Shown here piece after piece: positions 1 through 35,538 of a stretch of 35,538 nucleotides of DNA. The notes under the pieces are model-generated. The model made no database searches. It was not told the origin of the DNA and saw only the letters and a list, made by a program, of their open reading frames with translations. The DNA lies in the NCBI GenBank assembly GCA_949289855.1, contig CASEPS010000018.1, positions 1-35,538 on the forward strand. Direction: 5' to 3'. Position 1 is the stretch's first letter, and each line of letters starts with the position of its first letter. The DNA is from an uncultured Erysipelotrichaceae bacterium. Its GTDB lineage: Bacteria; Bacillota_I; Bacilli_A; Erysipelotrichales; Erysipelotrichaceae. Made by a program: the position numbers and the translations under genes.

Positions 1-696
1 AGGTTCTTTCAAAAATGGTGTAGCAGTGGTGTAGTAAGCGCCCTTCTGCTCCAAAGAACCACTGATTTTACAGGCTTTTTCAGGACTTTTCGAGATATTC
101 CGGTGGCACTCGGTCTTGTTTTTTCTGATGCAGACTGGCTGGAAGAAAAGCGGAGGACAGATATATTATTGTATGCACGGATTGACCACAGGAAGAATAT
201 TCTTGTCCGGTTTGTTATGTCCGTTGGTGTTTCGTTTCTCATAGCGATGGCAGGATTTGCCTTGAACTATCTTATTTTGTTTCTTGTCTATGGTTCAGGT
301 AACCGAATGTGGTATGCACAGGATTTACCATACAATATGATCGGGTATCCGGATATCATTACAAACAACCTATGGCTGTCATTTCCTTTTGTGGCTGTTG
401 CTGTAGAAGCAGTGGTTGTATCCATCATGCTTGGTTTGTTGTCGGGTTTGTGTTATGCCATTTCTTTCTATATTCCCCGCCGGTTTCTTGTGGTAATTTA
501 TCTTATGCCGTTTCTTATCCTGCTGTTATCTGATATTGTCATGACATCGTTGAATATGAATGCCTATTCCCTGATGATGTTATTACAGCCATACTTTATG
601 AAGAATTTTGTGCCGTGGCTAGTGGGTATGCTCTGCCTTCCTTTGATCAGTATGGTCCTTCTTGTTCCACAGCTTTTGAAAAGGGACAAACTATGA
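1..696 (+). CDS. ABC-transporter-type integral membrane protein, 5' end outside the window
   Basis: The frame is open from base 1, so the gene begins upstream; 231 codons are visible before the TGA at 694-696. The visible N-terminal part is soluble and contains the run TDILLYARIDHRKNILVR, followed by about five to six hydrophobic segments (for example VMSVGVSFLIAMAGFALNY and IYLMPFLILLLSDIVM). A basic Arg-rich stretch just before the first membrane helix is common in ABC-2-like permeases of Firmicutes peptide-export and immunity systems. The stop overlaps the ATG of the next membrane gene (ATGA), and an ABC ATPase follows two genes later, so I infer a permease subunit of that transporter. No enzyme motif is visible. 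The ABC role rests on context; the substrate cannot be told. Confidence 0.7.
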   Translation, partial: RFFQKWCSSGVVSALLLQRTTDFTGFFRTFRDIPVALGLVFSDADWLEEKRRTDILLYARIDHRKNILVRFVMSVGVSFLIAMAGFALNYLILFLVYGSGNRMWYAQDLPYNMIGYPDIITNNLWLSFPFVAVAVEAVVVSIMLGLLSGLCYAISFYIPRRFLVVIYLMPFLILLLSDIVMTSLNMNAYSLMMLLQPYFMKNFVPWLVGMLCLPLISMVLLVPQLLKRDKL

Positions 697-1379
697 AATA
701 TGCAAAGCGATACCGTTTTGTCATTGTATTATTTCTGCTTGCATTTCTTTGTGGTGGTGTAATTGTACGTGGTACAAGTGATCCATTTCTTACAACATAT
801 GCAGGGATGTTATCACATGCCATTCTCCGTTATGCCTTCATGATGCTTATATTGTTTGCGGACTATCTATTCTATACAGCCATGCATGTGACAGGTTATA
901 TCATGCGTAAGAAGAGTTTTCTGCAATGTGAAATATCTTTGTTTTGCAAAGAAAGCATTCTGGTTGCCATTCTTTGTATTGTTATGCAGGTACCTGCTCT
1001 TATGTGGAAAGGGGAATTGTATGTACAAAATCTGGATATGATGTTTGCATTGCTGGTTACGGTTTATGTCCATGCCCTGTTTATCATTGCCATTGTCAAA
1101 GTGGTGAATGCATTTGTGGAAAAGAGATCCACTGCCTGTATTGTGACATTTGTTCTTTATGGAGCTATTGATATCTTCTCCATGCTTATGGTTTCTATGA
1201 GCGTTATTCCGGATATGTTTCAATTATCAGTGCTCTTTGTTTTACCGATTGTGGTGCACAACTGGTGGCTGCCTGTTGCTATGCAGGTTCTTCTCACCAT
1301 GTTTTTGAGTATCTCTGCCCTGCAATATAGATGTGAACATATGGGATATATGCCAGGGGATGAATATGATGAAACGTAA
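693..1379 (+). CDS. Polytopic membrane protein, probable ABC transporter subunit
   Basis: A 228-residue, strongly hydrophobic protein with about six predicted membrane helices (for example YRFVIVLFLLAFLCGGVIV near the N-terminus and VAMQVLLTMFLSISAL near the C-terminus) and short polar loops. An in-frame start at 615 exists but lies deep inside the preceding gene; the ATG at 693 overlaps that gene's stop (ATGA) and begins with MKYAKRYR, a typical positive-inside N-terminus. I recognise no conserved catalytic residue or named family. Its place between two other membrane proteins and just before an ABC ATPase suggests one of several permease subunits of a peptide or antibiotic exporter. The function is inferred only from context. 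Confidence 0.65.
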   Translation: MKYAKRYRFVIVLFLLAFLCGGVIVRGTSDPFLTTYAGMLSHAILRYAFMMLILFADYLFYTAMHVTGYIMRKKSFLQCEISLFCKESILVAILCIVMQVPALMWKGELYVQNLDMMFALLVTVYVHALFIIAIVKVVNAFVEKRSTACIVTFVLYGAIDIFSMLMVSMSVIPDMFQLSVLFVLPIVVHNWWLPVAMQVLLTMFLSISALQYRCEHMGYMPGDEYDET

Positions 1380-2010
1380 TGTTGTTATGATATGCAGGTG
1401 GATAGTGGAGCTTGCTCTGGTAGTATATCTCAAAGGTATATATCTTGACCGGAATGTGAAGACTGATTTTTCTTCCATACAGGACATCCTCTTTGTAGAA
1501 GAAGCACAAGTCTTGGCAATGATCTTCTGGCTGTTGCCATTTCTCATCTCACTCATAGAAATTGCTTTTACCTTCTATCATCAGCTTGTACACTTTGATT
1601 TCCGGTATAAGGGAAGAACGCAATACATCAATCGGCTGACTTTGGAATATACAGGCAAGGCAATTCTTTATGCAGTCTTGTTCTCTTGTGGACAGCTGAT
1701 ATATTTCCATGCGTCTGATTTAAAGTCCTGTCTTGTTGTGACAGTCAATCTGTGTCTTGTCTTTTACAATCTGAATGTGATGGCAGTTGTACTTTCTCTT
1801 GTATTTACGAAATATATCTATGCAATGCTGGTGGTCGTGGCAGTTCTTTTCTCTATAACTTTTTTTCCACCATTGCTGCAATGTCTTCCAATAGCATGTT
1901 CCTTCTATACAGAAGGAATCGATATTGGGGCAGGATTGCTTGTCATTTGCATGATGGTATTGATACGAAAAGTTTATCTGCATATGGATCTGAGGGGTGA
2001 TTTTACATGA
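1366..2010 (+). CDS. Polytopic membrane protein, probable ABC transporter permease subunit
   Basis: 214 residues with about six hydrophobic segments. The start is uncertain between GTG 1333, ATG 1360, ATG 1366 and ATG 1369; I prefer 1366 because AGGGG at 1355-1359 lies six bases upstream. It overlaps the preceding membrane gene by 14 bases. A basic cytoplasmic stretch (DFRYKGRTQYINRLTLEYTGK) precedes the helix AILYAVLFSCGQLIYF, resembling the layout seen in the first gene of the operon. The stop overlaps the ATG of the ABC ATPase (2007), which strongly implies translational coupling and a shared complex. No named family is recognised. Confidence 0.65.
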   Translation: MMKRNVVMICRWIVELALVVYLKGIYLDRNVKTDFSSIQDILFVEEAQVLAMIFWLLPFLISLIEIAFTFYHQLVHFDFRYKGRTQYINRLTLEYTGKAILYAVLFSCGQLIYFHASDLKSCLVVTVNLCLVFYNLNVMAVVLSLVFTKYIYAMLVVVAVLFSITFFPPLLQCLPIACSFYTEGIDIGAGLLVICMMVLIRKVYLHMDLRGDFT

Positions 2011-2645
2011 TACTTGAAGTGAAAAACTATACAAAACAGATTAAGGGAAAGACAATTCTGGACAATGTGAATCTGAAGCTGGAAAGTGGTCATGTATATG
2101 GCTTCTTTGGGCGCAATGGCAGTGGGAAGACAATGTTGTTCAGAGCGATTTCCACTTTGATTTATCCAACCTCTGGTGATGTACTTATCGATGGAAAGTC
2201 ATTGATACACGACGATTTTGATCTTAGAAACATTGGTCTGTTGATTGAAGAACCAGGTTTTTACCCATCACTCACCGGTATGGAAAACCTTTCGCTTCTC
2301 TATGAGATCAATCATAAGAAAGATCCTGGGTATATCATTGAAGTTTTGAAAAAGGTTGGTCTTGAAGAAGAGAAAGACAAACAGTATCGCGAATATTCTC
2401 TTGGCATGAAACAAAGGCTTCGCATTGGGCAGGCTTTTATGGAAGGACAGACATTCATTCTTCTCGATGAACCGGGAAATGGTCTTGATGAAAGTGGAAT
2501 TGAAATTGTCCGAAAACTGATCATTGATCTGAAGAATGAAGGAAGACTGATTCTGCTGGCTTCACACAACAAGGAAGATCTTTCCTTGTTATGTGATGTC
2601 ATCTACAAAGTGGACAATGGGAAAGTGAAAGAAGGCAGCCTATGA
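2007..2645 (+). CDS. ABC transporter ATP-binding protein, BcrA/LanF-like with an E-loop
   Basis: The 212-residue nucleotide-binding subunit that powers the neighbouring membrane proteins. Walker A GRNGSGKT is at residues 35-42, the signature YSLGMKQRL at 130-138, Walker B FILLDEP at 150-156 and the switch histidine at 187 (ASH). The Q-loop position carries glutamate in the context IEEPGFYP (about 80-87). In the family this substitution is characteristic of the lantibiotic-immunity and bacitracin-type ATPases (LanF, BcrA). The protein is short, as in that group, and lacks extra domains. Its ATG overlaps the stop of the preceding permease and its own stop overlaps the next gene (ATGA at 2642). 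I infer an exporter or immunity transporter for a membrane-active peptide; the actual substrate is unknown. Confidence 0.88.
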   Translation: MILEVKNYTKQIKGKTILDNVNLKLESGHVYGFFGRNGSGKTMLFRAISTLIYPTSGDVLIDGKSLIHDDFDLRNIGLLIEEPGFYPSLTGMENLSLLYEINHKKDPGYIIEVLKKVGLEEEKDKQYREYSLGMKQRLRIGQAFMEGQTFILLDEPGNGLDESGIEIVRKLIIDLKNEGRLILLASHNKEDLSLLCDVIYKVDNGKVKEGSL

Positions 2646-3322
2646 AACTGATCAGAAAAATCATTCGTGAACAGCGGAAATTGTTCAAAGCTGGCATTGT
2701 CATTGTTCTTTTGATTTCTGTTGGGCTTGTCATCTATGGCAAGTGGAGTCTTCATGCCTCTGAAATGGATTCACAGTTGTACAGGGAATACTTTGGCATG
2801 CCTTATGAAGAATATTCACTGTTTTATGATACAGATGGAATATTTGACCATTCCATAGAAAGCACAAGAGAAGACATGGAAGAACAGAGTGCGTACATTC
2901 TTGTTGTGACAGCACTTGAAGGATCAAAACAATATGGGAATGCCTATATTTCACAGTGTAGTGTGGATACGGTAATCAAAGGTGAAGGAATAGAAGAAGG
3001 TATGGTAATTCATGTTTATGATCTTTCGATATATGGCATGGATTTTGATGGTTCCTTACCATTAGAGACAGGTACACAATATCTTGTCTTTCTGAATGAT
3101 GCGCCTCGTCCTGCTGTAAAGAATGCCTATATGTATTCCAGTACATGGTATGGACATCTGAGAATAGATGGACCATCCTGCTGTGTGAAAGATGACCCGG
3201 AGGAAATACTGTATATACGTGATCTATTATCCTATGATCATGTTGTCAGTGATGAAGAAGAAAAAGAACTGTTTCTGCAAACTGCAGAGAGTATTCTTTC
3301 GCATTATCAGATAGTGCCATAA
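2642..3322 (+). CDS. Membrane-anchored extracytoplasmic protein of unknown function
   Basis: 226 residues. A basic N-terminus (MKLIRKIIREQRKLFK) precedes a single hydrophobic helix at about residues 17-33, followed by a polar domain that should face outward. No lipobox and no clear signal-peptidase site is seen, so it is probably a bitopic anchor. The middle region (TVIKGEGIEEGMVIHVYD, then LETGTQYLVFLN) has the 'conductance of a small beta-domain' look found in many Firmicutes surface proteins whose family I cannot name. It overlaps the ABC ATPase gene by four bases and ends the coupled series. An accessory or sensor component of the transporter is plausible but unproven. Confidence 0.6.
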   Translation: MKLIRKIIREQRKLFKAGIVIVLLISVGLVIYGKWSLHASEMDSQLYREYFGMPYEEYSLFYDTDGIFDHSIESTREDMEEQSAYILVVTALEGSKQYGNAYISQCSVDTVIKGEGIEEGMVIHVYDLSIYGMDFDGSLPLETGTQYLVFLNDAPRPAVKNAYMYSSTWYGHLRIDGPSCCVKDDPEEILYIRDLLSYDHVVSDEEEKELFLQTAESILSHYQIVP

Positions 3323-3357
3323 ATAATCTGTCTTCATTACAGGGAGGTATCGAAACG

Positions 3358-3564
3358 ATGAAATGTCCATACTGCAATCAGGAAACGAGACCTGGATATA
3401 TCAATACAGGAAGAAACCGCATGCTTTTCAGCACAAAAGACAGATGGCATACGGTTGTAAATCCTGATGATATTGTCATACGAAAGCAATGGCACAAAAC
3501 AACACCGTCATTTTACTGTCAAAATTGCAACATAATTATTACGAAGCTGAACAAAGACGAATGA
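3358..3564 (+). CDS. Small zinc-ribbon protein (DUF6487-like)
   Basis: 68 residues with two CxxC knuckles, C3/C6 (CPYC) and C54/C57 (CQNC), separated by about 47 residues, consistent with one zinc ribbon. The N-terminal pattern CPYCxxE...GYI matches my memory of the family PF20097 (DUF6487), whose function is unknown. The SD sequence GGGAGG lies upstream of the ATG. It follows the transporter operon by 36 bases in the same direction and is closed by a hairpin shared with proC. A nucleic-acid or protein-binding role is only a general property of zinc ribbons. Confidence 0.7.
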   Translation: MKCPYCNQETRPGYINTGRNRMLFSTKDRWHTVVNPDDIVIRKQWHKTTPSFYCQNCNIIITKLNKDE

Positions 3565-3619
3565 AGTGATGTTAACTGATTTCAGAATAGTTGAGTTTGC
3601 GAAGATATCTGGTATTTGA

Positions 3620-3645
3620 AAAGGAGATCAGCATTGATCTCCTTT
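3620..3645. terminator. Bidirectional hairpin terminator between the zinc-ribbon gene and proC
   Basis: Perfect 11-bp inverted repeat: AAAGGAGATCA, loop GCAT, then TGATCTCCTTT. It lies between two convergent genes. The T-tract is short on both sides (TTT then GC on the plus strand; TTTTC on the minus strand), so efficiency is uncertain. Confidence 0.7.
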
Positions 3646-3647
3646 GC

Positions 3648-4460
3648 TTACTTTGAGAGTTCTTCTGCCCGTTTGATGCACTTTTCATCTGCTTCATGCA
3701 GGACCTTTTCGAGGTTTTGCTTTTTGAGTTCATTGATAGCTTCAATAGTTGTGCCACCTTTTGTCGCAACTTCATTGATGAGTTCATCCAGTGAGGTTGT
3801 GGCATTTTCTTTCATGAGATATCCAGAACCAATGATCGTTTCTACTAAGAGTGCTCTTGCACTGTCTTCATCAATACCGCGTGCTACAGCATCATTGACG
3901 ATGCATTGTGCAAAGTAATAAACATAGGCAGGAACAGAACCATGGATGGCAATGGTCGCATTGATCTTGTCTTCCGGAATGGTTCTTGCTACACCCATGG
4001 AAGAGAACATCTGGAAAATGAAGTCATATTCATCAGCTGCACAGTTTTCACTGCGGCAGAGGGCTGTAGCACCATGACCGATCTGTAATGGTGTATTTGG
4101 CATTGCTCTGACAATGGCAATATCTTCACCAAGAATTTCGCGCATATGGGCAATGGAAAGACCAGTGACGATGGATAATACACATTCCGGATGGCTGTAC
4201 TTGATGGCATTTAATGCTGTCTCTGCCTGATCTGGTTTGACGGCCAATACGACAATATGTGCCTTTTCGGCAATTTCCTTTTCGCTTTCAGCCAGGGCAA
4301 ACCGCTCACCTTTGGCTGTTTTCATTGTTTCCTGATGATGGTCATAGACAATGACCTGCCATCTTTCGAGGTATTCGTTCTGTACACAACCTCTTGCAAT
4401 GGCCATACCCATGTGTCCGCATCCAATGAAGCCGAGCATGTACTGTTTTTTCGTTCTCAT
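3648..4460 (-). CDS. proC: Pyrroline-5-carboxylate reductase
   Basis: Catalyses the last step of proline synthesis, NAD(P)H-dependent reduction of 1-pyrroline-5-carboxylate to proline. 270 residues, the usual family length. The Rossmann dinucleotide-binding motif GFIGCGHMG sits at about residues 10-18, AVKPDQ and RAMPNTP follow in the expected order, and the C-terminal dimerisation helices contain the conserved GSGPAY-like segment here read as HGSVPAYVYYFAQ. The start codon overlaps the proA stop (ATGA), making it the last gene of proB-proA-proC. In the GSGPAY segment, the usual Gly is Val (GSVPAY), a mild deviation. Confidence 0.96.
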   Translation of the reverse strand: MRTKKQYMLGFIGCGHMGMAIARGCVQNEYLERWQVIVYDHHQETMKTAKGERFALAESEKEIAEKAHIVVLAVKPDQAETALNAIKYSHPECVLSIVTGLSIAHMREILGEDIAIVRAMPNTPLQIGHGATALCRSENCAADEYDFIFQMFSSMGVARTIPEDKINATIAIHGSVPAYVYYFAQCIVNDAVARGIDEDSARALLVETIIGSGYLMKENATTSLDELINEVATKGGTTIEAINELKKQNLEKVLHEADEKCIKRAEELSK

Positions 4461-5704
4461 TCTCTGATTTCTCCTTTTCCTTCTAGATGGTATGTATAGG
4501 TTGTTAATGCCGTTAAGCCCATCGGACCACGGGCATGTAGTTTCTGGGTACTGATACCGATTTCTCCACCAAGTCCAAATACATTACCATCGGTAAAGCG
4601 GGTTGATGCATTGTGGTATACACATGCGCTGTCTACACCGTTCATGAACATTGCCACTTCGTTTGCCTCTTCACTGATGATGGCATCACTATGATGGGTG
4701 CCATGTGTTTCAATGTGGGCAATGGCTTCTGCAGTGCTTTCAACGACATGTATATTCATGATGAGATCACCATATTCCGTATCATAGCTGTCTTCCTTAA
4801 CAGGTAAGATATCATCTGAAAGAGAAATACAGATCTCATCCCCGTACATCATAACACCTTGTTCATGCATACTTGAAGCAATAAATGGCACAAACCTGTC
4901 CGCAATGACTTTTTCAACCAACAATGTTTCCATGGCATTGCATACGGAAGGTCTCTGGCACTTGGCATTGATGATAATTCGCTCTGCCATGGCAAAGTCT
5001 GCCGTTTTCTCTACATACACATGGCAGATGCCAGCACCTGTTTCAATAACCGGGACGGTCGCATTTTCGACGACTGACTGAATGAGCCTTCTTGAACCTC
5101 TTGGTATGAGAAGATCAAGATATTCCCTGCATTCCATAAAGCGCTGTGTCTCTTCGTGGCTGATCTTTGGCAACAAAGTGACCAGGTCTTTGTTGAGGTT
5201 ATAGTTTGTAAGTATTGTTCTGATCAGGGTTACAATCGCAAGGGAAGAATTGTAGGCTTCCTTGCCACCTTTCAGTACACAGGCATTGCCACTTTTCAGA
5301 CACAATGCTGCACAATCTGCCGTCACATTTGGGCGTGCCTCATAGATGATGCCGATGGTACCGATGGGTACAGATATCTTTTTGAGATGTACACCAGATG
5401 ATAATGTTCTTTCTTCCAGTACTTTATGTAAAGGATCATCCATAGCAGCAATTTCCCTGACGCCTTCAGCCATCGCTTCAATACGCTTTTCTGTTAGTAA
5501 CAATCTGTCAAGCAGGGAAGAAGACATGCCTTGCTGTTGTGCATTGTCATAGTCTTCTTTGTTAGCGGATAAGATTTCTTCTTTGTGCTGCAATAAGGCA
5601 TCCGCAAATTCCCGCAGGATGGTGGAACGAAGGACATCTTCACTAGTACGCAATGTACGGGAAGCCATATGGGCAGCTTTTACATAGTTGGTGATATCCA
5701 TCAT
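4457..5704 (-). CDS. proA: Gamma-glutamyl phosphate reductase
   Basis: Second step of proline synthesis: NADPH-dependent reduction of gamma-glutamyl phosphate to glutamate-5-semialdehyde. 415 residues, matching the family. Features include the start MMDITNYVKAA, the segment GTIGIIYEARPNVT, the conserved ALCLKSGNACVLKGG and the catalytic-cysteine context QRPSVCNAMETLLV. The C-terminal region has the GLGGEIGISTQKLHARGPMG block typical of ProA. It overlaps both proB (four bases at 5701-5704) and proC, so the three enzymes are probably made from one transcript. Confidence 0.97.
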   Translation of the reverse strand: MMDITNYVKAAHMASRTLRTSEDVLRSTILREFADALLQHKEEILSANKEDYDNAQQQGMSSSLLDRLLLTEKRIEAMAEGVREIAAMDDPLHKVLEERTLSSGVHLKKISVPIGTIGIIYEARPNVTADCAALCLKSGNACVLKGGKEAYNSSLAIVTLIRTILTNYNLNKDLVTLLPKISHEETQRFMECREYLDLLIPRGSRRLIQSVVENATVPVIETGAGICHVYVEKTADFAMAERIIINAKCQRPSVCNAMETLLVEKVIADRFVPFIASSMHEQGVMMYGDEICISLSDDILPVKEDSYDTEYGDLIMNIHVVESTAEAIAHIETHGTHHSDAIISEEANEVAMFMNGVDSACVYHNASTRFTDGNVFGLGGEIGISTQKLHARGPMGLTALTTYTYHLEGKGEIRE

Positions 5705-6486
5705 TCTGTTTCCTTTCCGGCAAGAAAGAGTGTGCCAACCTGCTTGCCATCACTGATGTCATAGAGAATATGCGGGTCTTCACCACTGGCAATAATGGTA
5801 GGAATGTTGGACGCATGGGCAATGGAAGCCGCATGGAGTTTTGTGACCATACCACCCGTGCCATTTTCTGTATGACTTCCTCCCGCAGAAGCACGTACCG
5901 CATCAATGTCTTTGACAAATGGGATGAGCTTTGCGTCTGAATGCGCTGTCGGGTCTTTGTCATAGAGACCATCAATGTCAGAAAGGATGACAAGCAGGTC
6001 TGCTTTGACAAAACAAGCGACGATGGCAGACAGTGTATCATTATCGCCATAGACAATTTCTTCTGTTGCGACAGAGTCATTTTCATTGACGATTGGAATG
6101 GCATGTGTCTTTAACAAAGCATTGAAAGTCGCAATGACATTTGCCCGTCCAACCGGGTCTTCGGTAATTGCCTTTGTCAGCAGTATCTGGGCTGTGGTAG
6201 ATCCATATTCCATGAAGTAGCGGTCATAGATGCTCATGAGTTCACACTGACCAATAGCAGCAGCTGCCTGCTTTAAAGCAATATCTTTTGGACGGTTACC
6301 CCAGCCAATCTTATGGGAACCAACACTGATGGCTCCACTAGTGACCATGACTATTTCTTTTCCTGCATTCTTTAAATCGGTAATGATGCGGGCAAAGCGT
6401 TCTATTTTTCGTAAGTTTAAAGTACCGTCTGGACGGCAGATTGTGGATGTGCCGACTTTGATGACGATCCGGTTCCAGTTTTTCAT
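5701..6486 (-). CDS. proB: Glutamate 5-kinase, short form without PUA domain
   Basis: First and committed step of proline synthesis: ATP-dependent phosphorylation of glutamate. 261 residues from the ATG at 6484-6486, chosen because GGAGGAA lies just upstream and MKNWNRIVIKVGTST is the canonical N-terminus; the frame stays open further upstream but has no other good start. Amino-acid kinase motifs are IVIKVGTST, VTSGAIS, NENDSV, DIDGLY and GTGGMVTKLHAA. The C-terminal PUA domain of the about 370-residue enzymes is absent, a known short form in many Firmicutes. First gene of proB-proA-proC, divergent from priA. Confidence 0.96.
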   Translation of the reverse strand: MKNWNRIVIKVGTSTICRPDGTLNLRKIERFARIITDLKNAGKEIVMVTSGAISVGSHKIGWGNRPKDIALKQAAAAIGQCELMSIYDRYFMEYGSTTAQILLTKAITEDPVGRANVIATFNALLKTHAIPIVNENDSVATEEIVYGDNDTLSAIVACFVKADLLVILSDIDGLYDKDPTAHSDAKLIPFVKDIDAVRASAGGSHTENGTGGMVTKLHAASIAHASNIPTIIASGEDPHILYDISDGKQVGTLFLAGKETE

Positions 6487-6508
6487 ATGTTCCTCCAGAT
6501 TTGATGGT

Positions 6509-6514
6509 ATTATA
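6509..6514 (-). promoter_or_regulatory. Putative -10 element for proBAC
   Basis: On the minus strand this reads TATAAT, a perfect -10 box, 22 bases upstream of the proB ATG, giving a short leader of roughly 15 bases. No good -35 hexamer is seen 16-18 bases further upstream (TGGCAG is the closest). The leader is too short for a T-box or riboswitch. Confidence 0.5.
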
Positions 6515-6588
6515 GCGCAGTGGAAAGTTCTCTGCCATGCAAAAGCGTGGCCAAAAAGAGTAGAATGATAAGAGATGGGAGGGCGGTT

Positions 6589-8751
6589 ATGTACATACTG
6601 GAATGCTGGATTGAACATCCTGTACGCACATTAGATCATACGTTTACCTATCTTTCAGATGTTCAGGTCAGTCCTGGCTGCCGGGTGAGTGTAGATTTCA
6701 ACCACCACGAGCTTGTCGGTTTTGTGGAAACCGTTGAAGAAAGTAATCTGTCCAAAGCAGAAATAGAGAAGCAGAGGGGCATGGAAATCCGCATGGTCAA
6801 TGCGGTCATTGATGAGGAACCCCTCATCACAAATGAACTTCATGATCTTGCTTTGATGATGAAAAAGACAACTCTTTCGACAACCATTTCCTGTTTCCAA
6901 TGTATTCTGCCACCAAAGATCCGTCCTTCTTCCAGTGCAAAACATATTGTTATGGAACGGTATGTGCGCATTTCCGAAAATGAAGTAAACCTGACCCCGA
7001 AACAATTACAGGCATATATGCTTGTCAAAGAAAAAGGGGAGATGCGTTATGGGGATCTGCGTAAGGCATATCCAACTCTGGCTAAGAAGATGGTGGATAG
7101 TGGTGCCCTTGTGGCCTTTGAAAAGGAAAAGGAAGCACCTTCTACCATACATGAAGTGCGGGATGTTCCTCCGGTATTAAGTACTGCCCAGAAAGAAGTA
7201 TTGACGAAAATTGAGACTGCAGACAGCCGTGCTGTGCTGCTGCGTGGGGTTACCGGGTCTGGCAAGACGGAAATCTATTTACAGCTTGCCGCTAAGGAAT
7301 TGAATGAAAACAAACAGGTATTGATCCTTGTGCCGGAAATTGCTCTGACACCACAGATGATTGATCGGGTGACACGACGCTTTGGTGAAGAGCTTGCCAT
7401 CTATCATAGCGGTCTCAATTCCCAGGAGAAGTATGAACAATATGTCAAGGTGAAAAGCGGCAGGGCAAGAATTGTTGTCGGTACAAGAAGTGCGGTCTTT
7501 CTGCCATTTAGTGACCTTGGTCTCATCGTTATGGATGAAGAACATGATGGCAGCTATAAACAGGATAAACAGCCTTCCTACCACTGTCGGGATGTCGCTT
7601 TATGGCGAAGTGAATACCATCATGCCCGTTTACTGCTTGGCTCAGCGACACCTTCCCTTGACTCGTATGCCAGGGCTTTGAAAGGTGTCTATACGCTTGT
7701 GGAACTGGATGAAAGAATCAACCAGTCTTTGCCAAAGATCATAGCAGTGGATATGAAACGGGAAATGGAACGTGGGAATACGGTTCTTTCGGGTCTTTTG
7801 AAGGAAAAGATTGCGGACAGGCTTCAAAAACATGAAAAAGTTATTCTGCTGCTGAACAGAAGAGGCTATAACAGTGCGTTGTATTGCCGCAGTTGTGGAG
7901 AAGCCATCATGTGTCCGCATTGTGAGCTTTCCATGAGCTATCATCGTTCTATTGGACGTCTCAAGTGTCATTTCTGTGGAACGGAAATGAAAGTGCCTTT
8001 CAAGTGCCCGTCATGTGGCAGTACAGCTGGCTTTACCGGTACCGGCTATGGTACGGAAAGACTCGAAAAAGAAGTACAGGAACTGTATCCTTGTGCAAAG
8101 ATTTACCGCATGGATGCGGATACCGTGTCGCGCAAAAATGCCCATGAAAAGATATTGCGGCAGTTTATGGCAGATGGTGACATTCTTTTGGGCACACAGA
8201 TGATTGCCAAGGGACTCGACTTTCCCGAGGTGACACTGGTTGGCATACTGGCGGCAGACAGCGGACTGGAGAGAAGTGATTTCCATAGCTGTGAAGAGAC
8301 ATTTGATCTTCTGATGCAGGCTTCTGGCAGAAGTGGCAGAGCTGCGAAAAAGGGAGATGTTATCTTCCAGGTATTTGATACAGGACACTATGCCGTGCAA
8401 TGTGCCCTCAGACAGGACTATCGTACCTTCTTTAAAATGGAAATGGATTTCCGTCACCGCTGCATGTATCCACCGTATACATATCTTGTTTCTCTGCTCG
8501 TGCAGGGAAAGGATGAAAAGCGGGTCAGGGAAGCGGCACTCTGGCTGAAGAATGGACTTGTTGGGAATTACAAGACAATTGGGGTCATTGTGCTTTTGAA
8601 GCGTAGAGATCTCTTCCGGGCAAGGATTATTCTCAAAGGAAGAGACCTTGATGAAATGAGAAAGGATATCAGCACCCTGCTGGAACAGGATGACAAGAGG
8701 CGGGCAAATATGCTTGTGATCGATGTCAATCCGATGGTGCTGGATGGTTAG
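6589..8751 (+). CDS. priA: Primosomal replication restart helicase PriA
   Basis: A 3'-5' superfamily 2 DNA helicase that recognises stalled forks and reloads the replicative helicase. 720 residues from the ATG at 6589, preceded by GGGAGGG; an upstream in-frame ATG at 6520 overlaps the proB promoter and adds a non-homologous tail, so it was rejected. N-terminal 3'-binding domain, Walker A GVTGSGKTEIYL, DEEH box (MDEEHDGSYKQ) and two zinc-binding cysteine clusters within YCRSCGEAIMCPHC and CHFCGTEMKVPFKCPSCGS. The helicase C motif QMIAKGLDFPEVTLVGI is present. It starts a plus-strand run through thiN. The def and fmt genes that often follow priA in Firmicutes are missing here. Confidence 0.96.
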   Translation: MYILECWIEHPVRTLDHTFTYLSDVQVSPGCRVSVDFNHHELVGFVETVEESNLSKAEIEKQRGMEIRMVNAVIDEEPLITNELHDLALMMKKTTLSTTISCFQCILPPKIRPSSSAKHIVMERYVRISENEVNLTPKQLQAYMLVKEKGEMRYGDLRKAYPTLAKKMVDSGALVAFEKEKEAPSTIHEVRDVPPVLSTAQKEVLTKIETADSRAVLLRGVTGSGKTEIYLQLAAKELNENKQVLILVPEIALTPQMIDRVTRRFGEELAIYHSGLNSQEKYEQYVKVKSGRARIVVGTRSAVFLPFSDLGLIVMDEEHDGSYKQDKQPSYHCRDVALWRSEYHHARLLLGSATPSLDSYARALKGVYTLVELDERINQSLPKIIAVDMKREMERGNTVLSGLLKEKIADRLQKHEKVILLLNRRGYNSALYCRSCGEAIMCPHCELSMSYHRSIGRLKCHFCGTEMKVPFKCPSCGSTAGFTGTGYGTERLEKEVQELYPCAKIYRMDADTVSRKNAHEKILRQFMADGDILLGTQMIAKGLDFPEVTLVGILAADSGLERSDFHSCEETFDLLMQASGRSGRAAKKGDVIFQVFDTGHYAVQCALRQDYRTFFKMEMDFRHRCMYPPYTYLVSLLVQGKDEKRVREAALWLKNGLVGNYKTIGVIVLLKRRDLFRARIILKGRDLDEMRKDISTLLEQDDKRRANMLVIDVNPMVLDG

Positions 8752-8754
8752 GAT

Positions 8755-9957
8755 ATGGACGCAAGAAGTTATGCGCTGGATGTACTGGTGCGTGTATTTG
8801 GTGAACATGGCTATGCCGGTTTACTGATGCGCAATGAAAGTGGTTTGGCTGACAAGGACAAACGATTTGTGAGCACCCTTGTCTATGGGACAATACGCAA
8901 CTATACACTTCTTGAAGCGCAGTGGAAGAAGTATGCGAAAAGAAAGGTCAGATTGAAAACTGCTTTGAATATGGATATGGCAGTGTATCAGATGTTCTTT
9001 CTTGATAAGGTGCCGGATTATGCCATCGTCAATGCGGCAGTGTCTATGGCCGATGAAAAAGAAAAAGGATTTGTGAATGCCTTGCTGCATAAGGTGCAGA
9101 AACAGGGATTTGTACAATATGAAGAGGAGGCTGTGCGCTACAGCCATCCAGAGTGGATCATTGGTTTATGGAAAGCACATTATGGTGAGGAAGTCACAAA
9201 GAAGATATTGGAAAGTGACCAGAAACCTTCCACTACCTTTGGCAGAATCAATACATTGAAAGCGGATAAGAAAGAACTGGAAAAGCGCTATACCTTTGTC
9301 AATGACATTTCTTTTACAAGTGATGTGCCCATTCAGGAAACGGAAGACTTTGCAAGGGGAAAGGTGCTTATTCAGGATATCCATTCATCTATGGTTCCAG
9401 CATTTCTTTGTGTTCAGCCTGGCATGCAGGTGCTGGATGCCTGTGCTGCGCCTGGCACTAAGACACAGGAAATTGCCATGTTAATGGAAAATGAGGGAGA
9501 AATCATTGCTTCGGACATCTATGAGGCAAGGGTACATCTTATCGGACAACTGATGGAGAAGACAGGGGTGACCATCGTGAAGGCTGTGGTTAATGATGCC
9601 TGTAAAAAGGATGTCTATGCTCTGGAATGCTTTGATCGCATTCTGCTTGATGTGCCATGTTCCGGTCTTGGTGATCTTTCCCATAAACCGGAAATACGCT
9701 GGCATCTCTTGCCGGAAAACATCGATGCTCTTGTGAAAACACAAAGAGAGATACTGCTTGCCAATGCACCATATTTGAAAAAGGGTGGCATGATGGTCTA
9801 TAGCACGTGTACGTTGAACAAGAAGGAAAATGAGAAACAGATTGCGTGGTTCCTGAAAGAACATCCGGATTTTACATTGCTTTGTGAGAAGACGATGTTT
9901 CCGTTTGAAGATGGTGGAGATGGCTTCTATATGGCACAATTATGCAAAACGAAATGA
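8755..9957 (+). CDS. rsmB: 16S rRNA (cytosine967-C5)-methyltransferase RsmB
   Basis: SAM-dependent methylation of C967 in 16S rRNA. 400 residues: an N-terminal NusB-like RNA-binding domain (MDARSYALDVLVRVF to about residue 130) followed by a Rossmann methyltransferase. The SAM motif VLDACAAPGTKTQEIA is present, with the two cysteines of the m5C family in DVPCSGLG and VYSTCTL. It starts three bases after the priA stop, so translational coupling is likely. It is somewhat shorter than the 430-450 residues common in the family but has all the expected blocks. Confidence 0.94.
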   Translation: MDARSYALDVLVRVFGEHGYAGLLMRNESGLADKDKRFVSTLVYGTIRNYTLLEAQWKKYAKRKVRLKTALNMDMAVYQMFFLDKVPDYAIVNAAVSMADEKEKGFVNALLHKVQKQGFVQYEEEAVRYSHPEWIIGLWKAHYGEEVTKKILESDQKPSTTFGRINTLKADKKELEKRYTFVNDISFTSDVPIQETEDFARGKVLIQDIHSSMVPAFLCVQPGMQVLDACAAPGTKTQEIAMLMENEGEIIASDIYEARVHLIGQLMEKTGVTIVKAVVNDACKKDVYALECFDRILLDVPCSGLGDLSHKPEIRWHLLPENIDALVKTQREILLANAPYLKKGGMMVYSTCTLNKKENEKQIAWFLKEHPDFTLLCEKTMFPFEDGGDGFYMAQLCKTK

Positions 9958-9974
9958 AATTCATGGTATGATTT

Positions 9975-11027
9975 ATGGGTATGCAGACGATTTATGATTA
10001 TGATTTGAAACAGCTTGAAGAAGTTGTTGGACGCTTTGGACAGAAACTATATCGTGCAAAGCAGATTTTTACATGGCTTTACCGCAAAAGGGTATTGTCA
10101 TTTGATGAGATGACAGATCTTCCTGCCGCATTCATTGAACAGTTGAAGGAGAATTTTGTCATCATGCCGCTGAAGGAAATTACCCGTCAGACGGCAAAAG
10201 ATGGAACGATCAAGTTCCTTTTTGAAATGATGGATGGCTCGAGTGTGGAAAGTGTACTGATGCACTTTGCCTATGGGGAGAGCCTTTGTGTATCTTCCCA
10301 GATTGGCTGCAACATGGGCTGTACATTCTGTGCGAGCGGTCTTTTGAAAAAGCAGAGAGACCTTACGGCTGGTGAGATGACTGGCGAAGTGATGTATGTG
10401 CAGAAGATGCTCGATGAGGTGGGAAAACGCGTTGACAATATTGTCATCATGGGAACAGGTGAACCATTTGATAACTATGACAATGTCATGACATATTGCC
10501 GTATTATCAACAGCGACCATGGTCTTGCGATTGGTGCCCGTCACATTACCATCAGCACATGTGGCATCGTGCCGCGCATCTATGACTTTGCAAGTGAACA
10601 TGTACAGTACAACCTTGCCATTTCCTTACATGCCTCCAATGATGCATTGCGCAAGAAGCTCATGCCAATTGATCAGGCATATGATATGGATACGCTCATG
10701 GAAGCGTTACGCCACTACAGCGAAGGCAATCACCGCCGTCTGACATTTGAATATATTCTTTTACATGGTGTCAATGACAGCGATGAAAATGCCATTGAAC
10801 TTGCGGACAGGATCCGTGGCATGAATGCTTATGTCAACCTGATTCCGTATAACCAGGTAGATGAAAATGGCTATCGTTCAACCGATGCCAAAACCGCATT
10901 GCATTTTTATGATGTATTGATGAAACATGGTGTAAAGGCTACATTGCGCACAAGACATGGGGAAGATATTGATGCAGCATGTGGACAGCTGCGCGCAAAA
11001 CACGAAAAGGAAAAGGACGGCCGATGA
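9975..11027 (+). CDS. rlmN: Dual-specificity 23S rRNA/tRNA adenine-C2 methyltransferase RlmN
   Basis: Radical-SAM enzyme that methylates A2503 of 23S rRNA and A37 of some tRNAs. 350 residues. The 4Fe-4S cluster motif CxxxCxxC is C112, C116, C119 (GCNMGCTFCAS); the methyl-carrying cysteine pair corresponds to C105 (SLCVSSQIGC) and the cysteine in DAACGQL near the C-terminus. Also MGTGEPFDNYDNV and LHASNDALRKKLMPI. The gap after rsmB is 17 bases and no Shine-Dalgarno sequence precedes either ATG 9975 or ATG 9981. The stop overlaps prpC (ATGA). Confidence 0.96.
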   Translation: MGMQTIYDYDLKQLEEVVGRFGQKLYRAKQIFTWLYRKRVLSFDEMTDLPAAFIEQLKENFVIMPLKEITRQTAKDGTIKFLFEMMDGSSVESVLMHFAYGESLCVSSQIGCNMGCTFCASGLLKKQRDLTAGEMTGEVMYVQKMLDEVGKRVDNIVIMGTGEPFDNYDNVMTYCRIINSDHGLAIGARHITISTCGIVPRIYDFASEHVQYNLAISLHASNDALRKKLMPIDQAYDMDTLMEALRHYSEGNHRRLTFEYILLHGVNDSDENAIELADRIRGMNAYVNLIPYNQVDENGYRSTDAKTALHFYDVLMKHGVKATLRTRHGEDIDAACGQLRAKHEKEKDGR

Positions 11028-11773
11028 AATACTATGGAATGACGGACAAGGGCAAAATGCGTAAAACAAACCAGGACAGTTATGTCATCGCCTGTAATGA
11101 GGCAGGGGATGTTTTTGCGCTTGTCTGCGATGGTATTGGTGGAAACCTTGGTGGGGATGTCGCAAGCCGTATGGCTGTGAATTACTTCTCTGTTTCTTTT
11201 TCTGAAAACAAAGGTTTTCAGAGCATCAATGAAATCAAGGCATGGATCAGAGATGGTGTCAGTGCTGTAAACAAGCAGATTTATGAAACCGGGCAGAGTC
11301 ACAGTGACCTCAAAGGCATGGGAACGACACTTTGTGGGGCACTGTTAACATCCTTTGGCAGATTCATTGTCAATGTCGGTGACTCAAGAGCCTATGCTTT
11401 CCGTCATAATGGGGATTTCCGACAGATTACCACTGACCATACCCTTGTCAATGACATGTTAATGCATGGGGAACTCACGCCTGAAGAAGCGGAGAACTAC
11501 CCTCGCAAAAATGTGCTGACAAATGCGGTAGGTGTATGGGAAAGTGTCAGATGTGATATTGATCTGCATCTTGAACAGATGGATGGCATATTGCTTTGTT
11601 CGGATGGTCTGCATTCCTATGTCGATGAAAAGGAAATCCGTGCCATTGTGCTCAATACGGACAATGATCCATCATTGCGCAGCAGAAGGCTGATCAAGGC
11701 AAGCCTCGATGCGGGTGGCATGGATAATGTAACGGTCATCCTGATCGATCTGGAAGAAGGTGAGAAGGCATGA
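11024..11773 (+). CDS. prpC: PP2C-type Ser/Thr protein phosphatase PrpC/Stp
   Basis: Metal-dependent phosphatase that reverses phosphorylation by the PASTA kinase encoded next. 249 residues from ATG 11024 (overlapping the rlmN stop); the frame extends upstream to 10979 but that part is inside rlmN. PP2C motifs in order: KGKMRKTNQDSY, LVCDGIGG, MGTTLCGALL, VNVGDSRAYAFR, TTDHTLVND, LTNAVG, ILLCSDGLH and GGMDNVTVIL, giving all the metal-ligand aspartates. It overlaps prkC by four bases, the usual antagonist pair. Confidence 0.96.
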   Translation: MKYYGMTDKGKMRKTNQDSYVIACNEAGDVFALVCDGIGGNLGGDVASRMAVNYFSVSFSENKGFQSINEIKAWIRDGVSAVNKQIYETGQSHSDLKGMGTTLCGALLTSFGRFIVNVGDSRAYAFRHNGDFRQITTDHTLVNDMLMHGELTPEEAENYPRKNVLTNAVGVWESVRCDIDLHLEQMDGILLCSDGLHSYVDEKEIRAIVLNTDNDPSLRSRRLIKASLDAGGMDNVTVILIDLEEGEKA

Positions 11774-13491
11774 GTGGAAAGAACATGATTGCCAACCGCT
11801 ATGAAGTTGTCCGCCACATCGGACAGGGTGGTATGGCTGATGTATTCCTGGCTATAGATACCATTCTCAACCGGCATGTTGCGGTGAAGATATTGCGTGC
11901 AGATCTTTCCAGTGATGCGGTGAGTATATTGCGCTTTGAAAGAGAAGCGCAGGCTGCCACTGCCCTCACCCATAAAAATATCGTGGAAGTCTATGATGTC
12001 GGTGACTATAAAGGACATCATTATATCGTCATGGAGTATGTCCCTGGCAAGACATTGAAACAGGTGATCCGGGAACGTGGACCGCTGATGAATGAAGAGG
12101 GCGTTGATATCATGAAGCAGCTTGTTTCTGCTATTGCGGAGGCACACAGCCGCGGTATCATTCATCGTGACATCAAACCACAGAATGTCATTGTCAAATC
12201 TGATGGTTCCATCAAGATGCTCGACTTTGGCATCGCGACTGCCAAAGGCAGCCTGCAGCTCACCCAGGCCAATAATGTCATGGGTTCTGTGCATTACCTT
12301 GCCCCGGAACTTGCCCGTGGACAGCAGGCAACCGTACAGTCAGATATCTATGCCCTTGGCATTGTCATGTTTGAAATCTTTGCCGGAGATGTGCCATTCA
12401 AAGCAGACCAGGCCGTCCAGATTGCGTTGATGCATCTTCGTGAGCCGATGCCTTCTTTACGGGTCATCAATCCAATGGTTCCCCAGTCAGTGGAAAATAT
12501 CGTTCTGCGGGCAGCAGCCAAAAATCCCGAAGACCGCTATGCGACTGCTGAAGAAATGTTACAGGATATTGAAACATGTCTTCTGCCTCAAAGGGCAAAT
12601 GAACCAAGGGTTACAACCCGCAAGTACAAGGACCTCAAAAAATCTTATGAAATGTCTTTTTCCGATGGCAGACCAGTCGATGATGAGGATGAAGACATCG
12701 ATGATACATTTGAAAGAAAAGCAAACCGCCATGAAAAGAAGTCATCCACAAAGAAAAAGTCCGGCAAGGGAAAGTGGATTGCCCTTGGTGTTGTTTGTGC
12801 ACTAGGCATTGTAACAGCCGCATTGTATTTCACGGGTATCCTTTATGGAACCGTTGTTGTGCCAGAGGTTGCCAGCAAAAACCTCGATGAGGCGATCACC
12901 ATCCTGCAGGATGCGGGATTAACAGTGGATGAAGGAAATCTTACCTATGCATTGAGTGAGAATATCGAAGAAGGAAGAATCATCTCTTCTTCACCAAAAG
13001 AAGGCAGTGAAGTGGAAAAAGGTACAGAGCTTGAACTTGTCGTTTCCAGTGGTATCGGTATTCCGATGCCGGATTTCACGGGCCGTAAGATCGAATCCGC
13101 AATGAAGACATTGAGCCAGTTTCCCCTTGTGGCGGTACATGAAAAAACAGAAACCGGTTCAGGGACAGAGGCTGGCAGCATCATCCGCCAGGAAGGTGTA
13201 GCAGCAGGGGAGTTGTTTTCCAAAGAGGAGCCGGTGGACATTACCCTTGTCTATGAAGCCTATCCGGAATATGTCATACCTTCTGATATCATCGGTATGA
13301 CAGTTGATGCGGCTTATGAAAAACTGACCGATATGGGCATTATGGTATTGACCAGTACCCTTGATTCCTCAACCCTTAGTGAAGAGGAAGTGAAAGAGAT
13401 AAAGTATGGTACGGTTGTGCGCACAGATCCATCTGTCGGTTCATCCTATACACAGAAAGATGGCAACTATGTTGTTCTTTATTACTATTAA
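11770..13491 (+). CDS. prkC: PASTA-domain Ser/Thr protein kinase PrkC/StkP
   Basis: Membrane kinase that senses cell-wall fragments or lipid II and regulates growth and division. 573 residues. Kinase domain: glycine loop IGQGGMADVF (17-26), catalytic Lys40, Glu59, HRDIKPQN (132-139), DFG (152-154). After a charged linker (DDEDEDIDDTFERKANRHEKKSS) comes one transmembrane helix at about 335-356, then three extracellular PASTA units (starting near VVVPEVASK, GIPMPDFTG and YVIPSDIIG). Three PASTA units agree with several Firmicutes homologues. The stop is followed eight bases later by rsgA. Confidence 0.96.
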   Translation: MSGKNMIANRYEVVRHIGQGGMADVFLAIDTILNRHVAVKILRADLSSDAVSILRFEREAQAATALTHKNIVEVYDVGDYKGHHYIVMEYVPGKTLKQVIRERGPLMNEEGVDIMKQLVSAIAEAHSRGIIHRDIKPQNVIVKSDGSIKMLDFGIATAKGSLQLTQANNVMGSVHYLAPELARGQQATVQSDIYALGIVMFEIFAGDVPFKADQAVQIALMHLREPMPSLRVINPMVPQSVENIVLRAAAKNPEDRYATAEEMLQDIETCLLPQRANEPRVTTRKYKDLKKSYEMSFSDGRPVDDEDEDIDDTFERKANRHEKKSSTKKKSGKGKWIALGVVCALGIVTAALYFTGILYGTVVVPEVASKNLDEAITILQDAGLTVDEGNLTYALSENIEEGRIISSSPKEGSEVEKGTELELVVSSGIGIPMPDFTGRKIESAMKTLSQFPLVAVHEKTETGSGTEAGSIIRQEGVAAGELFSKEEPVDITLVYEAYPEYVIPSDIIGMTVDAAYEKLTDMGIMVLTSTLDSSTLSEEEVKEIKYGTVVRTDPSVGSSYTQKDGNYVVLYYY

Positions 13492-13499
13492 GAGGTGAT

Positions 13500-14360
13500 A
13501 TGCAGGCCAGAATCATAAAAATTGTTTCCAAAGAATATACGCTTCTGTTTGCGGATGGAACGATGGAGAAAGCATTTCTCATGGGTAAGATCCGCCTTGT
13601 GAAAAAGCCGGTTGCGGGTGATATGGTGGAATGCCGGAATGTCAATGGACAGTGGATGGTAGAAAAACTGCTTCCCCGCAAGACATTTCTCATCCGTCCT
13701 GCCTGTGCCAATGTCGATCAGGCACTCATTGTGATGTCAATCAAAGACCCGGATTTTTCTACTGTATTGATTGACAGGTTATCCTTTCTCATCGTTCATG
13801 CCGGTATCGAGCCGGTGCTCATTGTCACCAAGTGTGACCTTGGCATACCAGAAGATGTGGAACGGCATATCCAGGAATATGAAAAAGGACCAATGCGTGT
13901 CATACGCTCATCAAAGCATGAACAGGATGAAGCGTTGCGTGAAGTATTGCAGGGAAAGATATCTGTTTTGACCGGACAGTCCGGGGCGGGAAAGAGCACG
14001 CTGCTCAATCTGCTTGAACCTTCTTTCCATCTTGCCACACAGGAAATATCCAAATCACTTGGCAGGGGAAAACATACTACCCGTCATAATGAACTGCATA
14101 AGGTTGCCGGGGGACTTGTTGCGGATACACCTGGCTTTTCTTCCCTTGATTTCTCAAGGATGACAAAAGATGAACTTGCCCAGAGTGTGCTGGAATTCCA
14201 GCCATATATCGGCACATGCCGCTTTAATGACTGCGTACACCACAACGAACCTGGCTGTTCCATCAAACAGGCGGTGGAAGAGGGAAAGATTCCCCGTGTG
14301 CGGTATCAGAATTATCTTGATGTATTGAAAATGATTGAAGAAAGAAAGGAGTCTTACTGA
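13500..14360 (+). CDS. rsgA: Ribosome small subunit-dependent GTPase RsgA
   Basis: A circularly permuted GTPase that acts late in 30S subunit assembly. 286 residues: OB fold at the N-terminus (MQARIIKIVSKEYTLLF), then the motifs in permuted order G4 TKCDLG, G1 GQSGAGKSTLLN (about 159-170), and G3 DTPGFSS. The C-terminal zinc-binding region contains TCRFNDCVHHNEPGC. AGAGGTG is the ribosome site for the ATG at 13500. The stop shares its final A with the rpe start (TGATG), implying coupling. Confidence 0.96.
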   Translation: MQARIIKIVSKEYTLLFADGTMEKAFLMGKIRLVKKPVAGDMVECRNVNGQWMVEKLLPRKTFLIRPACANVDQALIVMSIKDPDFSTVLIDRLSFLIVHAGIEPVLIVTKCDLGIPEDVERHIQEYEKGPMRVIRSSKHEQDEALREVLQGKISVLTGQSGAGKSTLLNLLEPSFHLATQEISKSLGRGKHTTRHNELHKVAGGLVADTPGFSSLDFSRMTKDELAQSVLEFQPYIGTCRFNDCVHHNEPGCSIKQAVEEGKIPRVRYQNYLDVLKMIEERKESY

Positions 14361-15004
14361 TGAAAATTGCACCTTCAGTTCTCTCACTGGACTATAGCCA
14401 GTTTCCAAAACAGGTTGAAGAGATGAATGCGTCCGGTGCTTCCTACATTCACTATGATGTAATGGATGGCCACTTTGTTCCAAATCTTACCTTTGGACCA
14501 GATATCCTCAAAGCTTTCTGCAAGAGCTCAGATCTAGTCAAAGATGTGCATCTCATGGTCAGTGATCCGGTATTCTTTGCGGATGTGTTCATTGATGCCG
14601 GAGCAGATATTGTAACCTTCCACTATGAAGCTCTTTCTTCAGCGGATGATTGCAAAAATCTTGCAAAGCATATTCATGAAAGAGGAAAGAAAGCCGGTAT
14701 TTCCATCAAACCTGGCACGGATGTACAGGTTTTAAAACCATTGCTCAATGACTTTGATCTGTTTCTCATCATGTCGGTAGAACCGGGTTTTGGTGGTCAG
14801 AAGTTCATGGACAATGCCCTTGCAAAGATTCATACATTGCGCAGCTGGCTGGATGAAACGAATCCTTCTGCTGAAGTTGAAGTCGATGGTGGTATCAATG
14901 GCGAAACAGGAAAGCTTTGCAAAGAAGCAGGTGCAGATGTACTGGTAGCTGGTTCCTATGTCTTTAAGCATGATATCAAAGAAGCGGTACAGTCATTACT
15001 ATGA
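14360..15004 (+). CDS. rpe: Ribulose-phosphate 3-epimerase
   Basis: Interconverts ribulose-5-phosphate and xylulose-5-phosphate in the pentose phosphate pathway. 214 residues, a TIM-barrel of standard length. Motifs: IAPSVLSLDYSQF, HYDVMDGHFVPNLTFGPD, DVHLMVSDP, HYEA, MSVEPGFGGQKF and VDGGINGETG, with metal-binding His/Asp residues in the usual places. Embedded between rsgA and thiN with overlaps on both sides. Confidence 0.97.
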   Translation: MKIAPSVLSLDYSQFPKQVEEMNASGASYIHYDVMDGHFVPNLTFGPDILKAFCKSSDLVKDVHLMVSDPVFFADVFIDAGADIVTFHYEALSSADDCKNLAKHIHERGKKAGISIKPGTDVQVLKPLLNDFDLFLIMSVEPGFGGQKFMDNALAKIHTLRSWLDETNPSAEVEVDGGINGETGKLCKEAGADVLVAGSYVFKHDIKEAVQSLL

Positions 15005-15612
15005 ACAAGACAGCAGTCATTGCTTTAAAGCTTTGTGGTAAAGTTGACTATAGAAGTGATGTGGACTATATCGGGGCGGATAAAGGTGCGCTTGTTTTAG
15101 CGGACCAGGGCATTCCGATGGTTCTTGCGGTGGGTGATTTTGATTCGGTAAGCGATGACGAATTCACCCGTATTGAAAAGGCAAGTGATGAGGTGATACG
15201 CCTCAACCCCATCAAGGATGATGCGGATTCAGAACATGCCGTATCTGAGGCACAGCGAAGAGGCTATGAGAAAGTCATTCTGCTTGGTGCAGCTGGAAGG
15301 CGGATTGACCATACCATTGTCAATTTGCGGCTTGCCCTGAAATATGCCGGTTTTGTATGGCTTGAAGATGACTACAACCGGATTCATGCGGTTTCTGAAG
15401 GTACATATGTATTAAGGAAAGATGGTTATCCATATAAATCTTTCTTTACGCAAGAGGGTGCGCTTGTAAGCCTGGAAGGGTTTCAATATCCTTTGTGTGA
15501 CAGGGAATTGACAAGTATGGATCTTTATACGGTGTCTAATGAACTGGTCAGAGAAGAAGGCAGGCTTGTTGTAAAGCGCGGGAAAATATTGATCATTGAA
15601 AGCAGGGATTGA
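15001..15612 (+). CDS. thiN: Thiamine pyrophosphokinase
   Basis: Transfers pyrophosphate from ATP to thiamine, producing thiamine diphosphate. 203 residues. Motifs: YIGADKGAL, VGDFDSV, LNPIKDDADSEHAV and LGAAGRRIDHTIVN, matching the TPK catalytic domain; the C-terminal beta domain ends RGKILIIESRD. The start overlaps the rpe stop (ATGA). Its TGA stop (15610-15612) lies exactly at the left edge of the IscB-type element, so the last codons of thiN would supply the guide portion of the omega RNA. Confidence 0.94.
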   Translation: MNKTAVIALKLCGKVDYRSDVDYIGADKGALVLADQGIPMVLAVGDFDSVSDDEFTRIEKASDEVIRLNPIKDDADSEHAVSEAQRRGYEKVILLGAAGRRIDHTIVNLRLALKYAGFVWLEDDYNRIHAVSEGTYVLRKDGYPYKSFFTQEGALVSLEGFQYPLCDRELTSMDLYTVSNELVREEGRLVVKRGKILIIESRD

Positions 15613-15614
15613 TG
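15608..15614 (+). repeat. Left copy of flanking direct repeat ATTGATG
   Basis: ATTGATG occurs here and again at 16169-16175, at the two ends of the IscB-type element. It contains TTGAT, the pentamer known as the target of ISDra2 (IS200/IS605 family). IS200/IS605 elements do not make classical target duplications, so the repeat could be cleavage-site sequence or chance. Confidence 0.5.
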
Positions 15615-15863
15615 TCAACTACCCGCCACCTACGCCACATGCTTAGAGGTGGGGATTTGAAAAAGTCCGGTAGATCAGACTAAGCACTCATCGTGCTGCG
15701 TTAAGCAGGAATATACAGGCACCGGCGGATTTTCTACCTGGTCCTTTGCACTGCGGATAGTGATTAAACAGCTCTGACAGGAAGGAGCAGTATTGCTGTC
15801 AAAAACCCTGTATTAACATTGTCGAAGGCGGCATGACTCTGACATACAGGAGGTACTAAATAC
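15614..15863 (+). ncRNA. Omega RNA / HEARO-type RNA upstream of truncated iscB
   Basis: About 250 noncoding bases precede the iscB start, the place where HEARO (omega) RNAs lie. Pairings visible in the sequence: CCACCT/AGGTGG (15626-15631/15647-15652); GCTTAG/CTAAGC (15641-15646/15680-15685), which links the first hairpin's loop to a downstream strand and could be a pseudoknot; GGTAGA/TCTACC (15669-15674/15733-15738); AGCAC/GTGCT (15683-15687/15693-15697, competing with the second pairing); GACAG/CTGTC around 15776-15800; and CCTGTAT/ATACAGG (15807-15813/15844-15850). The last helix reaches into the iscB ribosome-binding site. In this family the guide is the 5' flank, here the last bases of thiN. 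No internal deletion is obvious. Confidence 0.72.
15848..15853 (+). promoter_or_regulatory. Ribosome-binding site of truncated iscB, partly in an RNA stem
   Basis: AGGAGG ten bases before the ATG at 15864. Its first three bases form the end of the ATACAGG strand that can pair with CCTGTAT at 15807-15813, so folding of the omega RNA could limit translation. Confidence 0.6.
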
Positions 15864-16123
15864 ATGGTGTATGTACTAAACATCGAGGGCAAGCCACTTA
15901 TGCCCTGCAAACCAGCTAAAGCAAGACATCTGCTAAGAGATGGCAAGGCAAAGGTTGTCAAAAGAGAGCCTTTTACAATCCAGCTGTTATTTGTGTGTGA
16001 AAATATCACACAGCCTGTATCATTGGGTATAGATGCCGACAGCAGGCACATTGGCAAATCTGCCAGCTCAGAAAACTGAAATTCATAGAACCACGTTAAA
16101 GATATTTGACAGAAGGGAGGCAA
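15864..16123 (+). pseudogene. iscB: IscB (PLMP/RuvC-HNH RNA-guided nuclease) N-terminal remnant
   Basis: The open frame 15864-16079 encodes 71 residues. It begins with the IscB/IsrB-specific PLMP domain (MVYVLNIEGKPLMPCKPAKA, then LLRDGKAKVVKREPFTIQLL) and continues into the first RuvC motif GIDADSRHIGKSAS, which keeps the catalytic-type Asp. It then stops at TGA 16077-16079. In the +1 frame from 16069 the text KTEIHRTTLKIFDRREA resembles the start of the Arg-rich bridge helix (RRE...), so a frameshift followed by a large deletion is likely. Full IscB proteins are roughly 400-500 residues; the rest of RuvC, the HNH domain and the C-terminus are missing. Without them IscB cannot be distinguished from the related IsrB. 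A nuclease function is not possible. Confidence 0.85.
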
Positions 16124-16165
16124 GCGGCATTCCTATCCATCCTATAAAGAGGGGGATACTGTCGC
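16124..16165 (+). repeat. Right-end imperfect palindrome of the IscB-type element
   Basis: GCGGCA (16124-16129) can pair with TGTCGC (16160-16165, one G-U), and inside it TATCC (16134-16138) pairs with GGATA (16154-16158). Similar GCGGCATTCC...-type hairpins close many IS200/IS605-family elements, as I recall. It ends seven bases before the carboxylesterase ATG, so the hairpin is part of that gene's leader. Confidence 0.6.
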
Positions 16166-16168
16166 AAT

Positions 16169-16175
16169 ATTGATG
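16169..16175 (+). repeat. Right copy of flanking direct repeat ATTGATG
   Basis: Second copy of the 7-base repeat seen at 15608-15614. It overlaps the start codon of the carboxylesterase (ATG at 16173), so the insertion would have joined directly to the coding sequence. Confidence 0.5.
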
Positions 16176-17459
16176 AAAACAATTGATGTGAATACAAAAG
16201 AAGGCATTTTACGAGGAGAAGATTGTGGCAGTATCATGGTTTTTCGTGGTGTGCCATATGCGGAGGCACCGGTTGGCAGTATGCGCTTCAGCGCACCAGC
16301 TTCCAAAAAGCCATGGGTCAGTATCAGAAGGGCATTAGAATTTGCCAGTATCTGCCCACAGGCTGATCCCCACGGTGGATTCTATGGGAAGGAATTCTAT
16401 GATGATTCGTCTTATCCGATTCCATCTATGGATGAAGACTGCCTCTATCTCAATGTGTATGCACCAAAGGAAGGGGAGAACCTTCCGGTAGCGGTATGGT
16501 TTCATGGTGGTGCCTTTGACCATGGTTTCAGCAGCGAAATGGAATTTGATGGCATGGATTTTGCCAGAAACAATGTCATTCTTGTCACTGTCAATTACCG
16601 GGTTGGTGTGTTTGGCTTTATGGCAGATGCGTATCTCAGAAAAGAAAACCCATATCATACAACCGGTAACTATGGCATGCTCGATCAGATCGAAGCATTG
16701 AAGTGGGTGAAGAGGAACATTGCCGCATTCCATGGTGACCCGGGACATGTTGGTATCTTTGGACAAAGTGCCGGCGCTATGAGTGTACAGGCCTTAGTTG
16801 CTTCACCTTTGACAAGAGGTTTGTTCCATAGTGCCATCATGCAGAGTGGGGCAGGATGTGGAACAGGTTTGTTTAAATCGAGAACACTGGAAGATGCGTA
16901 TCATACAGGTGAAATGATCATGGAGCTGGCTGGTGTAGAAACGATTGCTGAACTGCGTGAAGTCAAAGCGGAAAAGCTTGTACGGCTGCTTCCAAAGCTG
17001 TATGAAAGAACTGGCAGCCTTGCCTTTGGACCAGTTGTGGACAACTACTTCCTCACTGTGTCTGCTGATGAAGTATGCGCTTCGGGCAATATACCAGACA
17101 TTCCATATATGCTTGGTATGACTTCGAATGATATTATGGTTGAAAAGGGTGCAAATGGGTTCCGTTCCTTGTTCTTCGATGGTATGCGCAACTTTGCCAG
17201 TGCATGTGCAGCACATAAAAATCCGGTTTATCTCTATTATTTTGACCATCCACTGCCTGGCGATGATGCGGGTTCCTTCCATTCCAGTGAACTCTGGTAT
17301 GTATTCAATACATTGGAGAGGTGCTGGCGGCCGATGGACAGAAAGGATTATCAGCTTGCAAGGAATATGTCTTCTGCCTGGTATAACTTCTTCAAGACAG
17401 GCAATCCGGGCTGGAAGGCATATGACAAGGAGAGTGACTTTGTCCGCTTCTGGATGTGA
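16173..17459 (+). CDS. Type-B carboxylesterase
   Basis: Alpha/beta hydrolase that cleaves carboxylic esters; the natural substrate is unknown. 428 residues from ATG 16173 (a TTG at 16170 is an alternative). N-terminal VFRGVPYAEAPVGSMRF, the oxyanion-hole motif WFHGGAF, and the nucleophile elbow GQSAGAMS with Ser199. His370 lies in FHSSELWYVF. The acid position, normally Glu in GTTxDEG, is Asp320 in GMTSND. Only 50 residues separate Asp320 and His370, about 40 fewer than in B. subtilis PnbA, which explains the short total length. A compact subfamily like this occurs in gut Firmicutes. The ribosome site is poor: GAGGGGG lies about 17 bases upstream, inside the transposon's right-end hairpin. 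No signal peptide. Confidence 0.87.
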   Translation: MKTIDVNTKEGILRGEDCGSIMVFRGVPYAEAPVGSMRFSAPASKKPWVSIRRALEFASICPQADPHGGFYGKEFYDDSSYPIPSMDEDCLYLNVYAPKEGENLPVAVWFHGGAFDHGFSSEMEFDGMDFARNNVILVTVNYRVGVFGFMADAYLRKENPYHTTGNYGMLDQIEALKWVKRNIAAFHGDPGHVGIFGQSAGAMSVQALVASPLTRGLFHSAIMQSGAGCGTGLFKSRTLEDAYHTGEMIMELAGVETIAELREVKAEKLVRLLPKLYERTGSLAFGPVVDNYFLTVSADEVCASGNIPDIPYMLGMTSNDIMVEKGANGFRSLFFDGMRNFASACAAHKNPVYLYYFDHPLPGDDAGSFHSSELWYVFNTLERCWRPMDRKDYQLARNMSSAWYNFFKTGNPGWKAYDKESDFVRFWM

Positions 17460-17471
17460 GCATACAAAAAA

Positions 17472-17491
17472 AGGAATTCGATTGAATTCCT
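17472..17491. terminator. Bidirectional terminator between the carboxylesterase and rpmB
   Basis: AGGAATTC, loop GATT, GAATTCCT: an 8-bp perfect stem. T-rich tracts lie on both sides (GTTTTTGTTT on the plus strand, TTTTTTTGT on the minus strand), so it can serve both convergent genes. Confidence 0.85.
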
Positions 17492-17506
17492 GTTTTTGTT
17501 TCCGAT

Positions 17507-17716
17507 TTATTCAGCAACGGCCTTAGCCTTCTTGCCAGTTCCCTTGAGAGTCTTGAGGGCGCGGGCGGAAATACGCATTGTAACCGGCTTTCCGTCGACT
17601 ACCATATGAACTTTCTGAAGGTTGACGTTCCACTTGCGACGGCTGGCGTGCATGGAATGGGAACGTCTGTTACCTGACATAGCTTTCTTACCGGATACGG
17701 CACAAACTCTGGACAT
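17507..17716 (-). CDS. rpmB: 50S ribosomal protein L28
   Basis: A small basic protein of the large ribosomal subunit. 69 residues from the ATG at 17714-17716, chosen for the perfect AAGGAGG eight bases upstream and the canonical start MSRVCAVSGKKAMSGN; a longer frame to 17779 runs over the promoter. Further conserved text: RRSHSMHASRRKWNVNLQ and RISARALKTLKG. The two N-terminal/central CxxC pairs of zinc-type L28 are absent (only one Cys), so it is the zinc-free form. Divergent from ftsA and convergent with the esterase. Confidence 0.96.
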   Translation of the reverse strand: MSRVCAVSGKKAMSGNRRSHSMHASRRKWNVNLQKVHMVVDGKPVTMRISARALKTLKGTGKKAKAVAE

Positions 17717-17747
17717 ACCATAACCTCCTTCACACAATTGCTTAACT

Positions 17748-17776
17748 ACTTTAGCATGACTTATTTCCAATTGCAA
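17748..17776 (-). promoter_or_regulatory. Promoter of rpmB
   Basis: On the minus strand: -35 TTGCAA (17771-17776), 17-base spacer, extended -10 TGC-TAAAGT (hexamer 17748-17753). The start codon is about 30 bases further on, with AAGGAGG in between. Confidence 0.65.
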
Positions 17777-17868
17777 CAAAAAATCAATTGCGCAGATTTC
17801 ACAAAATGTTCACGAAAGAAGTTGAAGTGTGTTAATATGTAATGGTTAATGAAAGGAGCGGCTGACAA

Positions 17869-19134
17869 GTGAACGATAAACAGATTTTTACGGCTGTTGA
17901 AGTATCAGACCATGAAGTCCGGCTTATTGTTGGAGAATTCTTCAATACCCGCTTTAATATCATCAAGGTAGAACGTGTTGCCTGCAGTGGGTTTGATGGC
18001 GAAAAGGTTGTTGATGCGGATGCCATTACCCAGGCGATCACCACAGCTGTCAACAATACAAAGAAGATGATAGGGGCAGGAATCAAGAGTGCAATCCTTG
18101 CCATTCCTTCCTGCGGTATGAAACGATACAGCTTCAAGTCAACCGTGAATGTAGAAGGTATTGACAAAACAGTCACCATTCAGGATATCCGCAATGCCAT
18201 GAGCAAGGCACAGAATATGGATATTGGCAAAGAGTATGCCCTGATTCAGACTGTGAATGTCAAATATACGGTAAATGGTATTTCTACCAGACGTATTCCA
18301 TTGAATGAAAAATGCGATACGCTGACGGTGGATATTGACTTGTTATGTGCAGACAGAAAGATGGCATATGATCTTTGCGGTGCAGTGGAGAAGTCCGGTA
18401 TCCGGATCATTGACATCTTCCTTGATGTCTATGCGGCAGGCAAGGAGGCGGCACTGTTTGAACAATCTGTCAACCAGCAGGTCATTATTCTCAAGGTGGA
18501 AAGAGAGTCTACTTCCCTTGGCTTATTAAAGAAGGGAAGGCTGATGACAGCAGCTGTCATTCCGGCAGGTATCGGACAGCTATGTGCCCCGCTATGTGAT
18601 ACATATGGCATATCACGTGATAATGCGATTGATCTGTTCAAGTATAGTGCCATTCTCAGTGGTGCTGCATTATCAGATAATCCGGTGCATATCTGGTCCA
18701 ATGAGGGGAAAACACATACCATCAGTGAAAAGGAACTGGTCAACTGCGTGATGCCAAATGTCAATTCATGGCTTTCTTATCTGCAAAAAACATGTGCCCC
18801 AATCTTGCAAGCAGGGGAAACTGCTGTTATGATAACAGGTGAAGGTGGCGAAACGCAGGGACTTGCACAATTGCTTGCGGACAGATTGCAGGCAAAAGTG
18901 CGTTGCTATATTCCTGACACGCTGGGAGGCAGAAATGCCAGCCTGACCACGTGCCTTGGTTTGTTCTATGCTTACCAGGATCGTCTGCCGATCACCGGCT
19001 ATACCGATGACAGCATCGACATGGAAGCGTTCATCAAGGCTGTTTCGTACAGAGATAAAAAGCCTGATGGGAACACGAAGGAAGATACGCTGACAAGCAA
19101 GCTCAAGGGACTGTTCCTTGAAGGAAGGAAGTAA
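17869..19134 (+). CDS. ftsA: Divergent cell-division protein FtsA (actin-like)
   Basis: Actin-fold ATPase that tethers FtsZ to the membrane. 421 residues starting with GTG at 17869; GAAAGGAG lies about ten bases upstream. The N-terminal FTAVEVSDHEVRLIVGEF corresponds to the phosphate-1 region, the middle (TVNVEGIDKTVTIQDI...) to the 1C domain, and VMITGEGGETQGLAQLLA to the adenosine loop. The extreme C-terminus LTSKLKGLFLEGRK looks like the short amphipathic membrane-targeting helix of FtsA. It is divergent: the canonical DxG signature is read as AVEVSDH. Position immediately before ftsZ (15-base gap) supports the assignment strongly. Confidence 0.85.
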   Translation: MNDKQIFTAVEVSDHEVRLIVGEFFNTRFNIIKVERVACSGFDGEKVVDADAITQAITTAVNNTKKMIGAGIKSAILAIPSCGMKRYSFKSTVNVEGIDKTVTIQDIRNAMSKAQNMDIGKEYALIQTVNVKYTVNGISTRRIPLNEKCDTLTVDIDLLCADRKMAYDLCGAVEKSGIRIIDIFLDVYAAGKEAALFEQSVNQQVIILKVERESTSLGLLKKGRLMTAAVIPAGIGQLCAPLCDTYGISRDNAIDLFKYSAILSGAALSDNPVHIWSNEGKTHTISEKELVNCVMPNVNSWLSYLQKTCAPILQAGETAVMITGEGGETQGLAQLLADRLQAKVRCYIPDTLGGRNASLTTCLGLFYAYQDRLPITGYTDDSIDMEAFIKAVSYRDKKPDGNTKEDTLTSKLKGLFLEGRK

Positions 19135-19149
19135 TGGAGAGGTAATATT

Positions 19150-20265
19150 ATGGCAGACTTAACATACAATCAGGTTGCTAAGATCAAGGTATTCGGCATT
19201 GGTGGTGCTGGTGGAAACGCAGTCAACCGCATGGTACAGGAAGGTGTACAGGGCGTTGAGTTCTATGTAGCCAACACCGATGTACAGGCATTGGATGTTT
19301 CACCGGTTGCCAACAAGATTCAGCTCGGTAAAGAGGGACTTGGCGCTGGCGGTAATCCTGACAATGGACGCAAAGCTGCAGTAGAGAGCGAAGATGCAAT
19401 CCGCAAAGCGCTCGAAGGTGCAGATATGGTATTCCTTACAGCAGGTCTTGGTGGTGGTACAGGAACTGGTGCTTCTCCACTGTTTGCCAAGATTGCCAAG
19501 GAACTTGGCTGTCTGACAGTTGGTATTGTAACAAAGCCATTCAGCTTTGAAGGCCGCAAGAGAATGACCCAGGCTGAACAGGGTCTTGAACAGCTCAAGG
19601 AATATGTAGATTCTTTGATTATTATTTCTAACAACAAGGTTCTTGAAGTCATTGGACATATTCCATTTGAAGATGCCTTCAAGGAAGCAGATAACATCCT
19701 CCGCCAGGGTGTACAGACAATCACAGACCTCATTGCTGTTCCGGCAATGATCAACCTTGACTTCGCTGATATCAAGAGTGTCATGGAAGGTCAGGGCAGC
19801 GCATTGTTTGGTATTGGTATGGCTGATGGCGAAGACAAGGCAAAGGATGCGGCAAACCGTGCGATCCAGTGCCCATTGCTGGAAGCTTCTATCGCTGGCG
19901 CAAAGAGTGCGATCATCAACGTTACCGGTGGTGCAAGCATGTCCGCATATGATGCAAGTGAAGCAGTTGACTTCATCCGTGAAGCAGCTGGCAACGATAT
20001 CGATATCATCTTCGGTGTTGCGATCAATGACAAGATTGGTGATTCCATCATCGTATCTGTTATCGCTACCGGATTTGAACTGCCAAAGCCAACAACAATT
20101 GAAACAGATGCTCCGGCAAGAGATACCCAGCCGATCATCGGTTCCAAGCCACAGAGTGGTGTTGTTGCGGAAGAAGATGAGGATGATGGTCTCTCCTTCA
20201 CACAGAACTTCAATGCGGCTGTGGATGATGACGATGACGGCATCCCAGGTTTCTTCAAGAGATAA
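19150..20265 (+). CDS. ftsZ: Cell-division GTPase FtsZ
   Basis: Tubulin homologue that polymerises into the division ring. 371 residues. GTP-binding motifs: [13 protein letters not shown] (16-28) and the tubulin signature GGGTGTG (101-107), followed by NxDFADIK in [11 protein letters not shown] (T7 loop, catalytic Asp). The C-terminal linker is short and very acidic (EEDEDDG, DDDDDG), ending in the conserved tail GIPGFFKR that binds FtsA and other partners. The upstream ribosome site is GAGAGG. It ends with a strong terminator and no sporulation genes follow. Confidence 0.98.
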
Positions 20266-20271
20266 CATCTG

Positions 20272-20297
20272 AACTGTCCTTCGGGGCAGTTTTTTTG
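20272..20297 (+). terminator. Rho-independent terminator of ftsAZ
   Basis: AACTGTCC, loop TTCG, GGGCAGTT (8 bp with one G-U), followed by seven Ts. A UUCG-type tetraloop makes it very stable. Confidence 0.92.
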
Positions 20298-20305
20298 TAC
20301 CTTCA

Positions 20306-20333
20306 TTTACAAATAGCCATTTTCCAGTATAAT
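20306..20333 (+). promoter_or_regulatory. Promoter of the 44-residue ORF and CNNM operon
   Basis: -35 TTTACA (20306-20311), 16-base spacer, perfect -10 TATAAT (20328-20333). It begins just after the ftsZ terminator, and the leader to the first ATG is about 20 bases. Confidence 0.75.
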
Positions 20334-20359
20334 ATTGCTTCAAGGAGAGAATACAAAAC

Positions 20360-20494
20360 ATGGAAGTTAACTTGTGTCAGGCAGCATGTATTCTTCATTG
20401 CATGACTGCCGATGAAACTGCTGTTTCTTATGCAGCAAATGAAGAAAACGAACCTGAACCTGGTGGTAATTGGTACAGAGGTGATGCACGATGA
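20360..20494 (+). CDS. Small unrecognised ORF of 44 residues, Cys-containing
   Basis: ATG 20360 to TGA 20492-20494. It has its own promoter, an AAGGAG site about 12 bases upstream, and a stop that overlaps the ATG of the CNNM gene (ATGA), the coupling used throughout this genome. The N-terminal part holds three cysteines at 6, 10 and 14 (CQAACILHC), spaced i, i+4, i+8, so they would lie on one face of a helix. The C-terminal part is polar and rich in Glu/Pro/Gly (NEEN, EPEPGGNWYRGDAR). No transmembrane helix or signal peptide is seen. I do not recognise the family. It may be a regulatory or leader peptide, a metal-binding peptide, or a precursor of a modified peptide; none is shown. Confidence 0.6.
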   Translation: MEVNLCQAACILHCMTADETAVSYAANEENEPEPGGNWYRGDAR

Positions 20495-21759
20495 ATGACA
20501 ATATGACATATATTATCCTGCTCGTTGTGCTCGTAGCTTTTTCCGGTATCTTTTCCGCAACAGAGACAGCCTATTCTTCCTGTAACAGGATACGCCTCAG
20601 GAATATGCAGAATAATGGCGAAGCGGAAGCTGGTCTTGTGTTGAAGATACTGGATGATTTTGATAAGTTTCTGACAACGATTCTCATTGGCAATAACATT
20701 GTCAACATTTCTGCTTCTACGGTAGGTACTGTCCTTTTCATCAATCTGATCGGACAGGCATCTGGTCCTGCTGTTTCAACGCTAGTCATCACGATCATTG
20801 TCCTCATCTTTGGTGAGACAATGCCAAAGTGCCTTGCCAAAAGCATGCCGGAGAAGTTTGCCATCAAAACGGTTGGCTTTGTCCGTTTCTTTGAGACATT
20901 GTTTACTCCGCTGACTTGGATATTCAAACTGCTGAAGCAGGGAGTGCTCCACTTTGTGCACATCGATGAAGAAGATGGTGATATCCAGGATGAACTCATC
21001 ACCATGGTCGATGAGGCAGAAAAGGAAGGCGATCTGGAAGAACACGAGTCCGATCTGATTTCAGCAGCGATTGAATTTAATGATGTGGATGTCAAGGATG
21101 TACTGACACCGCGTGTCGATATTGTGGCTGTGGATATCACTACACCTTTGAAGGAACTGGAGAAAACATTCCGTTACCATTCTTTTTCAAGACTTCCTGT
21201 CTATGAAAATTCCATCGATAATATTGTAGGTGTCATCCATGAAAAGGATTTCTATTCCCAGATGATGTATGAACATTATCCAATCCGCAGGGTGATCAAA
21301 CCGGTGATCTATACCAGCAACAATACGAAGATTTCGACCCTTCTCAAGCAGCTGCAGGGAGCGAAGATGCAGATGGCGGTTGTGCTGGATGAATATGGTG
21401 GTACAGAAGGTATCATCACCCTGGAAGATATTATTGAAGAACTTGTCGGTGAAATCTGGGATGAACATGACACTGTCCGTGAGTATTACCAGAAGATTGA
21501 TGATACGCATTATCTTGTCAAATGTGATGCGGATATCGATGATCTGTTTGAACGGTTTGATGTCGATGTGGACGATGATGACTATGATTACATCACCGTT
21601 TCCGGCTGGGCTATTCACCAGTTGGAACATATTCCTTCTGTTGGCGAGGAATTTGATTATGAAAACCTCCATGTGACCATCACCAGGGCAGATCAGCGCA
21701 AGGTGATTGAACTGGAAGTAGAAGTGAAAGACAAAAAGGAGGAAAAAGAAGACGACTGA
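20491..21759 (+). CDS. CNNM/CorC-family membrane protein with CBS pair
   Basis: Putative divalent-cation (Mg2+) transporter or exporter of the HlyC/CorC family. 422 residues: CNNM transmembrane domain (about residues 1-180) with helices such as MTYIILLVVLVAFSGIFSATETA, where the motif FSATETA is typical; then a CBS pair (VDVKDVLTPRVDIVAVD and the segment around VVLDEYGGTEGIITLEDIIEELVGEI); and a C-terminal CorC_HlyC domain ending in an acidic/basic tail (DKKEEKEDD). Its ribosome site lies inside the preceding 44-residue ORF and the two overlap by four bases. Older annotations call this family hemolysins, which is misleading. Confidence 0.92.
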   Translation: MNDNMTYIILLVVLVAFSGIFSATETAYSSCNRIRLRNMQNNGEAEAGLVLKILDDFDKFLTTILIGNNIVNISASTVGTVLFINLIGQASGPAVSTLVITIIVLIFGETMPKCLAKSMPEKFAIKTVGFVRFFETLFTPLTWIFKLLKQGVLHFVHIDEEDGDIQDELITMVDEAEKEGDLEEHESDLISAAIEFNDVDVKDVLTPRVDIVAVDITTPLKELEKTFRYHSFSRLPVYENSIDNIVGVIHEKDFYSQMMYEHYPIRRVIKPVIYTSNNTKISTLLKQLQGAKMQMAVVLDEYGGTEGIITLEDIIEELVGEIWDEHDTVREYYQKIDDTHYLVKCDADIDDLFERFDVDVDDDDYDYITVSGWAIHQLEHIPSVGEEFDYENLHVTITRADQRKVIELEVEVKDKKEEKEDD

Positions 21760-21779
21760 GTTCGTTTTCTTTTGGTTTT

Positions 21780-22496
21780 ATGCAACAGTATTTTAGTGAT
21801 GTGCCGCTTTTTGCTGGTACAACATATGAATTTACAAAAGAACAGGCGCATCATGCCGGAACTGTGCTGCGCATGCATGATGAGACCATCCGTCTTGTCC
21901 ATGATGGCAAAGGTTATTTTGCACGGGTATATACAGAAGGAAAGCGGGTCTATGCCATTGTTGAAAAAGAAGATGACATGGTCAATGAATTACCGGTTGA
22001 TGTGACATTATGCATGGCATTGATACGCCGTGAGAAGATGGAACTTGTGCTGCAGAAGGCAGCCGAACTTGGTGTAAAGCGCATTATTCCTTTTGAAAGC
22101 AGTCGTTGTGTCGTCCATGAAAGAAAAGAGAAGAAGGATAAACTCATGGCAAGATGGAATACCATCCTGCTTGAGGCAAGCGCCCAGTGCAAGCGTAATG
22201 TTGTGCCTGCCCTTTCTGAAGTTGTGTCATTTTCTTCTCTTGAGCGTTTTACAAGTGATGTGAAGATGCTCGCCTTTGAAAATGCCCGCTACAGTGGCAA
22301 AAAGATCAGTGAAACGATCAAAGGTGCTTCCAGCATCACAGTTGTCATCGGACCAGAAGGTGGTTTTTCCGATGCTGAAGCAGAGTATCTGATTGACAGG
22401 GGCTATATGGCGGTAACACTTGGCAGCCGTATCCTTCGGGCAGAGACGGCTGCGCTATATGCCTGCAGTGTAATTGGAGAATGTTGTGGAGAATGA
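21780..22496 (+). CDS. rsmE: 16S rRNA (uracil1498-N3)-methyltransferase RsmE
   Basis: SAM-dependent SPOUT methyltransferase for U1498 of 16S rRNA. 238 residues. Conserved blocks: MQQYFSDVPL at the N-terminus (PUA-like domain), KAAELGVKRIIPFESSRCVV, EASAQCKRNVVP, and the knot region VVIGPEGGFSDAEAE with LGSRILRAETAAL. It lies 20 bases after the CNNM gene. No Shine-Dalgarno sequence is visible before the ATG (the leader is T-rich). The often-adjacent prmA gene is absent. It just precedes mtaB, as in B. subtilis. Confidence 0.95.
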   Translation: MQQYFSDVPLFAGTTYEFTKEQAHHAGTVLRMHDETIRLVHDGKGYFARVYTEGKRVYAIVEKEDDMVNELPVDVTLCMALIRREKMELVLQKAAELGVKRIIPFESSRCVVHERKEKKDKLMARWNTILLEASAQCKRNVVPALSEVVSFSSLERFTSDVKMLAFENARYSGKKISETIKGASSITVVIGPEGGFSDAEAEYLIDRGYMAVTLGSRILRAETAALYACSVIGECCGE

Positions 22497-22497
22497 T

Positions 22498-23769
22498 ATG
22501 AAGTTTTCAATATGTAATCTTGGCTGCAAGGTCAATGCTTTTGAAGCCGAAAGCATTGCGTCAGTGATGGAGAAAAAGGGATGGACAAGGGTTCCTTTTG
22601 AAGAGGCTGCAGATGCAGTGCTGATCTTTACATGTGCGGTAACGAATATGGCGGCTTCCAAAAGCCGTAAGATGATGCACAGGGCAAGACGGCTGAACAA
22701 AGATGCCATCATCTGTATGACCGGCTGTTATGCGGAAGTGGATGAGGGTATGCTCGAAGATGCGGAAATTATTGCCGGCACCCGCTATAAGAATAATGTA
22801 CCGCTTTATATCGATACATATCTTAAAGACCACAAGAAAATCCGCGTGCGTGGTGAACTAGAGAATATTCCTTTTGATAACATGGAAGCGGAGCAGTTTG
22901 AAAACAGGACAAGGGCTTATCTCAAAGTACAGGATGGCTGTAACCAGTTTTGTTCGTATTGTGTCATTCCGTATGCAAGAGGCAGAGAGAGGTCCATGGA
23001 ACCAGATCTTGTCATCGCTGAAGCAAGGCGCCTGGCAGAACATTATCCTGAAATTGTGCTTGCGGGTATTCATACCGGAAGATATGGCAGGGAGTATGGG
23101 GTGACACTGGCTGCACTCATGAAGCGTATTCTCCATGAGGTGCCTGCTTTACAGAGACTGCGCATTTCTTCCATTGAAATTACAGAAATTGATGATGAAA
23201 TGATAGAACTTATCAAAAATGAACCGCGCATTGCCCGTCATCTGCATATTCCTTTGCAGTCGGGCTGCGATTCTGTGCTGCAGCGCATGAACCGTCCATA
23301 TCACACGGCGCAGTACTATGATAAAATAACAATGATCCGTCATGAGATTCCGGATATTTCCATATCCTGTGATCTCATTACCGGTTTTCCGATGGAAAGT
23401 GAAGAAGAATTCAAAGCAACCTGTGATTTCCTGAAACAATGTGCGTTTTCCTTTCTGCACGTATTTCCGTATTCTGCCCGCAAAGGTACACCAGCTGCGG
23501 TTATGCAGGGACAGGTTGATCCGCGCATCAAGAAGGAACGCACAAAGATCTGTATGGAGATTTCCCGAAATCTCGAAGAGGATTATATGCAATCATGGGT
23601 TGGCAAAGAGGTTGAAGTTATCTTTGAAACAGAGGAAAATGGCTATGTGAAAGGCCATTCTTCGCAATACTTTCCGGTTTATGCAAAGGATGTTCCCCTG
23701 CACAGGGGCATAGAACATCTGAAGCTTGTGAAATCTGAAGATGGAAAGCTTATTGGAGAAAGCGTATGA
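22498..23769 (+). CDS. mtaB: tRNA t6A37 methylthiotransferase MtaB
   Basis: Radical-SAM enzyme converting t6A37 to ms2t6A37 in tRNA. 423 residues from ATG 22498 (GGAGA just upstream); an upstream in-frame start at 22474 lies inside rsmE. N-terminal UPF0004 domain with cysteines in SICNLGCKVNAFE, FTCAVTNMA and MTGCYAEVD; radical-SAM cluster motif in DGCNQFCSYCVIPYARGR; and a TRAM-like C-terminus (VEVIFETEENGYVKGHS). The start is two bases after the rsmE stop and the stop overlaps murE. Confidence 0.94.
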   Translation: MKFSICNLGCKVNAFEAESIASVMEKKGWTRVPFEEAADAVLIFTCAVTNMAASKSRKMMHRARRLNKDAIICMTGCYAEVDEGMLEDAEIIAGTRYKNNVPLYIDTYLKDHKKIRVRGELENIPFDNMEAEQFENRTRAYLKVQDGCNQFCSYCVIPYARGRERSMEPDLVIAEARRLAEHYPEIVLAGIHTGRYGREYGVTLAALMKRILHEVPALQRLRISSIEITEIDDEMIELIKNEPRIARHLHIPLQSGCDSVLQRMNRPYHTAQYYDKITMIRHEIPDISISCDLITGFPMESEEEFKATCDFLKQCAFSFLHVFPYSARKGTPAAVMQGQVDPRIKKERTKICMEISRNLEEDYMQSWVGKEVEVIFETEENGYVKGHSSQYFPVYAKDVPLHRGIEHLKLVKSEDGKLIGESV

Positions 23770-25241
23770 AACTGAGTGAATTGTTTGAAAATGTACCGGA
23801 TATTGAGATCAGGGGACTGATGGCTGACAGCCGTACAAAGCGGCCGGATTCCATCTTTTTCTGCGTCAAGGGCATGATGTCTGATGGTCATCGCTTTGTT
23901 GATCAGGCAATTGCCAATGGCGCAAAGGTTATCGTGCATAGTGAACCATTGGAGAATAAGCAGGAAGGCATTGTCTATATCCGTGTGAACAATGTCATCC
24001 GTGCATTCAACCAGGTGGCAGATGCCTTCTATGGGTATCCAAGCCATGCCCTTTACATGTATGGCATTACCGGCACAAATGGCAAGTCTTCTACGGCATG
24101 TATCATCCGTGATATTCTGAATCCATATAAGAAGACAGGCTATGTCGGAACGATTTCCATTGAATATGGCAATGTCAAATTACCACCATTACTGACAACA
24201 CCGAATATTGATGATCTCCATGGCATATTGCATGAAATGCGCGATGCCGGTATGGAAGCCTGCTCTCTTGAGGCAAGTTCCATCGGTATTGAACAGGGCA
24301 GGGTGGATGCCATTGATTTCGATGTGGCAATCTTTACGAACCTCACCCATGACCACCTCGATTATCATGGAACGATGGATAAGTATTTTAAAGCCAAGAA
24401 GAGACTGTTTGACAGACTCAAGAAGGAAGCCATTGCCATTACAAATATCGATGACCCATATGGAGAGAAGATTGTTGCGGACTGTCCATGCCGCATTGCG
24501 ACATATAGTCTTACAAAGAAAGCAGATTATCAGGTCGTCAAATACCAGCTGCTCAAAGACCGTACGAAGTTTACGCTCAGAGTACGTGGCAAAGACTATG
24601 AACTGGAGACAAATCTTGTCGCAAAGTTCAATATCTACAACCTTGTGTCTGCGATTGCCGCATTGCATGAGTCTGGTATGGCAATTGAAGATATGGCGGA
24701 AGAAGTGTGCCATCTCAAGCAGATTGAAGGCCGCATGGAACGCATTGATGAAGGACAGCCTTTCAATATCATTGTTGACTTTGCCCATACACCAGATGGC
24801 ATTGAACAGATTGCCCGCTATGCTTCAGCGATTACCCCAAAAGGAAAGCGGATCATTGCCGTAACTGGCAGTGCTGGCAAACGGGATACGGAGAAGCGTG
24901 TCACATTTGGTGAAATACTCGATAAATATGCGGATATGATCATCCTGACAGAAGATGACCCGCGTGATGAAAACCCGGTAGAGATTGCGGAAGAAATTGC
25001 CTCTGGTATCAAAAAGACAAATTATATTATTGTGGAAGACCGCTATGATGCGATCAGACAGGCTGTGGAGCTGGCAGATACGGATGATACGATCATCCTG
25101 CTTGGCAAAGGAGATGAGAAATTCATCTATCGGGAGTTTGGCAGAGAGCCATATGAAGGTGATGATACGATCGCCCGTGAGGTCGTACATAAATATTATT
25201 TCCAGGATATGGATGAGGAGGATCATTATGAAACTGAGTAA
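23766..25241 (+). CDS. murE: UDP-MurNAc-tripeptide synthetase MurE
   Basis: Adds the third amino acid to the peptidoglycan stem peptide. 491 residues. N-terminal UDP-substrate domain ([19 protein letters not shown]), ATP motif [12 protein letters not shown] (100-111), [12 protein letters not shown], and the C-terminal ligand domain. The specificity motif is DDPRDENP (397-404) rather than the DNPR typical of meso-diaminopimelate enzymes, so a lysine- or neutral/other amino acid-adding type is possible; the conserved Arg is kept, so the substrate is uncertain. The start overlaps mtaB (ATGA) and the stop overlaps deoC. It is separated from ftsAZ by 3.5 kb. Confidence 0.92.
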
Positions 25242-25866
25242 GTACATCGATCACACATTGCTCAAGGCAGATGCTACAAAGGCAGATATTGTAAAACTCT
25301 GTGCAGAAGCAAAGGAATATGACTTTGCGTCAGTCTGTGTCAATCCATCATGGATTGATGCTGCAAAGAAGGAACTGGATGGTACAGATGTCAAAGTCTG
25401 TGTTGTCATCGGTTTCCCACTTGGTGCTATGACTTGTGAAGCCAAGGTATTCGAAGCAAAAGATGCAATTAGCAAAGGTGCAGATGAAGTGGATATGGTC
25501 ATCAATATCGGCAGGCTCAAAGATGGTGAAGATGACTATGTAAAGCATGAAATTTCTGCCATTAAAGAAGCTGTTGGTGAACATGTCCTCAAGGTAATTA
25601 TCGAAACATGTCTTTTGAGCGATGAGGAAAAGGTGCGCGCCTGTCTTGATGCTAAAGAAGCAGGTGCCGACTTTGTCAAGACAAGTACCGGTTTTTCTAC
25701 CGCTGGAGCTACCGTAGAAGATGTAGCATTGATGAAGAAGACCGTTGGCGAAGGTGTCAGTGTCAAGGCAGCCGGTGGTGTCAGAACAAAGGATGACATG
25801 ATGGCAATGATTGGAGCCGGTGCAGACAGAATTGGCACAAGCCGTGGTGTTTCTTTGATGAAGTGA
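25228..25866 (+). CDS. deoC: Deoxyribose-phosphate aldolase
   Basis: Cleaves 2-deoxyribose-5-phosphate to glyceraldehyde-3-phosphate and acetaldehyde in deoxynucleoside salvage. 212 residues from ATG 25228, chosen because GAGGAG lies just upstream and [17 protein letters not shown] is the canonical N-terminus; it overlaps murE by 14 bases. Schiff-base Lys151 is in FVKTSTGFS, Lys180 in VKAAGGVRT, and Asp89 in DEVDMVIN. Coupling with murE is unusual, since deoC normally lies with nucleoside genes. No terminator is seen after it. Confidence 0.95.
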
Positions 25867-25874
25867 AAAAACGA

Positions 25875-25903
25875 TTGCAATTCCCCATTTGTTTTGTTAC
25901 AAT
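25875..25903 (+). promoter_or_regulatory. Promoter of rpsU
   Basis: -35 TTGCAA (25875-25880), 17-base spacer, -10 TACAAT (25898-25903). It begins nine bases after the deoC stop. Confidence 0.75.
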
Positions 25904-25938
25904 AGCAACGTTGAAAAAACGGAGAGGGGGTTGTGGAA

Positions 25939-26121
25939 ATGGCAAGAGTCGTTGTTAAGGAAAACGAAAATCTCGATGATGCGCTGCGCAGATTCAAGCG
26001 TCAGGTATCCCGTAATGGAACCCTCGCTGAAGCACGTAAGAGAGAATATTACGTCAAGCCGGGTGTCAAGAGAAAGCTGAAGTCTGAGGCTGCCCGCAAA
26101 GCACGCAGAAGAGGCAAGTAA
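25939..26121 (+). CDS. rpsU: 30S ribosomal protein S21
   Basis: Small-subunit protein needed for initiation. 60 residues from ATG 25939; GGAGAGGGGG ends eight bases upstream, which favours this over the GTG at 25933. Sequence: [20 protein letters not shown] at the start, then [19 protein letters not shown] and a basic tail RKARRRGK. It is typical length, has its own promoter and is followed by a strong terminator. Confidence 0.97.
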
Positions 26122-26122
26122 G

Positions 26123-26146
26123 AAGAAGCGAAAGCTTCTTTTTTTT
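26123..26146 (+). terminator. Terminator of rpsU
   Basis: AAGAAGC, GNRA-type loop GAAA, GCTTCTT, then six further Ts. Strong intrinsic terminator. A weak -10-like TACAAT at 26159-26164 follows and could start the phoH operon. Confidence 0.88.
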
Positions 26147-26194
26147 ATCTGTTTGGTCTACAATGAACGCGTACAGTTAAGGGAGGACTCTTTT

Positions 26195-27187
26195 TTGAGC
26201 GAAAAGAAAACGATAGTTCTGGAAGATCTCAATGCGGATGAAGCGTCGAATCTTCTTGGTACACAGGATAGAAATCTCAATGTGCTTGCACAATCCTTTG
26301 GATATACGATCTATTATCGTGATAATGTTTTTACCATTGAAGATTGCCCGGATGAAGTGGCACAAAAGATAGAAGAAGTATTGCATGCATTGTTGAAACA
26401 GGCAGAAAGAGGCATCAGTATTACTGAACAGGATGTTATCTATGCCTCACGGGCAGTACAGCATAATGAACCAGTTGATTTTGAAGAGTTTTCAAAGAAA
26501 ATTGTTGGCAGACTCGCCAGTGGCAAAGCCATTATGCCAAAGACGCGTGGACAGCTTGCTTTTGTCAATGCCATGGAAGAAAAGGCAATTGTCTTTGCGG
26601 TAGGACCGGCTGGTACCGGCAAGACATTTCTGGCGGTGACTGCAGCTGTTTCTGCTTTGAAAAGGGGAGATGTCAAACGCATCGTATTGACAAGGCCTGC
26701 CGTAGAAGCAGGAGAAAGCCTTGGCTTTCTGCCTGGTGACCTCAAGGAGAAAGTAGATCCTTACCTCACCCCGCTTTATGATGCATTACATGATCTTTTG
26801 GGAAGTGAACAGACAGAGAAGCTGATTGAAAAGGGAACAATTGAAATTGCCCCGCTTGCCTATATGCGTGGCAGAACATTGAATGATGCCTTTGTCATCC
26901 TTGATGAAGCACAGAATACAACCGGGCCGCAGATGAAGATGTTCCTGACCAGAATTGGTTTTCATTCCCATATGGTGATTACCGGTGATATAACCCAGAT
27001 TGATCTTTCCCCAAGGGTGGAAAGCGGACTCGTGCAGGCTTCTGCTGTATTGGAAGGTATGGAAGAAATTGCTGTTCTGCATTTCAGCAGTGATGATGTT
27101 GTCCGTCATCCGCTTGTGCAGAAGATCATTGAGCGCTATAGCGCATATGATGAACATGGAGGAAGACATGGAAATAACGATCATTAA
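26195..27187 (+). CDS. phoH: PhoH-like ATPase/RNA-associated protein
   Basis: A P-loop ATPase of the PhoH family, linked with YbeY and RNA metabolism. 330 residues starting with TTG at 26195, chosen because GGGAGG lies eight bases upstream and the protein then begins (M)SEKKTIVLEDLNADE; a longer frame from 26153 has no ribosome site. Features: N-terminal KH-like region, Walker A GPAGTGKTFLAV, Walker B FVILDEAQNTT and the conserved MFLTRIGFHSHMVITGDITQIDLS. It overlaps ybeY by 20 bases. The pgpH gene often between these two is absent. Confidence 0.93.
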   Translation: MSEKKTIVLEDLNADEASNLLGTQDRNLNVLAQSFGYTIYYRDNVFTIEDCPDEVAQKIEEVLHALLKQAERGISITEQDVIYASRAVQHNEPVDFEEFSKKIVGRLASGKAIMPKTRGQLAFVNAMEEKAIVFAVGPAGTGKTFLAVTAAVSALKRGDVKRIVLTRPAVEAGESLGFLPGDLKEKVDPYLTPLYDALHDLLGSEQTEKLIEKGTIEIAPLAYMRGRTLNDAFVILDEAQNTTGPQMKMFLTRIGFHSHMVITGDITQIDLSPRVESGLVQASAVLEGMEEIAVLHFSSDDVVRHPLVQKIIERYSAYDEHGGRHGNNDH

Positions 27188-27623
27188 CCGCACAAATGCA
27201 GATCTTGATGAATATGCGGCTTTCTTTGAAAGGATTGCCGCTAATGCGGAAAAGGTATTGGATATTCAAGAGACATGTGAGATCAGTGTCACATTTGTAC
27301 GTTCCCGCACAATTCATACCATCAACCGTGACTATCGGGGCATTGACAGACCGACAGATGTGATCAGCTTTGCCATCAATGATGTGCCAGAGCTTCTGGA
27401 TACTGGTGAAAGGGATCTCGGGGATCTGTTCATCAATATTGATTATGCAAAGCGGCAGGCAAAGGAATATGGACATTCCTATAAACGGGAGATGGGCTTC
27501 CTTTTCACACATGGTCTCTTGCATTGCCTTGGGTATGACCATATGACAAAACCGGACGAAGAAGAGATGTTTGCCCTGCAGAAAGAGATCCTTGATCCTC
27601 TGGTGACACGCGATGAAGAATAA
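27168..27623 (+). CDS. ybeY: Endoribonuclease/rRNA maturation factor YbeY
   Basis: Zinc-dependent RNase required for 16S rRNA 3'-end maturation and ribosome quality control. 151 residues from ATG 27168, preceded by GGAGGAA; the frame extends upstream inside phoH but without a better start. The metal site HGLLHCLGYDH is present, as are NRDYRGIDRPTDVISFA and the acidic ERDLGDLFI. Overlaps both phoH and dgkA. Confidence 0.96.
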   Translation: MEITIINRTNADLDEYAAFFERIAANAEKVLDIQETCEISVTFVRSRTIHTINRDYRGIDRPTDVISFAINDVPELLDTGERDLGDLFINIDYAKRQAKEYGHSYKREMGFLFTHGLLHCLGYDHMTKPDEEEMFALQKEILDPLVTRDEE

Positions 27624-27951
27624 GTTTGCATTTGCCTTCCAGGGGATTGTGACAGGTCTTCGCCACCGTTCGATCATCATTCAGTTCCTGCTTGGTTTCC
27701 TTGCCATACTGGCAGGTTTTGCATTGCAATTGACAAGTGGGGAATGGATAGCGGTAGTGCTTGCAATTGTGATGGTCATTGCAGCAGAGATGCTCAATAC
27801 GTGTATTGAGCTTTTATGTGATATGTATACAAGAGAATACAATGAGATGATCAAAGCTATCAAGGATATTGCGGCAGGGGCAGTTCTTGTGATATCGCTT
27901 GGTGCCCTTGTGACAGCGATGATCATTTTGTTTCGTCATTTTGGAGGATAA
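27613..27951 (+). CDS. dgkA: Diacylglycerol/undecaprenol kinase DgkA family
   Basis: Small integral membrane kinase; in Gram-positives the substrate is mainly undecaprenol. 112 residues with three hydrophobic segments (IIIQFLLGFLAILAGFAL, IAVVLAIVMVIAAEML, AVLVISLGALVTAMIILF). The conserved active-site text AEMLNTCIELLCDM and KAIKDIAAGAVL holds the catalytic Glu and Asn residues. Overlaps the ybeY end by 11 bases and sits three bases before cdd. Confidence 0.95.
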   Translation: MKNKFAFAFQGIVTGLRHRSIIIQFLLGFLAILAGFALQLTSGEWIAVVLAIVMVIAAEMLNTCIELLCDMYTREYNEMIKAIKDIAAGAVLVISLGALVTAMIILFRHFGG

Positions 27952-27954
27952 ACT

Positions 27955-28356
27955 ATGAATCGTGAACAGTTGATACAGGAAGCGTTCAAGGCGATGAAAA
28001 ATGCCTATGCGCCATATTCCAATTACCATGTCGGGGCTGCAGTTCTGACAACAGATGACCATGTAACATATGGTGCCAATATTGAAAATGCTTCCTTTGG
28101 AGCGACAAATTGTGCTGAAAGAAGTGCGATCTTTGCGGCTTATTCGCTTGGTTATCGCAAAGCGGATATCAAAGCTATCGCCATTGTGTCAGATGGTGAT
28201 CGCATCGGTACACCATGTGGCATATGCCGTCAGGTGCTCAGTGAACTCTTAAACCAGGATACACCGATCTATCTTTCCAATGGAAAGGATACGATGGATA
28301 CAACGATCAGTGAATTATTGCCGATGCAGTTTTCAGAAACGGATGTGAAGAGATGA
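27955..28356 (+). CDS. cdd: Cytidine deaminase
   Basis: Deaminates cytidine and deoxycytidine in pyrimidine salvage. 133 residues. Zinc ligands C53, C88, C91 and catalytic Glu55 in TNCAERSA and PCGICRQVL; also YHVGAAV and ANIENAS. The zinc ligand is Cys (CAE), as in homotetrameric Firmicutes enzymes. Ribosome site GGAGG within the dgkA end. Overlaps era by four bases. Confidence 0.97.
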   Translation: MNREQLIQEAFKAMKNAYAPYSNYHVGAAVLTTDDHVTYGANIENASFGATNCAERSAIFAAYSLGYRKADIKAIAIVSDGDRIGTPCGICRQVLSELLNQDTPIYLSNGKDTMDTTISELLPMQFSETDVKR

Positions 28357-29243
28357 GAAGTGGATTTGTAGCCCTTGCCGGCAGGCCAAATGCCGGTAAA
28401 AGTACATTGATTAATGCCCTGGTTGGCGAAAAGGTTGCCATTGTTTCTGAAAAGGCACAGACAACCCGCAGTGAGATCCGCGGTATTTATACAGACCATG
28501 ACTGCCAGATTGTCTTTACCGATACCCCTGGTATTCATAAGCCATTGGACAGACTTGGCGTACGGATGAACAAGGAAAGCAAGGATGTCATGATGGGCGT
28601 GGACCTCATCTATCTTGTGGTGGATGGTTCTGTTCCATTTGCACAGGGTGATGAATTTGTGCTGAACATGGTCAAAAATGCCGATGTGCCAGCTTTCCTC
28701 ATCATGAACAAGGTGGACCGCCTTTCCAAAGAGAAGATTCTCATCAATCTGCGGTCCTGGCAGGAGCGTCATGACTTTGCGGAGTTCTTCCCGCTCAGTG
28801 CCAAGTTTGACCGTTCCTTTGATGAACTGATCAGGGTGACAGCTTCTTATCTGCCGGAAGGGGATATGCTCTATCCGACGGATATTGTTTCTGACAGCAC
28901 GGAAAACTTCCGCATTGCGGAAATCATCCGCGAAAAGATTCTCATCTGTACGGAACAGGAAGTACCACATGCTTCTGCGGTAATCATTGAATCAAAGAAG
29001 TTTTCAAAAAAGGGCTGTGAAATCCAGGCAATGATTCTTGTGGAGAAGAGCGGCCAGAAGGGTATTCTCATCGGTAAAGGCGGCAGTATGCTGAAGCGGA
29101 TTGGTTCTATGGCCCGCAATGATATCGAAAAACTGCTCGGTACACATGTCTATCTCTCTTTGTTTGTAAGAGTGGAAGATGACTGGCGTTCCAAGGATGC
29201 CCGCATCAGTGAATTTGGGTATGGAGGTGCATTCCGTGACTGA
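28353..29243 (+). CDS. era: GTPase Era
   Basis: Ribosome-assembly GTPase that binds the 3' end of 16S rRNA. 296 residues. G1 GRPNAGKST (10-18), G3 DTPGIHKP, G4 NKVD, G5 in PLSAKFD; C-terminal KH domain with the RNA-binding loop GKGGSMLKRIG. The ATG overlaps the cdd stop and its end overlaps recO by eight bases. Confidence 0.97.
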   Translation: MRSGFVALAGRPNAGKSTLINALVGEKVAIVSEKAQTTRSEIRGIYTDHDCQIVFTDTPGIHKPLDRLGVRMNKESKDVMMGVDLIYLVVDGSVPFAQGDEFVLNMVKNADVPAFLIMNKVDRLSKEKILINLRSWQERHDFAEFFPLSAKFDRSFDELIRVTASYLPEGDMLYPTDIVSDSTENFRIAEIIREKILICTEQEVPHASAVIIESKKFSKKGCEIQAMILVEKSGQKGILIGKGGSMLKRIGSMARNDIEKLLGTHVYLSLFVRVEDDWRSKDARISEFGYGGAFRD

Positions 29244-29991
29244 TGTGACGGATGCCTTCATTCTGAAACAGAGTGATTATCGGGAGAGTGATGTGCTCAT
29301 GACTGTTCTTTCCAAAGACTATGGAAAGATCAGTTTTATTGTGCCCGGGGCAAGAAAGCCAAAGAGCCATAATGCTTTGCATATCCAGCCTCTCAGCGAA
29401 GTACAGCTCATTTTTGAATACCGTGAGGGAAAGACGTTGTTTCGCGCGCGTTCTGCGCACACGCTTTCCCTTTTCCGTCATATGCGCAATGATCTGTTGC
29501 TGACGGCATGTGCCGGGGTGATTGCGGAAGTGATGGATGCTTTGACTTATGAAAACGAAGAGAAGAATGAAGAAGAATATGCTTTGTTAAAGGCAGCTTT
29601 CAGCGCGCTTGATGAAGGTTGTGATGCAAATACGGTGCTCGCCCTGTATCTCAGCGATATGCTGCGGCTTTTTGGCAGTGCACCAGATGTGGATGAATGT
29701 ACAATTTGTGGTTCAAAGGCTGTCAGTGCATTAAGTACAGAACATGGTGGTTTTCTCTGTAAAAGGCATGCCGGGGCGTATGGCGTGCCACTGATGGATA
29801 AAGAAGATCTGCTGCGGTTTCGGATACTTGTCAAAGCAGGTATGGAAAGATTGAGAGATGTAGAGGCGCATCATAAGGCACAGTTTTGCGATGTACAGGT
29901 GCTCGTTGCCTTTGTAAAACGCTATACTGGCACAAATATTCGTTCTTTTGCCTTTTTTCAGTCTGTTTCACATTTGAATCGTGACAGATGA
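29236..29991 (+). CDS. recO: DNA repair protein RecO
   Basis: Recombination mediator that helps load RecA onto SSB-coated DNA. 251 residues starting with GTG at 29236; GGAGGTG six bases upstream supports this start and the in-frame extension into era is rejected. N-terminal OB domain (TDAFILKQSDYRESDVLMTV), then helical region with a zinc finger CTICG...CKRHAGAYG. It overlaps era by eight bases and its 3' end contains the promoter for glyS. Confidence 0.92.
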   Translation: MTDVTDAFILKQSDYRESDVLMTVLSKDYGKISFIVPGARKPKSHNALHIQPLSEVQLIFEYREGKTLFRARSAHTLSLFRHMRNDLLLTACAGVIAEVMDALTYENEEKNEEEYALLKAAFSALDEGCDANTVLALYLSDMLRLFGSAPDVDECTICGSKAVSALSTEHGGFLCKRHAGAYGVPLMDKEDLLRFRILVKAGMERLRDVEAHHKAQFCDVQVLVAFVKRYTGTNIRSFAFFQSVSHLNRDR

Positions 29992-30002
29992 AGTGCTATA
30001 CT
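29974..30002 (+). promoter_or_regulatory. Promoter of glyS inside the recO 3' end
   Basis: -35 TTGAAT (29974-29979), 17-base spacer, extended -10 TGC-TATACT (29997-30002). The leader to the glyS ATG is only about 35 bases, too short for a T-box riboswitch. Confidence 0.7.
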
Positions 30003-30043
30003 GCTAACGTTTACGAGTGTATTTTGATCAAGGGGGTAAAGTT

Positions 30044-31426
30044 ATGGACAAGGAAAAAACATTTGACCTCATCGTGTCGCATGCCAAGAATACAGGCTTT
30101 GTATTCCAGGGCTCTGAGATCTATGGTGGTCTCAGCAACACATGGGATTTTGGCCCATATGGGGTTATGTTGAAGGATAATATCAAGAAGGCCTGGCAGA
30201 AGAAATTTATCCAGGAAGACCCGAACAATGTAGAAATCCAGGCTGCGATTCTCATGAATCCACGTGTCTGGGAGGCTTCTGGCCATCTCAAGAGTTTTTC
30301 CGATCCGCTCATGGATTGCAAAAACTGCCATACAAGACATCGTGCTGACCATCTGATTGAAGAATGGTCTCATGGTGAAGTTTCACCAGAAGGCTGGAGT
30401 AATGAAGAGATGGAGAGATTCATCAAAGATAACAATATTGCCTGCCCGGATTGCGGCAGTCATGACTTTACTTCCATCCGCAATTTCAACCTGATGTTCA
30501 AGACATTCCAGGGTATTGTCGAAGATGGCAAGAGCACCATTTATCTGCGTCCGGAAACTGCCCAGGGCATGTTTGTGGATTTCAAGAATGTACAGCGTGC
30601 ATACCGCAAGAAGCTGCCATTTGGCATTGGCCAGATCGGCAAGTCCTTCCGTAATGAAATCACACCTGGCAATTTCATTTTCCGTACCCGTGAGTTTGAA
30701 CAGATGGAAATGGAATTCTTCTGCAAACCTGGTGAGGATGATAACTGGTTTACATACTGGAGACAGTTCTGCATGGACTGGATTCTCTCCCTTGGGGCAG
30801 TAAAGGAAAACCTGCGTTTCCGTGACCATGCCAAGGAAGAATTGAGTTTCTATTCCAAGGCAACAACGGATATTGAATACAAGTTCCCATGGGGCTGGGG
30901 TGAGCTCTGGGGTATTGCGGACCGTACAGACTATGACCTTTCCCAGCATCAGGAATTCTCTGGCAAGGATCTGACTTACCTTGATCCTGTCACAAATGAG
31001 AAGTACATTCCTTATGTTGTTGAACCGGCAGTTGGTGTAGAAAGACTGTTTTTGATGTTCTTCTCCGATGCCTATGATGAAGAACAGCTTGAAAATGGCG
31101 ATACCCGTATCGTTATGCATTTCCATCCTGTACTTGCGCCTGTCAAGGCAGCTGTTCTTCCACTCAAGAAGAAGGCACACAGCGAAAAGGCACAGGAGAT
31201 TTATAAGTCACTGAGCTATGACTTTACAGTCAGCTATGATGATGCTGGTTCCATTGGCAAGCGTTACCGCCGCCAGGATGAAATTGGTACACTGTATTGC
31301 ATCACCGTCGATGATCAGACGCTTGTTGATGGTACAGTGACATTGCGCAACCGCGATACGATGGAACAGGAAAGACTGACGGTAGAGGAAATCCGCACAA
31401 AGATCACAAAGGAAATCCGTTTCTAG
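30044..31426 (+). CDS. glyS: Glycyl-tRNA synthetase, single-chain dimeric type
   Basis: Class II synthetase attaching glycine to tRNA-Gly. 460 residues from ATG 30044, with AGGGGG upstream; the in-frame start at 30017 lacks a good site. Motifs: [20 protein letters not shown], zinc-like CKNC...[47 protein letters not shown] and the C-terminal anticodon-binding domain ([12 protein letters not shown]). This is the alpha-2 type found in some Firmicutes and mollicutes, not the alpha2beta2 GlyQ/GlyS of B. subtilis. Confidence 0.96.
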
Positions 31427-31438
31427 GAGAGTTGACGA

Positions 31439-33190
31439 ATGCCGTATTATTCCGAAGAGGAACTGAATGCGCTGCGCGCCAAAGCTGATATCGTGGATGT
31501 GATATCCCATTACGTGCAGGTACAGAAAAAAGGCAGGACATATCGTGCCGTCTGTCCATTTCATGATGACCATGATCCTTCCATGCACATCAACCCGGAC
31601 ATGCAGATCTATAAATGCTTTGTCTGTGGGGCAGGTGGTAACGTCTTTGGCTTTGTACAGAACTATGAGAAGGTTTCCTTCCCGGAAGCTGTTGAAAAGG
31701 TCGCTGATCTTGTCGGCTTTACCCTTTCTGAAAGACCTTCTGTGACCACGCAGCAGATGGATCCCTATCGTGAATCGATGTACAGGATATTGAATGATTC
31801 TATCCAGTATATGATGTATGAGCTGAGCGGTGAAAAGGGCAGAAGGATGAAGGAATATCTGTATGAGCGCGGCATTGATGATGCGCTCATCAACAGGTTC
31901 AACATCGGCTTTAATCCGGATGGAGATGCTCTGTACCGCTTCCTGCATGCCAAGGGATATGAAGACAGGGACATGGTAGATGTCAATGTTATCCGCCTCT
32001 TGCAGGATGGATTCCATGATGTCTTCGCCAACAGGATAACCTTTCCGATTCATGATGCACATGGTCATCCGGTTGGTTTCAGTGCAAGGACACTTGATAA
32101 AAACAATCCTTCCAAGTACATCAATACAACAGAGACGGAGCTGTATGTCAAAGGAAGGCTTGTATACAATGCGCACCGTGCTGCTTCAATGGCAAGGCGG
32201 GAAGGCAAAATCTATGTCACAGAAGGGGTGACCGATGTCATTGCTTTTGCGAGGACCGGCGTTGACAATGTTGTCGCAACACTTGGTACATCGTGTACCA
32301 ATGAACAGCTTTCTCTGATTCGTCATCTCGCCCCGCATATTGTGTTCTGCTATGATGGGGATAATGCCGGTCAGAATGCGACATGGCGGGCGGTGCAGAT
32401 GGCAAGAAGCCTTGGGGCTGAGGTCAGCGTCATCCGCAATGATACCGGTCTTGACCCGGATGAAATTGTGCGCCGCGATGGTAATGAGGCATTGTTAAAG
32501 CTTCTCGAAAAAGAAGTGACATGGATGGAATTTTACCTGCAATATGAAAAAAGCCGCACGAACCTCTCCTCTTATCTGGAAAAGAAGGAGTTCATTGAGA
32601 AGGTGCAAAGTGAGTTCAGCACGCTCGATGATACAGACCGCCGGTATTTTACGGAACAGCTTTCCGAAATTACCGGTATCCGTCTTGAATTTATTCCGCA
32701 GAGTACAAGGGTGCGGGAGAGGGCAATGCGTCCGGTCCGCACATCCATCGTACAGGGAATTACCCAGGCAGAAGATCAGATTCTCATCATGATGATGAAA
32801 TCTCCCTCTGCCGCAAGAATCTTTGAAGATGAACTCGGTTATCTGATTGATCCGGTGCATCAAAGGGCATCTGTATTGATACTGGAAAAAATCCACCGCA
32901 ATGGAAAGGTGGATGTTGTCAGTCTGCTCGATGAAACAGAAGATCATGAAGTCAATTCACTGCTCACATCACTTGTCTCTTCTCCCTATTACAACCTTTC
33001 CTATGATGAAATGATGTTAAAGGGGGCATTGCGCAAGGTGCAGATCACCTGGCTTAAAAACCAGGCCGAAGCCTATAAGAAAGATCTTGCTTCGTCACTT
33101 AGTGATGAAACACGCAAAGTGATGATGAAACAATATACAGAATGTGTAAGTCAGCTCAGGAGGTATATCGATGAAGAAAACCACAAATGA
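31439..33190 (+). CDS. dnaG: DNA primase
   Basis: Synthesises RNA primers for replication. 583 residues. CHC2 zinc domain with C39, H42, C60, C63 ([21 protein letters not shown]); catalytic core ending in the Toprim domain with EGVTDVIAF, and [12 protein letters not shown]; a helical C-terminal domain that normally binds the replicative helicase. AGGAG precedes the ATG, 12 bases after glyS. Overlaps rpoD by 20 bases, the classical macromolecular synthesis pair. Confidence 0.97.
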
Positions 33191-34469
33191 ACAAAAAAAG
33201 AAAGCATCCCGTTCAACAAAAGAGGAAGCTTTGACACCTATGCAGCAGTCTGCGATCGAAGTCTATAAGAAAAATGGCAAAGTGAAGGAACTGAAAACGC
33301 TCGATGAGCTGAAGGAAGATTATCTTTCCCTTTATCATTCCACAGGCTCTCTGTACCAGAAAGATGTCATGGATTCCCTGGAAAAGCTTGCCCTTTCCGA
33401 TGATGAAATGGATGCGCTCTGGGACTGGTTCAGCGCAAATGATATCGAAATTTCTGAAGATGAAGATATCGTTGAGGAAATTACACCAGAAGAAGAGGAA
33501 GTGGAAGAAGTTGAACTGGATGATAATCTCGATTCCAGTATTGATGAGCGCAATGATGAGGATGAAGATGATGAGATGGACATTCTCAGAAAGCGTTATG
33601 CACCAGAAGAGCTGACAACGACCAATACGGCAGTTCAGCTCAACGACCCGGTCAAGATGTATCTCAAGGAAATCGGTCGTGTACCGCTGTTGAAACCGGA
33701 AGATGAACCGGAAATTGCCAAGCGTATTGAAGAAGGTGATGAAGAAGCCAAGAATATTCTGATTTCTTCCAACCTCCGTCTGGTTGTCTCCATTGCCAAG
33801 AAATATGTTGGCAGAGGCATGTTATTCCTGGATCTCATCCAGGAAGGCAATATGGGTCTTGTCAAGGCAGTGGAAAAGTTTGATTATACAAAGGGTTTCA
33901 AATTCTCCACCTATGCAACATGGTGGATCCGCCAGGCTATTACAAGAGCGATTGCCGATCAGGCAAGAACCATCCGTATTCCGGTACATATGGTAGAAAC
34001 CATCAATAAGCTGACCCGTGTACAAAGACAGCTTGTACAGGAACTTGGCAGAGATCCGAGTGCTGAGGAAATCAGTGCCCGCATGGATGGTGTAACACCA
34101 GAAAAGGTAAGGGAGATCCAGAAGATTGCCCTTGAACCTGTTTCTCTTGAAACACCGATTGGTGAAGAGGATGACTCCCATCTTGGTGACTTCATTGAAG
34201 ATAAAGATGCTATGTCACCGGATGAATATGCCAATAACCAGCTTTTGAAAGATGAAATCAACAATGTTCTCTCCGGTCTTACTGAACGTGAAGAGAAGGT
34301 GCTTCGTCTCAGATTTGGTCTTTATGATGGCAGAACAAGAACACTGGAAGAAGTTGGACGGGAGTTCAATGTCACCCGTGAAAGAATCCGTCAGATTGAA
34401 GCCAAGGCATTGCGCAAGCTGAAGCATCCAACCCGCTCAAAGAGACTCAAGGATTTCTTTGACCGGTGA
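33171..34469 (+). CDS. rpoD: Primary RNA polymerase sigma factor (sigma-70/SigA)
   Basis: Housekeeping sigma factor. 432 residues. Basic N-terminus, region 1.1 followed by a very acidic stretch ([18 protein letters not shown] and DEDEDDEMD), region 1.2 ([17 protein letters not shown]), region 2.4 with the -10 recognition helix ([20 protein letters not shown]), region 3 and region 4.2 ([20 protein letters not shown]). The consensus -10/-35 boxes elsewhere in the window suit this factor. GGAGG lies inside the end of dnaG. The stop overlaps trmK (GTGA). Confidence 0.98.
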
Positions 34470-35116
34470 TCAGAATAAAAGCAATCGCATCTATGGTGAA
34501 ACAGGGCATGATCCTTGCCGATATCGGTACCGATCATGCCTTTCTTCCCATTATGCTTGTCAAGGATGGCACTGTTCCAAAAGCCTATGCCTGTGATATC
34601 ACAGAGGGACCGTTATCCATCGCGAAAAAAAATATTGCCCATGAAGGTCTGAACGACAGGATTCAGCCAATCCTCAGTGATGGCTTTACACATGTGCCAT
34701 ATGACGTTCAATGTGCGGTGATTGCCGGTATGGGGTGTGATACCATCATTTCCATTCTTGAGCGGGGAATGGAACACATTACAAATATGGAACAGGTCAT
34801 CGTTGAAGCAAACAATGAACCGGAAAAGATGCGGAAATGGATATCTGATCACGGTTTTACCATACTTGATGAACAGGTTGTCCATGAACGCTGCCATGAC
34901 TATGTCATCATCTGCTTCAATACAACAAAACATGTGCCATATACAGAAGAAGAAATCATCCTTGGACCAGTCCTCAAAGAAAGAAATGAGCCACCATTTC
35001 AGGACTACTGCACACACCAGAGAGACAAGCTGGCAATGATTCTTTCCCATCGGAAAGATGATGAACTGGAAAAAAGAAAACTATACTTTAAGCAATATGC
35101 AAAGCAGGGAATGTGA
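34466..35116 (+). CDS. trmK: tRNA (adenine22-N1)-methyltransferase TrmK
   Basis: SAM-dependent methyltransferase producing m1A22 in tRNA. 216 residues starting with GTG at 34466, overlapping the rpoD stop. The SAM-binding start [18 protein letters not shown] is typical, and the family block [15 protein letters not shown] and [17 protein letters not shown] follow. TrmK next to sigA matches B. subtilis order (yqfN). The TGA stop lies inside the terminator stem. The nif3-like gene that often follows is not present. Confidence 0.93.
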
Positions 35117-35139
35117 AATTCACATTTCCTGTTTTTTTT
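35105..35139 (+). terminator. Terminator overlapping the trmK stop codon
   Basis: CAGGGAATGTGAA and TTCACATTTCCTG can form up to 13 pairs (one G-U; the centre would open as a small loop), followed by eight Ts. The trmK TGA at 35114-35116 is inside the left arm, so the last codons are part of the hairpin. A weaker T-tract follows a few bases later. Confidence 0.88.
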
Positions 35140-35199
35140 ACTTTTTTTGGGGAGTTCTGCATCTTCTGGGTACATATATAGTGAAAGGAGGATGCACAA

Positions 35200-35538
35200 A
35201 TGGTAGAAAATAACATCCAAAAACAGATCTTCCGTAAGGCTATACGTGACCTTACGCTGATGGATGATGTGTTTATGCGCACTGTAATGAAAGACATACG
35301 GTGTGCAGAGTATGTGCTTCGCATCATCCTGGACAATTCTGATCTTGTTCTTGATGGAGGTTACCCAGAGGCTGATATGCATAACCTCTGGGGAAGATCT
35401 CTCATCATGGACTTCATCGGATGGAACTTCAGAGCACATACACATTACAACATTGAGGTGCAGAATCTTGAGGCACGTGCTTCACCAGATTTCTGCCTCT
35501 ACTGTTACAGTATGCTTTCTTCATATACTTTGAAGAAG
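35200..35538 (+). CDS. Rpn/PDDEXK-family nuclease ('transposase'), 3' end outside the window
   Basis: 113 codons are visible; the frame is open at the right edge. ATG 35200 has AAGGAGG eight bases upstream. N-terminal RDLTLMDDVFMRTVMKD is the family's typical DxxFMxxxM opening; the nuclease core shows LIMDFIGWNF followed by YNIEVQNLEARASPDFCLYC, where D and ExQ are the PD-(D/E)XK residues. In Rpn proteins these cut DNA and promote recombination; the family is common and recently linked with phage defence. It is a single gene behind a terminator, likely expressed separately. Confidence 0.8.
   Translation, partial: MVENNIQKQIFRKAIRDLTLMDDVFMRTVMKDIRCAEYVLRIILDNSDLVLDGGYPEADMHNLWGRSLIMDFIGWNFRAHTHYNIEVQNLEARASPDFCLYCYSMLSSYTLKK

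Follow-up and report, generated by a model that had tools for sequence, protein, structure and literature searches.

Gene order and composition of the locus

The window analysed here, 35,538 nucleotides from an uncultured gut Erysipelotrichaceae bacterium, is the whole of one contig (G000:C18), so that the operon at its start is truncated at the upstream side. On the + strand, the genes follow in the order P1, P2, P3, ABC and Ext. P1 (1..696), an ABC-2-type permease truncated at its 5' end, was recognised from its open reading frame, an alignment with 10 relatives and a match to the LanG gene of the same genome. It is followed by a second and a third permease, P2 (693..1379) and P3 (1369..2010), both starting with ATG, of about 6 transmembrane (TM) helices each and defined by reading frame, hydropathy and relatives, by a LanF-like ABC ATPase (2007..2645), and by Ext (2642..3322), which has a TM anchor (residues 14-32) and an extracytoplasmic domain (approximately residues 70-224). 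Successive genes overlap by 4, 11, 4 and 4 bases, with ATGA at three of the four junctions, confirming the preliminary description of three membrane proteins, an ATPase whose Q-loop carries Glu, and an extracytoplasmic protein anchored in the membrane, all translationally coupled. The ATPase is the sole operon protein recognised by Pfam and NCBIfam. A small DUF6487 zinc-ribbon protein (3358..3564, + strand; PF20097, 1.7e-11), encoded 35 bases downstream of Ext, is probably a neighbour outside the system.

Hydropathy analysis gives four segments in the P1 fragment, seven in P2, five in P3 and one in Ext, and mostly six per permease in complete homologues. Over its first ~33 codons the P1 fragment shows poor alignment to the 10 relatives, bases 1-150 of the window occur once in the genome, and a search of that genome for the missing start of P1 matched the LanG gene alone. 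An unrelated transporter of conventional two-permease layout, which the preliminary description had named as evidence against an expanded system, was not found upstream: continuation as a larger conventional transporter is rejected because P1 stands first among the permeases in relatives, and the 10 orthologous operons that are uncut upstream comprise seven with three permeases and three with two (P2 is missing from 3 of the 10).

The ATPase, its E-loop and the permeases

The ATPase matches ABC_tran in Pfam (6.6e-28), and its top NCBIfam model is the lantibiotic-protection family TIGR03740 (7e-50), at 169.8 bits against a curated cut-off of 309.75 bits. This cut-off is very strict, since the ATPase of the genome's own two-permease LanFEG-like system (149.6) and six other scanned ATPases fall below it as well. 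The protein additionally gives matches to the drrA model and to ABCA lipid transporters of solved structure; PADLOC returned generic ATPase-type matches only, and viral contigs searched with the ATPase alignment gave no match.

At codon 2247..2249 (+ strand), Glu81 replaces the Gln of the Q-loop, as seen in the alignment, and such an E-loop is a mark of LanF; a literature search joining the two terms found no paper. In a 74-row alignment, each of the 11 distinct close ATPases has Glu at this position (12 rows, including the window's duplicate L001), as does the fragment L074, and the 31 rows scoring 143-225 bits, the LanF-like relatives, all have E, D or N. Lower-scoring rows have mostly Q (16), with G in three, D in two, P, S, L and E in one each, and a gap in five. 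The proposed kinship of the ATPase with LanF is upheld by its best model, by the E-loop and by the relationship of P1 to LanG.

Sequence comparison supports the latter relationship: P1 matches the LanG-position permease of the genome's own LanFEG-like system at E=4e-5 and with an hhalign probability of 70.5% (reversed control, 0.2%). P2 and P3 showed no kinship with the one LanE tried. As hhalign gave a probability of only 27% for P2 against P3 and nothing above 21% for either against fused permeases of 420-520 aa, no history of duplication or fission is claimed.

Ext and the upstream protein Pep

Behind its TM anchor, Ext is predicted to adopt an NTR/TIMP-like OB fold (AlphaFold2, pLDDT 78.9). 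VIA-align placed the model on the agrin NtA domain (3i70; Z 8.7, rmsd 3.1, 108 residues aligned) and on TIMP-1 (3ma2; Z 8.2), Z values that the tool's own guidance rates as no more than middling, and the Foldseek match has an E of 6e-4. Among the 50 VIA-align entries listed, 49 are agrin, TIMP, complement C3/C4/C5, PCOLCE or meteorin, in which the matched part is an NTR domain, and one is a hookworm secreted protein. By sequence, Ext reached no Pfam or NCBIfam cut-off, the 12 Pfam families found at E<=1 with 20 Ext members included no TIMP or NTR family, and the Ext profile drew nothing from PDB sequences at E<=1. Inspection by eye revealed no lipoprotein-type cysteine in the window's Ext, unlike LanI. 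Searches of genome_contigs with a single Ext protein, and of plasmids and phages, gave no match; PADLOC gave one weak Csm3 match (8.7e-4).

Ext is tied to the transporter, because a LanF-like ATPase lies beside it in 12 of the 13 order-search matches at E<=1e-4 (four of which are rows of the Ext profile itself; G131, G181 and G118, at E >1e-4, are left out), and P1 adjoins all eight strong class-search matches, the ATPase seven of them (the weak matches L112-L118 being excluded). After Ext, L047, L050, L052, L053 and L061 encode a large protein with 4 TM helices that belongs to no named family.

In four of the 10 uncut orthologous operons the first gene encodes Pep, an undescribed protein ~135 aa long that has a Sec-type N-terminus, and this intact gene lies 52-59 bases upstream of P1; one operon has Pep remnants only, its other genes being open, and five have no Pep. 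Wherever it occurs, Pep heads the operon and has both a signal and a ribosome-site-like stretch to itself. The Pep profile independently led to further loci of the same layout (G129:C251, G261:C125 and G526) and to a remnant of Pep immediately next to P1 in G315, and Pep and the transporter recur together in separate genera. At L094 and L096, Pep, P1 and ABC were recognised by profile, and at L125 Pep and ABC; the other parts were identified from their position, length and number of TM helices. These counts leave out G094, G529, G368 and, at a contig end, G266, as well as three matches dropped beforehand as spurious by eye (the pilin-like G243 and the lipoprotein-like G000:C52 and G340). L121, found through the Ext profile, also begins with Pep, and is the only one of the seven strong class-search Ext matches besides the window in which the profile detects it; its detection there came from a local scan, and the genome-wide Pep search omits G347.

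In L047 Pep has been erased and P1 to Ext remain open, with dN/dS of 0.06-0.29 against L061, a constraint that may in part predate the loss. No intact Pep turned up at E<=0.01 elsewhere in the genomes of L046, L047, L050 and L052, whose loci lack one, and the window's own genome yielded no Pep, with one weak, unrelated-looking match at E=0.009 and none in a further genome-wide search. Mean identity is 64.7% for the ATPase versus 27-40% for the permeases, Ext and Pep, as expected if specificity resides in the latter proteins.

Pep reached no Pfam or NCBIfam cut-off, and its sub-cut-off matches (the best being TmcA, 3.2e-4, and Ape1_N, 0.0024) were taken as chance. AlphaFold2 predicts a generic beta-sandwich at modest confidence; fold matches to tripeptidyl peptidase 2, CBM86, PirA, the furin P domain and others are near-tied at VIA Z 7-9 and were read as a common beta-sandwich only. 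The profile met antibody-like and other chance-level PDB sequences only (E>=0.038), no sequence match or specific fold match to bacteriocins was obtained, and plasmids gave no match.

The preliminary description had suggested looking upstream for a lantibiotic or a two-component regulator. LytTR regulators do adjoin L015, L036, L040 and L042, with a GHKL kinase at L036. A lantibiotic made by the same strain is unlikely, and such a product was rejected, because LanC (PF05147) was found in none of the 10 carrier genomes (control, 1 of 14); Cpr-type resistance systems, for their part, have no need of lantibiotic biosynthesis genes. No account of this gene set was found in the open-access literature.

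Proposed function of the operon and comparison with known systems

The reading that we prefer, with a probability only slightly above one half (about 0.53), is that the operon encodes a LanFEG-like immunity or resistance transporter for which Pep is the substrate in relatives and Ext the capture protein on the outer face. We infer that two ABC ATPases would power a membrane part of P1, P2 and P3 (~18 TM helices rather than 12), and that Ext, anchored on the extracytoplasmic side, would use its NTR/TIMP-like domain to capture a harmful substrate or hand it over to the pump, which would clear it out of the membrane into the medium and so protect the cell. The likely cognate substrate in relatives would be Pep, a Sec-secreted, beta-rich protein with a mature length of ~110 residues, whose gene lies directly upstream and which would act in the manner of a bacteriocin; lineages losing Pep would retain the pump. 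The window copy may serve resistance only, because its own genome yielded no Pep, or its Pep gene may lie beyond the contig end. In favour of this reading are the closeness of the ATPase to the lantibiotic-protection family together with its E-loop, the LanG-related P1, the upstream Pep, the tie of Ext to the transporter, the conserved ATPase beside diverging permeases, Ext and Pep, the LytTR and kinase genes near some copies and the loss of Pep with P1 to Ext kept; against it are the 6 of 10 uncut orthologous operons in which Pep is missing or broken, the lack of a bacteriocin match for Pep, P2 and P3 not resembling LanE, the sub-cut-off TIGR03740 score, the window's Ext without a lipoprotein-type cysteine and the own genome without Pep.

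The same scarcity of Pep, which extends to 6 of the 7 strong class-search Ext matches besides the window and to the window copy itself, and the LytTR or kinase genes beside several copies, would also suit a general, Cpr-like pump against envelope stress or antimicrobial peptides, with Pep a secreted sensor, decoy or surface protein co-regulated in some lineages rather than a toxin. This is a possible but unlikely explanation, as Pep, where it is found, stands at the head of the operon with a separate signal and ribosome-site-like stretch, and its pairing with the transporter is repeated in separate genera. That recurrence also argues against an ordinary ABC-2 system that exports a lipid, drug or polysaccharide and has Pep as a chance or unrelated neighbour, an improbable alternative despite the drrA and ABCA scores, given that the lantibiotic-protection model ranks best and that the E-loop and a LanG-related P1 are present. 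The preliminary description had proposed an expanded immunity or peptide-export system: the LanF kinship is supported, and immunity is a putative role. The Sec-type N-terminus that the linked Pep itself carries makes peptide export less likely. Export or surface assembly of Pep, or of a processed part, with Ext as its chaperone would agree with the tight operon and the outward-facing Ext; it is scarcely probable, since the transporter genes also remain open in copies that have lost or lack Pep.

Going beyond the preferred LanFEG-like reading, we only tentatively suggest, at well under even odds, a new bacteriocin-immunity class of gut Bacilli, in which a Sec-secreted beta-sandwich toxin (Pep) is paired with a dedicated 18-TM, three-permease LanFEG-like pump and a membrane-anchored, TIMP-like immunity receptor, and in which losing nothing but Pep would give rise to resistant non-producers, the window's organism perhaps among them. 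If true, this would add an undescribed family of secreted antibacterial proteins from poorly cultured gut bacteria, together with the transporter and the NTR/TIMP-like receptor that confer immunity to it, and would show how the LanFEG architecture can expand to three permeases; close relatives with and without Pep and with the same pump would offer a natural experiment.

Among known systems, those of lactococcin 972 type couple a dedicated ABC system to a protein that is Sec-secreted and left unmodified. The arrangement described here would be similar in both respects, Pep being the longer protein; PF09683 (lactococcin 972) had no match in the Pep scans or the 10 carrier genomes, and the controls were equally without match. 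The bacterial TIMP-like lipoprotein Tim of Listeria, like Ext, has a secreted partner, in its case the metzincin Mtz, which however is a protease, and no ABC transporter figures in the abstract (PMC8235301). In NsrFE1E2G-XRK of Streptococcus mutans, linked to nisin A resistance, a single ATPase likewise serves three membrane subunits, which are described as having 2+4+6 = 12 TM helices (PMC5786555), compared with ~6 in each subunit here. The LanFEG/CprABC-type lantibiotic immunity and resistance transporters (e.g. NisFEG, CprABC) share one ATPase with hydrophobic permeases per operon (PMC5786555), and the likeness extends to the kinship of P1 with the LanG-position permease, to the two-component-type genes near several copies and to an outer-face protein beside the pump, as with LanI. 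They have two permeases and 12 TM helices (PMC5786555), whereas the present operon has three of ~6 each, 18 in all, and departs from the LanFEG trait of exactly two six-TM permeases, LanE and LanG, with two in 3 of the 10 orthologous operons. Ext, moreover, is TM-anchored with a predicted NTR-like fold, a Sec-secreted protein is linked in some relatives, and no LanC was found in the 10 carrier genomes. The kind is already known (LanFEG/Cpr-type), the variant new.

The operon and its ATPase

Contig G000:C18, the whole of which forms the window, comes from a 2.33 Mb draft genome (116 contigs, completeness 95.7%) and begins with five overlapping genes on the + strand: the permeases P1 (1..696, truncated at the contig edge), P2 (693..1379) and P3 (1369..2010), an ABC ATPase (2007..2645) and Ext, a membrane-anchored, outside-facing protein (2642..3322), with overlaps from P1 to Ext of 4, 11, 4 and 4 bases. 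Only the ATPase is recognised by sequence models, no credible Pfam or NCBIfam match being found for P1, P2, P3 or Ext. Among NCBIfam models it fits TIGR03740 (lantibiotic protection) best, at 7e-50 but well below the curated cut-off, and the ATPase of the two-permease system in the same genome likewise falls below this cut-off. The substitution of Glu for the Q-loop Gln reported in the preliminary description is confirmed: Glu81 occupies the Q-loop column, where 11/11 distinct close ATPases have Glu and all 31 rows of LanF-like relatives (143-225 bits) have E, D or N; in lower-scoring ATPases Q predominates (16 rows), beside G, D, P, S, L and a single E.

All the P1 copies tested are homologous, hhalign giving 98% against two divergent sets. 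The permease at the LanG position of the two-permease system matches P1 at 70.5% and the two divergent sets at 51.5% and 96.7%, relative to 0.1-0.2% for a reversed control. Between P2 and its equivalent in divergent operons the match is 84%; a relationship of P2 with P3 is possible (27%). Where a permease is complete, it usually shows 6 hydrophobic segments. At the start of the P1 frame (window 1-100) some 33 codons align badly with relatives, and are perhaps assembly-edge sequence or a rearrangement.

The remainder of the window (3648-35538) is housekeeping-like, with proline biosynthesis-type genes by inspection and, among 10 ORFs scanned with Pfam, carboxylesterase, FtsA-type, FtsZ, CNNM, RNA methyltransferase, Mur ligase, PhoH, Era-type GTPase, class II tRNA synthetase and sigma-70 matches. 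The two-permease LanFEG-like system (G000:C2, locus L018, 6500-14034) is accompanied by an OmpR-type regulator, a kinase and two more secreted or anchored proteins (all by inspection).

Orthologous operons in relatives

Since few of 149 related genomes match P3 (2) or Ext (4), the window genome being counted in both, the operon is patchy. A search of genome contigs with the ATPase alignment gave 37 loci, 12 of which (L045-L054, L061 and L074; 59-70% identity), from uncultured Bacilli, Tenericutes or Bacillota MAGs and Thomasclavelia, carry the orthologous operon or its remnants (L054, L074); L048 is identical to L015, and L054 to L016, the second of each pair coming from a same-order genome. 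Ten operons are uncut upstream of the ATPase (L045, L046, L047, L049, L050, L051, L052, L061, L015 and, from genome G075, L017). The P1-P2-P3 order is found in 7 of these, P2 being absent from L050, L052 and L017, and Ext is present in all ten, though truncated in L046 at the edge of the locus. The L046 copy may be damaged: its ATPase has an open frame of 136 aa in the ORF table, yet the tblastn match spans residues 1-207.

Several copies show unusual surroundings. In L015 (Thomasclavelia sp. MAG.139, 1..4528) 27 bases are common to both contig ends, and a 230-aa LytTR response regulator can be read across their joint, so that regulator, P1, P2, P3, ABC and Ext together make up a circle or tandem repeat of ~4.5 kb, in whose ORF table no replication gene is found. 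In L016 (4600-5610) an apparent tyrosine integrase tail cuts the operon inside the ATPase, leaving the C-terminal part and Ext, and in L043 (11561-12874) an insertion-sequence-like transposase gene, identified by eye, separates P1 from P2. In five orthologous operons Ext is followed by a protein of 421-547 aa that has 4 TM segments and a large portion outside (L047 9916, L050 11311, L052 6852, L053 1286, L061 10960), and for which the four copies scanned gave no named family. A related layout in L057, L066, L067 and L069 combines a P1 homologue with a single 489-521 aa permease (9-12 hydrophobic segments) and an ATPase with Asp or Asn at the Q-loop position, with no Ext seen adjoining.

Linkage and predicted fold of Ext

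Ext profiles, weak matches included, reach 13/315 genomes of the order and 15/395 of the class. Of the 13 order matches at E<=1e-4, 4 of which belong to the profile, 12 adjoin a LanF-like ATPase; in G124 this ATPase is truncated by an apparent integrase tail, and in G300 Ext has none beside it. In the class, where the counts rest on 8 strong matches (window and G104 included) with 7 weak ones left out, P1 is present in 8/8 and the ATPase in 7/8 (absent in G263). The G300 homologue (L041, 1199-2323) lies beside another secreted protein, of 128 aa, and its 5.9 kb contig shows no ABC transporter.

An AlphaFold2 model of Ext (11 sequences, pLDDT 78.9) has as its best VIA-align match the agrin NtA domain (Z 8.7, rmsd 3.1, 108 aligned), followed by TIMP-1 (Z 8.2), with a Foldseek E of 6e-4. 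All but one of the 50 entries listed by VIA-align are agrin, TIMPs, complement C3/C4/C5, PCOLCE or meteorin (the other is a hookworm secreted protein), with complement entries making up much of the list and Z values that are no better than middling by the tool's own note. The complement part matched is an NTR domain. The predicted NTR-like fold is convincing because the list consists almost wholly of NTR-domain proteins, of five kinds; no sequence match to NTR/TIMP-type families was found.

Pep and the proposed function

In L045, L049, L051 and L061 the first gene, 52-59 bases ahead of P1 and with a ribosome-site-like stretch (by eye), encodes a protein here called Pep, 135-147 aa long, whose N-terminus is of the signal type (positive charge, then a hydrophobic stretch). 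Pep reaches no Pfam or NCBIfam cut-off, and its AlphaFold2 model (four sequences, pLDDT 68) is an all-beta sandwich with unspecific, nearly tied structure matches. The first protein of divergent operons in G075 (two places) and G323 aligns with Pep at 15-20% identity; these joined the seven-member Pep profile, and their own matches thus carry no evidential weight. At E<=0.01 the profile gave 10 matches in 315 order genomes. Three are profile members; G129:C251 (3.5e-7) is followed by P1, two more permeases, ATPase and Ext, a decayed Pep abuts P1 in G315 (1e-8), and a weaker match in G261 (0.004) precedes P1, one more permease, ATPase and Ext, the other four being one at a contig end (G266), two spurious-looking and one left unexamined. 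Four matches arose in 395 class genomes: G526, preceding three permeases and an ATPase without Ext, one lipoprotein-like protein (by inspection) and two left unexamined. Locus L121, reached through the Ext profile, also starts with Pep, and the link is thus found from both sides. Pep is by no means universal: when the window is set aside, L121 is the only one of 7 strong Ext matches in the class where the profile finds it, and L040 has a different secreted 130-aa protein, unmatched by the profile, at the Pep position. G075 (L036, L037, L017) holds four Ext-bearing systems, two in tandem behind a single Pep, with a single 11-TM protein replacing P2 and P3 and, upstream, an AgrB-like gene (by eye), a GHKL kinase and a LytTR regulator.

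The pump is probably LanFEG-like, and would take up a harmful membrane-bound substrate and expel it, with Ext as its capture protein on the outer face; Pep is likely the natural substrate in relatives that carry it. That the pump is a mere Pep exporter is a reading that the loss of Pep with the pump retained speaks against, while this loss fits self-protection outliving a toxin. L047 and L061 are closely similar (ATPase 93.4%, Ext 80.3% identity), and Pep, intact in L061, persists in L047 only as a start region, an internal piece and a tail (DNA alignment; tblastn E=0.004 and 0.07). All five genes from P1 to Ext have open frames in both loci, dN/dS being 0.16 (P1), 0.13 (P2), 0.29 (P3), 0.06 (ATPase) and 0.16 (Ext), a constraint that may in part be older than the loss. 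Whole-genome searches (E<=0.01) match Pep in 4 of 13 genomes, namely those with intact Pep, at the operon locus (one has a weak second match, E=0.002), and nowhere in the genomes of L046, L047, L050 and L052. No Pep was found in the assembly to which the window belongs, but as the contig ends inside P1, a Pep gene may lie beyond its end. A home-made lantibiotic is argued against by the absence of LanC from 10 carrier genomes, in a search whose control rang in 1/14. Divergence is concentrated in P1, P2, P3, Ext and Pep (mean identities 39.6, 30.4, 26.9, 34.0 and 33.9%), with the ATPase conserved (64.7%).

As a pump, the system is a variant of an already known type. Searches of an open-access library turned up no description of the Pep-Ext pair or of three six-TM permeases, which does not prove absence. 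The role proposed for Ext resembles that of LanI, which captures lantibiotics at the outer face (PMC5786555). The nearest precedent found for three membrane subunits is NsrFE1E2G, where they have 2+4+6 TM segments, 12 in all (PMC5786555), whereas the permeases described here mostly have 6 each.
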